From Myxococcales bacterium (lineage in GTDB: Bacteria > Myxococcota > Polyangia > Polyangiales > Polyangiaceae), in contig PLXW01000072.1 in NCBI GenBank assembly GCA_003151595.1, forward strand, positions 1,408 to 47,347: DNA of 45,940 nt, written 5' to 3'. This document shows positions 1-45,940 of this stretch, in pieces. A program made the position numbers and the translations under genes. How positions within the stretch are numbered: the stretch's first letter is position 1; every line of letters starts with the position of its first letter. The notes beneath the pieces were generated by a model. The model searched no databases and was not told the origin of the DNA. It was given only the letters and a program-made list of their open reading frames with translations.

Positions 1-209
1 TACCCGGTGACAGCGCCGGTGCTCTTCGGCGCGGCGGGAGCGGCGCTCGACGCGGCAGCCGCGCTATCGGCCGGAGCGGGCGCTGTCGAGGCGGGCGTCG
101 GCGGCGCGGCCGCAGGTGCCGCCGCCGGTGTGTCCTGCGCGAGCGCCGAAGCGCCGGCAAACAGGACGAACGCTGCGAGCGCGATCGAGCCCGTGATGCG
201 TCCGTTCAT
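1..209 (-). CDS. Secreted Ala/Pro-rich protein, N-terminal part (runs off the window)
   Basis: The gene reads leftward from an ATG at 209-207 and is still open at base 1, so about 69 codons are visible. Residues 1 to about 24 form a classical signal peptide: Arg near the start, a hydrophobic core rich in Ala, Val, Leu and Phe, and an ALAQ-type cleavage site. The next ~45 residues are almost only Ala, Pro, Ser and Thr, a low-complexity linker typical of exported myxobacterial proteins. The functional domain must lie outside the window, so no function can be given. It lies 75 bp downstream of the outer-membrane protein gene on the same strand and may be co-transcribed with it. Confidence 0.6.
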   Translation of the reverse strand, partial: MNGRITGSIALAAFVLFAGASALAQDTPAAAPAAAPPTPASTAPAPADSAAAASSAAPAAPKSTGAVTG

Positions 210-284
210 CCCATCAGTAGAGCACGGGCCGCGGCGCAACACCCAAATCCGTGCGACACGGTCGCCTCCGCTCGCAGTCTCCGC

Positions 285-1571
285 TCACAGCTGGGGTCCG
301 GCCCCTGGCGCGCTCGTCGCGGTCACGTTCCGCTTCTCGAAGGTGGGCGGCGGGATCGTCGTTCGCTTGCCCGTCGCCCACTCGTAGATGTCGTCGAGGT
401 TCATCGTGACGTTGAAGAAGAGGCGCGCGTCGGGGCTCCACCAGATGTTGTCGTGCCCGACGAGGCCGCGACGCTGGCCGTCCGGCGCGAGCTGATTGGC
501 GAGGTTGTAGTACCCGAGCGTCAGTGTGAGCTCGTCGAAGAGATCGTAATCGACGGACGTGACGAACCACGTATCGACCGTGTACGTCGTCCCGAACCCG
601 GGCGTCGTGCCGACGGAAGCGCAGCCGGTGAGCGTCGCCACGCACGCGGTCGTCGGCGCGTAGTGCCACTGGTTGAAGAAGATCATGTCGGCGTTGAACG
701 CGAGCCGGGGCGTGATCTGCAGGCTCGAGTTGAACGACGCGACGAGCTGGTGCGCGACGAGCGTCGACCCCGAGAGCTGGTCGCTCAAGAACGACTGGCC
801 CCCGGTGTCTTGCCGCGCGTAGTTCAAGCCCCCGTTGGTCGGCGTCGTGGCGCGTGACCAGGGGTGGTCGTACCAAAGGCCAACGGAGAAGAGCGCATCG
901 GAGAGAAACTTCGCCGACGCGCCGTTTATCTCGACCCCTTGCTTCAGCCCCGCGGTGAGCCCCGTGCGCACGTAGACCCCTTCGTCCTGGCTCTCCTTCG
1001 ACGTGGGAAACCGGAGCCGCGCGCCGACGGACGCCTTCGTGTGCTTCGAGATCGACGGAACCGGGGTCTCGTAGACGAGGTTCGTCCAGATGTCGCCGAA
1101 GACGTCCTCGCGGTAGTAGGTCGTGTCGGGTCCGTTCGCGAGCGCGGCGTTCGTGAACTCTTTGTAGTAGTCGAAGCGCGCGCTGACGAAGAGCTTCTCC
1201 GAGATGTAGAAGCGGGGGCGAAACGAGAGCCACCACTCGTACGATGGGACGTACGTGAGCTGAGGGCTCGTCTCGACTCCGGCCGTTTGCGTGGAGACGC
1301 TCTGCTCGAACTGGAACGTCGAGTTGCGCCACCGGAGCGTGGTCTCGGGCTTCTCGAGCGTCGTATTGATCTGCGACTCGTCTTTCGACGTCGTCGGCGC
1401 GCTCTCCGCGGCGCCCGTCGGAGCCTCGAGCGGGGTCGGCGGGTTCGGCGGCTCGGCCGCAGGCGCCGGTTCCGCGGCGATCGCGATCGAAGCCCGCGCG
1501 GAGATCGCGGCGGCGACCAGGACGGCGGCGTGGAGCGTCGGTCTCAAGGGCTGCAACCGATTGTGAACCAT
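285..1571 (-). CDS. Outer-membrane beta-barrel protein, function unknown
   Basis: The 428-residue product begins with a positively charged N-terminus and a hydrophobic stretch ending near residue 33 (signal peptide), followed by a Pro/Glu-rich linker to about residue 60. From about residue 75 on it consists of alternating hydrophobic/polar segments rich in Tyr, Trp and Phe (e.g. YEWWLSFRPRFYISEKLF, then paired strands separated by short turns), the pattern of a transmembrane beta-barrel. A loop holding two Cys (TTACVATLTGC, around residue 310) may be disulfide-bonded. I do not recognise a named family; a porin-like or MtrB/PorP-type barrel is possible. The gene is divergent from the bactofilin gene, with 72 bp between the two starts. 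Confidence 0.7.
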   Translation of the reverse strand: MVHNRLQPLRPTLHAAVLVAAAISARASIAIAAEPAPAAEPPNPPTPLEAPTGAAESAPTTSKDESQINTTLEKPETTLRWRNSTFQFEQSVSTQTAGVETSPQLTYVPSYEWWLSFRPRFYISEKLFVSARFDYYKEFTNAALANGPDTTYYREDVFGDIWTNLVYETPVPSISKHTKASVGARLRFPTSKESQDEGVYVRTGLTAGLKQGVEINGASAKFLSDALFSVGLWYDHPWSRATTPTNGGLNYARQDTGGQSFLSDQLSGSTLVAHQLVASFNSSLQITPRLAFNADMIFFNQWHYAPTTACVATLTGCASVGTTPGFGTTYTVDTWFVTSVDYDLFDELTLTLGYYNLANQLAPDGQRRGLVGHDNIWWSPDARLFFNVTMNLDDIYEWATGKRTTIPPPTFEKRNVTATSAPGAGPQL

Positions 1572-1643
1572 TCTCCCGGAAAATGCGCGACTCCCCGCAC
1601 CACTCGTTGCGCGGACGCAAGCCCGCTGCTAGGCCAGCCACCC

Positions 1644-2108
1644 ATGGATCAACCCCTCCCCGCCACGGAAATCACGGCGCTCCTCGGTCGCGGAACGCGC
1701 TTCGAAGGAAAGCTCTATTTCGAAGGGCGCGTGCGCATCGACGGCACGTTCTCGGGCGAGATCAAGAGCGACGACACGCTCATCATCGGCGACGGCGCCG
1801 AGGTGCACGCCGAGATCGACGTGGCCACGGTGATCGTGCGCGGCGGCATCGTGCACGGCAACGTGCGCGCGAAGGCGTCGATCGAGATTCACGCCCCGGC
1901 GAAGATGATCGGGAACATCCACTCGCCGTCGGTCTTCATCGATCGCGGGGTCGAGTTCCAGGGGAGCTGCCGGATGGACCCGGTCGAAGAGACGCGCGAC
2001 GCCGCGGACAAGCGCGGCAATGGCGGCAATGGCGACAAGGGCGAGAAGCACGAGAAGCCCGCGCGCGAGCCGTCGAAGGTGCCGCCGCTCCCGCAGCCGC
2101 GCGCGTAA
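1644..2108 (+). CDS. Bactofilin (polymer-forming cytoskeletal protein)
   Basis: The 154-residue product fits the bactofilin family, which assembles nucleotide-free filaments that scaffold cell-shape, envelope or chromosome functions; Myxococcus BacM and BacN-P are the model proteins. The family core starts near residue 10 with repeated beta-helix rungs: FEGKLYFEGRVRIDGTFSGE, then DDTLIIGDGAEVHAEI, then VRGGIVHGNVRAKASIEIHA, ending near residue 110. A charged Gly/Lys/Glu tail ending in a Pro-rich PPLPQPRA follows, as in other myxobacterial bactofilins. I chose the ATG at 1644 because the core begins just after it; the longer upstream open frame is antisense to the barrel gene. The next gene starts 9 bp downstream. 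Confidence 0.9.
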   Translation: MDQPLPATEITALLGRGTRFEGKLYFEGRVRIDGTFSGEIKSDDTLIIGDGAEVHAEIDVATVIVRGGIVHGNVRAKASIEIHAPAKMIGNIHSPSVFIDRGVEFQGSCRMDPVEETRDAADKRGNGGNGDKGEKHEKPAREPSKVPPLPQPRA

Positions 2109-2117
2109 GCGAACACG

Positions 2118-2654
2118 ATGCGGATCGGCACGATCGTCGCGCTGGTGAGCGCAGGCGCGTGCGTGGGGCTGAGCGTCGAGGCGTGTGGTCCGAGCGCCGT
2201 GCCGGCGGCGAGCGCCAAGGTGGGAGCGCCGCTGGACGCGAGCGTCGCCGTGCGCGATGCGGGCGTGGTGGACGCGGGCGATGCGGTGGACGCCTCGGCG
2301 CTGGCGTCGCTGGACGCGCTGGCCTCGCGAGCAACGAGCGTGGCCGCGGGGATGCGTGAAGTGGCGCGCGGTGAGATCGCGGGAGACGCGGCGGACGCGA
2401 AGAGCGCGACGCGCGTCGTCGCGCGCGCCGACGATCGCGACGTGTGCGTGCGGGTGACGCTGGTCGCGCGGTCGGCGGTGCATGCGTGGCTCACGGATTC
2501 GCGCGGCGACGTGCTTGCCGAAGAGAGGGACGCGCTGGATGCGACGCTCGGCGCGCGAGGGCCTGTGTGCGTGCGGAAGGGTGACGCCGTGACCTTGCGC
2601 GTGGAGGCGGGAACGCCGGTCGTCGCGCGGTTCGTGGCGTGGGAGAGCCCCTGA
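2118..2654 (+). CDS. Putative secreted or lipid-anchored protein, unknown function
   Basis: The 178-residue product has a hydrophobic N-terminus (residues 4-20) followed by Cys-23 in the context SVEAC-GPS, a non-ideal lipobox, so it may be a lipoprotein. A stretch of Asp-Ala-Gly/Val repeats (residues ~40-65) follows, a composition common in exported proteins of Polyangia. The C-terminal half alternates hydrophobic and charged residues and holds two Cys (about residues 114 and 152) that could form a disulfide in a small beta-sandwich. I recognise no family. It starts 9 bp after the bactofilin stop, so the two are probably co-transcribed and this protein may act in the same envelope process. 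Confidence 0.6.
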   Translation: MRIGTIVALVSAGACVGLSVEACGPSAVPAASAKVGAPLDASVAVRDAGVVDAGDAVDASALASLDALASRATSVAAGMREVARGEIAGDAADAKSATRVVARADDRDVCVRVTLVARSAVHAWLTDSRGDVLAEERDALDATLGARGPVCVRKGDAVTLRVEAGTPVVARFVAWESP

Positions 2655-2707
2655 AGCGCGGCGTCGGCCCTTGACGCCTCTCGCGGCGCGCGTTCGAATC
2701 GGCCCCG

Positions 2708-2977
2708 ATGACCGGGCCCTCCAAACGCCCTCCGCCTCCGCGCCGTCGCCTCGAAGCGACCGTCCCCAATCACGTTCTCACCAAGACGCTCGCCAACCGC
2801 GTGAAGCGCGAGGTCGCGCTCGAAAAAGCGAGCGACGTGGACACGACCGGCGACGACGAACAGGCGCCGGTGGTCGTCGTGCTGGGGCCCGACGGCGTCC
2901 CGCAGATCGCCGATCCAGTGGAGTCCGCGCCGGAGACGGTGCGGGTCGAGGTCGACGAAGAGAAGCGGCGGGAGTGA
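2708..2977 (+). CDS. Small hypothetical protein (89 aa)
   Basis: The short, very hydrophilic product has a basic Pro-rich N-terminus (KRPPPPRRRLE) and an acidic C-terminus. The middle holds VVVVLGPDGVPQI, which looks like one short beta-hairpin. There is no signal peptide, membrane segment or recognisable motif. It ends about 70 bp before the retron RNA on the same strand. That position would suit a retron accessory gene, but nothing in the protein resembles a known retron effector, so I do not assign it that role. It could also be the last gene of the bactofilin group. Confidence 0.5.
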   Translation: MTGPSKRPPPPRRRLEATVPNHVLTKTLANRVKREVALEKASDVDTTGDDEQAPVVVVLGPDGVPQIADPVESAPETVRVEVDEEKRRE

Positions 2978-3046
2978 GTAGGAGCGACGCCCGCCTCTGG
3001 GATCGCGCGCGACTCCTCGGCGCGCACCGATCGCGATAGCCTGCTC

Positions 3047-3222
3047 GCGTGCGGCGGTGCGTTCTCGAGTCGGTGAAGGTCTCGCCTTCGGCGAGCCGGA
3101 TCCTCTCCGGGGTTACCCCGGAGGAACTTCAGTGGGTAGGCATCTCATCGCGTGACCTGCGCTGCGCCCTGCGCAGGATTGGTCACGCCGTACGGGACGG
3201 GTCGAAGCGCGCCGCCGCGCGC
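3047..3222 (+). ncRNA. Retron msr-msd RNA (candidate)
   Basis: The 254 bp between the small ORF and the reverse transcriptase hold a strongly folded element. Its ends pair: 3047-3063 is complementary to 3206-3222 over 17 consecutive positions (three are G-U), and after one bulged base 3065-3068 pairs with 3202-3205. These match the a1/a2 repeats of retrons. Inside are two tight msr-type hairpins: 3081-3086 with 3090-3095 (6 bp, 3-nt loop) and 3105-3112 with 3116-3123 (8 bp, 3-nt loop). A third is a long msd-type stem: GCGTGACC at 3150-3157 with GGTCACGC at 3181-3188, with a further inner stem 3158-3162/3171-3175. The order a1, msr hairpins, msd stem, a2, RT is that of known retrons. A branching G just 3' of a1 (3069, or 3072-3073) is inferred only. 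No strong promoter is visible; GATAGC at 3035-3040 is a weak -10 candidate. Confidence 0.75.
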
Positions 3223-3231
3223 TGATCGAAC

Positions 3232-4596
3232 ATGCGCGCGTCTCCCCGTTCTCTCCTCGGCGACGCCCTCGCGGCGGCGTTCTTGACGGCGAGCGACTGG
3301 GGCTCCGCGGAGCTCGTCGACATGGGCGCGCGCGCGCTCGGAGCCCGATCCTCTTGGCTCGTCCCTCTCGCGAAGGACGTCCTACGCGCCTTCCCGTCCC
3401 CGCCGCTCCACGATCTCGGCGCGCTTGCACGCTTCATCGCAACAGACGACCGCGTCCGCGACGCGTGCAGAAGCGTTTCCGATTCGCCCAGAGTCCGCGA
3501 ATGGCTCGTCCCATCCCTCGCGATGGGCGCTGCCCGCTGGCCGGTTCCGCAAATCGCGACCGCGGGCGACCTCGCATCGTGGATCGGCGTCGAAGCGCCG
3601 GCGCTCTCATGGCTCGCCGACGCACGCGGGCTCGAGCGCCTCGTGCGCGACGAAGGGCTGCGCCACTACAGATACCGATGGGTCGCGAAGCGCTCGGGGG
3701 GCGTCCGCCTCCTCGAAGAACCGAAGGAGCGCACGAAGGACATCCAGCGACGCATCCTTCACGAGATCCTCGACGTGATTCCGCTGCACGACGCCGCGCA
3801 CGGCTTCCGCCGTGGCCGCTCGGTGCTCTCACACGCCTCGATGCACGCGGGACGGTACGTCGTGCTTCGGATCGATCTCTCCGACTTCTTCTCCTCCATC
3901 ACCGCTGCGGGCGTGCGAGCCATCTTTCGCGCGCTGGGCTACCCCGCCGAGGTCGCGACGATGCTCGCTGCGCTCTGCAGCAACCGCGCCCCTCCGATGC
4001 CCGTCGACGTGGAGAAGCGCGCGCTCGGCGACTATCCCAGTGCGGCCGACATCGACGCGCTTCGTCGCACCAAGATGCTCGTACGCGCGCCGCACTTGCC
4101 TCAAGGCGCACCGACGTCCCCGGCGATCGCCAACCTCTGCGCGTTTGGCCTCGACGTGCGACTCGCGGCTGCGGCGAATGCGATCGGAGCGACCTACAGC
4201 CGATACACCGACGACCTCGTCTTTTCAGGGGGCGTAGACGTCGCGCGGAGAGCGCGGCGCTTCGAGGCATTCGTCGCGGCCGTCGTCCACGACGAGGGCT
4301 TCGCGGTGAACTTTCGCAAGACGCGTGTCATGCGCCATGGCGGGCAGCAGCGCATCGCAGGCCTCGTGGTCAACGATCGGGCGCGCGCGTCGCGAGAGAC
4401 CTTCGATCGCGTGAAGGCGATCCTGCACAACTGCGTTCGACACGGCGCCGCGTCGCAGAACAGGGAAGGTCGGAAGGACTTCCGCGCCTATCTCTACGGA
4501 CTCGTCGCGTGGATCGCGACCGGCGACTCGGCGCGCAGCGAGCGTCTGACGGCGATGCTGGGGCAAATCGACTGGACCGTGCGACAGGCCCCGTGA
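3232..4596 (+). CDS. Retron-type reverse transcriptase
   Basis: The 454-residue product starts 9 nt after the msr-msd RNA. Residues 1 to ~140 are an N-terminal extension with no recognised domain; extensions of this size are known in myxobacterial retron RTs such as that of Mx162. The RT domain runs from about residue 144 to 450. It carries RLLEEPKERTKDIQRRIL, then AHGFRRGRSVLSHASMH (the retron NAxxH position, here HASMH at 201-205), then LRIDLSDFFSSI with catalytic Asp-215, then LPQGAPTSPAIANL. The active site is YTDD at 325-328, with Thr replacing the usual Ala of YADD, and IAGLVVN at 375-381 stands for the retron VTG region. All three catalytic Asp are present, so it should be active. It is expected to make branched msDNA from the upstream RNA. 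No effector gene follows; the next gene is convergent, 21 bp away. A group II intron or DGR RT is less likely given the RNA and motifs. Confidence 0.9.
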   Translation: MRASPRSLLGDALAAAFLTASDWGSAELVDMGARALGARSSWLVPLAKDVLRAFPSPPLHDLGALARFIATDDRVRDACRSVSDSPRVREWLVPSLAMGAARWPVPQIATAGDLASWIGVEAPALSWLADARGLERLVRDEGLRHYRYRWVAKRSGGVRLLEEPKERTKDIQRRILHEILDVIPLHDAAHGFRRGRSVLSHASMHAGRYVVLRIDLSDFFSSITAAGVRAIFRALGYPAEVATMLAALCSNRAPPMPVDVEKRALGDYPSAADIDALRRTKMLVRAPHLPQGAPTSPAIANLCAFGLDVRLAAAANAIGATYSRYTDDLVFSGGVDVARRARRFEAFVAAVVHDEGFAVNFRKTRVMRHGGQQRIAGLVVNDRARASRETFDRVKAILHNCVRHGAASQNREGRKDFRAYLYGLVAWIATGDSARSERLTAMLGQIDWTVRQAP

Positions 4597-4617
4597 ACGC
4601 CCTCGAGCGCGAGCCCT

Positions 4618-5256
4618 TCATCCCCTCCCCATCAATTTCTTGCTCGGCCGCGAGGCGTGCTCGCTCTTCGCGTCCACGAACCTCCACGGCCGATCCGCCC
4701 ACTCCCCCGCGTACCCCACTCCGACCCGCGCGGTCACTGCGATCCTCGGTCGCTTCGTTCGCGCGGCGAGGAACAGCGTCTCGCCGGTGAGATCGCGCCC
4801 ATCGTCGCTCCGCGTGATCCCGAGCGCGCGCGTCAGCTTGCCTGGACCGTCGGCGCGCACGCTCTCGTCGATCCCCAGCACCGGCTCCCCTCCGCGCACG
4901 AGCACGGCGTGCCCTGATCCCGCACGGCGGCACGTGACGTTGAAGCAGTCGTACATCCCGTAGATCAAGAACACGTAGGCGTGCCCCGGCTCACCGAGGA
5001 GCGTGCGCGTCCGCTTCGTCAGCCCCGCGCGCGCGTGGCACGCGAGATCTTTCGGACCGCAGTACGCCTCGGTCTCCACGATGCGAACCGCACGCGCTCG
5101 CTCGCCGCGCGGCGCGTGAACCAGATACGTGCCCACCATCGCGCGCGCGACGACGCGCGCGTCGCGCAAATAGAACGCGCGATCGACCTCCGTCGCACGC
5201 AACGACGCGAGATCGATCGCATCCTTCACCGCGCTCGCGCTCACGCCCCCCTTCAC
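4618..5256 (-). CDS. mpg: 3-methyladenine DNA glycosylase (AAG/MPG family)
   Basis: The 212-residue product fits the alkyladenine DNA glycosylase family, which removes 3-methyladenine, hypoxanthine and other damaged purines in base-excision repair. Visible family blocks are EVDRAFYLRDARVVARAMVG (start of the domain), VETEAYCGPKDLACHA with the catalytic Glu of VETEAY, then GHAYVFLIYGMYDCFNVTC and the C-terminal GVGYAGEWADRPWRF. The length is normal for bacterial members. I chose the GTG at 5256-5254 because it overlaps the TGA of the upstream DUF4139 gene (GTGA), a translational coupling arrangement; a second in-frame GTG four codons on is possible. It converges with the reverse transcriptase gene. 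Confidence 0.9.
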   Translation of the reverse strand: MKGGVSASAVKDAIDLASLRATEVDRAFYLRDARVVARAMVGTYLVHAPRGERARAVRIVETEAYCGPKDLACHARAGLTKRTRTLLGEPGHAYVFLIYGMYDCFNVTCRRAGSGHAVLVRGGEPVLGIDESVRADGPGKLTRALGITRSDDGRDLTGETLFLAARTKRPRIAVTARVGVGYAGEWADRPWRFVDAKSEHASRPSKKLMGRG

Positions 5257-7274
5257 GTCGCCGGAGTCGTGGTCACCTGCGCGACCCACTTCACGTCGCG
5301 CAGCGTCTCCTTGAACGTCACGCGCAGCTCCGCGAGCTTCGAGTCGAGCTCGACGATCTGCTTGGTGATGTCGTCGATCCGGGTCGCCGTCTCCTCGAGG
5401 CGCTTGGTGAGCCGCGCGCGCAGCCCTTCGGCCGACTTGTTCTTCTCGATCGCGCGCAGGTTGCGGCGCGTCTCTTCGCTCTGCTGCCCGAGGCTCCCCT
5501 GTTCCTGCGCGAGCTTCTGGCGCACGGCGCTCTTGTCCACGATCTCCTTGCGCGTCGCCCACGCCTGCGAAAGCTTCGCCGCCACCGCGCGGTCGCTCTT
5601 CGCGTCCGCCAGGAACGCCTTCACGGCGTTGTCCGCGATCGACGAGAACCAGTCTTCGTTTCGCCGAAGCGTCGCGCGCTCGTCGACCACGAGCTCGCCC
5701 GTGGCGTGAATCCCCACCGTCATCGGCACGAGCGCCGAGCCCGTCCCCACGTTGTCTTCCGTCCCGGCCGGCGCCGCGACGAGGCGCGTGCCGTTCATGC
5801 GCGGGTGCTTCACGAGCACCTTCGCCGCGAGGTCTCCGCCGTTTCGCACGCGGTACTTCGTCTGCGTCTGCGCGTCGCGCTCGATCGTGAGCTCGCCGTT
5901 CTCGATCTTCTGAACCCGCTCGCCAAGCTCGTCGTACTTCCTCTCGGAGTCGACCGCGAGGCTCCGTTCGAGCGCGAACGGAACGGTCGCCGTGGCCGCG
6001 TCAGGGAGCGGATCGACCATCCCTTGCCCCAGGAACGCGCCCCCTTCGAACACCGCGATCGGCCCGCGCTCCAGCGCGCCGCCCGTCTTGTTCGCGAAGC
6101 GCGCCACGCGAAACGGATGCTGCGACGAATCGGGAACGCCGCCGTCGGGCGCGAAGAGGAACTCCGACTCTCCCGGCACTTTGCGCGACAGGAGCATCAC
6201 CATCGTCGCGCTCTTGTCGGGCACGGTGACCGAGTCCGGGAGATCGTACCGCGTGGTCCCCGCTTCGACGGCGATGGCCGCGAGCGATCGGAGGTTGCGA
6301 GGCTGCGAGATCGACGGCGGCGGCGCGCTCTTCGTCGTGATCGTCGACGTGGCGTACCCGGCACCCGACTGGCCGAACGCAGGCGGCGCCGACGGCTTCG
6401 GCGAAATCGCTCCATGTCCGCTCCCCTTGCCTCCTCCACTCTTCTTGTCGCGTCGCACGTTCTTCGACGGAGCTCCGCCGGGACCGCTGCTGTCCGCCAG
6501 CCCATCGATCCCCGCCTCTTCGCGCGGCGAGTCGTCCGCCGGAGAAGCCGGAGCGGCTTGCGCGGCCGGCGCCGGGGGCGGAGGGGGCGCAAGTTGCGAG
6601 AGCGACGTCTCCGATCCCGGCACCGACGAGATCACCTCGCCTTGATCGGTGACGATGGGCTTCGGCGGAATCACCGGCGTCCCCAGCTGCGCCTCGAACG
6701 CCAGCGGCGCGCCCGCGACGAGCGACAGCTTCACGTTCTTCCAATCTTCGCCCGACAGGTTCTGCACGATCCCCCACGCCTGCAGATCCGCCGACCCGTC
6801 CTTGCCGACCACGAGCCGATACGACGGCCTCCAAACCGGCGCGGCCGCGATGTACCCGACGTTCAAGTCGTGCGCCTTGCCGTCGAGCGAGAGCACGACC
6901 TTCTTCATGCCGCGCTTCTCGTCGGACGTGAGCTTCGGCTTCTTCTCGTCGGGGTCGTCCTGGTCCTTGGCGACGTCGTCGTCGATGTCGAGCGGGAACG
7001 CCGCGGCGCGCACCGAGCTCCCGCCCTCTTCCATCACCGCGAGCGTCGCCAGGAAGTCGCCGATCTCCGCTTCCTTCATCTTGAAGCGGACCTCGCTCTC
7101 TTCGACGTGCCCGCCGCGCTCGAAGTACCCGACGCCATTTCGATAGATGACGACGCGCTTCAGCGGCAGCGAGTCGGCCTGCACCTGCGGCCCTCGCGCG
7201 CACCCGGTCTCGGCGAAAGCACCGACCGCGATGGCGAACGACAGGAAGCGAAGACCGTGGCGACCGATGGACAT
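5253..7274 (-). CDS. DUF4139-domain lipoprotein
   Basis: The 673-residue product has a signal peptide ending in AETGC, giving a lipid-anchored Cys near residue 25. The DUF4139 region is clear: LKRVVIYRNGVGYFERGG near residue 40, then APVWRPSYRLVVGKDG and VQNLSGEDWKNVKLSLVAG around residues 150-190. It is interrupted by a ~130-residue Pro/Ala/Gly/Ser-rich insert (about 225-330) and resumes with TRYDLPDSVTVPDKSATMVML. The last ~120 residues form a charged helix, predicted coiled coil (LEETATRIDDITKQIVEL). The domain is widespread in exported proteins of unknown function, so role and substrate are unknown. The stop codon overlaps the start of the glycosylase gene, linking their expression although no functional link is evident. 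Confidence 0.85.
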   Translation of the reverse strand: MSIGRHGLRFLSFAIAVGAFAETGCARGPQVQADSLPLKRVVIYRNGVGYFERGGHVEESEVRFKMKEAEIGDFLATLAVMEEGGSSVRAAAFPLDIDDDVAKDQDDPDEKKPKLTSDEKRGMKKVVLSLDGKAHDLNVGYIAAAPVWRPSYRLVVGKDGSADLQAWGIVQNLSGEDWKNVKLSLVAGAPLAFEAQLGTPVIPPKPIVTDQGEVISSVPGSETSLSQLAPPPPPAPAAQAAPASPADDSPREEAGIDGLADSSGPGGAPSKNVRRDKKSGGGKGSGHGAISPKPSAPPAFGQSGAGYATSTITTKSAPPPSISQPRNLRSLAAIAVEAGTTRYDLPDSVTVPDKSATMVMLLSRKVPGESEFLFAPDGGVPDSSQHPFRVARFANKTGGALERGPIAVFEGGAFLGQGMVDPLPDAATATVPFALERSLAVDSERKYDELGERVQKIENGELTIERDAQTQTKYRVRNGGDLAAKVLVKHPRMNGTRLVAAPAGTEDNVGTGSALVPMTVGIHATGELVVDERATLRRNEDWFSSIADNAVKAFLADAKSDRAVAAKLSQAWATRKEIVDKSAVRQKLAQEQGSLGQQSEETRRNLRAIEKNKSAEGLRARLTKRLEETATRIDDITKQIVELDSKLAELRVTFKETLRDVKWVAQVTTTPAT

Positions 7275-7348
7275 GAAAACCCCTCCTGCTTTGCTCGTAT
7301 CTCGTACGCCCTCAGTTGAGCGAACGATCTAACGCACGATCCTCATTC

Positions 7349-7420
7349 GTCATCCTGAGGAGCAAAGCGACGAAGGACCCCCGCGTTGACTCGGGGATCC
7401 CTCGCTTAGCTCGGGATGAC
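7349..7420. repeat. Imperfect inverted repeat, REP/MITE-like
   Basis: A 72-bp element lies in the gap between the DUF4139 gene and the OmpA-like gene. Its ends are near-perfect inverted copies: GTCATCCTGAG at 7349-7359 and CTCGGGATGAC at 7410-7420 (one mismatch). The left half continues as AGCAAAGCGACGAAGGACC, the typical look of the GTCATCCTGAGCGAAGCGAAGGATC-type intergenic repeats found scattered in many bacterial genomes. The right half is the same motif reversed (GGATCCCTCGCTTAGCTCGGGATGAC). It could fold into one hairpin and act as a transcript end or mRNA stabiliser. Only one copy lies in this window. Confidence 0.55.
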
Positions 7421-7452
7421 ACAGTGAGGAACGGAGGGGAGCGATCGATCTT

Positions 7453-7995
7453 TCAGTTCGCGAGGTCGATATCGACGCGGCGGTCGTGCGCCCAGCTGGT
7501 GTCGTCGGTCCCGGTGGCGTCGATCTCGCCACGCGAGGTCGCGCGCATCCGGTCGCTCTGGACGCCGAGGTCGTGCAGGTAACGGCTCACCGAGTCGGCC
7601 CGCGACTCGCCGAGTGACATGTTGTACTCCGGCTCGCCGCGCGGATCGGCGCGCCCGGTGAGCGCGAGACCGCGCCCCTTGAGCGGCCCTTCGCTGAGGC
7701 ACTTGGCGATGACCGCGAGGAGCGCGCGATCCTGATCGCCGATCGCCGTCGAGTCGTAGTCGAAGCTCGGCGCGAACTCCTGCTTGGGCAGCGCGCACGC
7801 GCGCGCGATCTCTTCGGACACGCGAAGCCCGGGCGTCGTGACGCTCGCTTCGGCGCGCGGCGTTCCGCTGGTCGTCGTCGTGGTGGCGACGGGGGCGAGG
7901 TTGGTGGGGGCCTGCGCCGGATGAAGCGCGGCCTTGTTGTCGGCGCAACCGGCCGTGGTCAATGCGAGCGCGAGAATCGAAAGAGCTGCTTTCAT
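7453..7995 (-). CDS. OmpA/Pal-like peptidoglycan-associated lipoprotein
   Basis: The 180-residue product begins with a lipoprotein signal (lipobox LTTAGC, Cys-17) and a Thr/Ala-rich linker to about residue 55. The OmpA C-like domain follows, with FDYDSTAIGDQDRALLAVI, then LTGRADPRGEPEYNMSLGESRADSV, then SRYLHDLGV and the closing DRRVDIDL. The Asp and Arg positions of this fold bind diaminopimelate of peptidoglycan, so the protein should tether the outer membrane to the wall. I chose the ATG at 7995 because it has a good GGGAGGGTGAC ribosome binding site and yields the lipobox; the longer frame to 8217 does not. It may be a Pal paralogue, since no tol genes are adjacent. Confidence 0.85.
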   Translation of the reverse strand: MKAALSILALALTTAGCADNKAALHPAQAPTNLAPVATTTTTSGTPRAEASVTTPGLRVSEEIARACALPKQEFAPSFDYDSTAIGDQDRALLAVIAKCLSEGPLKGRGLALTGRADPRGEPEYNMSLGESRADSVSRYLHDLGVQSDRMRATSRGEIDATGTDDTSWAHDRRVDIDLAN

Positions 7996-8222
7996 GTCAC
8001 CCTCCCTTGGGGCTGAGGTTTCCGGGTTTGCTACCCGCGTAATGCAGGGATGTTCGTCGAAACATGCGAAGTACCACGCGCTGGGCGCGGGTGGGCAACT
8101 CCTCTGACAGACGCCTTTCGGCCGCGTTTGATTCAGTTCCAGTGATTCTTGCGGCAATCGGAGTACGTACGAGCCGTGCCGAAGCTTCCCGTGAGGGGGC
8201 GTCCTTGGTAGATCCAACGGCG

Positions 8223-8828
8223 ATGGACCTCACAGTGCTTCTCGAAACGCCCGATCTCCCGCGCATCACCAAAGTGCTCGACGAGCTTGGTCACATCGGC
8301 CGCCTCGCCACGACTCGCGCGTGGGACGGCGACACGCTGGCGAAGCTCTACGAGGCGATGAAGGGGTACAAACCCATCACGCTCGACGACTACGTGCCGC
8401 CGGGCGTCGCGCCGCTCCAGGAGGTCATTCACCACGGGAAGAACTCGCTCCTGGCGTTCAACTACTTCCAGAAGCGGTTCTGCAAGCCGGCGGCGGACGC
8501 GGAGGGGCAGCTCTGGGGCTACAACCAGAACCCGCCGTTCGTGATGTGGTTCGCGGGGCCCGGCTTCTACGTCGCGCGAAACGACGAAGACGCCGCGGGC
8601 GAGGTGGCCATCGACTACACGAAGCTCCCGCCGGGCAAGCCCGAGGCGTGGCCGGCGATCGAGCCGAACGCCAAAGGGATCGGGCCGCGCGCGGTCTACG
8701 GCAACATGGTCGACGTGATGCGCGGGCTGTCGAAGCACGTGTCGATCGGTCGCGCGCAGCGCGTGAAGCAGGGCGCGCGCGTGTGGATGGATGCGTGGTT
8801 CGTCCTGTGCCGAGAGGACGTGAGCTGA
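8223..8828 (+). CDS. Conserved hypothetical protein, no recognised domain
   Basis: The 201-residue product has no signal peptide or membrane segment and is likely cytoplasmic. It starts with MDLTVLLETPDLPRITKVLDEL and contains conserved-looking blocks: RITLDDYVP-type residues near 55, NYFQKRFCKP near 85, and GYNQNPPFVMWFAGPGFYVA around residues 100-120. I do not recognise a family. The start was set at the ATG at 8223, where coding character begins; an in-frame ATG at 8064 would add 53 residues of poor quality. The stop is 2 bp before the next gene, so it forms an operon with the sigma-like and anti-sigma-like genes and may act with them. Confidence 0.65.
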   Translation: MDLTVLLETPDLPRITKVLDELGHIGRLATTRAWDGDTLAKLYEAMKGYKPITLDDYVPPGVAPLQEVIHHGKNSLLAFNYFQKRFCKPAADAEGQLWGYNQNPPFVMWFAGPGFYVARNDEDAAGEVAIDYTKLPPGKPEAWPAIEPNAKGIGPRAVYGNMVDVMRGLSKHVSIGRAQRVKQGARVWMDAWFVLCREDVS

Positions 8829-8830
8829 TC

Positions 8831-9391
8831 GTGCGCGCGTTTATCGAGGAGCACCGCGCCCTCATTTTGAGGCACGCGCGGGTGGCGGTGCGAGCGAACG
8901 CAGAGAAGACGGCGGTCGAGGACGTGGCGTGCGAGATCGAGCTCGTGCTGGAGCAGCTGGCCGGCAAAGGGTTCAACGCGCAGAAGGTCACGGCGCCCGA
9001 TCCGTTCGTGCGCGCCATCGCCAAGCACGCCTTCGGTCGCGCGAAGCGAAGGCGCGCGCTCATCGATCAACTCGCCGCCGGCGACGACCTCGATGCGCTC
9101 TCGAAGGATCTCGACGCGCTCGACGCGGATCTCCCCTCCCCTTCGATCGACTCGACGCCCGAAGGCGCCGCCGCGCGCGTGAAGCTGGAGAAGCTGAAGG
9201 AGTCGCTCGCGCCGCGCGACGCGCTCGTGTGCGCGCTCCTCTACGAGGACGACGGCACGATGGAGGAGGTCGCGGAGGCGCTCTCGATCGCGCCGGAGAC
9301 GCTCGCCGAGGTGCGCCTGCGCGTGCTGGAGAAAGCGGCCGCACAGGGGATCGTGCTCGACCGCCCCTTCGAGAGCCGGAGGGAGCTGTGA
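8831..9391 (+). CDS. Sigma-70-family-like regulator
   Basis: The 186-residue product has the size and layout of a small sigma factor. The N-terminal helical part (about residues 1-80, with PFVRAIAKHAFGRAKRRRALI) sits where region 2 would be, and an acidic linker (DLDALDADLPSPSID) follows. The C-terminal part, LAPRDALVCALLYEDDGTMEEVAEALSI then ETLAEVRLRVLEKA, resembles region 4 with its helix-turn-helix. It is divergent from textbook ECF sigma factors, so this is a family-level inference. Support comes from the neighbour: its TGA overlaps the GTG of a gene with a zinc-binding anti-sigma motif. Start GTG at 8831 follows the preceding stop by 2 bp. Confidence 0.6.
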   Translation: MRAFIEEHRALILRHARVAVRANAEKTAVEDVACEIELVLEQLAGKGFNAQKVTAPDPFVRAIAKHAFGRAKRRRALIDQLAAGDDLDALSKDLDALDADLPSPSIDSTPEGAAARVKLEKLKESLAPRDALVCALLYEDDGTMEEVAEALSIAPETLAEVRLRVLEKAAAQGIVLDRPFESRREL

Positions 9392-10035
9392 AGCCGGGAG
9401 AAGACCGCGCGACGGAAGTAGCGCTGCGTCAGCTCGCGCAGAAGGCCGACGGGATCGCCGCCGTGGGTGCGCACGTGGGCGAGCCGATCCTCGCGCTCCT
9501 CCGCGCCGGCGATCACGGCGACGACATCGCCGACGCGATGACCCACGCTGTGCGCTGCGCCGACTGCCGCGCCCGCCTCTTCGCCGGCGAAGTGGGGAGC
9601 CGCGCGGTCGTCGTCATCGCCATCGAAGCGCCGAAAGCGCGCGCCGACGTCCTCGCGCGCGCGGCCGAGAAGGCGCAGGCGCTGCTGGTCGATCGCGGCC
9701 ACGGGCGATGGACCGCGGTGGTCGACGCCGAGCGCGCCGACATGTTGCGAGCCGAGCTCGAAGGAGAGCAGTCCGTCGTCTCCCGCCTCGTGGTGAGCAC
9801 GCCGCTCGCGGTCCCGCGCGAAGAGAGCACCAGCGGGCGCCGTCCGATGCCGTCGATGTTCGAGATGGCGCCGGAAGAGCGCGGCACCGAAGCGGCCGAG
9901 GTTCACGCCTGGGCCGAGATGCGACGGCAGCCGAAGAAGAAGATCGCAGGGGGCGCGTCTCCCGGATGGGCTCTCTTCGCGGTGGCCGCGATCGGTGGCG
10001 CGATGGCGATCGCCTATTTTCTAGCCACGCGCTGA
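9388..10035 (+). CDS. Anti-sigma-factor-like membrane protein with ZAS-type motif
   Basis: The 215-residue product carries H-x3-C-x2-C at residues 53-60 (HAVRCADC), the core of zinc-associated anti-sigma domains that hold ECF sigma factors inactive. A long soluble segment follows, and the only membrane segment is at the extreme C-terminus (about residues 193-212), after a basic RRQPKKK stretch. This gives a tail-anchored protein with the zinc motif in the cytoplasm. The GTG at 9388-9390 overlaps the TGA of the sigma-like gene (GTGA) and is preceded by GGAGGGAGC, so the two are translationally coupled, as expected for a regulator pair. The inducing signal is unknown. Confidence 0.6.
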   Translation: MKPGEDRATEVALRQLAQKADGIAAVGAHVGEPILALLRAGDHGDDIADAMTHAVRCADCRARLFAGEVGSRAVVVIAIEAPKARADVLARAAEKAQALLVDRGHGRWTAVVDAERADMLRAELEGEQSVVSRLVVSTPLAVPREESTSGRRPMPSMFEMAPEERGTEAAEVHAWAEMRRQPKKKIAGGASPGWALFAVAAIGGAMAIAYFLATR

Positions 10036-10098
10036 ACGCGAGCGCCGCGTCGATGACGCTCGCCATTCGGTGACCGCGCGTTCATCTTAGCGGCTGCG

Positions 10099-11274
10099 AT
10101 GCTCCAGCTGCGTCTCCTCGAACGCGTCGCCGACGTCCCGCGTGAAGCGTGGGATGCGATCGCGATCCCGGCCGAGTCGCCGTTCGTCGAGTGGACGTGG
10201 CTCGACTGCCTCGAAGAGGCCGGCTGCGCCGTGCCCGACGCCGGGTGGCTGCCGCGCCACTTCGCGCTCTACCGCGGCAGCGATCTGATCGCGCTCGCGC
10301 CCGCGTACTTGAAGGGGAACAGCGAAGGCGAGTTCGTCTTCGACTGGAGCTGGGCCGACTTCGCCGCGCGCACGGGGATCGACTACTACCCGAAGCTCGT
10401 CTTCGCGGTCCCGTTCACGCCGGCCACGGGAAGCCGCGTGCTCATCGCGCCCGGCGAAGATCGCGACGAGGTGATCGCGGCGTTCACCGAAGGCGCGCGC
10501 GCGTTTTGCGAGAAGGCCGGGCTCTCGAGCGCGCACGTGCTCTTCCCGCGCGAGGCGGAGGCGGCGTCGTGGGCGCGCGCCGGCTTCGCGTCGCGCGTCG
10601 GCGTGCAGTACCACTGGGAGAACGACGGCTACCGCACGATGGACGACTTCCTCGCGCGCTTCACATCGAAGAAGCGCAACCAGTGGAAGCGCGAGATGGC
10701 GCAGCCCGAGAAGAGCGGCATCACGATCGAGACGCTCGGCCAAGACGCGCTGACGCCCGACGTCGTCGCGGCGATGCACCGCTTCTACGCCGCGACGGTC
10801 GACCAGTTCCAGTGGGGGCGGCGCTACCTCACGCCGCGCTTCTTCGAGATCATCTCTGCGCGCTTCGCGCATCGTCTGGCGTGGGTGGTCGCCAAGAAAG
10901 ACGGCGTCCCCGTCGCAGGCGCCTTCAACGTGAAGAAGACCGATCGCCTCTACGGCCGCTACTGGGGCTGCGGACCGGAGGTGGCCAAGGAGCCGTTCCT
11001 CCACTTCAACGTTTGCTACTACCACGGCGTCCGCGAATGCATCGCCGAGGGGCTCCGCATCTTCGAACCCGGCGCGGGTGGCGAGCACAAGAAGGCGCGC
11101 GGGTTCCTCCCGACGATCACGCACTCGGCGCACTGGATCGCCGACGCGCGCTTCCGTCGCGTCATCGCCAATCACCTCGAGGGGGAGCGTGACGCGGTGC
11201 GTGCCCACGTCATCGCCGAGCGCGCCGAAGCGGGGATGAAACCGCTCGTTTCAGAGCCCATTTCGGATCGCTGA
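10099..11274 (+). CDS. FemAB-like / peptidogalycan biosynthesis-recognition family protein (PF04339-like)
   Basis: The 391-residue product matches the bacterial family annotated as peptidogalycan biosynthesis/recognition or FemAB-like, built on a tandem GNAT acyltransferase fold. Typical blocks are SPFVEWTWLDCLEEAGC near residue 27, then PRHFALYRGSDLIALAPAYLK and GEFVFDWSWADFA, with ITKLVFAVPFTPATG-like strands after residue 95. Then come FLARFTSKKRNQWKREMAQ around residue 190 and IFEPGAGGEHKKARGFLP at about 325. Family members are proposed to transfer aminoacyl or acyl groups, but the substrate is not established. It is cytoplasmic with no signal peptide. The ATG at 10099 is the first good start. 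It stands alone, 145 bp before the desaturase gene. Confidence 0.8.
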   Translation: MLQLRLLERVADVPREAWDAIAIPAESPFVEWTWLDCLEEAGCAVPDAGWLPRHFALYRGSDLIALAPAYLKGNSEGEFVFDWSWADFAARTGIDYYPKLVFAVPFTPATGSRVLIAPGEDRDEVIAAFTEGARAFCEKAGLSSAHVLFPREAEAASWARAGFASRVGVQYHWENDGYRTMDDFLARFTSKKRNQWKREMAQPEKSGITIETLGQDALTPDVVAAMHRFYAATVDQFQWGRRYLTPRFFEIISARFAHRLAWVVAKKDGVPVAGAFNVKKTDRLYGRYWGCGPEVAKEPFLHFNVCYYHGVRECIAEGLRIFEPGAGGEHKKARGFLPTITHSAHWIADARFRRVIANHLEGERDAVRAHVIAERAEAGMKPLVSEPISDR

Positions 11275-11419
11275 GCTCCCTCAACCTGGCAGTCGCCGCG
11301 ATTCGCGCGATTGCGCGTCGATGACACGGCGCTGACAATGCGCGCGCATCAGATGACCGAAGCGTGGCGGCTGCGCGCGCGTCGCTCCCCTAGCTTGAAG
11401 TCACTCAAAGGAGGCCCAC

Positions 11420-12247
11420 GTGGCCATCGCGATCTTCTTCGTCCTCCACTGGCAAGTGTCGGTCTTCTTCCAGAGCTTCTTCCTGCATCGCTACGGCGCA
11501 CACCGCCAGTTCGAGATGACGCCGCGCATGGAGCGCGTGTTCCATTTCCTGACGTGGCTCACGCAGGGGTCGAGCTACCTCTCGCCGCGCGGCTACGCCA
11601 TCCTCCATCGCCTCCACCACGCGTACAGCGACACGGCGAAGGACCCGCACTCGCCGCACTACTACACGAACGTGTTCACGATGATGTGGGCCACGAAGAA
11701 GCGCTACGAGGCGTTCGTCCAGAAGACCGAGACGCCGGAAGCGAAGTTCGACGGAGGATACCCGGAGTGGCCCCTCCTCGATCGGATCGCCGACACCTGG
11801 TTCGTGCGCCTCACGTTCATCGGCGGGTACGTCGCCTTCTACGTCTGCTTCGCGACCTCACCGTGGATGTACCTGCTCCTGCCGTTCCACTTCCTCATGG
11901 GCCCCGTGCACGGCGCGATCGTGAACTGGTGCGGCCACAAGTACGGCTACCGGAACTTCGCCAGCGACGACGACTCGAAGAACATGCTGCCGATCGATTT
12001 CCTCACGATGGGCGAGCTGTTCCAGAACAACCACCACAAGTACGGCATGAGCACGAGCTTCGCCGTGCGAGCGTGGGAGGTCGACCCCTCGTACGTGATC
12101 ATGAAGCTGCTCCACGCCGTCGGCGCGATCGACATGACCGGCGCGCAGCGCATGCGCTGGACGCCCGCCGATCGAATTCCGCGCGCAGTGACGACCGCGA
12201 AGGAAGCGCCGATGCTGGCCTCGGCGGCGATCGATCCGGCGGAGTAG
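11420..12247 (+). CDS. Fatty-acid (acyl-CoA) desaturase
   Basis: The 275-residue product is a membrane-bound diiron desaturase that would insert a double bond into acyl chains. All three His boxes are visible: HRYGAH at residues 23-28 (HX4H), HRLHH at about 74-78 (HX2HH), and NNHHK near residue 206. Hydrophobic segments at about 3-22, 130-155 and 155-175 span or enter the membrane. The protein is short at the N-terminus and starts almost at the first His box. The GTG start at 11420 has a very good AAAGGAGG ribosome binding site 5 nt upstream, so this start is likely real. Myxobacteria use such enzymes for membrane lipid unsaturation. Confidence 0.9.
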   Translation: MAIAIFFVLHWQVSVFFQSFFLHRYGAHRQFEMTPRMERVFHFLTWLTQGSSYLSPRGYAILHRLHHAYSDTAKDPHSPHYYTNVFTMMWATKKRYEAFVQKTETPEAKFDGGYPEWPLLDRIADTWFVRLTFIGGYVAFYVCFATSPWMYLLLPFHFLMGPVHGAIVNWCGHKYGYRNFASDDDSKNMLPIDFLTMGELFQNNHHKYGMSTSFAVRAWEVDPSYVIMKLLHAVGAIDMTGAQRMRWTPADRIPRAVTTAKEAPMLASAAIDPAE

Positions 12248-12250
12248 TCG

Positions 12251-13012
12251 CTACGCCCTGAACTCGTCCTTCGCCTTGCGAATGGCGGCGAACGCGGTCA
12301 CGTCGTCGGCGCCCTTCGGGATACCGAGCGTCCGGCGAATCTCTTCCTGCCCCACGCGAAGGAACGGGTTCGTCGCCAGCTCGTTGCCGATCGTGCCCGG
12401 GACGCTCGGCACGCGGAGCGCCTCGGCTTCGCGAACGAGCACCGCGTTCGACGGCTCGACGTGGCGCGCGAAGCGCAGGTTGGCTTCAGTGTACTCGTGG
12501 CCGCAGTAGACGCGCGTGTCGGGCGGGAGCGCGGCGAGCGCCGTGAGCGAGGCGTGGAACATCGGCGGCGTGCCTTCGAACATGCGCCCGCAGCCGGCGA
12601 GGAACAGCGTGTCGCCGGTGAAGACCGCGCGCCTCCCCTCTTCGGCGATGACGTACCCCACCGCGCCCGTCGTGTGTCCCGGGATGTGAAGCGCGCGCGC
12701 GCGCACGTCGCCGACCTGTACGACGTCGCCCGTCTCGAGAAATCGCGTCTGCCCCGGGATGCGCCCGCGATCCGAGACGTGCCCTGAAATCTCGCGCACG
12801 CTCACGGCCTTCGCGACGTCGTCGTTGCCGCCGACGTGATCGATGTGATGGTGCGTGCACCAGATGGCGACGATCTGAACGCCGAGCGCCTTGGCCGCTT
12901 CGAGCACCGGCGTGGCCTCCGAGGGATCGACGACCACGGCTTCGCGTGATCGATCGCACACCACGAGGTAGGCGTAGTTGTCCTTCAAGCAGGGCACGGG
13001 CACGACTCGCAT
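12251..13012 (-). CDS. gloB: Hydroxyacylglutathione hydrolase (glyoxalase II)
   Basis: The 253-residue product is a metallo-beta-lactamase-fold hydrolase that releases D-lactate from S-lactoylglutathione. The metal motif THHHIDHVGG lies near residues 53-62. IPGHTTGAVGYVI and FTGDTLFLAGCGRMFEGT follow at about 110-145, then YCGHEYTEANLRFA near 170, the glyoxalase II signature that sets it apart from other family members. The C-terminal substrate-binding part ends with NELATNPFLR. I chose the ATG at 13012, 5 nt after GAGGAGG; the GTG one codon upstream is possible. It overlaps nothing and converges with the desaturase gene 3 bp away. The sulfatase-like gene upstream ends 10 bp before it. Confidence 0.9.
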   Translation of the reverse strand: MRVVPVPCLKDNYAYLVVCDRSREAVVVDPSEATPVLEAAKALGVQIVAIWCTHHHIDHVGGNDDVAKAVSVREISGHVSDRGRIPGQTRFLETGDVVQVGDVRARALHIPGHTTGAVGYVIAEEGRRAVFTGDTLFLAGCGRMFEGTPPMFHASLTALAALPPDTRVYCGHEYTEANLRFARHVEPSNAVLVREAEALRVPSVPGTIGNELATNPFLRVGQEEIRRTLGIPKGADDVTAFAAIRKAKDEFRA

Positions 13013-13022
13013 CACGTCCTCC

Positions 13023-14375
13023 TCACTGTGCTGGTTGCGCTCCGGAGTCTTTCTTCAGGTACGCGCGATTGAGGCAATCGTCTTTGCACGAATACGGCGG
13101 CACGTCCTTCACGGCCTTCTCTAGTGCGCGGTAGCGCTGGAGCATCGACGTGTAGTCGTCGCCGCGCGTGATCGGGTGCTCTTCGTTGGGGTCGGCGTCG
13201 AGATCGAAGAGCTGGAAGAGAACGTCGTCGCCGAACGCGATGAGCTTCCAGTGACCGTGCACGATCGCGCGCCGACGATCGCTGTCGCTCGTGGTCGGGA
13301 GATCGAGGACGACGTCACGCGCCGGCGCCGGCGCAGCTCCGAGGATCTCCGGCACGAGCGACGTCCCTTCGAAGCTCGGCTCCGGCGGCATCCCGAACAG
13401 ATCGAGGATCGTCGGCGCCAGATCGATCGCGCTCCGCGGCGCATCGATGCGGCGCGCCCCCGCTCCCGGCACGAAGAAGATCAACGGGACGTGAACCAGA
13501 TCCTGCCAGAGCTCGAACCCGTGCTGGTACTGCCCGTGCTCGCCGAACGCCTCGCCGTGATCGGCGCTGACGATGACGGCGGTGCGCGCGCCCCACGGCC
13601 GCGAGGCGATGAAGTCGAGCAGCTTGCCCACGTACTTATCGGTGAACGTCACCTCGGCGTCGTAGCGGTCGCGCGCCGTCCGCCCCCACGGCGGGACCTC
13701 CGCCTCGTGCGACTTGTACTGATCGTGCGGGTCCATGAAGTGGAACCACGCGAAGAAGCGCCCGTCGTCGCACGCCTTCTCGGAGAGCAAGCTCTCGGCG
13801 AGCGCCTCCTGGCGCGGCGAGGTGACGTTCTCGTCGGTCGTGTTCTTGAACGTGATGTCGGGGACGACCTGCCAGCGATCGAACCCTTGCTGGAACGACG
13901 GGTCCTTGAAGTACCCGTGCGCTTGCGCGCTGAGCGTGTGCACGTGCGCGGCCTGGAGGATCTCGGGGAAGAGGAGATCGTCTTTCGGGTACGTGCCGAA
14001 GAAGTAGCCGTCGCGCTTCATCTCGCCAGGGAGCTTGCCGCCGAGCAGGCCGCCGAGGCTCATCGAGGTGTAGGACGAGATCGCGTACGAGCGTGTGAAT
14101 GACACGCTTCGCTTCTCGAGCTCGGTGAGACGCGGCGCGATGGGGCGCGGGTAGCCGGACCAGGGCATGTCGGCGCGCAGGCTGTCGATCGTGATGAGCA
14201 CGACGTCCAGCGGGCGCGCCGCCGCGTTCGCGGTGGCGTTCACGTTCGCGTTCGCGTTCGCGTTAGCGGTGGCGTTCACGTTCGCGTTGGCGTTCGCATC
14301 CGTGCGCGTCACGGCCCCCTCGCTGCGCGAGCAGCCGGCCATCAGCGCGACAAACAAAACGAGGGAGCGACGCAC
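13023..14375 (-). CDS. Sulfatase-like (alkaline phosphatase superfamily) lipoprotein
   Basis: The 450-residue product begins with a lipoprotein signal (ALMAGCS, Cys-15), then a linker of Asn/Ala/Val/Thr repeats (about residues 27-52). The sulfatase core follows: DVVLITIDSLRADMP with a metal-binding Asp, then AISSYTSMSLGGLLGG where the catalytic residue should lie. WFHFMDPHDQY follows and VIVSADHGEAFGEHG carries the late metal ligands. The usual C/S-x-P-x-R formylglycine motif is not present; the matching segment is SYTSMSL, so a Thr or Ser nucleophile as in phosphatases or phosphotransferases is likelier than a true sulfatase. It would act at the cell surface or in the periplasm. The GTG at 14375 has GAGGGGGCGAC upstream and gives the lipobox. 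Confidence 0.85.
   Translation of the reverse strand: MRRSLVLFVALMAGCSRSEGAVTRTDANANANVNATANANANANVNATANAAARPLDVVLITIDSLRADMPWSGYPRPIAPRLTELEKRSVSFTRSYAISSYTSMSLGGLLGGKLPGEMKRDGYFFGTYPKDDLLFPEILQAAHVHTLSAQAHGYFKDPSFQQGFDRWQVVPDITFKNTTDENVTSPRQEALAESLLSEKACDDGRFFAWFHFMDPHDQYKSHEAEVPPWGRTARDRYDAEVTFTDKYVGKLLDFIASRPWGARTAVIVSADHGEAFGEHGQYQHGFELWQDLVHVPLIFFVPGAGARRIDAPRSAIDLAPTILDLFGMPPEPSFEGTSLVPEILGAAPAPARDVVLDLPTTSDSDRRRAIVHGHWKLIAFGDDVLFQLFDLDADPNEEHPITRGDDYTSMLQRYRALEKAVKDVPPYSCKDDCLNRAYLKKDSGAQPAQ
14230..14288 (-). repeat. 36-bp direct repeat inside the sulfatase-like gene
   Basis: A 23-base unit occurs at 14230-14252 and again, identical, at 14266-14288, giving a 36-bp period. On the coding strand it encodes two tandem copies of a 12-residue unit, NANANVNATANA. 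The segment is built of GCGTTC-type hexamers on the plus strand, so slippage could change its length between strains. It forms the linker between the lipid anchor and the sulfatase domain. Confidence 0.8.
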
Positions 14376-14413
14376 GTCGCCCCCTCGCTTAGCACGGGAC
14401 TCTTGCCGGAGAG

Positions 14414-15217
14414 TTAGTTCAGAAAAATCCGCGCGAATCCGGTGACCAGACCCGGCTTCGTCATGATGCCGCCGGTGTATTCGACGCCGCCCGTCGTGTA
14501 CGGGAACGGCACCTCTTTGCATGACGCCTGCGTCACGCTGACCGAGAGCTGCACGCCCGGCTGCACGTTGTAGACGACCGCCGACGGGAATTCGCCCGCC
14601 TTCACCGAGAGCTGCTGATCGTCCGGGAGGCCGCCCGAGAAGTAGGCGACCTGCGCGCTCCCCGCCGGGGTCACCGTCAGCGTCGCCCCCGCTTCGCTCG
14701 TGCACGCGCCGGTCGCGACGAGGTCGACGCTCAAGACGCCGAGCGTGTTGTCGTAGTGTGGCAGCATCGACGTGAGCAGGCTGGCGAGGCTCTGCGGCAC
14801 GATCGTCAGGCTCCCCGCCTTGTAGTCGGCCTCGAGCGCCGTTTGCTGCTGAAGGAGCGTCGCGTAGCCGTCGGCGACGACGCTCAGCTGGAACGGCTCG
14901 CCCTTCTGAAGCGTGAGCGAGAACATCCCGTCGGCGCCGGTGGTCACCGTCTGATCGCCGGCCGTCACGACCGCGCCCTGCACCGGCGTCTTGTTGTTGT
15001 AGTCGACGATCGTCCCGGTATCGATCACGGCCTGCGACCCCTCGCTCGGCGTGCCCGTGCTCGGCGTCCCCGTGCTCGGCGTCCCGTTCCCCGCGGGCTT
15101 CGCCGGCGACGGCGTGCCGCCCGTACTTCCGCCCGACGGTGCGCTGCTGCATCCGGCGAGGGACGCGAGAGTAACGAGCGCGACGAGAGCGAGCGAACCG
15201 CGAGCGACACCGAACAT
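14414..15217 (-). CDS. Surface or periplasmic lipoprotein with carboxypeptidase-regulatory-like domain
   Basis: The 267-residue product has a lipoprotein signal (LASLAGCSS, Cys-19) and a Gly/Ser/Thr/Pro-rich spacer containing three GTPST/GTPSE repeats (about 22-55). The segment TIVDYNNKTPVQGAVVTAGDQ then TTGADGMFSLTLQKG is a typical carboxypeptidase-regulatory-like beta-sandwich (about residues 63-110). The C-terminal half is a second beta-rich domain with two Cys (about 167 and 231). Such proteins usually bind surface polymers or serve as structural lipoproteins; the function here is unknown. I chose the ATG at 15217 because it gives the lipobox and has GGAGG nearby; the longer frame to 15322 does not look coding. 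Confidence 0.75.
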   Translation of the reverse strand: MFGVARGSLALVALVTLASLAGCSSAPSGGSTGGTPSPAKPAGNGTPSTGTPSTGTPSEGSQAVIDTGTIVDYNNKTPVQGAVVTAGDQTVTTGADGMFSLTLQKGEPFQLSVVADGYATLLQQQTALEADYKAGSLTIVPQSLASLLTSMLPHYDNTLGVLSVDLVATGACTSEAGATLTVTPAGSAQVAYFSGGLPDDQQLSVKAGEFPSAVVYNVQPGVQLSVSVTQASCKEVPFPYTTGGVEYTGGIMTKPGLVTGFARIFLN

Positions 15218-15346
15218 TGGGATGGCCTCCAGCAGGGTAGGTCTCACGAACGAGACGTACGCTGGTGTAGGTCCAGCCGAACGGTTGTCAAATGGGGAAG
15301 CTTCGATCCACGCGAGCCACATTCGCGCGCAACCGCGCGACTGAGC

Positions 15347-18300
15347 TCAGGAATCGATGCGGATCTGGAGCTTCTCGCGCACCGCGAAATACTCCTCGCT
15401 CACGCTGAAGAGGACGATCTCTTTCATGCGCTCCTTCACCGGAACGCTCGCGCCGTCTTCGGTCGCGCGCATCACTTCGGTGGAGACCGCGAGGTCGTGC
15501 GCGAGCAGGAAGCCCGCGCGATCGGCCGTGAGATCGATCGCCGAGACCCACTTCTTCAGGTCGAGCGCGCCGCCCGTCTGAAGGAGCTTCGACACCTGGC
15601 TGGCGAGCTTCTCGCGCTGCATCCCGTGGAAGTCGGCCTGCATCGCCGCCATGGCGTCGCTGACCTGACCTTGAAGATCGGGCGCCACCGGGAACTGCGG
15701 GACGCTCATCTTGATCGCCGCGAACAGCCACGCCTTCAGCCCGGTGCCGGTCGGCACGAGGTGACGCACGTAGTAGCCCGGACGGAAGTACGTGAGGTGA
15801 CGCCCGGCGACGAACGCCATCGCCTGCGGCGTGACCTGCGCTTCGAACGCCGCGCGGCCGAGCACGATGGCCGGCGTGTGCGAGTGCAAGAAGCCGAGGC
15901 CCCCCGTGTCGTTCGGGTTCTGGAAGACCAGCGGCGCGGGGAGACCGAGCACGCCTTGCGAGTAGTAGAGGGTCTGCGACACCGGGTACGGGTGCATCGA
16001 CGTGTCGATGGCGTACTGCGCGTCGTAGCCGAGCGACTGGAGCGTTGGCGTGCGCGTACGGATGATCGTCGGCTGCACCATCGCGAAGATCTTCGTGACG
16101 AGCGGATCGAGATCGGGGTGCGCGAGCGTGCCCCAGTCTTCCTCGGTGAGCGCAGACTGCGCGGGCGCGGCGCTCTCGACGCGGTGGCGGCGATAGAAGC
16201 GCTCTTCGTCCGGCTCGGCGAGGTTCATCACGCTGAGCGCCTGGCACAAGCACCACGCCGGGTCGGCCTTCTTCGACTCGGTGAAGAGCCGGCGGAGAAG
16301 CTTGTAGCTCTCCACGCGGTACGGGTTCTTCCGCAGCATCTGCGTCTGCGCGCGCACGGCCTTGTCGAGGTACTGCTTCACGTCGCTCGCGTAGAGCTCC
16401 GCCAGCCGCTCGCCGCGGGCGCGGTCTTCGGGATCGAACGCCTGCGCCGCTTCGAGCGCGTCGATGGCCATCTCGGGCTCGCCGAGCGAGCGCTGGTAGA
16501 GCGCGCCGAGCTCGTCGAGCGTCTTCACGATCGTCGCGCGATCGGTCGTCGTCTTGGCGCGTTCGAGGCGCGCGTTGAGCAGCTTCTCGACGCCGAGGTG
16601 GTCCCCCTTCGTCTTCCGCAGCTCGATCGCTTCGTCGAGCGCCTTGACCAGCCCCGGATCGAACTCGAGCGCGCGCTCGTAGAACGCGAGCGCCTGGTCC
16701 ACCTCGCCGAGCTGGCGGCTGGAGACGATCGCTGCGGTGTGCATGTACTTCGCGCGCTGCTTCGGGTCCTCGACGAAATCCGCGAGGCGGAGGACGACGT
16801 CGACCAGGCGCGCCCAGTCTTTGTCCTCCGAGTAGAGCTGCATCAGCTTCGTGAGCAGGCGGCGATCGTCGGGCTGCTCTTCGAGCGCGGCCACGTACGT
16901 CTTCGACGCGCGCGTGCGGTCCTCGAGCTTGGCGAGCTCGATGTCGCCGATCTCGAGGAGCAGATCGAACCGCTCGCTCCCCGCGGCCACTTCGAGGCGC
17001 TTCTTCTTCGTGCGAACCACCCGCTCCCAGTCGGCGCGCGACTCGTGAATCCACGCCAGCGACTGGAGCGCCAGCGCGCTCGAGGGGTCGAGATCCGCGG
17101 CCTCTTCGAGCGCCTTCACGGCGACGTCGAGATCGTCGGCGCGGCGCGCGCTCTCGCCGAAGCGGTAGAGCGCCTCGGCGCGATCGCCGCTGGTCATCTC
17201 CGTCTCGTAGCGATCGAGCAGCTCGCGGTGCACGGCGATGGCGCCGCGCGGGTCTCCGTACTCGAAGACGACGCGAGCGACACGCGTCAGCGCTTCCATG
17301 TCGTTCGGCGCGACGCGCTGGAGCGCATCGACCGCGGCCAGCATGCGCGGGTGGCTCGCCGCGACCGGCGGGCGGCTGAGCGGCGGGGAGTCGAGCGACA
17401 CGGCGCTCGGCGGCGGGATGTTCGCCGTGTAGCTCCGGCCGAACGCCTCCATGAAGTTCACGAGCACGCGGACGGCGTCTTCCTTGGCGAGCGTCGCCGT
17501 GCGTCCGACGAGCGGCTCGTAGTTCTTCGAGGCCTCGGTGAAGCGCTCGTGCTCGAAGCTGATGTCACCGAGCACGATGAGCGCGTCGGCGTTCGTGGCG
17601 TCGAGATCGATCGCGCGCTTCGCCGCGGCTTCGGCCTTCGCCTCGTCCTTCAGCTTGTCGCGGAAGATCCGCGCGAGCTCGCCGTGCAGCTTGGCCTTGG
17701 CGAGATCGCCCTCGGCCGACGACAGCTCGCGCTCGATGAGGCCGACCACGCTGGTCGCGTCGCCGCGCTGCGTCCATGCCGTGCGAAGCGCGAGAGACGC
17801 CGCCGCGTCGCGCGGGTTCGCGTCGAGCGCCAGCTTGTAGCGCTCGATGGCGCCGTCCTTGTCGCCGCGCCCTTCGAGGAGACGTGCCGCGCGGAGCCAC
17901 TGCTCGGCCTTCGCTTCCGGCGTCTGCGCCTTGGCGGCCAGGGCCTCGATGGCCGTGATCGCCGCGTGCGCGTCGCCCGAGATCTCGCGCAGGCGCGCCA
18001 GCGCTTCGAGCGCACCGGCGTGATCCGGCGACATCTCGAGCACCTGCTCGTACGCTCGCATCGCGCGCTCCGGAGAGCCGATCTGCTCGGCCAGGACCTT
18101 GGCGCGGGCGGCGAGCAGCTCGACGACGCGAGCCCCCTCGCCCACCACCTGCGCGTGCCTCGACAGGAGCTTGGCCACGTCGTCCCAGCGATCGAGCGCG
18201 CGGTAATGGCGCGCGAGCGACGTGAGCGCGGCGTCGTTCGACGAATCGATCGTGAGCACGTTCTCGAGCGCGAACGCGGCGCTCTCGTGATCGAGGAACT

Positions 18301-20869
18301 CCTCGTCGTGCAGGGCAGCGATCCGCTCCCACAGCGTGATCTTCTGGCGCGGCGTCGCCGCCACCTCGACCTGGCGCTCGAGGTTCTCGAGCAGCTCCTT
18401 GTACTTCTCGGTGCGGTTGAAGATCCGGTCGAGCCCCTTCAAGGCGCCGAGGTTCGCCGGGTCGATCGCAAGCACGGCTTCGAAGCGCCGCGTCGCCTCG
18501 CCGAGATCGTTCAGGTGGTCTTCGTAGATCTCGGCCACGCGGGCCAGCGCTTCGACCTTCTCCGCGCCACGCCGCGCTTCGGCGCGTCGCTCGAGGAGCT
18601 TCACCAGCGTGTCGAAGTCGCCCGTGCGCTCGGCGATCCGCGCCAGCGCGTCGCCCGCCTTCGGGTGCCCCGGATCCTCGGCGAGGACCGCGGCGTACAG
18701 ATCACGCGCGCGCGTCACGTCGTTGAGCTTCGTCTCGAAGAGCTCCGCGGCCTCCGTCTTCCGGTCGCGCCCCTTCGGCGGCGAGACCGACACGTCGGCC
18801 AGCTGCAGGAGCAGCGCCGCGAGCTCGGGCCACTGCTGCGCGCGCCGGTAGATCGACGCGACCCCTTCGCTCGCTTCTTCGTTCGCCGGATCGGTCGACA
18901 GGATCTGCTGGTATGCGAGCAGCGCCGTGTCCGCGCGACCGAGCTTGCCGTCGTACCAACCGCCGGCCCACGCCAGGAGCGCGTTGCGCTCGGTGGTGGA
19001 GAGCGTCTCCCCCTTCGATGCGTCGGCGATGGCCTCGAGCGTCTCCTTCCAGCGCTCCACGTTCCCGCCGGCGAGCCGTTCGATCTCGCGCGCGATGTCC
19101 TCTTGCAGCGGCGTCTCGCACAGCGCGCGCGCGTACGCAATCAGCGCCTGGTCGGTGTCGTCGAGCTCGGCGTCGCAGATGCGCCCGATTTCAGCCAGCG
19201 CGCGCGCGCGCTCCTCGCCCGAGGTCGCCGCCTCGCTCCGCCCGAGGAGCATCTCGACGATGGCCTCAAACTTCCCTTGTGCGCGCCGCACCTCTTCGAG
19301 CGCGCTGGACGCGATCTCGTCCTTCGGATCGAGCGCGACGATCTTCTCGTAGACCTTCTCGGCGCGCGCCTTGTCCTTCACGCGCAGATCGAAGATGCGC
19401 GCGGCGCGGTAGAGCAGCGCCTTGACCGTCTCCTGCCGCTCTTCGGGCGAGGCCCACGACGACGCTTCGCTCTCCGTCCCCGCGCCCAGCGCGTCGACGC
19501 CGGCCTGATCGGCCGCCATCTCGAACGCTTCGGCGACGGTCTCGGGGTTGGCCCCTTCGTCGATCGCCTTGTCTAGCGCGAGCGCCGCTTCGTTGTCGTC
19601 CGGCGCGGCGATGAGCAGATCGACCAGCTCGTCGACCTTCTCGTCCGAGATCACCGCCGCCGCGCGGAGCGCCATCGAGGCGTGCCCCAGCGACTCCAGC
19701 GGCTCGAGGAGCGCCTGCGCGTCGCGCGGGCGTTGCGCCGGGTCCTTGTTCAGGAGCGACAGCACGAAGGCGTCGGTCTCCTTGGTGACCCAGCCTCGCG
19801 GCGCGCGCTCGCTCGGCGGGAGCGGCTCTTCGATCAGGTGCGCGATGACGGCGTCCGTGGCGTTCTCCGCGCGGAACGGCGGCTCGCCCGTGAGCAGCTC
19901 GTAGACCATCGCGCCGAACGCGTACACGTCGGCCCGCGAGTCGACGACCTTGCCGCGGATCACTTCCGGCGCGATCGACTTCGGCGCGCCGAAGAGCGCG
20001 AGGAACCCCGGCTCGGTGCTCGTCGCGGCCGGCACGGCGCGCGGCCGCAAGCGATCGGTCGCCGCGTCGACGATCACGACGCGCGCGTCTCCGTCGTTCG
20101 TGCGCGTCACCATCACGCGCTCGAGGCGCAGGTCGCCGTGCGCGAGCCCCGCCTTGTGGAGCGCCGCGAGCGACTCCAGCACGCCTCGAAGCAACGGCTT
20201 CAGCTCGTTCACGTGCGACGGCCCGCTCTTGGCGACCCGCTGCGCGAGCGTCTGCCCTTCGAGCCACTCGTACGCGATCCACGCCACGCCACCTTCGAGC
20301 TCGCCCGCCTCGAGCTTCCGCGGGAGCCCTTCGTGCTTCACGGTCGCCGCGATGCGGTTCGCCGTGAGGAAGCGCTGAACCGCGCGGCGATCGCGCATGG
20401 CCTCGCGTCGCAGAATCTGGAGCGTGCACAGGCCGTCGTCGCGGCGCGCCTGGTACGTGATGGCGTACGCCGTCTCGCCGACCTTCTTCTCGATCGTGAA
20501 CGGACCCACCGTCTTGCCGGCCGGGATCTCTTCCTTCGCCAGCAGCGACGCGAGATCGCGCACGCGCGGGTCGACCTCGCGGCGCTCGTGAAGGATCACG
20601 TCGAGCAACGCGTCGAGGCGATCGCCATCGAGGCATCGCTCGGTCAACGCCTTGGCGAAGCTCCCCTTCGCGTTCGCGCCGCCGACCTCGGCCGGGTCGA
20701 GCCCCAGGAGTCGCTCGCACAGCGACGTCATCTCCTCCAGCGTGAACAGTCGTTCGATCTCGCCGCGCAGAATTTCGAGTGCGGCCTGCGTCGCCTGAGA
20801 ATGGGCGTTCATCATCGAGTGGAGAACCTCACGCGCGTTCGAGTCCGAATCGATCACGACGTTCGTCAC
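15347..20869 (-). CDS. Giant TPR protein with N-terminal pseudokinase domain
   Basis: The 1840-residue product has a Ser/Thr kinase-like domain at about residues 115-390. It keeps HGDL (244-247), an Asp at the DFG position (268, VDAA), APE (300-302) and DVYAFGAMVYELLTGEPPF. The glycine loop is lost (KKVGETAYAITYQA), the VAIK Lys is Gln-151 (TLQIL), and the HRDLKPEN Asn is Arg-251, so it is probably catalytically dead or atypical. Residues ~450-1400 are rows of 34-residue TPR units (e.g. KAEKVYEKIVALDPKDEIASS). The last ~400 residues (from YRVESYKLLRRL) are less repetitive, with a possible peptidase-like or scaffold domain (FLHSHTPAIVLGRAAFEA, VAGRHLTYFRPGYYV). No membrane segment. The GTG start at 20869 follows AAAAAGGGG. 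It lies 180 bp downstream of nuoI, probably a separate unit. Confidence 0.85.
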   Translation of the reverse strand: MTNVVIDSDSNAREVLHSMMNAHSQATQAALEILRGEIERLFTLEEMTSLCERLLGLDPAEVGGANAKGSFAKALTERCLDGDRLDALLDVILHERREVDPRVRDLASLLAKEEIPAGKTVGPFTIEKKVGETAYAITYQARRDDGLCTLQILRREAMRDRRAVQRFLTANRIAATVKHEGLPRKLEAGELEGGVAWIAYEWLEGQTLAQRVAKSGPSHVNELKPLLRGVLESLAALHKAGLAHGDLRLERVMVTRTNDGDARVVIVDAATDRLRPRAVPAATSTEPGFLALFGAPKSIAPEVIRGKVVDSRADVYAFGAMVYELLTGEPPFRAENATDAVIAHLIEEPLPPSERAPRGWVTKETDAFVLSLLNKDPAQRPRDAQALLEPLESLGHASMALRAAAVISDEKVDELVDLLIAAPDDNEAALALDKAIDEGANPETVAEAFEMAADQAGVDALGAGTESEASSWASPEERQETVKALLYRAARIFDLRVKDKARAEKVYEKIVALDPKDEIASSALEEVRRAQGKFEAIVEMLLGRSEAATSGEERARALAEIGRICDAELDDTDQALIAYARALCETPLQEDIAREIERLAGGNVERWKETLEAIADASKGETLSTTERNALLAWAGGWYDGKLGRADTALLAYQQILSTDPANEEASEGVASIYRRAQQWPELAALLLQLADVSVSPPKGRDRKTEAAELFETKLNDVTRARDLYAAVLAEDPGHPKAGDALARIAERTGDFDTLVKLLERRAEARRGAEKVEALARVAEIYEDHLNDLGEATRRFEAVLAIDPANLGALKGLDRIFNRTEKYKELLENLERQVEVAATPRQKITLWERIAALHDEEFLDHESAAFALENVLTIDSSNDAALTSLARHYRALDRWDDVAKLLSRHAQVVGEGARVVELLAARAKVLAEQIGSPERAMRAYEQVLEMSPDHAGALEALARLREISGDAHAAITAIEALAAKAQTPEAKAEQWLRAARLLEGRGDKDGAIERYKLALDANPRDAAASLALRTAWTQRGDATSVVGLIERELSSAEGDLAKAKLHGELARIFRDKLKDEAKAEAAAKRAIDLDATNADALIVLGDISFEHERFTEASKNYEPLVGRTATLAKEDAVRVLVNFMEAFGRSYTANIPPPSAVSLDSPPLSRPPVAASHPRMLAAVDALQRVAPNDMEALTRVARVVFEYGDPRGAIAVHRELLDRYETEMTSGDRAEALYRFGESARRADDLDVAVKALEEAADLDPSSALALQSLAWIHESRADWERVVRTKKKRLEVAAGSERFDLLLEIGDIELAKLEDRTRASKTYVAALEEQPDDRRLLTKLMQLYSEDKDWARLVDVVLRLADFVEDPKQRAKYMHTAAIVSSRQLGEVDQALAFYERALEFDPGLVKALDEAIELRKTKGDHLGVEKLLNARLERAKTTTDRATIVKTLDELGALYQRSLGEPEMAIDALEAAQAFDPEDRARGERLAELYASDVKQYLDKAVRAQTQMLRKNPYRVESYKLLRRLFTESKKADPAWCLCQALSVMNLAEPDEERFYRRHRVESAAPAQSALTEEDWGTLAHPDLDPLVTKIFAMVQPTIIRTRTPTLQSLGYDAQYAIDTSMHPYPVSQTLYYSQGVLGLPAPLVFQNPNDTGGLGFLHSHTPAIVLGRAAFEAQVTPQAMAFVAGRHLTYFRPGYYVRHLVPTGTGLKAWLFAAIKMSVPQFPVAPDLQGQVSDAMAAMQADFHGMQREKLASQVSKLLQTGGALDLKKWVSAIDLTADRAGFLLAHDLAVSTEVMRATEDGASVPVKERMKEIVLFSVSEEYFAVREKLQIRIDS

Positions 20870-21049
20870 GGGGAGACCCCTTTTTCATGCGCGCGCCCGG
20901 GAGGCGCGGCGGTACTGCCGACTCACGCCTCAACCAAAGGAGGCGGAGTTTTCTCGCTTCCCTGGTCGATCGCCGCCAGTCCCCTGGCCGTCTCTACGGC
21001 AGGCATTTCGCCCCGGCGCTCGTTTCCAGGCAGCCGAGGGAAAAAAGCC

Positions 21050-21706
21050 TCAGTGCGGGTGGTTGCGATCGATGCCGGGGTGCCCAGGATCACCCGGCTC
21101 GTGACGCGGGTTGGCCGACTCGTGGGAGCCGTCGCGCCCCGCGAAATTGAGGAGCAGATCTTTCCCATACACGAACTGGTCGCGCGAATCGTACGGCGTC
21201 GCGTGGCGGCCGGTGTCCATGCGAATCGCGTCGCACGGGCAGGCTTCGACGCAGTAGCCGCAGAAGATACAACGCAGCTCGTCGATGACGAACTTCACCG
21301 GGAACCGCTCGTAGCCGCGCCGCGCGTCGCCCGGCGCGTACTCGCCCGGCTCGATGAAGATGCACTGCGCCGGGCACGCCGTGGAGCAGCAGAGGCATGC
21401 CACGCAGCGCGGGCTGGCGTCGTCGCGCTGGGTGAGGCGGTGGATGCCGCGGAAGCGCTCGGGGTACGGGCGCTTCTGCTCGGGGTACGAGATCGTCGTG
21501 ATCCCTTCGTCGTAGCGCTCGAGCACCGGATCGGGGCGGGTCCCTTTGAGCATCTCCTTCGTGTTGTCGAAGAAGTGCTTCATGGAGACGCCGAGCCCGC
21601 GGAAAATCTCGGGGAAGGTGCTCTTGATGTAGAGCGTGTGCTCGGGGTGGTGAGCGACGACGGCGTTCGTCGGGCTCGCAGGCTTCTTGGGGAACGTGAC
21701 GCTCAT
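21050..21706 (-). CDS. nuoI: NADH-quinone oxidoreductase subunit I
   Basis: The 218-residue product is the 23-kDa complex I subunit that carries iron-sulfur clusters N6a and N6b between the NADH-side and quinone-side modules. Both 4Fe-4S motifs are intact: CVACLCCSTACP at about residues 100-111 and CIFCGYCVEACP at about 145-156. The C-terminal tail is His/Gly/Pro-rich (HEPGDPGHPGIDRNHPH) and of no known function. The ATG at 21706 gives the expected N-terminus. It lies 23 bp after nuoH. It is the last nuo gene here; nuoJ-N are not in the window. Confidence 0.95.
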   Translation of the reverse strand: MSVTFPKKPASPTNAVVAHHPEHTLYIKSTFPEIFRGLGVSMKHFFDNTKEMLKGTRPDPVLERYDEGITTISYPEQKRPYPERFRGIHRLTQRDDASPRCVACLCCSTACPAQCIFIEPGEYAPGDARRGYERFPVKFVIDELRCIFCGYCVEACPCDAIRMDTGRHATPYDSRDQFVYGKDLLLNFAGRDGSHESANPRHEPGDPGHPGIDRNHPH

Positions 21707-21729
21707 TTTCTTCTCGCTCGAGTCTTCGC

Positions 21730-23094
21730 TCAGGCCTGCATCGGAGTTTCTTTGGATCCGCCGAGCGCTTCGGCGCGCTTCGCGGACGTCCCGGCCGTCG
21801 AGTACCGGTGCGTGCGCTTGCCGAACATGCCGGAGACCAATCGGAAGACGCCGAACGTGAGGAGGAGCGCGACGAACGCCTGGGTGACGTCGCCGGCGAC
21901 CTTGAGCCCGTCGGACACGCCGACCCCCGCGTCGTCGATCCCGATCCACACGAGGCCGGTGATGAAGATGTTCGCCAGCGCCGCCGGGAGCAGCACGCGC
22001 CAGCCGAGCTTCATCAGCTGGTCGTAGCGGAAGCGCGGGAGGCTCCAGCGCACGAACGCCTGGAACGAGCACATCGCCAGCGTCTTGCCGAAGAAGGTCA
22101 CGATCCCCAGCGCGATGACCGCGCCGTGCGCCATGGACCAGTGGAGGATCGTCTTGTCGCCGAACGCGATCGTGAGCCCGTCGCGGTGCAGGAACGGGAG
22201 CTGCCAGCCGCCGAGGAAGATCGTCACGAGCAGCATCGAGCTCGTACACACTTCCATGTACTCGGCGAAGTAGAACATCCCGAACTTCATCCCCGAGTAC
22301 TCGGTGAAGTACCCCGACACGAGCTCGCTCTCGGCCTCGGGCAGGTCGAACGGGATGCGCTTGTTCTCGGCGACGGCCGCCGTGAAGAACAGGAAGAACG
22401 CCAGCGGCTGCACGAAGATCCCCCAGGCGTGCTCCCCCTGCCAGCGGACCATGTCGTCGAGGCGGATGGTGCCGTAGATCATCATCGCGCCGATGAGCGA
22501 GAGGCCCATCGCCACTTCGTAGCTGACCATCTGGCTCGCGGCGCGGAGCGCGCCCATGAGCGAGAACTTGTTGTCGCTCGACCAGCCGGCGATGGCGGCG
22601 CCGACGATCCCCTGCCCGGCCAGCGCGAACACGTAGAGGAGGCCGACGTTGAGCGGCGCGACCATCATGTCGATGCCGAACCGCGCGTCGCACACGCCGT
22701 AGCGCGGCACGGCGCGGACGAGATCGACCGTGACCGGATGCACGAGCGTGTTCCACGGGCACATCGTGTCGCCGAACGGAACGACGGCGAGGATGGCGAG
22801 CACCGGCGTCATGGCCAGGATCGGCGCGAGGCTGAAGAGGAGCTTGTCCGCGTTCGGCGGCATGAAGTCCTCTTTGAAGAAGAACTTCACGCCGTCGGCC
22901 GCCGTGTGGAGGAGGCCGGCGACGCGCAGCTCGAACTTGCCGATCTTCATGACGGCGCGGTTCGGACCGATGCGGTCCTGGATCATCGAGCTCTGTCGAC
23001 GATCGACCCACGTGAGGAGGGCGGCGACGTTGAAGACGAAGCCGATGATGACGAGGATCTTCACGATCGTCGCGATGATCATGGTCGCGTTCAT
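21730..23094 (-). CDS. nuoH: NADH-quinone oxidoreductase subunit H
   Basis: The 454-residue membrane subunit joins the quinone-binding module to the proton-pumping arm of complex I. Family blocks include TWVDRRQSSMIQDRIGPNRA near residue 30, then LLHTAADGVKFFFKEDFMP, then NKRIPFDLPEAESELVSGYFTEYSGMKF and FVRWSLPRFRYDQLMKLGW. About eight to nine hydrophobic segments are visible. At 454 residues it is longer than the ~325 of E. coli NuoH; the extra is mainly a long loop at about residues 95-130 and a C-terminal extension ending in GGSKETPMQA. The ATG at 23094 is 2 bp after the nuoG stop, a tight operon link. Confidence 0.95.
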   Translation of the reverse strand: MNATMIIATIVKILVIIGFVFNVAALLTWVDRRQSSMIQDRIGPNRAVMKIGKFELRVAGLLHTAADGVKFFFKEDFMPPNADKLLFSLAPILAMTPVLAILAVVPFGDTMCPWNTLVHPVTVDLVRAVPRYGVCDARFGIDMMVAPLNVGLLYVFALAGQGIVGAAIAGWSSDNKFSLMGALRAASQMVSYEVAMGLSLIGAMMIYGTIRLDDMVRWQGEHAWGIFVQPLAFFLFFTAAVAENKRIPFDLPEAESELVSGYFTEYSGMKFGMFYFAEYMEVCTSSMLLVTIFLGGWQLPFLHRDGLTIAFGDKTILHWSMAHGAVIALGIVTFFGKTLAMCSFQAFVRWSLPRFRYDQLMKLGWRVLLPAALANIFITGLVWIGIDDAGVGVSDGLKVAGDVTQAFVALLLTFGVFRLVSGMFGKRTHRYSTAGTSAKRAEALGGSKETPMQA

Positions 23095-23096
23095 GG

Positions 23097-24693
23097 TCAG
23101 GCTCCCTGCGTCGACGCGGGCGTCGCCTTTCGAACTTCCGCCGGCTCGAGGCGCGAGCGAATCTCCTTCACTTTGCCCCACGTCGGCTTGTGCCCCATCG
23201 CCAGCGCGAGCTGCGCGAGCTGGAGCCACGCCGGACGCGAAGATCCGATCGGCTCCAGCGCCTTGTCGGAGATCTGCCGCATCCCCTTCGCGTTCACGTA
23301 CGTGCCGGTCGCTTCGGCCCATGACGCCGCCGGAAGCACGACGCCGGCCGCGCGAACGAGCGCGCCTTCGTGCGCCGCGACCGTCACCAGCTTCAACGGA
23401 CGGAGCGCGTCTGCGTCCGACGCACTGTCTCCGGGAGTAGCTCCGCCGAGCGCGATGGCGTGCGTCACCGCGCCGCTGGCCACGTCGGCGGCGAGCTTGG
23501 CGAACGGCTGCGCATCGCTCTTGATCGTCAGTACGCCTTGCGTGTTCGGGTTCTTGTCCTTGTGGATGAGGATGTCGTCGGCGTAGCCGTCGCCCAGGCC
23601 CGACCAGTAGAACTTCGTCGCGCCGACGAGCCCCGCCAGCTCACGCAGCGCCCAGTTGTCCTCGACCGAATGTTGCGCGCTGAAGACGACGGCGAGAGAA
23701 CCCGACGGCGCCCCTTCGAGCAGCTTCTTCGCCGCCTCGAACGCGCTCACGGTCGACACGATCCGCCCGCCTTGCAGCGTCGGCTCGGTGATGCGCCCGT
23801 CGTGCGCCTTCTTGTACGAGAGCATCCCGTCGTCGCACATCCAGAATTTGTTCACCTCGGCGTTGTCGCGCGGGCGATAGCGGTACGACTTGTTGAAGCG
23901 CGGGTCGTAGTCGAGGTGCGCGTTGCACCCGGTCGCGCATCCCTGGCAGACGCTGTTCGCCGTCTTCAGGAACCACACGCGCGCCTTGAAGCGGAAGTCG
24001 GTCGTCGTGAGCGCGCCGACGGGGCACACGTGATCGACCATCATCGTGTACTTGCCGTCGAGCTCACGCCCCGGCGAGACGATGATCTCGTTCAAGTTGC
24101 CGCGCTGGCGCATGTCGAGGACGGGATCCTTCGCCACTTCGGCCATGAACCGGACGCAGCGCGTGCACATCACGCAGCGCTCGGCGTCGTAGACGATGGT
24201 CGGGCCGAAGACGACCCCCTTGGGCTTGTGAACCGGCTCCTCGGTGCGTCGCTTCTGCGACTTCATGTGATCGAGCCAGTAGTCCTGGAGCTTGCACTCG
24301 CCGGCTTGATCGCAGATCGGGCAGTCGACCGGGTGGTTCAAGAGCAGGAACTCCTGGACGGCGTGGCGCGCGTCTTCGACGTTCTTGCTGGAGTCGCTGA
24401 GGACCTCCATGTTCTCCGTCACCGCGATCTGACACGACGGCTGGAGCTTCGGCTTCTTGACCGGGACGTAGTCGTTCTTCGCCGCGTCCCACTCCAGGAT
24501 GTCGAGCATCATCGCGCGCTGGTTCGGCGGCGGGAGGATCTCGACGAGGCACATGCGGCAGTTGGCCGGCGACGCAGAGGCCCGGGTGCCAGCAGTAGTG
24601 CGGGATCTCGATCCCCTGCTTCCAGGCAGCTTTGATGATCGAGTCGCCCGGCTCGAAGGGGATCGTGTTGCCGTCGAGTTTGAAGGTAGGCAT
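23097..24693 (-). CDS. nuoG: NADH-quinone oxidoreductase subunit G, split by a +1 frameshift
   Basis: The gene starts at ATG 24693 with MPTFKLDGNTIPFEPGDSII and a 2Fe-2S ferredoxin domain. After codon 43 (CVAG) one extra base, within about 24564-24567, moves the rest to another frame. Reading resumes as NCRMCLVEILPPP and stays open to 23097. With that base ignored, the product is about 531 residues. Cluster motifs then are C34, C40, C45, C48 and PSCQI, then CPICDQAGECKLQDYW, CVMCTRCVRF and CQGCATGCNAH. It is short next to E. coli NuoG (908) because much of the molybdopterin-like domain is missing, as in some other phyla. The break removes the 2Fe-2S site from the longer part, which alone starts at 24554. 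A sequencing error is the simplest cause, a true lesion the alternative. Confidence 0.85.
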
Positions 24694-24717
24694 CTTGGCT
24701 TCGGGTCCCGCTAGGGG

Positions 24718-25932
24718 TCAGTGGTCGCACTCCCCACCAATCATGTTCAGCGAGCCGAACGTGGGGACGATGTCGCTCAGCATGCGGCCTTCGATCAGCT
24801 TCGACAGGCCGCCGGTGAGCTGAAAGCAGGGCGGGCGGATGCGAACGCGATACGGCGTCCCGGTCCCGTCCGACACGAGGTAGTAGCCGAGCTCGCCGTT
24901 GCCCCCCTCCGTGTACGAGTAGACCTCTCCCTTGGGAACCTTCGCCCCCTCCATGATCAGCTTGAAGTGCTGGATGGTGGCCTCGATGGTCGTGTAGACG
25001 GCGTGCTTCTCGGGGAGCACGTAGCGCGGGTCGTCGCAGTTCACGGGGCCTTCGTCGGCCATGCGATCGGCGCACTGGAGCAAGATGCGGATGCTCTGAC
25101 GGAGCTCCATCAAGCGCACGAGGAAGCGATCCATGTTGTCGCCCCGCTTGCCGATGGGGACGTCGAACTCGACCTCGTCGTACTTCAAGTACGGGTGCGC
25201 CTTGCGAACGTCGTACGCCACGCCGCTCGCGCGGAGGCACGGGCCCGTCCACGAGAGAGCGACCGCGTCGGATGCGCTCAGCACGCCGACGTTCTCGAGC
25301 CGGTCGATGAAGATCCGGTTCTTGAGGAGCATCGCCTCCCCTTCCTCGACGATGGCGAGGATGCGCGGGAGCGCGAGACGAACCATCTCCTTGAAGCCCG
25401 ACGTGGGCGGCGCCGCCATCCCGCCGATGCGACCGAACGAGTGCGTGAGGCGCGCGCCGGTCTCCTCTTCGAGGATGTCCCACACCATCTCGCGCGCCTT
25501 GACGAACCACAGGAACGGCGTGAACGCGCCGAGCTCCATGGCCATGGCGCCGGTGCACGTCAGGTGATCGCTGATGCGGGCGAGCTCGCCGAGCATCATG
25601 CGGTACCACTGGCAGCGATCGGGCACGACGAGGCCGCACAGCTTCTCGACCGCGAGGGCGTAGCCCACGTTGTTGAGCATCGGCGACACGTAGTTGAGGC
25701 GATCGGCGTACGGAAAGACCTGCGCCCACGTCCCGCGCTCGCACATCTTCTCGAAGCCGCGATGCAGGTAGCCGATCTGAACGTCGGCCTTCACGATCGT
25801 CTCGCCCGAGAGCTCCAGCACCATGCGCACGGTGCCGTGCATCGCAGGGTGCGACGGCCCCATGTTGAGGTGCATCGGCTCGGCGGGGAGCTCGAGCTCA
25901 CCCTCTTCGAGCTCCATGTCCAACGGTTCCAT
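24718..25932 (-). CDS. nuoD: NADH-quinone oxidoreductase subunit D
   Basis: The 404-residue product is the 49-kDa complex I subunit that, with NuoB, forms the quinone pocket. Family blocks are LNMGPSHPAMHGTVRMVLEL near residue 25, then IGYLHRGFEKMCERGTW, then SFGRIGGMAAPPTSGFKE and the C-terminal SLNMIGGECDH. The His and Asp residues that contact quinone in the family fall in these blocks (PSHPAMHG). Length is normal. The ATG at 25932 follows AAGGAAAACGATC and is followed by an acidic leader (MEPLDMELEEGELEL). nuoC ends 11 bp upstream and nuoG starts 24 bp downstream. Confidence 0.95.
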   Translation of the reverse strand: MEPLDMELEEGELELPAEPMHLNMGPSHPAMHGTVRMVLELSGETIVKADVQIGYLHRGFEKMCERGTWAQVFPYADRLNYVSPMLNNVGYALAVEKLCGLVVPDRCQWYRMMLGELARISDHLTCTGAMAMELGAFTPFLWFVKAREMVWDILEEETGARLTHSFGRIGGMAAPPTSGFKEMVRLALPRILAIVEEGEAMLLKNRIFIDRLENVGVLSASDAVALSWTGPCLRASGVAYDVRKAHPYLKYDEVEFDVPIGKRGDNMDRFLVRLMELRQSIRILLQCADRMADEGPVNCDDPRYVLPEKHAVYTTIEATIQHFKLIMEGAKVPKGEVYSYTEGGNGELGYYLVSDGTGTPYRVRIRPPCFQLTGGLSKLIEGRMLSDIVPTFGSLNMIGGECDH

Positions 25933-25943
25933 GATCGTTTTCC

Positions 25944-26537
25944 TTAGGAGGGCTCGACGTCGTTCTTCGAATATTGCTTGCGACCGAAGGCCATTCCTTC
26001 GTCGTCGCGGAACGGCGCCAGCTTGCCGAGCGGCAAGCCCGCTTCTTCTTCCGTGCGGTACGGGATGAGCGGCTGCGTGAGCTGCGCCGGGTAGTCCTTG
26101 CGGAGCGGGTGCCCCTCGAACTCCGGGTACATGAGGATGCGACGCAGGTCCGGGTGACCGCGGAACTTGATGCCGAGCATGTCCCACGTCTCGCGCTCGA
26201 ACCAGTCAGCGCCGATCCACACGCCGCACACCGAATCGATCTCGGCGTTCTCGCCCTCTTCGTCGCCCACGCGCGACTTCAGGCGGACGCGGTGCCCCTT
26301 CTTGATCGAATAGAGGTGCAGCACGACCTCGAAGCGCGGGTTGCGCTCGGGGTAGTCGACGCCGCAGAGATCGACGAGCATGTCGAACGCCATCGACGGG
26401 TCTTCGCGCAACGCCTGACACGCCGCCTTCCAGCGATCCGGACGGAGGACGACCGTGTCGTCGCCGCACTGGCTGTGCGTCTCCAGGATGGCGTCGCCGA
26501 AGCGCGCCTGGAGGAAATCGAGGACGGCCTTGCTCAT
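25944..26537 (-). CDS. nuoC: NADH-quinone oxidoreductase subunit C
   Basis: The 197-residue product is the 30-kDa complex I subunit. It shows the family run SMAFDMLVDLCGVDYPERNPRFEVV, then WIGADWFERETWDMLGIKFRGHPDLRRILMYPE, then FEGHPLRKDYP. The C-terminus ends with RKQYSKNDVEPS, which lies directly before the nuoD leader and recalls the fused NuoCD of enterobacteria, but here the two are separate genes. The ATG at 26537-26535 overlaps the nuoB TGA (ATGA), so translation is coupled. No unusual feature. Confidence 0.95.
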   Translation of the reverse strand: MSKAVLDFLQARFGDAILETHSQCGDDTVVLRPDRWKAACQALREDPSMAFDMLVDLCGVDYPERNPRFEVVLHLYSIKKGHRVRLKSRVGDEEGENAEIDSVCGVWIGADWFERETWDMLGIKFRGHPDLRRILMYPEFEGHPLRKDYPAQLTQPLIPYRTEEEAGLPLGKLAPFRDDEGMAFGRKQYSKNDVEPS

Positions 26538-27112
26538 CGCGCGACCTCGCGCTTGCGGATCGACACCAGGGTGTCCACCGGATCTTCGCGCGGCTTCACG
26601 ATGCCGGGCGTCCGATCGCCGCGGGCGATCTTGTCTTGCAGGAGCATGAGGCCGTCGAGCACCGCTTCGGGGCGCGGAGGACAGCCGGGGACGTAGACGT
26701 CGGTGGGGATGATTTTGTCGATGCCCGCGACCGTCGTGTAGTTGTCGTAGAAGCCGCCGCAGCTGGCGCACGTGCCGAACGCGAGGACGTACTTCGGCTC
26801 CATCATCTGCTCGTAGATGCGCTTGAGCACTGGCCCTTGCCGCTGGCTGATGGTGCCGACGACCCAGAGGAGGTCACTCTGCCGGGGCGAGAAGCGCGGC
26901 GCCTCGGCGCCGAAGCGCGAGATGTCGTAGCGCGGACTGGTGACCGCCATGAACTCCATCCCGCAGCACGCCGTCACGAACGGGTACGCGAAGAGCGAGT
27001 ACTTGCGCGCCCAGCCGAGGAGATCCTCGAGCTTCGTCGTCGCGAATCCGGACTCGGACCCCTCGAGCGCGATGAGGCGGTTGCCTGCGGCGGGAGCCGT
27101 CAGCTCTCCCAT
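26534..27112 (-). CDS. nuoB: NADH-quinone oxidoreductase subunit B
   Basis: The 192-residue product is the PSST-type subunit holding cluster N2, the last in the electron chain to quinone. Its four ligands are visible: the CC pair in VTACCGMEFM, the Cys of FGTCASCGGF, and that of VPGCPPRPE. The extra segment at the N-terminus (GELTAPAAGNRLIALEGSE) is short. The ATG at 27112 lies inside the end of nuoA, with 13 bp shared, and its stop overlaps the nuoC start. Length fits the family. Confidence 0.95.
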   Translation of the reverse strand: MGELTAPAAGNRLIALEGSESGFATTKLEDLLGWARKYSLFAYPFVTACCGMEFMAVTSPRYDISRFGAEAPRFSPRQSDLLWVVGTISQRQGPVLKRIYEQMMEPKYVLAFGTCASCGGFYDNYTTVAGIDKIIPTDVYVPGCPPRPEAVLDGLMLLQDKIARGDRTPGIVKPREDPVDTLVSIRKREVAR

Positions 27113-27462
27113 TCGAGTGCTCCTTTTCTCCAAACGTAAATGAGCGCCACGACGACGACGGCGAGGAACCCGAACATCTCGACGAGGCCGAAGAGGCCCA
27201 GCGAGCGGAACTGAACCGCCCACGGGTAGATGAAGACCGCCTCGATGTCGAAGACGACGAAGAGGATCGCGGTCAGGTAGAACTTCACCGAGAGCTTCAA
27301 GTGCCGGCCGCCGGTGCTCTCCGAGCCGCACTCGAACGGGAGCATTTTCTCCCGCGTGGGGTTCTTCGGACCGAGCAACGTGGCGCCGACGAAGAAGAGA
27401 GAAGCGAGCGACACGGCGACCGCGATGATGAGGAACATCGGGCCGTAGATGTGGAAGAGCAT
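27100..27462 (-). CDS. nuoA: NADH-quinone oxidoreductase subunit A
   Basis: The 120-residue membrane subunit has three hydrophobic helices (about residues 8-28, 62-80 and 88-112). The conserved loop LPFECGSESTGGRHLKLSVKFYLTAILFVVFDIEAVFIYPWA holds the Cys-44 and Glu/Asp positions typical of NuoA. It is the first gene of the nuo operon. The upstream 162 bp, shared with the divergent lipoprotein gene at 27625, should hold its promoter; it contains an A-rich patch around 27505-27530 with short CCGC-GGAAAA / CCGCAAAA repeats. I see no clear operator there. Confidence 0.95.
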   Translation of the reverse strand: MLFHIYGPMFLIIAVAVSLASLFFVGATLLGPKNPTREKMLPFECGSESTGGRHLKLSVKFYLTAILFVVFDIEAVFIYPWAVQFRSLGLFGLVEMFGFLAVVVVALIYVWRKGALEWES

Positions 27463-27624
27463 GCGTGCGTGCCTTCTGGGGAACCAGCTGAGGTGCGCGG
27501 AACCGCGGAAAATACCGCAAAACCGCGCGTTTCTGGCTCCTGGGATCTAGTGAACAGGCGTTCGCATGTCAACGCGCGTGACGCGACGACGGCGCGCCGC
27601 GAGCCCGCGTGCTAAACGCGGCTG

Positions 27625-28653
27625 ATGGCGAACCGGACGTGGATGTTCGTTTCTCGCGTCTTCCTTCGCGCCGTCGTTCCCGTGAGCGTGGCGGTGGGGA
27701 GCAGCGTCGTCGGGGCGGCGTGCGAGTCCTCCGGGAACGTGGGCGTGAGCGACGCGGGGACCAACCTCGGCATCTTGCCGGACGGGAACGTGGCGGTGAT
27801 CGACGGACAGTCGAAGGAACCGGGGTTCGCGTGCGCGTTCCTCCAGCGCTCGACGTTCGTGTGCCCCGACGTGACGCTCGCGCCGACGGCGTGGGAAGCG
27901 CAGTGCGTCGACGGCGACGACTGCAAGTCGCGCGTGAACGGCAGCTCGAGCGTCGCCGGGTGCACGCAGACGACCGAGTACCAGGCGGTGAATTTTCTCA
28001 CGAGCACGTGCGCGGGGTGGAAAGCGTCCGGCGGGACCGAGCCCACGATCGACAGCGGGGCGCCTGCGGCCTGCGCGCCAGGCGTTCTCCCCTTCACGCC
28101 GAAGTGGCACGCGCCGCGCGCGAAGAGCACGGCGTGCACGAAGGTGCAGATCGATGCGTACCGGCAATGCCTCGACGACTCGGCCAGCGCGCTCAATCCG
28201 CCGTCGTGCGCTTCGTTCACGACGTCGGTCTCGGCCGCCGATCAATCGTGCCTGACGTGTCTCCAGTCGAACGAGTCGGACGCCACGTACGGGCCGCTCA
28301 TTCACTTGCCGACCGAGACCTTGCTCAACGTCGCCGGATGCATCGCGCTCGCGGAGGGGAAGACCGACGGCTCGGGGTGCGGCGGGGCGCTCTCGGCCGA
28401 AGAACAGTGCGATCGCACGCAGTGCTTGCCGGTGTGCCCGACGGCGACGGCCAGCGAGCTCGCGACTGAGCAGGCATGCGAGAAGGCGGCGGACACGGGC
28501 GCGTGCGCGACGTACGAGAAGCCGGCCGAGTGCGCCGGCGCGATCGAGGAGAGCGACGCCGGGGCCGCAGGTCAGAACTGCTTCGGGCTACCGAGCGGCT
28601 CGGGCGACGCCGTGTTCGAAGCGGTCGCCATGGCCTTCTGCGGCGGCGGCTGA
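27625..28653 (+). CDS. Cys-rich secreted/lipid-anchored protein
   Basis: The 342-residue product has a signal peptide and Cys-33 in VVGAAC-ESS, a plausible lipobox. The mature part is poor in motifs but contains about 20 Cys in evenly spaced short blocks (CAGWKASG, ACAPGVLP, CTKVQIDAYRQCLDD, CLTCLQSNES, CLPVCPTATA, ACEKAADTGAC). This suggests a disulfide-rich, possibly repeated small-domain protein acting outside the cell. Similar proteins are frequent in Polyangia; no function is known to me. It is divergent from nuoA. Its last 66 bp overlap, on the opposite strand, the end of the membrane protein gene at 28588. Confidence 0.7.
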   Translation: MANRTWMFVSRVFLRAVVPVSVAVGSSVVGAACESSGNVGVSDAGTNLGILPDGNVAVIDGQSKEPGFACAFLQRSTFVCPDVTLAPTAWEAQCVDGDDCKSRVNGSSSVAGCTQTTEYQAVNFLTSTCAGWKASGGTEPTIDSGAPAACAPGVLPFTPKWHAPRAKSTACTKVQIDAYRQCLDDSASALNPPSCASFTTSVSAADQSCLTCLQSNESDATYGPLIHLPTETLLNVAGCIALAEGKTDGSGCGGALSAEEQCDRTQCLPVCPTATASELATEQACEKAADTGACATYEKPAECAGAIEESDAGAAGQNCFGLPSGSGDAVFEAVAMAFCGGG

Positions 28654-29316
28654 GGCCACGGCGCGCGCTTCGATCTCTTTGAGCTCGCGCGCGCGCTTCG
28701 ACGCGATCGCCTCGTGCAGCGCGCGGCGCGACGCATCGCAGTCGAACATGTAGAAGAACCAGGCCACGTCGCCGATGACCCCGCTGTAGAAGCCGAGCTT
28801 GAGGCCGAAGAGGATCAGCACGTAGGGCAGGATCAACGCGCAGCCCGCGAGCACTCCGAGCATCTTCGGCGCATTCGGGAACTCGCCCGCTTCATTCAGC
28901 GCACCGTTGATCCCGTCGCAGAGCCGCAGCTGAAGCTGGATGTGCCAGTAGGGCAACGGGAAGATCGTGCGCGCGACGGCGCCGAGCGGCGAGTGCACGA
29001 CCCGATTGCGGAGCGGCACCGTGGTCCACGCCGAGTACGTCCAGCAGTAGAGCGCGACCGACGCCAGCGCGAGGACGCCGAAGGTCAGGAGCTCCACCGA
29101 GTCGCGCGACTGCGGCGTCAGACCGAAGCGCTGCCACCGGTAGAACACGAACCGCAGCGGCACCGCGGCGGCCGCGAGCGCCACGAACACCCACTTGATG
29201 TCCTCACCCGGCACCCGCACGTGCGAGACGGCACGAGGCGCGTCGCCGTCGGCGGTCACCGGTGCCGCGTACGGGTTGTACTCGGGCGGCGGAGGCGGGA
29301 GCGGCGACGGAGTCAT
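28588..29316 (-). CDS. Membrane protein of unknown function (DUF4328-like topology)
   Basis: The 242-residue product starts with a Pro-rich cytoplasmic leader (PSPLPPPPPEYNPYAAP). It has hydrophobic segments at about residues 40-57, 75-95 and 160-190, with an aromatic loop IFPLPYWHIQLQLRLCDGIN between them. The C-terminal ~50 residues are charged (SKRARELKEIEARA). A Pro-rich leader followed by several helices and a Trp-rich loop resembles DUF4328-type proteins, but I cannot confirm this by eye. The ATG at 29316 is the first start after the poor upstream frame. Its 3' end overlaps that of the convergent lipoprotein gene by 66 bp, which is unusual. Confidence 0.6.
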   Translation of the reverse strand: MTPSPLPPPPPEYNPYAAPVTADGDAPRAVSHVRVPGEDIKWVFVALAAAAVPLRFVFYRWQRFGLTPQSRDSVELLTFGVLALASVALYCWTYSAWTTVPLRNRVVHSPLGAVARTIFPLPYWHIQLQLRLCDGINGALNEAGEFPNAPKMLGVLAGCALILPYVLILFGLKLGFYSGVIGDVAWFFYMFDCDASRRALHEAIASKRARELKEIEARAVASAAAAEGHGDRFEHGVARAAR

Positions 29317-29414
29317 CGACGATCGCAAGTGTGGCCGAAGGGGCGCCGCTCCTCGATACACCCGTTTGGATGACGTGCCGACGGCTGGACGACAGGCCGA
29401 GGGCGGCCGGAGAC

Positions 29415-30563
29415 TCAGCCCGGGTTGCTCTTCATCGAGTCGCGACGCTTGGTCTCGACCTTGCGCGCGCGCCACGCCGTGAGCGACGGGCCGAGCGCGG
29501 CTTCGATCTGCCGCACCTCATCGGAGAGATCGCGCTCGGCGACCCCCGCGTCGAGCGCGTCGCGCACGCAGGCGTAGGCCGCGACATAGCGCTCGCGCTT
29601 CAAGAAAGCGCGCGCCAGCGGCGGCATCACGTCGGCCGCGGGCCCTCCGAACGCGAGCGCGCGCCGCAGCGGGCCGATGGCCTCGCCCGCGCGATCGTTC
29701 AAGAGGAGCGCCTCGCCGAGCCGACGGAACAGCTCCGCCGCCGCGACCCCTTCTTGCGCGTACTGAATCCCGATGCGGAACACTTCCTCGGCCTGCTCCA
29801 CCTCGCCGAGGTGAACGCACGCCGACCCGAGCAACCCCAGCCCCTTGGCGATGAGCGAGCGCGCGTCGGCGCCGAGCATCTGACCTTCGGGCGTGCGGAG
29901 GAAGATCGCCAGCGGAGCGGGCCACGCGCCGAGGAGCGCGATGACCTTCGGCCACTCTTTTCGAATCGCGGCCGCTTCGGCCTCGGCCACCTTCGAGAGA
30001 TCGATCGCGCTTCGAGCGCCGGTCGCGACCCGATCGAGCTCCTCGCGCACCAGCGCGCGGATGCGCATCCGGAACGTGTCGAGGTCGAACGACTCTTCTT
30101 CGCCGTCATGCAACATGACGAGCTCGGTGCGCTTCCCTTCGAGCACCAGCTTCCGGAGCGAGTAGCCGTAGAGCGGCGCGAGGAGCAGGTAACGAACGCC
30201 GATGTAGAGCTGGATCGCTTCGACGTCGGTCTCGCGCGACGGGCGCGGCGCTTCGCGATCTTCCTCGACGAGCAGCGCGCCGACGAGGCGACGGCGGAAG
30301 TCGGCCAGCGTCAGGCGCTGCGGATCGAGATCGCCGTCGTTCTCGCCGACGCCGACCACGAAATCGACCAGCGTCTGATCCGGGCTGCGCCGGTCGACCG
30401 TGAGGGCCGTGATCCGCGCGCCGACGATGATCGAGAACGCGAAGAACCGCTCGCCGACGATCTCGCACAGCGCCTGGAAGCTGCCGATGCCTTCGCCGAT
30501 GCGCTCGAACCATCCGTCAGTGCGGAGCGCGTCGAGCGAGAATTCTTTGCGCTTTTCCGACAT
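29415..30563 (-). CDS. TPR-containing protein, unknown function
   Basis: The 382-residue product has an N-terminal part of about 200 residues with no recognised motif (ERIGEGIGSFQALCEIVGERFF, later ETDVEAIQLYIGVRYLLLAPLYG). A C-terminal half made of TPR-like helical pairs follows: LLGSACVHLGEVEQAEEVFRIG, then AAELFRRLGEALLLNDRAGEA, then PPLARAFLKRERYVAAYACVRDAL. It is probably a cytoplasmic scaffold or adaptor. I set the start at the ATG at 30563 (MSEKRKEF); the frame to 30581 adds six residues. The gene lies 71 bp after the TIGR02757 gene on the same strand. Confidence 0.65.
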   Translation of the reverse strand: MSEKRKEFSLDALRTDGWFERIGEGIGSFQALCEIVGERFFAFSIIVGARITALTVDRRSPDQTLVDFVVGVGENDGDLDPQRLTLADFRRRLVGALLVEEDREAPRPSRETDVEAIQLYIGVRYLLLAPLYGYSLRKLVLEGKRTELVMLHDGEEESFDLDTFRMRIRALVREELDRVATGARSAIDLSKVAEAEAAAIRKEWPKVIALLGAWPAPLAIFLRTPEGQMLGADARSLIAKGLGLLGSACVHLGEVEQAEEVFRIGIQYAQEGVAAAELFRRLGEALLLNDRAGEAIGPLRRALAFGGPAADVMPPLARAFLKRERYVAAYACVRDALDAGVAERDLSDEVRQIEAALGPSLTAWRARKVETKRRDSMKSNPG

Positions 30564-30634
30564 GTTCGCGTGAAGCCTCAAGGTCGCACGAAGGGGCGGG
30601 TCGCGTCGAGGGTCACGTCCTCCTCACGTCCTCC

Positions 30635-31522
30635 TCACGTCCAGTGACGGCATACCCCAAGCACACCGCAACCTTCACAGCGCTTCGCGTCCTTCCGTGA
30701 AGGGCAGCGCTGGAGCATTCCCATGTGGCAAAGGGCGAAATCGTATTTCACCGGATCCTTGGCGTCGAAGCGAGCGAGAGCGCGCGTGATCTCTTCGGTC
30801 GTCTTCCACGAGAGGTCGTCGCGCCGGGTGAAGCCGAGGTTCCGCGAGAGCTTGTGGATGTGTGTGTCGACCGGACAGAGGAGAACGCTCGGCGGCACGA
30901 GCGACGACCAGAGACCGAGATCGACGCCGTCAGCGGGGCGGACCATCCAGCGCAAGTAGAGGAGGAGGCGCTTCGAGCCGCTGCCGCCGCGCGGATCGGG
31001 GAGCAAGTGAGACGGGCCACGGCGGGCCGTGGTCTTGATGGCTCGCGCGAGTCCCCCTTCGTCGCGGATGCGGGCGCAAAACGCGGCGAGCGTCTCGCGG
31101 AGATCGGCTTTTTGCGAGGCGAGGTCGTGCGCGAAGGCATGACCGAGAGAGCCGTGGGCGCGTTGAACGATCCGCGCGCCGACGACGAGCTGCGCGATGT
31201 CCTCGCCGCGAAAGACGCGATGAACCCAGCCGCGCATCGCGGCGTTCGTCGCCTTCGCGTCGTCGGCACGCTGGGCGGGGTGATCACCGAGGCGCGCCAG
31301 CGCTTCGTCGAGCTTGGCGCGGATCGTCTTCACGTTGCCGAACGCGATGCACGCCGCGACGAGGCCGACGATCTCTTGGTCGAGCGGATCGGTGAACCGA
31401 TGAACGACGCCCACGGGGTCACGCGCCAGTCGCGCCGCCACGTCGCAGTGCGCGCGCACCTCGTCGAGCGCGACGCCGATCGCGCGATCGCGATCTTCCC
31501 GCACGACCGCCAATCTCTTCAT
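30635..31522 (-). CDS. TIGR02757 (DUF2400) family protein
   Basis: The 295-residue product matches the TIGR02757 family, which has a helix-hairpin-helix/endonuclease III-like fold, though activity has not been established. Signature parts are DPLDQEIVGLVAACIAFGNV near residue 47, then KRLLLYLRWMVRPADGVDLGLW, then VDTHIHKLSRNLGFT and DPVKYDFALCHMGMLQRCPS. Three further Cys follow (RCEGCGVLGVC), possible iron-sulfur or zinc ligands as in EndoIII relatives. It lies 7 bp after the stop of the ScfR-type regulator gene, so the two are likely one transcript. A DNA repair role is inferred from the fold. Confidence 0.85.
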   Translation of the reverse strand: MKRLAVVREDRDRAIGVALDEVRAHCDVAARLARDPVGVVHRFTDPLDQEIVGLVAACIAFGNVKTIRAKLDEALARLGDHPAQRADDAKATNAAMRGWVHRVFRGEDIAQLVVGARIVQRAHGSLGHAFAHDLASQKADLRETLAAFCARIRDEGGLARAIKTTARRGPSHLLPDPRGGSGSKRLLLYLRWMVRPADGVDLGLWSSLVPPSVLLCPVDTHIHKLSRNLGFTRRDDLSWKTTEEITRALARFDAKDPVKYDFALCHMGMLQRCPSRKDAKRCEGCGVLGVCRHWT

Positions 31523-31529
31523 TGGCGCT

Positions 31530-33164
31530 TCATTCGTCCTCGCGCCCGTCGCGCTTTCGCAGCTGCACCAGCTCGCTGCGCGTCGCGACCATCGGCGAGA
31601 ACACGTTGTCCTTCTTCGTGTACTCGTCGACCGTGAACGCGAACTTGTAGCTCGGCGCCGCGCGCTGCGAGCAGTCGGTTCGCTCGCAGAAGCGGCACGA
31701 GATCCCGACCGGCACGGCGACGCGATCGTAGTCCTGCGGGATCGGCATCCCGTCGGCGTACGCCAGGTGCTTGGCCGCGTCGGCGTGCGTGCCGAGGCCG
31801 ATGCCGTACACCGTCCCGCGCATCACGCTCCCGGCTTCCGGCTGGAGCACGACCTTCGCGAAGCAGAAGTAGCGCGAGCCGTCAGGGAACACCGAGTACT
31901 GCCGCGTGAGCATGCCGGGCGTGAGAAACGCCATGTGCACGGCCCACTTCGGACACGAGCCGGTGCCCGACGGAAAGCGGATGCCGGTGGCGGCGTAGCG
32001 CTTCGAGATGTTGCCGCCGATGTCGCTTCGCAAGAAGTGCATCGGGATGCCGCGCCGCTTCGGATCGGAGAGGTTGCAGATGCGGTGCGCCACCGCCTCG
32101 TACGACATCTCGAACATGTCGCTGAGGAGCTCGACGTCGTAGCGGGTGCGGTTCACCTCGCGGAAGAAGTCGTCGTACGGAAGGAGGAGCGCGCCGGCGA
32201 AGTAGTTCGCCAGGTGGATCTTCACCAGCTTCGGCGTCTCGGCGTGGCGCGCGCGGAAGCGGAGCATCTCCGGCACGAGCTTCGGGCTGTGATCGATGAG
32301 GCGAAGGCCGATCGTGTGCGCGAGCTGGAACTTCAAGCGCTGCTCGAGGAGATTCGTGCTGAGCGTGAGCGTCCCCTTGTCGGCGTCGTAGCGGCGGATG
32401 ACGCTCGCCTCGCGCGTCGTCGGCGGGAGGATGTCGACCTTCACGCCGAGACGCTCGAGCGCGCGCGAGATGTCGTCGCTCACGATCCGCCGTCCCCATC
32501 CGCCGTCGCGTCGCAAGCCGGCCGCGGCGTCTTCGAGACCGGGGAAGAAGTTCTCGTTCTCCTGGAGAAAGTCGATCACCTCGTCGAACGGCGTGTAGTG
32601 GAAGAGCAGGTCGTCACCGGCCGAGCGCGCGGCGATCACCGCCGGCGCCCCGGCGATCGATCCCGTCCCCTCCCCTTCGGGCAGGTCGGGCGTCGACAGC
32701 TCCTTGGCCAGCGCGTGCTTCTCCGCTTCGTCACGCTCGGCGCGATGAAGCGCGACGAGGAGCTGATCGAGCTGCGTGCGCGCGTTCTTGTACAGGTTGA
32801 AGAGCGCCGTGATCGTCGTCGCCGCCTTCGGCTCCGCGCTCAGCGTGCGGAGGTCCTCTTCGGTGATCGCCAGCGATCGCAGGAGCGGCTCGTCGAGGAG
32901 CTTGGCCAGCGAGTCTTCGACGCGCGCCTCGCCCAGCGACGCCATGAACGGCTCGAGCTCGATCCCGAACAGCTCGAGCGCCTTCCAGAGGAGAGGGAGC
33001 TGAACGCTCCGCTTCCCCTTCTCGATCAGGTTCATGTACGCGGCGCTCACGCCGAGCTTGCGCGCGACGTCGGCCTGCTGGAGCTCGCGCTCGATCCGCA
33101 GCTCGCGAAGACGACGGCCGATGTTGGCGTTGATTTTCGTCGGCGCGGATGGGTTGGCGACCAT
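31530..33164 (-). CDS. ScfR/RamB-type transcriptional regulator (XRE HTH + ImmA/IrrE-like + DUF2083)
   Basis: The 544-residue product opens with an XRE helix-turn-helix (residues ~13-68: LRELRIERELQQADVARKLG then AAYMNLIEKGKRS). A DUF955/IrrE-like region follows (about 300-400), whose metalloprotease HExxH is degenerate (LAHTIGLRL). The C-terminal DUF2083 region carries FLRSDIGGNISKRYAATGI and a Cys cluster, CRFCERTDCSQRAAPS. Relatives such as RamB of corynebacteria and ScfR act on acetate, propionate and other short-chain acyl-CoA use. The protein is divergent from 3-hydroxybutyryl-CoA dehydrogenase, and a perfect palindrome lies 20 bp upstream of its start, so autoregulation and control of the neighbour are plausible. 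The ATG at 33164 (MVANPSAP) directly precedes the HTH. Confidence 0.9.
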   Translation of the reverse strand: MVANPSAPTKINANIGRRLRELRIERELQQADVARKLGVSAAYMNLIEKGKRSVQLPLLWKALELFGIELEPFMASLGEARVEDSLAKLLDEPLLRSLAITEEDLRTLSAEPKAATTITALFNLYKNARTQLDQLLVALHRAERDEAEKHALAKELSTPDLPEGEGTGSIAGAPAVIAARSAGDDLLFHYTPFDEVIDFLQENENFFPGLEDAAAGLRRDGGWGRRIVSDDISRALERLGVKVDILPPTTREASVIRRYDADKGTLTLSTNLLEQRLKFQLAHTIGLRLIDHSPKLVPEMLRFRARHAETPKLVKIHLANYFAGALLLPYDDFFREVNRTRYDVELLSDMFEMSYEAVAHRICNLSDPKRRGIPMHFLRSDIGGNISKRYAATGIRFPSGTGSCPKWAVHMAFLTPGMLTRQYSVFPDGSRYFCFAKVVLQPEAGSVMRGTVYGIGLGTHADAAKHLAYADGMPIPQDYDRVAVPVGISCRFCERTDCSQRAAPSYKFAFTVDEYTKKDNVFSPMVATRSELVQLRKRDGREDE

Positions 33165-33183
33165 TCGAAGTCTCTAGCACCAG

Positions 33184-33207
33184 TTTACAAGTCACTTTAC
33201 TTGTAAA
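33184..33207. promoter_or_regulatory. Candidate operator: perfect inverted repeat upstream of the ScfR-type gene
   Basis: TTTACAAGT at 33184-33192 and ACTTGTAAA at 33199-33207 are exact reverse complements with a 6-nt spacer. AT-rich symmetric sites stand out in this GC-rich DNA. It lies 20 bp before the start codon of the XRE-family regulator and about 150 bp before the divergent hbd-like gene. RamB sites of corynebacteria are also AT-rich palindromes of this general kind, so autoregulation is the natural guess. The binding protein is inferred. Confidence 0.6.
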
Positions 33208-33359
33208 GTGCTCGGCTAATGCTTGTCAATCGCGTCAATCAGGTGAATATGCCTACAAGACGCGGTTGCGAAGCGATTCACACTGCGTCGCGTTGAAGTC
33301 AAATCAGTCAATCGGTCAACGCTTCGAACGGGTTTCGAAGACACTTCGGGAGGTCCGCG

Positions 33360-34283
33360 ATGGATATCAAGACGGTCGGAGTCGTGGGGTGCGGGTTGAT
33401 GGGCTCCGGCGTCGCCGAGGTCGCGGCGCTCGCGGGGTTCCACGTCGTCATCGTGAAGGCGACGGCGGGGTCGGTCGACTCGGCCATCAAGCGGGTCGAA
33501 GGGTCGCTCGATCGATCGGTGGCCAAGGGGAAGCTCACGCAGGAAGCGCGTGATGCCGCGCGCGGGCGGATGACGTTCAGCGGCGACCTCGACGCGCTCG
33601 CGAAGTGCGATCTCGTCATCGAGAGCACCGCCGAGACGATCGCCAGCAAGAAGCGGATCCTCGCCGAGATCGAAGCGGCCACCGGCCCGCACGCCATCGT
33701 CGCCACGAACACCTCGTCGCTCCCCCTCGTGCAGCTCGCCACGGCCTTCAAGTCGCCCGAGCGCTTCGTCGGTCTCCACTTCTTCTCGCCCGTGCCGGCG
33801 ATGAAGCTCGTCGAGGTCGGACGCCTCGGCACGACGGGACAAGACGTCATCGCCTCCGCGTGTCAGTTCATCGAGAAGCTCGGCAAGACGCCGGTGCTCC
33901 TCGGCGACGAGCCCGGCTACATCGTGAACCGCCTGCTCGTGCCGTACCTTTGCCAGGCGATCGAAATGCTCGAAGCGGGCGTGGCGCGCGCGCAGGACAT
34001 CGACACGGCTATGAAGCTCGGCTGCGGCCACCCGCTCGGCCCGCTGGCGCTGAGTGATCTCATCGGCCTCGACATCGTCTTCGCCATGGCGCAGACGCTC
34101 TCCACCGAGCTGCGCGACAAGCGCTTCAAGCCGCCGACGTTGCTCCGCCGCCTCGTCCTCTCGGGGAACCTTGGGAAGAAGACCAAGCTCGGTCTCTACG
34201 ACTACCGCGGCGCGGAGCCGGCGGAGAACGCGGAGATTCGCACGGCGCTGTGCAGCGTGCCGGATCTCAGCAACGTCGGGTGA
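33360..34283 (+). CDS. 3-hydroxybutyryl-CoA dehydrogenase
   Basis: The 307-residue product interconverts acetoacetyl-CoA and 3-hydroxybutyryl-CoA with NAD(P). The dinucleotide motif GCGLMGSGVAEVAALAG lies at residues 10-26. VIESTAETIASKKRILAEIE and ATNTSSLPL are the family's central blocks. HFFSPVPAMKLVEV near 138 contains the catalytic His, and GYIVNRLLVPYL follows. The length is typical of single-domain bacterial Hbd. The ATG at 33360 has GGGAGGTCC upstream. It lies divergent from the ScfR-type regulator and about 7 kb from ccr, ecm and meaB, which act on the next metabolites, crotonyl-CoA and ethylmalonyl-CoA. Ethylmalonyl-CoA pathway or polyhydroxybutyrate use are both possible roles. Confidence 0.9.
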   Translation: MDIKTVGVVGCGLMGSGVAEVAALAGFHVVIVKATAGSVDSAIKRVEGSLDRSVAKGKLTQEARDAARGRMTFSGDLDALAKCDLVIESTAETIASKKRILAEIEAATGPHAIVATNTSSLPLVQLATAFKSPERFVGLHFFSPVPAMKLVEVGRLGTTGQDVIASACQFIEKLGKTPVLLGDEPGYIVNRLLVPYLCQAIEMLEAGVARAQDIDTAMKLGCGHPLGPLALSDLIGLDIVFAMAQTLSTELRDKRFKPPTLLRRLVLSGNLGKKTKLGLYDYRGAEPAENAEIRTALCSVPDLSNVG

Positions 34284-34328
34284 ACGAACGCGGCGTGATG
34301 CGCGGGGGCGCTTGATACGCTGGCGTGG

Positions 34329-35606
34329 ATGCGCGTCTGGTTCCACGCCGGCGATCGAGCGCCGTTCGACGTCGACGTCGCCGCGCTTCCGAAGGTCGGC
34401 GAGACGACCTGGGTGCGGACGGACGGCACGCTCTACGAGCACGCCTATCTGATCCTCGCCGTCGTGAGCGGCGACGTCGTTCGCGTCAGAGAGGTCTGGG
34501 GTCACGAAGAGCACTGGGTGAACCCCGGCGTGCGTCCCGACCGGCCCGACTGGTACAGGCGCGCCGAGCCGCCCAGCGACGCGCTCGTCGTGATCGGCTC
34601 CCCCGAAGAGGCGCTTCGCGGGCGCATTCTCCTCCTCGATGGGAACACGCGCGTCGGAAGAGGCACCGAGTGCGACGTCGTCCTCACGCAAGGGTGCGTC
34701 TCGCGCCTGCACGCGTGCATCGAGCTCGACGGCGAGAGTTACTGGATCGCGGATCGCGGCACGGTGAACGGGACGCGGATCAACGACGCGCCGCTCACCG
34801 AACGGCGACGTCTCGAGGACGGCGACCGCATCAAGATCGGCTCGACGATCTTCACATACCTCCACGGCGCCGACGTGAGCGCGCGAGCCGAGGAGCTACG
34901 CACGCACAGCCTGTCGATCGACGGGCTCACCGGGGCGAGCACACTCCCGCGGCTCCTCGAGCGCGCGGCGAAGCTCTCGGGTGCCGCGGCGGTCGTCGTC
35001 TTCGATCTCGACTTCGCGGATCAGCGGGGCGAATTCGGCGACCTGGCCTTCGACTACGTCCTCGCCGAGGCCGTGCGCGTGCTGCGCCGGTCGCATGGCG
35101 ACGAGGTTCTCGGGCGGTGGGACACGTGGGCGATCGCCGTGCTGATCGAAGACACGACCCCGGAGCTCGCGCGGCTCCTCGCAGAGGAGCTACGCGCGAG
35201 GATCGCCGCGCACGCGTTCACGTACGAGGACGCGTCGATCCCGATCGCACCCCGAGCCGTCACCGTTCCCGTCGAACCGGTGAACAATCTGCCGCGGCGT
35301 GTGAAGCGCGCGCTCGAGCCCGAGGCGTCCGTGCCGGTCTGCGTGATGCTGATCCTCGAGGACGGCAGACAGCCTCTCGTCGTCCTCGATGGGACGCCCC
35401 ACCATGAGGACGTCATTCGCGCGGAGGTGGACGGCGTCATGATGTTCCTCGCCGTCGATCGCATCGACGATGGCTACAGCGACATTCACCTCCCGGTTCT
35501 CCCCGGGAGAGCCCCCCTGCGCGAACGGGAGGTCCTGCTCTACGTTCACGCCGTCCCCTCGCCCGCCGATCCAAGCACGTGCCTGGCGGCGCAGTCGCGG
35601 CGGTGA
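34329..35606 (+). CDS. FHA-domain protein with degenerate GGDEF-like domain
   Basis: The 425-residue product starts with an uncharacterised ~90-residue domain. An FHA domain follows at about residues 97-165 (LDGNTRVGRGTECDVVLTQG, SRLHACI, DRGTVNGTRIN), the fold that binds phosphothreonine. From about 197 a GGDEF-like module runs, DGLTGASTLPRLLERAAKLS then VVVFDLDFADQRGEFG. The signature GGDEF position reads RWDTWAIAV, so it should not make cyclic-di-GMP. The C-terminal ~120 residues are beta-rich with no recognised motif. It is probably a cytoplasmic phospho-signal receiver. The ATG at 34329 lies 45 bp after hbd. Confidence 0.8.
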   Translation: MRVWFHAGDRAPFDVDVAALPKVGETTWVRTDGTLYEHAYLILAVVSGDVVRVREVWGHEEHWVNPGVRPDRPDWYRRAEPPSDALVVIGSPEEALRGRILLLDGNTRVGRGTECDVVLTQGCVSRLHACIELDGESYWIADRGTVNGTRINDAPLTERRRLEDGDRIKIGSTIFTYLHGADVSARAEELRTHSLSIDGLTGASTLPRLLERAAKLSGAAAVVVFDLDFADQRGEFGDLAFDYVLAEAVRVLRRSHGDEVLGRWDTWAIAVLIEDTTPELARLLAEELRARIAAHAFTYEDASIPIAPRAVTVPVEPVNNLPRRVKRALEPEASVPVCVMLILEDGRQPLVVLDGTPHHEDVIRAEVDGVMMFLAVDRIDDGYSDIHLPVLPGRAPLREREVLLYVHAVPSPADPSTCLAAQSRR

Positions 35607-35701
35607 GTGAACGACGCGCATCGGCTGAGACGCCGATCGCGCATCATCGTTTTGCGGTGATGGTACGAGGCCGACACGCATCGGGTGGTACGAGCCTCGT
35701 C

Positions 35702-36049
35702 ATGAATCGCCTCGGCAGCGTGCTCGTGATCGCCGTCGTCGGAACGCTCGCCAGCGTCGGCGCGTTCGCGAGCATCCGCGTCGCGTCCACGCCACCTCAC
35801 CAGACCAGAGCGACGACCGGCGAAGCGCCTAGCCTCGCCGCGATCGGCAAGCGCATCTTCTTCGACGCGAGTCTCTCCGAGCCTGCGGGCACGAGCTGCG
35901 CGAGCTGCCACGACGCCGCGCACGCCTACGCCGGCAACCACGGCAGCGCGATCGGCGTCGCGCGGGGGAGGGCGCCGGACCACTTCGCGAGGCGCAACAC
36001 TCCGTCGGTGCTCTACCTGGGCCTCATCCATCGCTTCCACTTCCACTGA
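35702..36049 (+). pseudogene. Truncated cytochrome c peroxidase / MauG-like gene
   Basis: The visible 115-residue product starts with a hydrophobic N-terminus (about 8-27), then LAAIGKRIFFDASLSEPAG and the heme motif CASCH (about 63-67), then FARRNTPSVLYL. This is the first heme part of diheme peroxidases of the MauG/CcpA type. It ends abruptly at RFHFH followed by TGA, whereas family members are usually over 300 residues with a second CxxCH domain. No second heme motif is found in any frame within the next 350 bp. A 21-bp repeat region follows directly instead. It is probably a deletion remnant; a small single-heme cytochrome is the alternative. The ATG at 35702 gives the signal peptide. Confidence 0.65.
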
Positions 36050-36141
36050 GCGGCCTGGTCGACGGTCTGACACCGGGCGCGGCGCTGGACCCACGGGTTC
36101 GGCGCCGCATCTTCTTTTGTGCACTTGCAGAGGACGATGAC

Positions 36142-36321
36142 ATGTTCATCGAGGATCTTCTCCTCTTCGATGCGTAAGTCATCCTGCTTGGACAGGAACG
36201 TGGCTTCTTCGAAGAGGAGACCGTCCTCTTCAAAGAGCCTGTTTTCCTTTTTCAAAAGGTCCATGTCCTCGTGGACAAGGTCACTTACCCAGTGCATGAG
36301 GATGATGTCTTCTTATCGACA
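36142..36321 (+). repeat. Degenerate 21-bp tandem repeat
   Basis: About eight imperfect 21-bp units lie head to tail. Best units are at 36205-36225, 36226-36246 and 36247-36267, sharing CTCTTC / TTTTTC followed by AAAGAG / AAAAG. Units are only moderately similar at DNA level but keep the heptad in the protein. With 36050-36141 and 36322-36404 it fills the 355-bp gap between the truncated peroxidase gene and the gene at 36405. The flanking parts hold no other recognised element. Confidence 0.6.
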
Positions 36322-36408
36322 GGTTCATCTCCTGCTCCAGCAGGTCTCGTTTCTCCTTGGTCCCGTGGCGAGGTCTGCTACGCCTGCCGGCGGAGGTCAG
36401 CCGCGTGA
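36142..36408 (+). pseudogene. Heptapeptide-repeat reading frame (21-bp repeats), interrupted by a stop
   Basis: A plus-strand frame reads as 7-residue units: MFIEDLL, LFDA(stop)VI, LLGQERG, FFEEETV, LFKEPVF, LFQKVHV, LVDKVTY, PVHEDDV. The underlying DNA has a 21-bp period from 36142 to about 36315. A TAA at 36175-36177 breaks the frame; the second part is open for 77 codons and ends at TGA 36406-36408. That stop overlaps the GTG start of the next gene (GTGA), which argues that this strand was translated. The pattern [LF]-[FV]-[EDKQH]-[EK]-x-V-[LFV] suggests an amphipathic beta or helical repeat; no family is recognised. The region is visibly richer in A/T than its surroundings. The opposite strand is also open (36297-36013), an effect of the quasi-palindromic CTCTTCGAAGAG motif. 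Confidence 0.5.
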
Positions 36409-37055
36409 AGAAGACGAAGAAAGACAGAGCTCCCGTCCTCGCCGCGGCCTCGCCGAAGACCACCGCGCCAACCGTCGTCGCCCCGAAGCGACCCGCGACC
36501 GGCTGGGCGCTCCCTCCCGCCGACGCGAAGATCCCTCCGGTCCCTGCGGGGTTCGTCGGGACGACGGCCACGCTGCGCGGCGTGAAGCCGAGAGTCAGGG
36601 AGCTCAATGAGATGACGCAGGCGTTGATCGAGCTGCGCGCCTTCGCAGGCTACGACGCGCTCTTCGGCGCGACGGCGCCCGAGCGCGAGCAGCTGATCGC
36701 GAACATGGAGGCCGCCAGGCAATGGTCGGTGATGCGCGTCCGGCTGGCGGACTGGGACGCCGTGTGCGCGACCTACGAGCAGCTGGCGTGGGTCACGATG
36801 CGGAGCGAGATGAAGCGGCTTCGCCCTGCGTTCGACCTCGCCGCCGCGAACAAGCCCAGCCTGACCCGTCCGTTTTCGACGCTGGCGAGCTTCCTTCACG
36901 CCATGAGCGAGATCGGTCGAAAGGCGGTCGCGTCTCGCCGCGCGAACAAGGCCGCCGCAGCCGAGGGGAAACCTCCGGTGCGCGGGAGGCAGGCCAAGGC
37001 GATGGAGAGGACGCGGGGGAAAGAGGCGCTCGCGAAGAAGCTGGCGGCGCGCTGA
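36405..37055 (+). CDS. Hypothetical protein coupled to the heptapeptide-repeat frame
   Basis: The 216-residue product begins with a basic leader (VKKTKKDRAPV) and a Pro-rich spacer, GWALPPADAKIPPVPAGFVG. A helical domain follows, about residues 60-180 (RELNEMTQALIELRAFAGYDALFG, then WSVMRVRLADWDAVCATYEQLAW, then RPFSTLASFLHAMSEIGRKAV). A Lys/Arg/Ala-rich tail resembles nucleic-acid or ribosome binding tails. No signal peptide. I recognise the layout as one I associate with Polyangia proteins of unknown function, but cannot name a domain. The GTG at 36405 follows GGAGGTCAGCCGC and overlaps the preceding TGA (GTGA); the longer ATG frame from 36357 lacks this. Confidence 0.7.
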   Translation: MKKTKKDRAPVLAAASPKTTAPTVVAPKRPATGWALPPADAKIPPVPAGFVGTTATLRGVKPRVRELNEMTQALIELRAFAGYDALFGATAPEREQLIANMEAARQWSVMRVRLADWDAVCATYEQLAWVTMRSEMKRLRPAFDLAAANKPSLTRPFSTLASFLHAMSEIGRKAVASRRANKAAAAEGKPPVRGRQAKAMERTRGKEALAKKLAAR

Positions 37056-37109
37056 GACGGGCGGCGCCGCCCACGACCGGACGGCGCCGCTTCCCGTTCT
37101 ATCTGCGAA

Positions 37110-38639
37110 TCAGAGCCCGCCCGTCACGCACGCCTGCCCTGTCCCCGCGTCGCTGTCGGGCGTCGCGCAGCGCGTGTTGCCCGAGGCGGTGCACGTCTGG
37201 CAGGCGTTGCAGTCGCTCGTCGTCCCGCACGACGTGTTCGTGCACTCGTTCGACGCGAGGTCGCACGTCTCGCCGCCGGCCTGGTCGCACTGGGTCGAGG
37301 CCGTGCAGTAGCGGTCGTAGTCCTGCGTCACCTTGTCGGTCACGCCGGGGCCCGACGTCGCCAGCAGGTGCACGTACGCGTAGATGTCGCCGAGGTCGGC
37401 CGGGAGCAGGTTCTGGAAGTGCTGCCACGGCATCGGGAAGCCGAGCGCGCGCGCCGGAGTGCCGTCGGTCGATTCGTCGGCGTGCGTCCCGCTGGTGATG
37501 ATCGCGAGGAACTCTTCGAGCGTCGCGTCGGCCTGGTTGAAGAAGCCGCTGGGGCCGATGAGGTCCGCGCTCATCGTGAGCGTCTGGTGGAGCACCGGCG
37601 CGAGCGTCGGCGGCAGAGCAAACGTACGGCCACCGGTCAGGTAGATCGTCGTGGCGATCTTGTCGCCGGCGTACTCGCCGTTGGTGTGACAGTCGCCGCA
37701 CATCGCGGCGTTCACCAGGTAGGCGCCGCGGCCGATCGACTCCTGCGCATCGACCGACATTCCGTTGATCGCCGAGTCGCTGGGGACCGCGAGCGGGCGG
37801 ATGGCGAGGCCGCGCTGGATGTCGGCGTTCTGGATCGCGTTGCCCACGGCGTCGACGTCGGGCGGCAACACGCGCGCGACCGCACCTTCTTCGTACATGC
37901 CGGTGAACGCCGTGGGTGGCGCGCCGATCACGTTGACGGCCACGGCGTTCGAGACGGCCGGGATCGCGCGGAGGTAGCTGTAGATGGCCGTGAGATCGCG
38001 CTGCGTGAGCCATCGCATGTGTTGCCAGGGCATCACGATGAGGCTTCCGGTACCGGCGTCCGGCACGCTGAAGTCCTGGCCGGTGCGCATCGACGTGAGG
38101 AACTGCGCCTGCGTGAGGTGAAGGCCGGTCGTCGCGTCGGAGGTGAGGTTGCGCGCCGAGACGGGACCGAACGCGGTTCCCCCGGCAAGGAACTGCCCCT
38201 GCGGGCCGACGTGGCAGTCGTTGCAGCTGCCGACGGCGTTGACGAGGTAGCTCCCCTCGCCGATCAACTCGGGGTCGGCCGACGCGAGGTTCGTCGCGAC
38301 CGGCGAGATCGCGAGACCTCGCTCCGCGCGCTCCGTGAGACCGATGGGGATCACGCCCGCGTCGGCGTTCGCGCCGGCGGGACCGGTCGGCCCCGCGGGA
38401 CCCGTCGCGCCCGCGCTTCCACCCGCACCGGCGGAACCCGTCGCGCCCGCGGGGCCCGTGGCGCCGGACGGACCTGTGGCGCCCGTGGCGCCCTGCGCTC
38501 CCGACGTGCCCGTGACTCCATCCGACCCCGCGGGGCCGGTGGGGCCGGCCGGGCCAGCGTCGCCGGTGCATGCAGCGATGATGGCGGCACTCGCGATGGT
38601 GAGACCAACCGCGCAACGGACTGCGATCGACTTGTTCAT
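37110..38639 (-). CDS. Diheme c-type cytochrome lipoprotein with collagen-like arm
   Basis: The 509-residue product has a lipoprotein signal with Cys-24 (IIAACT). Residues 26-92 are Gly-x-y triplets ([13 protein letters not shown]...), a collagen-like arm. Two cytochrome c domains follow, with heme motifs CNDCH (139-143) and CGDCH (314-318) and Met ligands in LIVMPWQHM and FPMPWQHF. The last ~55 residues are Cys-rich ([21 protein letters not shown]). It should be an outer-membrane or periplasmic electron carrier held away from the membrane by the arm. The ATG at 38639 is preceded by GGGAGG; the frame to 38861 does not look coding. It converges with the gene ending at 37055. Confidence 0.85.
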
Positions 38640-38727
38640 GATGGTTCCTCCCTGAGATCGAGGGCGCGAAGGGTAACCGGACGCTGCAGTCGTCGTCACG
38701 CTTCGTGCGCGTGAACGCGCGGACGGT

Positions 38728-39690
38728 TCAGATGGCGTCGACGATCGTCGGGATCTCTTCCGCGGCGTCGAGGCGCGCGGCGATCGCTCGAGCCAGCGCT
38801 TCCTCACCGCCGACGCGCTCGACTCCGGCGTCGCCGTGCCTTCGCACGAACGCGCGCGCACCCCACGCGATCGCCCCGGCGCGCCTTCGCGTCACGAGCT
38901 CGCCGCTCGCTTCGAGCGACGCGCGACGCGCCGCGAGCGCGGCCCACAGCTCCGCCACGCCGGTTCCATCGAGCGCGCTCGTCGCCAGCACCGGGATGCC
39001 CGCGCGCTCTCCGATGCCGGCGCGGTTCAACGACGTCAGCGCCGCTTTCAGATCGGCCATCGCGCGGCGCGCGAGCTCGCCTTGATCCGCCTTGTTCACG
39101 ACGAGCACGTCGGGGAGCTCCATGATCCCCGCCTTCAAGAACTGAAGCGCGTCGCCGGATCCGGGCTGCACCACGAAGGCGACGTCGTCGGTCACGTAGC
39201 CCACGTCGGTCTCGGTCTGGCCGACGCCGACGGTCTCGACGAGCGTGACGTCGAACGCCGCCGACAAGACGAGCACGCCGGCCGGCACGCTGCGCGCGAT
39301 CCCGCCGTGCTCGCCCGCCGTGGCCAGCGATCGAACGAAGACGCCGCCGTCGCTGGGGTCGGGCGCGATGCGCGCGCGGTCGCCGAGGAGCGCGCCGCCC
39401 GATCGGATGCTGGACGGATCGACGGCGAGCACTCCGATGGTCTTCGGCGACGCGCCTCCGCGAACGGCGCGCACGAGCGCGGAGACGAGCGTGCTCTTGC
39501 CGACGCCGGGAGGACCGGTGATGCCGACGCGGTGCGCGCGATCGATGGCGCCCGTCGCGCGCAAGGCCGCGAGCAGCGCAGCGAGCGACGCGCGGGCAGG
39601 CGCACGGCGGTCCTCGGTGAGGTTCAACGCCTCGGCGATCGCCGCACGATCGCGGGCGACCACGCGCGACGCGAGGCTATGCGCGTCCAT
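38728..39690 (-). CDS. meaB: MeaB-type GTPase (G-protein chaperone of acyl-CoA mutases)
   Basis: The 320-residue product is a G3E-family P-loop GTPase that loads and protects the B12 cofactor of methylmalonyl- or ethylmalonyl-CoA mutases. Walker A is [13 protein letters not shown] near residues 53-65. [19 protein letters not shown], then [18 protein letters not shown] (switch II) and VVNKAD (base recognition) follow. The MeaB hallmark HGGIARS is present near 125. Length is normal. The ATG at 39690 lies inside the end of the mutase gene, with 14 bp shared, so the two are translationally coupled and must work together. The C-terminal dimer arm is short. Confidence 0.9.
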
Positions 39691-41686
39691 GCTTGGTCTG
39701 CTCGGCGTGGCGCGCGCGAATGATGGCCACCAGATCACGCATGATCGCGTTCAGCTCGAAGTCCTTCGGCGTGTACACCCGCGCGACGCCGGCGTCGGTG
39801 AGCCGCTTGGCGTCGGCGTCGGGGATGATTCCACCGACGACGACGGGCAAGTCGGGGACGCCCGCTGCGCGGAGTCCATCGATGATCGCCGGCACGAGCT
39901 CGAGGTGCGAGCCGCTCAAGATCGAGAGCCCGACCAGGTGCACCCCTTCTTCGATCGCGCTCGCCACCAGCTGCGCCGGCGTCACGCGGATCCCCTCGTA
40001 GACGACCTCGAACCCGACATCGCGCGCCTTCAGCGCGATCTGCTCGGCGCCGTTCGAGTGACCGTCGAGGCCGGGCTTGCCGACGAGGATCTTCGCCGCG
40101 CGTCCCAGCTCCACGCCGAGCGCGCGCACGTCGGCGCGGATCGCGGTGAGGTCCTCGCGCGCTTCGCCCACGCTCGGCCCCGCAGAGCCCATGCCCCCCA
40201 CGCCCGTCGGCGCGCGGTACTCGCCGAAGACGCCGCGCAACGCCGCCCCCCACTCCCCTGTCGTCACGCCAGCGCGCGCCGCCGCGATCGACGCCGGCAT
40301 CACGTTCGAGCCGTCCTTCGCCGCGCGCACCAGCGCCTCGAGCGCACTCTGCACGCTCTTCGCGTCGCGCTGCTTCTTCCAGGCGTTCAAGCGCTCGATG
40401 GCCGCGCGCTCCACCTTCGGGTCGACCGTGAGGATCGCCTCCACCCCTTCGGCGGTCAGCGGCGACACCTCGGTCTCGGCGAACTTGTTCACGCCGACCA
40501 CGATCTGTTCGCCCCGCTCGATCCGCGCGAGGCGGAGCGCGTTCGACGACACCAGGCGCTCCTTGATGTACCCGCTCTCGACCGCCGCCAGCGGACCGCC
40601 CGACGCGAGCACGCTCTCCACTTCGCGCCACGCCTCGGCCATGAGGCCGTTCACCTTGGCGTCGATGACCGGGCTCCCGTCGAAGATGTCTTCGTAGTCG
40701 AGCACGTCGGTCTCGAAGGCCACGATCTGCTGCGTGCGAATGCTCCACTGCTGATCCCAGGCGCGCGGCAACCCGAGCGCTTCGTTCCACGCCGGCAGCT
40801 GCACCGCGCGCGCCCGCGCCTTCTTCGAGAGCACCACCGCCAGCATCTCCAGCACGATGCGGACGACGTTGTTCTCCGGCTGCGCCGCGGTGAGCCCCAG
40901 CGAGTTCACCTGCACGCCGTACCGGAAGCGCCGCAGCTTTTCGTCGTCGACGGCGTAGCGCTCGCGCGTGAGCCGCTCCCACAGGTCGACGAACGCGCGC
41001 AACTTGCACATCTCCTCGATGAACCGCACGCCGGCGTTCACGAAGAACGAGATGCGACCCACCACGCGCGGCATCGCTTCGGCCGCGCGATCGCCGAGGC
41101 GCGCCTTCACGGTGTCGAGCACGCAGATCGCGGTGGTGAGCGCGTACGCCAGCTCCTGCACCGTCGTCGCGCCGGCCTCCTGCAGGTGGTAGCTGCAGAT
41201 GTTGATCGGGTTCCACTCCGGGATCTCGTCGACCGCGTAGGCGATGACGTCGCTCGTGAGGCGGAGCGAGTGCCCCGGCGGAAAGATGAACGTCCCGCGC
41301 GACAGGTACTCCTTCAAGATGTCGTTCTGCGTGGTGCCGCTGAGAAGCTTCGTGTCGACGTTCCGCTCGCCGGCGAGCGCGACGTACAGCGCGAGGAGCC
41401 ACGGGGCCGTCGCGTTGATCGTCATCGACGTGTTCATCTTCTCGAGCGGAATCCCGTCGAAGAGCGCGCGCATGTCGCCGAGATGCGCCACCGGAACGCC
41501 GACTTTTCCGACCTCGCCGGACGCCAGCGGATGATCCGGGTCGTACCCGGTCTGCGTCGGCAGATCGAAGGCCACGCTGAGCCCGGTCTGTCCCTTGGCG
41601 AGATTGCGCCTATAGAGCGCGTTCGAAGCCTCGGGCGTCGAGTGGCCCGAGTACGTCCGCATGATCCACGGTCGATCGCGACTCAT
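39677..41686 (-). CDS. ecm: Ethylmalonyl-CoA mutase (MeaA-type, B12-dependent)
   Basis: The 669-residue product is a fused-subunit acyl-CoA mutase. The N-terminal substrate domain contains DRPWIMRTYSGHSTPEASNA, GQTGLSVAFDLPTQTGYDPD and EVGKVGVPVAHLGDMRAL. This wording is that of MeaA/ethylmalonyl-CoA mutase rather than methylmalonyl-CoA mutase (which has VAFDLATHRGYDSD). SMTINATAPWLLALY follows. The C-terminal B12 domain has KPGLDGHSNGA with the base-off DxHxxG motif near residue 550. The product is methylsuccinyl-CoA. I chose the ATG at 41686 (MSRDRPWIM), since it directly precedes the conserved start; the frame to 41743 overlaps the divergent promoter region. It is followed by meaB and is divergent, by 72 bp, from ccr. 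Confidence 0.85.
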   Translation of the reverse strand: MSRDRPWIMRTYSGHSTPEASNALYRRNLAKGQTGLSVAFDLPTQTGYDPDHPLASGEVGKVGVPVAHLGDMRALFDGIPLEKMNTSMTINATAPWLLALYVALAGERNVDTKLLSGTTQNDILKEYLSRGTFIFPPGHSLRLTSDVIAYAVDEIPEWNPINICSYHLQEAGATTVQELAYALTTAICVLDTVKARLGDRAAEAMPRVVGRISFFVNAGVRFIEEMCKLRAFVDLWERLTRERYAVDDEKLRRFRYGVQVNSLGLTAAQPENNVVRIVLEMLAVVLSKKARARAVQLPAWNEALGLPRAWDQQWSIRTQQIVAFETDVLDYEDIFDGSPVIDAKVNGLMAEAWREVESVLASGGPLAAVESGYIKERLVSSNALRLARIERGEQIVVGVNKFAETEVSPLTAEGVEAILTVDPKVERAAIERLNAWKKQRDAKSVQSALEALVRAAKDGSNVMPASIAAARAGVTTGEWGAALRGVFGEYRAPTGVGGMGSAGPSVGEAREDLTAIRADVRALGVELGRAAKILVGKPGLDGHSNGAEQIALKARDVGFEVVYEGIRVTPAQLVASAIEEGVHLVGLSILSGSHLELVPAIIDGLRAAGVPDLPVVVGGIIPDADAKRLTDAGVARVYTPKDFELNAIMRDLVAIIRARHAEQTKHGRA

Positions 41687-41758
41687 CTTTATTCGACTAT
41701 CGCATTGCGTCATCGGCGCCAGCGCGAAATGATAGGAACGCATCTGGGAAGGAACTTC

Positions 41759-43009
41759 ATGACCGCCGCCGTAGTCCCCGTTTCATCGTCAGCGCCGCTC
41801 ACCCTCCCCGCCCTCGGCGAGGTGCCGAAGGAGATGGATGCGTGGGTCATTCGCAAGGAGCGCCTCGGCGAGCCGATGCAGTCGTTCCAGCGCGAAAAGA
41901 TGACCACTCCGGAGCCGGGCCCCGGCGAAGTGCTCGTCCTCGTGATGGCCGCGGGCGTGAACTACAACGGCATCTGGGCCGGCCTCGGGAAGCCCGTGTC
42001 GATCCTCGACGTGACGAAGAAGGACTTCCACATCGCCGGGAGCGACGCCTCCGGCGTCGTGTGGAAGGTCGGGCAAGGGGTCACGCGCTGGAAGGCGGGC
42101 GACGAGGTCGTCCTCCACTGCAACGTGACGTGCGGGCAGTGCCCGGCGTGCAACGGCTTCGATCCCATGGCGTGCGAAGACCAGAAAATCTGGGGCTACG
42201 AGACGCCGTATGGGAGCTTCGCGCAGTTCACGCTGGTGCAATCGCAGCAGCTGCTGAAGAAGCCGAAGGACCTCACGTGGGAGGTCGCGGCGAGCTACGG
42301 GCTCGTCTACTTCACCGCGTACCGCATGCTGGTCGATCGCGCGCGCGTGCGGCCGGGCGAGAACGTCCTCATCTGGGGCGCCTCGGGAGGGCTCGGGATC
42401 TTCGCGGTCCAGATCACGAAGCTCCTCGGCGCGACGTCGATCGGGATCGTGTCGTCGCCGTCGAAGGGGGAGCTGGCGAAGAGCGCGGGGTGCGATCACA
42501 TCCTCTACCGCAACGAGTACCCCGGGCTCGCGTACCACCCCGATGAGACGCCGGAGCAAGGGAAGGCCCGCGCCGAGGCCACGAAGAAAATGGGCAAGCG
42601 CATCTGGGAGATGATCGGCGAGAAGAAAGGGCCCGACGTCGTCTTCGAGCACGTGGGGCAAGAGACCTTTCCGACGAGCGTGTTCCTGGCGAACCGCATG
42701 TCGCGCATCGTCATCTGCGGCGCCACGACGGGCTTCAACCTGAGCTTCGACGTGCGGCACCTGTGGATGCGACAGAAGTCGATCATCGGCTCGCACTTCG
42801 CGAACGCCGAGGAGTGCGCGCGCGCGAACGAGCTGGTGCATCAGGGGAAGATCAAGCCGGTGCTCACCGAGACGTTCGACTTCGCGCACGTCCCCGACGC
42901 GCACGACGTCATGTACCGGAACAAGCACATGGGGACGATCGCGTGCCTCGTGAGCTCGCCCGTGCAGGGGCTGAAGTCGCTCGACGACGTGCGCGCGGCG
43001 ATCGGCTGA
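41759..43009 (+). CDS. ccr: Crotonyl-CoA carboxylase/reductase
   Basis: The 416-residue product is a zinc-less medium-chain reductase that reduces crotonyl-CoA with NADPH while fixing CO2, giving ethylmalonyl-CoA. Distinctive Ccr parts are NYNGIWAGLGKPVSILDV near residue 68 and DFHIAGSDASGVVWKVGQGV. Also seen are HCNVTCGQCPACNGFDPMAC, IWGYETPYGSFAQF, VYFTAYRMLVDRARVRPGE and the NADPH loop GASGGLGIFAVQ. The length is slightly short of the usual ~430. The ATG at 41759 has GGGAAGGAACTTC upstream; in-frame codons further left belong to an antisense shadow. Next to ecm and meaB it marks the ethylmalonyl-CoA pathway, or the supply of ethylmalonyl-CoA to polyketide synthesis. Confidence 0.9.
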   Translation: MTAAVVPVSSSAPLTLPALGEVPKEMDAWVIRKERLGEPMQSFQREKMTTPEPGPGEVLVLVMAAGVNYNGIWAGLGKPVSILDVTKKDFHIAGSDASGVVWKVGQGVTRWKAGDEVVLHCNVTCGQCPACNGFDPMACEDQKIWGYETPYGSFAQFTLVQSQQLLKKPKDLTWEVAASYGLVYFTAYRMLVDRARVRPGENVLIWGASGGLGIFAVQITKLLGATSIGIVSSPSKGELAKSAGCDHILYRNEYPGLAYHPDETPEQGKARAEATKKMGKRIWEMIGEKKGPDVVFEHVGQETFPTSVFLANRMSRIVICGATTGFNLSFDVRHLWMRQKSIIGSHFANAEECARANELVHQGKIKPVLTETFDFAHVPDAHDVMYRNKHMGTIACLVSSPVQGLKSLDDVRAAIG

Positions 43010-43013
43010 GCGA

Positions 43014-44036
43014 TCAGCGCGCGCAGTCGTACTGCGGGTAGACGAGGTGACCCGTCACGCGTCGCTCGGCGGCGAGTCGCAGCGCGTGCGTCTTCTCCAG
43101 GCGTGCGCGCGCCAGATCGATCCAGCGATCCGTCGCCGCCTTCTTGCGGACGTCGTCGATGTACTCGCGCCAGCACCCTTCGGCCCGATGCCATAGCAGC
43201 GCCGACGTCTTCGCTTCCGACGCCTCCTTCGCGTACTCGGCGAAGCCCAGCGCGACGTACCAGTAGCGCTCGCGCTCCGGCGCGAAGAAGACGTTCGGGC
43301 CGCCGCGGATCTCGCGCATGTCGGTGTCGAGCTGGATGGCGAGCTTCGTCTCCTTCGCGCCGCCGGCGACGTCACCCGATCGATCGAGCGCGACGGCGAG
43401 CCCCCAGCGCGCGAGGAGGCCGGTCTTCTGATCGAGCTCGATGACGTTCGGGAGCTCGGCGGCGGCGTTGATCGTCTCGCGGTAGCCGGCGACGGCGTCG
43501 TCGAGATCGCCGAGGTGCATGTTCGCTTCGGCGAGGTTGAGCATGGCGATGGCGCGCGACTGGTCGTCGGTGATTCGCGGCACGTAGCGGGCGTAGACGC
43601 GGCGCTCGTCGGTCGACTGATCCTGCTTGGCGTAGGCGTTCGCCAGCACGACGTACGCCTCGAGCGCCGCGGGGTGGTCGGGCGCCATGGCCAGCGCCTT
43701 CTCCAGCACCTCCACCGCGCACTTGTTGTCCTCGAGCGCGTAGCAGACCTCGCCGAGATCGAAGCGGAGGACGACGTCGGGGCTGGTCTCGGCGTGCCCC
43801 TCTTGAAGGAAGATGCGCGCGCGGTTGCGGAGGCCGACGGCGATGCTCGAGTCGTTCGTGCGCTCGGCGATGGCGGCGCTGGTCATGATCTCGCGGACGC
43901 GAAGGTGGAGCGCGTAGCGATCGGCGAGCGCGGAGTTGGCGATCGCGTCCCAGCGATTCGGCGGCGTGTCGGCGCGCGCGCGCGAAGCGACCGCGATGGC
44001 GACCAGTGCGCCGAGCGCGATCGAGCGGCGTGTCAT
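43014..44036 (-). CDS. Exported TPR protein
   Basis: The 340-residue product begins with a signal peptide (residues 1-22, ending ASRARA-D). Helical TPR repeats follow: VLRFDLGEVCYALEDNKCAVEVLEKAL, then PAALEAYVVLANAYAKQDQS, then AIAMLNLAEANMHLGDLDDAVAGYRETI. The C-terminal ~120 residues are a helical region with Trp/Tyr clusters (FAPERERYWYVALGFAEYAKEAS). It is likely a periplasmic scaffold. Start ATG at 44036 overlaps the stop of the upstream TPR gene (ATGA). It ends 4 bp from the convergent ccr stop, leaving no room for separate terminators. Function unknown. Confidence 0.75.
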   Translation of the reverse strand: MTRRSIALGALVAIAVASRARADTPPNRWDAIANSALADRYALHLRVREIMTSAAIAERTNDSSIAVGLRNRARIFLQEGHAETSPDVVLRFDLGEVCYALEDNKCAVEVLEKALAMAPDHPAALEAYVVLANAYAKQDQSTDERRVYARYVPRITDDQSRAIAMLNLAEANMHLGDLDDAVAGYRETINAAAELPNVIELDQKTGLLARWGLAVALDRSGDVAGGAKETKLAIQLDTDMREIRGGPNVFFAPERERYWYVALGFAEYAKEASEAKTSALLWHRAEGCWREYIDDVRKKAATDRWIDLARARLEKTHALRLAAERRVTGHLVYPQYDCAR

Positions 44037-44929
44037 CGCGCACCTCGCGCGCGGTGCGTCTCGCGGGCGCGCGCGTGATCGCCCCACGGTCCCTTTCCGC
44101 CGGGGCCTGCGACGTAGCGCGCCCAGGCGTCGTGCGCAGCGGCGGGTTCGCTCGCGTCGAGCGCGACGGCGATCAGCGCGTCCGCTTCTGCGACCGCGTT
44201 CACGTCCGACAGGACCTCGCGCACGTGCGCGTCGGCGAGGACCGCGCGCGGATCGCCGTGCGCGATGCTCGCGAGGACGAGGCGCGATTCGTCCCGTTGA
44301 TCCGCGCGATCGAGCGCGAGGGCGAGCGCCATCGCCACCATCGACTGCATCGCGTCCTGCGCTTCGCGTCGCGCCTGGCGGAGCATGGCGATGGCGGCGT
44401 CGAGCCCCGAAGGGCCGCGCGTCTGGGCGAGGAGCGCCGCCTCGATCTCGGCCGCGCCGCGATCGGCCAGAGGCAAGCTCGCCGCGCGCGGCAAGAGCGC
44501 GCGAAACGCCGCCTCGGCGTCCGCGGTCTGCCCCGCGCGTCCGAGCGCGCGCCCCCACGCGAAGAGCGCCGCCGGATCGTCGAGCGCGCGATCGTCGCGC
44601 GACCTCGCCAGGGCGAGCGCCTTGCTCGCTTCGCTCCACCGCCCGAGCCGCGCCAGCGCCCGACCGCGGAGGACGTTCGGCGCCGCGCGATCCGGAAACG
44701 CCGCGGACGCTTCGTCGGCCAGCGCCAGCGCTTCGCGCGCGTCGTCGATCCCGCCCCCCGCCGCGAGCTTCGCCGCGCCGCCTGCAAGCAGATCGCAGTA
44801 GTGACGGAGCGCGGGAGACTTCGCCCGCTCCCACACGTTCGACGCCTGTTGCGTCTCGAGCGGCGCACACTCCGACGGGCGCGCGCCGGTCGCCGCTTGC
44901 GCCATCACGAAGAGCAGCGCCCCGAGCAT
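44033..44929 (-). CDS. Exported TPR-like protein
   Basis: The 298-residue product begins with MLGALLFVMAQAATGA, a short signal peptide. Ala-rich helical repeats then run to the end: REALALADEASAAFPDRAAPNV, then GRALGRAGQTADAEAAFRALL. Two Cys (about 22 and 46) may pair. The stop overlaps the start of the next TPR gene (ATGA), so the two products are made together and may form one assembly. Start ATG at 44929 lies 40 bp from the divergent ATG at 44970, so promoters for both strands must overlap. No function can be given. Confidence 0.7.
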   Translation of the reverse strand: MLGALLFVMAQAATGARPSECAPLETQQASNVWERAKSPALRHYCDLLAGGAAKLAAGGGIDDAREALALADEASAAFPDRAAPNVLRGRALARLGRWSEASKALALARSRDDRALDDPAALFAWGRALGRAGQTADAEAAFRALLPRAASLPLADRGAAEIEAALLAQTRGPSGLDAAIAMLRQARREAQDAMQSMVAMALALALDRADQRDESRLVLASIAHGDPRAVLADAHVREVLSDVNAVAEADALIAVALDASEPAAAHDAWARYVAGPGGKGPWGDHARARETHRARGAR

Positions 44930-44969
44930 CCTCCGAGTGTAGACCACGCCGCGCGCGCCAACGGCTAGC

Positions 44970-45940
44970 ATGAGCGCCGTGCGGCTCGGGGACACGGTCG
45001 GTCGATGGATGGGGCGCGTCGAGGTCGTGCTCGGCGGCGGCGAGGGGCTGCTGCGCGAAGGCGAAGAAGCGCTCGCGGCCGGCGACTCGTCGCGCGCGCG
45101 ATCGGCCGCGCACGAGATCCTGGCGCGCATCCCCGGCTCGCCGCTCGGGCTCGCGCTGCTGGCGGACGCCTGCGAGATGGGCGGGCTCGAGGGGGAGTAC
45201 GGCGCGGCGCTCGAGGAGCTGGCGTTGCGCGCACCGTCGCGCGCCGACGTCTGGGTGCGCCTCGGTCGCGCGCGACTGCAGTCGCAAGACGAGAGAGTGA
45301 CAAGCGTGACAAGCGACGACGCGCGCGACGCGTTCGTGCGCGCGCTCGCCGTGGCCGAAGCCGGAAGCGACGAGAGACGCGAGGCGCTGGTGGCACTGGC
45401 CGACTGGGACCTGGCGCACGGCGAGCCGGAGCGCGCGGAGCTCTGGCTGGATCGCGTGGTCGATGCGGGGAGCAATCGCGCGGCCGACGTGGCGCTCCGT
45501 CGCGCGGAGGTGAAGCTGGCGCGCGGTGACGGCGCAGGGGCGGGCGCCGACCTCGCGCACCTCGACATCGAGGCCAGCGACGGACGCGCGAACCTGGCGC
45601 TGGGGCGAGCGCGCGCGATCGCCGGGAGCGCGGAGGCGTTCGCGCCGCTGCTGCGCGCCACGATCGTGGAGACAACCGGCGCGAGCGAAGCGCTGTCGTC
45701 GGCGCTGGGATGGATCGTGAGCGACGAGGCGACGCGCGCGCGGGTTCGCAGCGTGGTCGACGCGCGCGGCGAAGCGGAGCTCGCGCGATGGCGTGCGGCG
45801 TTCGCGCGCGCCGAAGGGCGACGCGAGGAAGCGCGCGCGGCGCTGGTCGATGCCGTGCGCGCAGGCGAAGCGGGGGCCGCGCGTCCGCTGCTCGACGCGG
45901 CGATGGACGATCAGGACGCCGCCTCGCTCGCCGTCGCGGT
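44970..45940 (+). CDS. TPR-like protein, N-terminal part (runs off the window)
   Basis: From the ATG at 44970 the frame is open for 323 codons to the window end. The product starts MSAVRLGDTVGRWMGRVEVV with no signal peptide. It is made of Ala/Leu/Arg/Glu-rich helix pairs of about 34-36 residues (GEEALAAGDSSRARSAAHEI, then ALVALADWDLAHGEPERAEL, then ARWRAAFARAEGRREEARAA), as in TPR/SEL-like arrays. Shared theme with the two divergent TPR genes suggests a common process. A short run with GTGACAAGC twice (45297-45314) encodes VTSVTS. The domain beyond the edge is unknown. Confidence 0.7.
   Translation, partial: MSAVRLGDTVGRWMGRVEVVLGGGEGLLREGEEALAAGDSSRARSAAHEILARIPGSPLGLALLADACEMGGLEGEYGAALEELALRAPSRADVWVRLGRARLQSQDERVTSVTSDDARDAFVRALAVAEAGSDERREALVALADWDLAHGEPERAELWLDRVVDAGSNRAADVALRRAEVKLARGDGAGAGADLAHLDIEASDGRANLALGRARAIAGSAEAFAPLLRATIVETTGASEALSSALGWIVSDEATRARVRSVVDARGEAELARWRAAFARAEGRREEARAALVDAVRAGEAGAARPLLDAAMDDQDAASLAVA

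Follow-up and report, generated by a model that had tools for sequence, protein, structure and literature searches.

The 45,940-nt stretch of Myxococcales DNA analysed here (the window) carries a retron that belongs to a catalogued (PADLOC RT_other) but untyped clade, spread over about seven phyla, for which no linked effector was found. We consider it very probable that the locus is a genuine chromosomal retron. Direct support comes from a conserved, covarying RNA, from the close pairing of this RNA with one clade of reverse transcriptases (RTs), and from the retron fold of the RT itself. A first-pass annotation made from the sequence had called the retron apparently undescribed; this holds for the present copy but not for its RT clade, for which the PADLOC profiles RT_other and RT_outgroup exist.

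The minimum free energy (MFE) fold of 3030–3231 pairs 17 consecutive positions of the two flanks (3047–3063 with 3206–3222), including three G-U pairs (3050–3219, 3058–3211 and 3062–3207), and continues in two further helix blocks (3065–3068 with 3202–3205, and 3070–3072 with 3198–3200). Within this frame lie two hairpins with 3-nt loops (3081–3086/3090–3095 and 3104–3112/3116–3124) and an msd stem (3150–3157/3181–3188 and 3162–3167/3171–3176), and 9 nt separate the end of a2 from the ATG of the RT. The fold agrees exactly with the first-pass coordinates of a1 and a2, their 17 pairs and three G-U, and reproduces the two hairpins, the msd stem and the spacing to the RT. One further pairing, 3132–3136/3144–3148, is present in the MFE fold and absent from the RNAalifold consensus, and is best regarded as an unsure detail. 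The fold energy is −106.7 kcal/mol compared with a shuffle mean of −91.4 (sd 4.34), i.e., z = −3.5, and one of 200 shuffles matches the native energy. In GC-rich DNA such an energy is modest evidence when taken alone, and the case for the RNA therefore rests on its relatives. Rfam gave no match at gathering score for the window or for 20 relatives, and the three matches to 271 bases of the window are at chance level (E 2.7–3.8); this null result is uninformative because the Mx65 and Mx162 loci have no Rfam match either.

Table 1. Parts of the retron, in window coordinates
Feature	Position	Strand	Remarks
a1, 5' arm of long helix	3047..3068	+	17+4 pairs with a2; covaries in relatives
Predicted branching (priming) guanosine	3069	+	GAGT context; bulge between two a1/a2 helix blocks
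msr hairpin 1	3078..3097	+	From the fold; variable in relatives
msr hairpin 2, clade hallmark	3104..3124	+	Consensus CTCTCCGGGGTTACCCCGGGG; upstream-of-RT pattern; covariation
Predicted msd template, ~60 nt cDNA	3140..3201	+	From the anatomy; ends placed after known retrons
msd stem-loop	3150..3188	+	Fold; covariation
a2, 3' arm of long helix	3202..3222	+	Fold; covariation
Retron reverse transcriptase, 454 aa + stop	3232..4596	+	
N-terminal extension, residues 1–93, five-helix domain	3232..3510	+	Predicted structure; aligned in relatives
Catalytic motif YTDD, residues 325–328	4204..4215	+	YADD in nearly all relatives

Covariation in the relatives lifts the RNA structure beyond chance. For 38 sequences aligned with MAFFT, RNAalifold predicted 27 pairs, 20 of them with two-sided compensatory change. 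In 85 aligned relatives, two-sided changes are seen at 23 of the 27 pairs, 95.5% of the cells pair, and the covariation score is 0.541 compared with 0.051–0.100 for slid structures and 0.166 for shuffles; the 85-row alignment was fitted to the model structure, so that its counts favour that structure, but the unfitted 38-row alignment agrees. A few rows have a1 misplaced, both in the MAFFT alignment (A3) and in the 85-row alignment (A5) (L001/L081, L091 and L092). The a1/a2 pairing, which had been proposed from the one sequence, is borne out by two-sided changes at all nine pairs of helices 1 and 2. The msd stem (helices 4–6) has such changes at eight of nine pairs, and msr hairpin 2 at six of its nine.

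Msr hairpin 2 also marks the clade: a pattern search, run without a shuffle control, finds the CTCTCCGGGGTTACCCCGGGG hairpin upstream of the RT at 102 of 125 distinct loci, and at none of the 15 that belong to other RT clades (14 placed by the tree, L111 by similarity). The 23 loci without it are these 15 and eight clade members, some of which lie at a contig end, have a misjudged start or carry an inverted RNA. A covariance model (R1) built from the RNAalifold-consensus sequences matches on the RT strand at 77 of 80 named loci (E ≤ 2e-4); 16 of the 80 are themselves model rows and four more occupy the same place as one, and among the independent loci 57 of 60 are found. The three exceptions are L003, with its match on the opposite strand, L052 at a contig end (25.9 bits), and L053, with only 153 bases before its match. 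On nine loci of other retron clades R1 returns nothing at E ≤ 1, and each of the 85 matches from a second search is followed downstream by an RT encoded on its own strand. A scan of 183 genomes in full gives a single match in each of 15 genomes; 14 of them belong to the 15 in which this RT clade was found, and there the coordinates adjoin the RT. The one clade member missed is G180 (L103), and the one extra match is in G175, with no RT in the surrounding 7 kb. The window RNA is the top match at 146 bits, partly by construction since it is a model row. The window RNA belongs to a conserved RNA family.

Two copies of this RNA are arranged differently. The orphan in G175 (L270, G175:C26:44684-44819, minus strand; 76 bits, model positions 18–165) may be a remnant, or may be served in trans. 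In a Solirubrobacterales MAG the RNA (L003:5758-5939, minus strand, 79 bits) lies on the strand opposite its RT, which may be an inversion or an assembly fault.

The candidate priming nucleotide is a G in all 85 model-aligned rows, a slightly generous count in that for L001, L091 and L092 the aligned G differs from the G of the single fold; it is preceded by A in 76 of the 85 and followed by C in 61. In held-out rows, neither model rows nor from the same place as one, the G is kept in 48 of 48 and the preceding A in 43 of 48. The commonest context in relatives is AAGC. Branching-G contexts of known retrons given in PMC6868368 are TAGC, CAGC, GAGC, ACGC and CAGA, and AAGC resembles the first three. 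G3069 is the predicted primer in the window. At the other end of the predicted template, G3201 is kept in 81 of the 85 model-aligned relatives.

By profile and by fold, the downstream gene is a retron RT, with an intact frame and the invariant catalytic aspartates kept. The top PADLOC-DB profiles are RT_other (PDLC02949, 512 bits) and RT_outgroup (PDLC03740, 485 bits), whose matches extend over almost all of the protein and take in its N-terminal part. Altogether 46 PADLOC families match, and all 25 of those listed carry retron RT names; the protein has an RVT_1 domain, and a fold comparison of its model is headed by retron RTs. The RT_XIII profile scores 301 bits compared with 512 for RT_other, and in the tree the window RT clade stands apart from Mx162 and Mx65, with a support of 97 by UFBoot (IQ-TREE) against 0.15 in FastTree.

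The first-pass annotation had also suggested a divergent clade from departures in three motifs, YTDD, HASMH (residues 201–205) and IAG (residues 375–377). Each motif was read correctly and the clade is indeed separate, but the evidence for this is the tree and the clade-specific RNA. We reject the motif changes as a sign of divergence, since YTDD is private to the window and the other changes are common: the second residue of YxDD is A in 113 of 114 aligned sequences and T in the window only, two sequences keep the Asn of NAxxH while 112 have another residue there, and V stands at residue 375 in 92 and I in five, with T at residue 376 in 51. H205 of region X is found in all 114 sequences and G377 of region Y in 112. 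The surveys of retron RTs reported in PMC4244168 have NAXXH in 59% and VTG in 47%, and the Mx65 RT is likewise described as having no such Asn (PMC6868368); by these sources, regions X and Y of the window RT are within the published range, with N and VT replaced as in many retron RTs. The private YTDD could lower RT activity.

The N-terminal extension, residues 1–93, is predicted as five helices with a pLDDT of 92.7 from 38 aligned rows. Solved RT structures barely cover these residues, and a fold search with them gave no significant known match. In 83 of 85 clade members, the RNA is separated from RT residue 105 by 89–139 codons. The other two, L097 and L039, have 1 and 9 codons there, so that the RT core directly follows the RNA and the extension is absent; in L026, and possibly L032, the frame ahead of the RT core is closed. 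The domain is widespread, not universal, and its absence from some members makes it less likely to be a built-in effector that the retron cannot do without.

To look for a linked effector, ORFs of at least 70 aa were clustered over as much as 6 kb of flanking DNA (1.5 kb where the locus came from the whole-genome search), with near relatives pooled by hand into 84 groups of clade loci. No neighbour gene recurs across the clade in these 84 groups, at a clustering that is blind to peptides below 70 aa and to very divergent effectors; the first-pass statement that no effector is linked extends, for ORFs of this size, to the clade as a whole. Twelve neighbour clusters reach at least three groups. 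The two largest are in 10 of 84 groups each, on mixed strands and at mixed distances; codirectional ORFs closer than some 2 kb number none in one and four in the other. A positive control was provided by 15 loci of other myxobacterial retron clades, at 12 of which this clustering finds one codirectional upstream ORF (L104, L106–L108, L110, L111, L129–L132, L089 and L090), and the three of these 12 that were scanned (L104, L089 and L110) are all SWIM_XIII. Of 23 genomes carrying the window RT clade, 13 show no match to SWIM_XIII, and a SWIM gene is absent both from the window neighbours scanned with Pfam and from the two scanned with PADLOC, which gave no PADLOC match at all. The scanned neighbours include a bactofilin gene, which lies upstream of the retron at 1689–2108, and an 89-aa ORF with no Pfam match, which lies at 2708–2977 and ends 69 nt before a1; others encode a methylpurine-DNA glycosylase, a DUF4139 protein and a 178-aa protein that matches no Pfam family. 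Across the 84 groups and the fold search with residues 1–93, no linked or fused effector specific to any of the 13 effector-defined retron types was seen, in a survey that could overlook folds with no known match, effectors that have diverged, and peptides below 70 aa.

Of 7996 candidates scored in a protein search, 2628 passed E ≤ 0.001, some of them from outside this clade, and an alignment query against named genomes found at least 582 relatives. The best 80 loci, which were kept, come from Myxococcota, Actinomycetota, Acidobacteriota, Planctomycetota, Pseudomonadota, Verrucomicrobiota and Gemmatimonadota; the figure of about seven phyla comes from record titles, with MAG names taken at face value and the phyla assigned by us. 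RT matches at E ≤ 1e-60 occur in 21 of 183 genomes (the order of G001) and 24 of 195 (the phylum of G002), other retron clades being counted in.

A mobile or phage-borne element finds little support, given the low identities among phage records (28 hits, best 35%) and viral contigs (194 relatives; none of the 80 retained exceeds 34%). Carriage on plasmids is possible: among the 12 best of 118 hits to plasmid records four are clearly close, namely three Burkholderia replicons of 0.9–1.3 Mb (51–52% identity) and one Tsukamurella record (42.5%), with Dietzia (37%, a 47 kb plasmid) and Methylobacterium (38.5%, a 2.8 Mb replicon) borderline and the others listed at or below 35%. The Tsukamurella "plasmid 5" record (L178, NZ_LR134447.1) has polA and rpsA beside the RT and for this reason looks like a chromosome. 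Myxococcus loci have flanking ORFs in common, which fits vertical inheritance, as argued earlier for myxobacterial retrons (PMC6868368). Four genomes of the genus Myxococcus (G003, G303, G304 and G307) each have four retron-type RTs at separate places. In G321, a genome taken to be that of M. xanthus DSM 16526, Mx162 and Mx65 are accompanied by a third retron, which belongs to the present clade (L172, G321:C5; RNA 1435–1616, RT 1619–2956) and whose RT scores 555 bits in the comparison with PADLOC RT_other and RT_outgroup; SWIM_XIII adjoins the Mx162-type and Mx65 RTs of this genome, not the third.

We can also propose how the window retron would work. Transcription, probably of one RNA that also covers the RT gene, would yield the msr-msd RNA (about 3047–3222), which the a1/a2 helix would close. 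The RT would bind the msr, probably via its conserved second hairpin, prime on the 2'-OH of G3069 and copy some 60 nt of the msd, upstream from about 3201, between cDNA ends that are themselves predicted; RNase H would trim the template, leaving a branched msDNA held by the RT. For the window strain as for the other clade members, msDNA is a predicted product. Since no linked effector is found in the clade, the likeliest design is a one-gene ribonucleoprotein in which the N-terminal helical domain acts as effector or binds a partner. In typed retrons a separate effector does that job. We hold this design tentatively, and our high confidence covers the retron reading and not the role. Against an N-terminal role are also the two of 85 members with no room for the domain, the closed frames noted above, and a fold that matches nothing known.

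Ranked closely behind, and likewise tentative, is an effector encoded elsewhere and held in check in trans by RT and msDNA, with the N-terminal domain, where present, as its docking site. The conservation of that domain in all but two of 85 members and the failure to find a linked gene would suit this arrangement; against it, there is no candidate, the sole one tested genome-wide being SWIM_XIII, unmatched in more than half of the clade genomes searched. That the window copy is decaying or weakly active, and not a working retron, is improbable. Its private YTDD and the rare I375 point that way, and orphan and inverted RNAs do occur elsewhere, but the frame is intact, the catalytic aspartates are kept and the RNA has the top model score, partly by construction as stated. 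Less probable by far is that the RNA is a regulatory leader of a non-retron RT and is never reverse-transcribed: the lengths and ends of the cDNA, like the product, are predictions, but against this stand the order a1-msr-msd-a2-RT, a conserved bulged G at the end of a1, a covarying msd stem, and an RT with retron-type profiles and fold. An enzyme of the group II intron, DGR or Abi type would share the RVT_1 domain but can be dismissed by profile and fold (the tree held no group II or DGR RTs), with a group II profile at 40 bits against a cut-off of 300, Drt2 at 33 against 390, and retron RTs at the head of the fold list. Of the two outcomes that the first-pass annotation had set against its own reading, a lack of covarying a1/a2 pairs and an RT of the group II intron or DGR kind, neither is seen, the second as judged by profile and fold.

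Returning to the one-gene ribonucleoprotein, its fullest version is that the clade is an unrecognised type: a one-gene chromosomal retron of about seven phyla, inherited mostly vertically, that has an msr hairpin peculiar to it and a new helical domain at the N-terminus standing in for the effector, and that M. xanthus makes an unreported third msDNA. Taken as a whole this is conceivable, and we put it forward as doubtful. Among the papers covered we recognised none on this clade's RNA, the retron survey of Mestre et al. 2020 and a later review falling outside that scope.

The current view of retrons is that they defend against phage, with RT, RNA and DNA together restraining a linked toxic effector. 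Here a large, mostly chromosomal clade has RT and RNA under strong structural selection and no linked effector seen, which points to an effector in its own N-terminus, to one elsewhere, or to a role other than defence. M. xanthus is the species in which retrons were discovered, and the copy in its apparent type strain makes the role testable. The covariance model, in turn, provides a defined RNA family for annotation.

Among known systems, the best profile matches of the window RT, PADLOC RT_other and RT_outgroup, come with profile output that has no retron type, effector or RNA structure attached. The first-pass annotation had compared the RT with known myxobacterial enzymes, and the likeness holds for the N-terminal extension: Mxa1 (Mx162) and Mxa2 (Mx65) of M. 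xanthus, PADLOC RT_XIII, are likewise myxobacterial retrons with an N-terminally extended RT and the RNA directly upstream, and Mx65 shares the missing Asn. The window RT is nevertheless not of their kind. Their RTs fall in other tree clades with RT_XIII as best profile, their RNAs give no R1 match, unlike those of the window clade, and a SWIM_XIII gene is adjacent, which the window retron does not have; membership of type XIII is rejected on these three grounds of RT clade, RNA model and SWIM gene. Retron-Eco1 (Ec86) of E. coli has an NDT-type effector. Its solved RT chain aligns only from residue 93 of our model, so the extension is absent there. A parallel in terms of effector is Retron-Bth1 of Bacillus thuringiensis, which is unclassified: according to PMC12548924, it sits, unlike the window retron, on an extrachromosomal element and is interrupted by a group II intron; the likeness is one of description and not of compared sequences, but Retron-Bth1 too has no obvious effector and yet makes RT-DNA.
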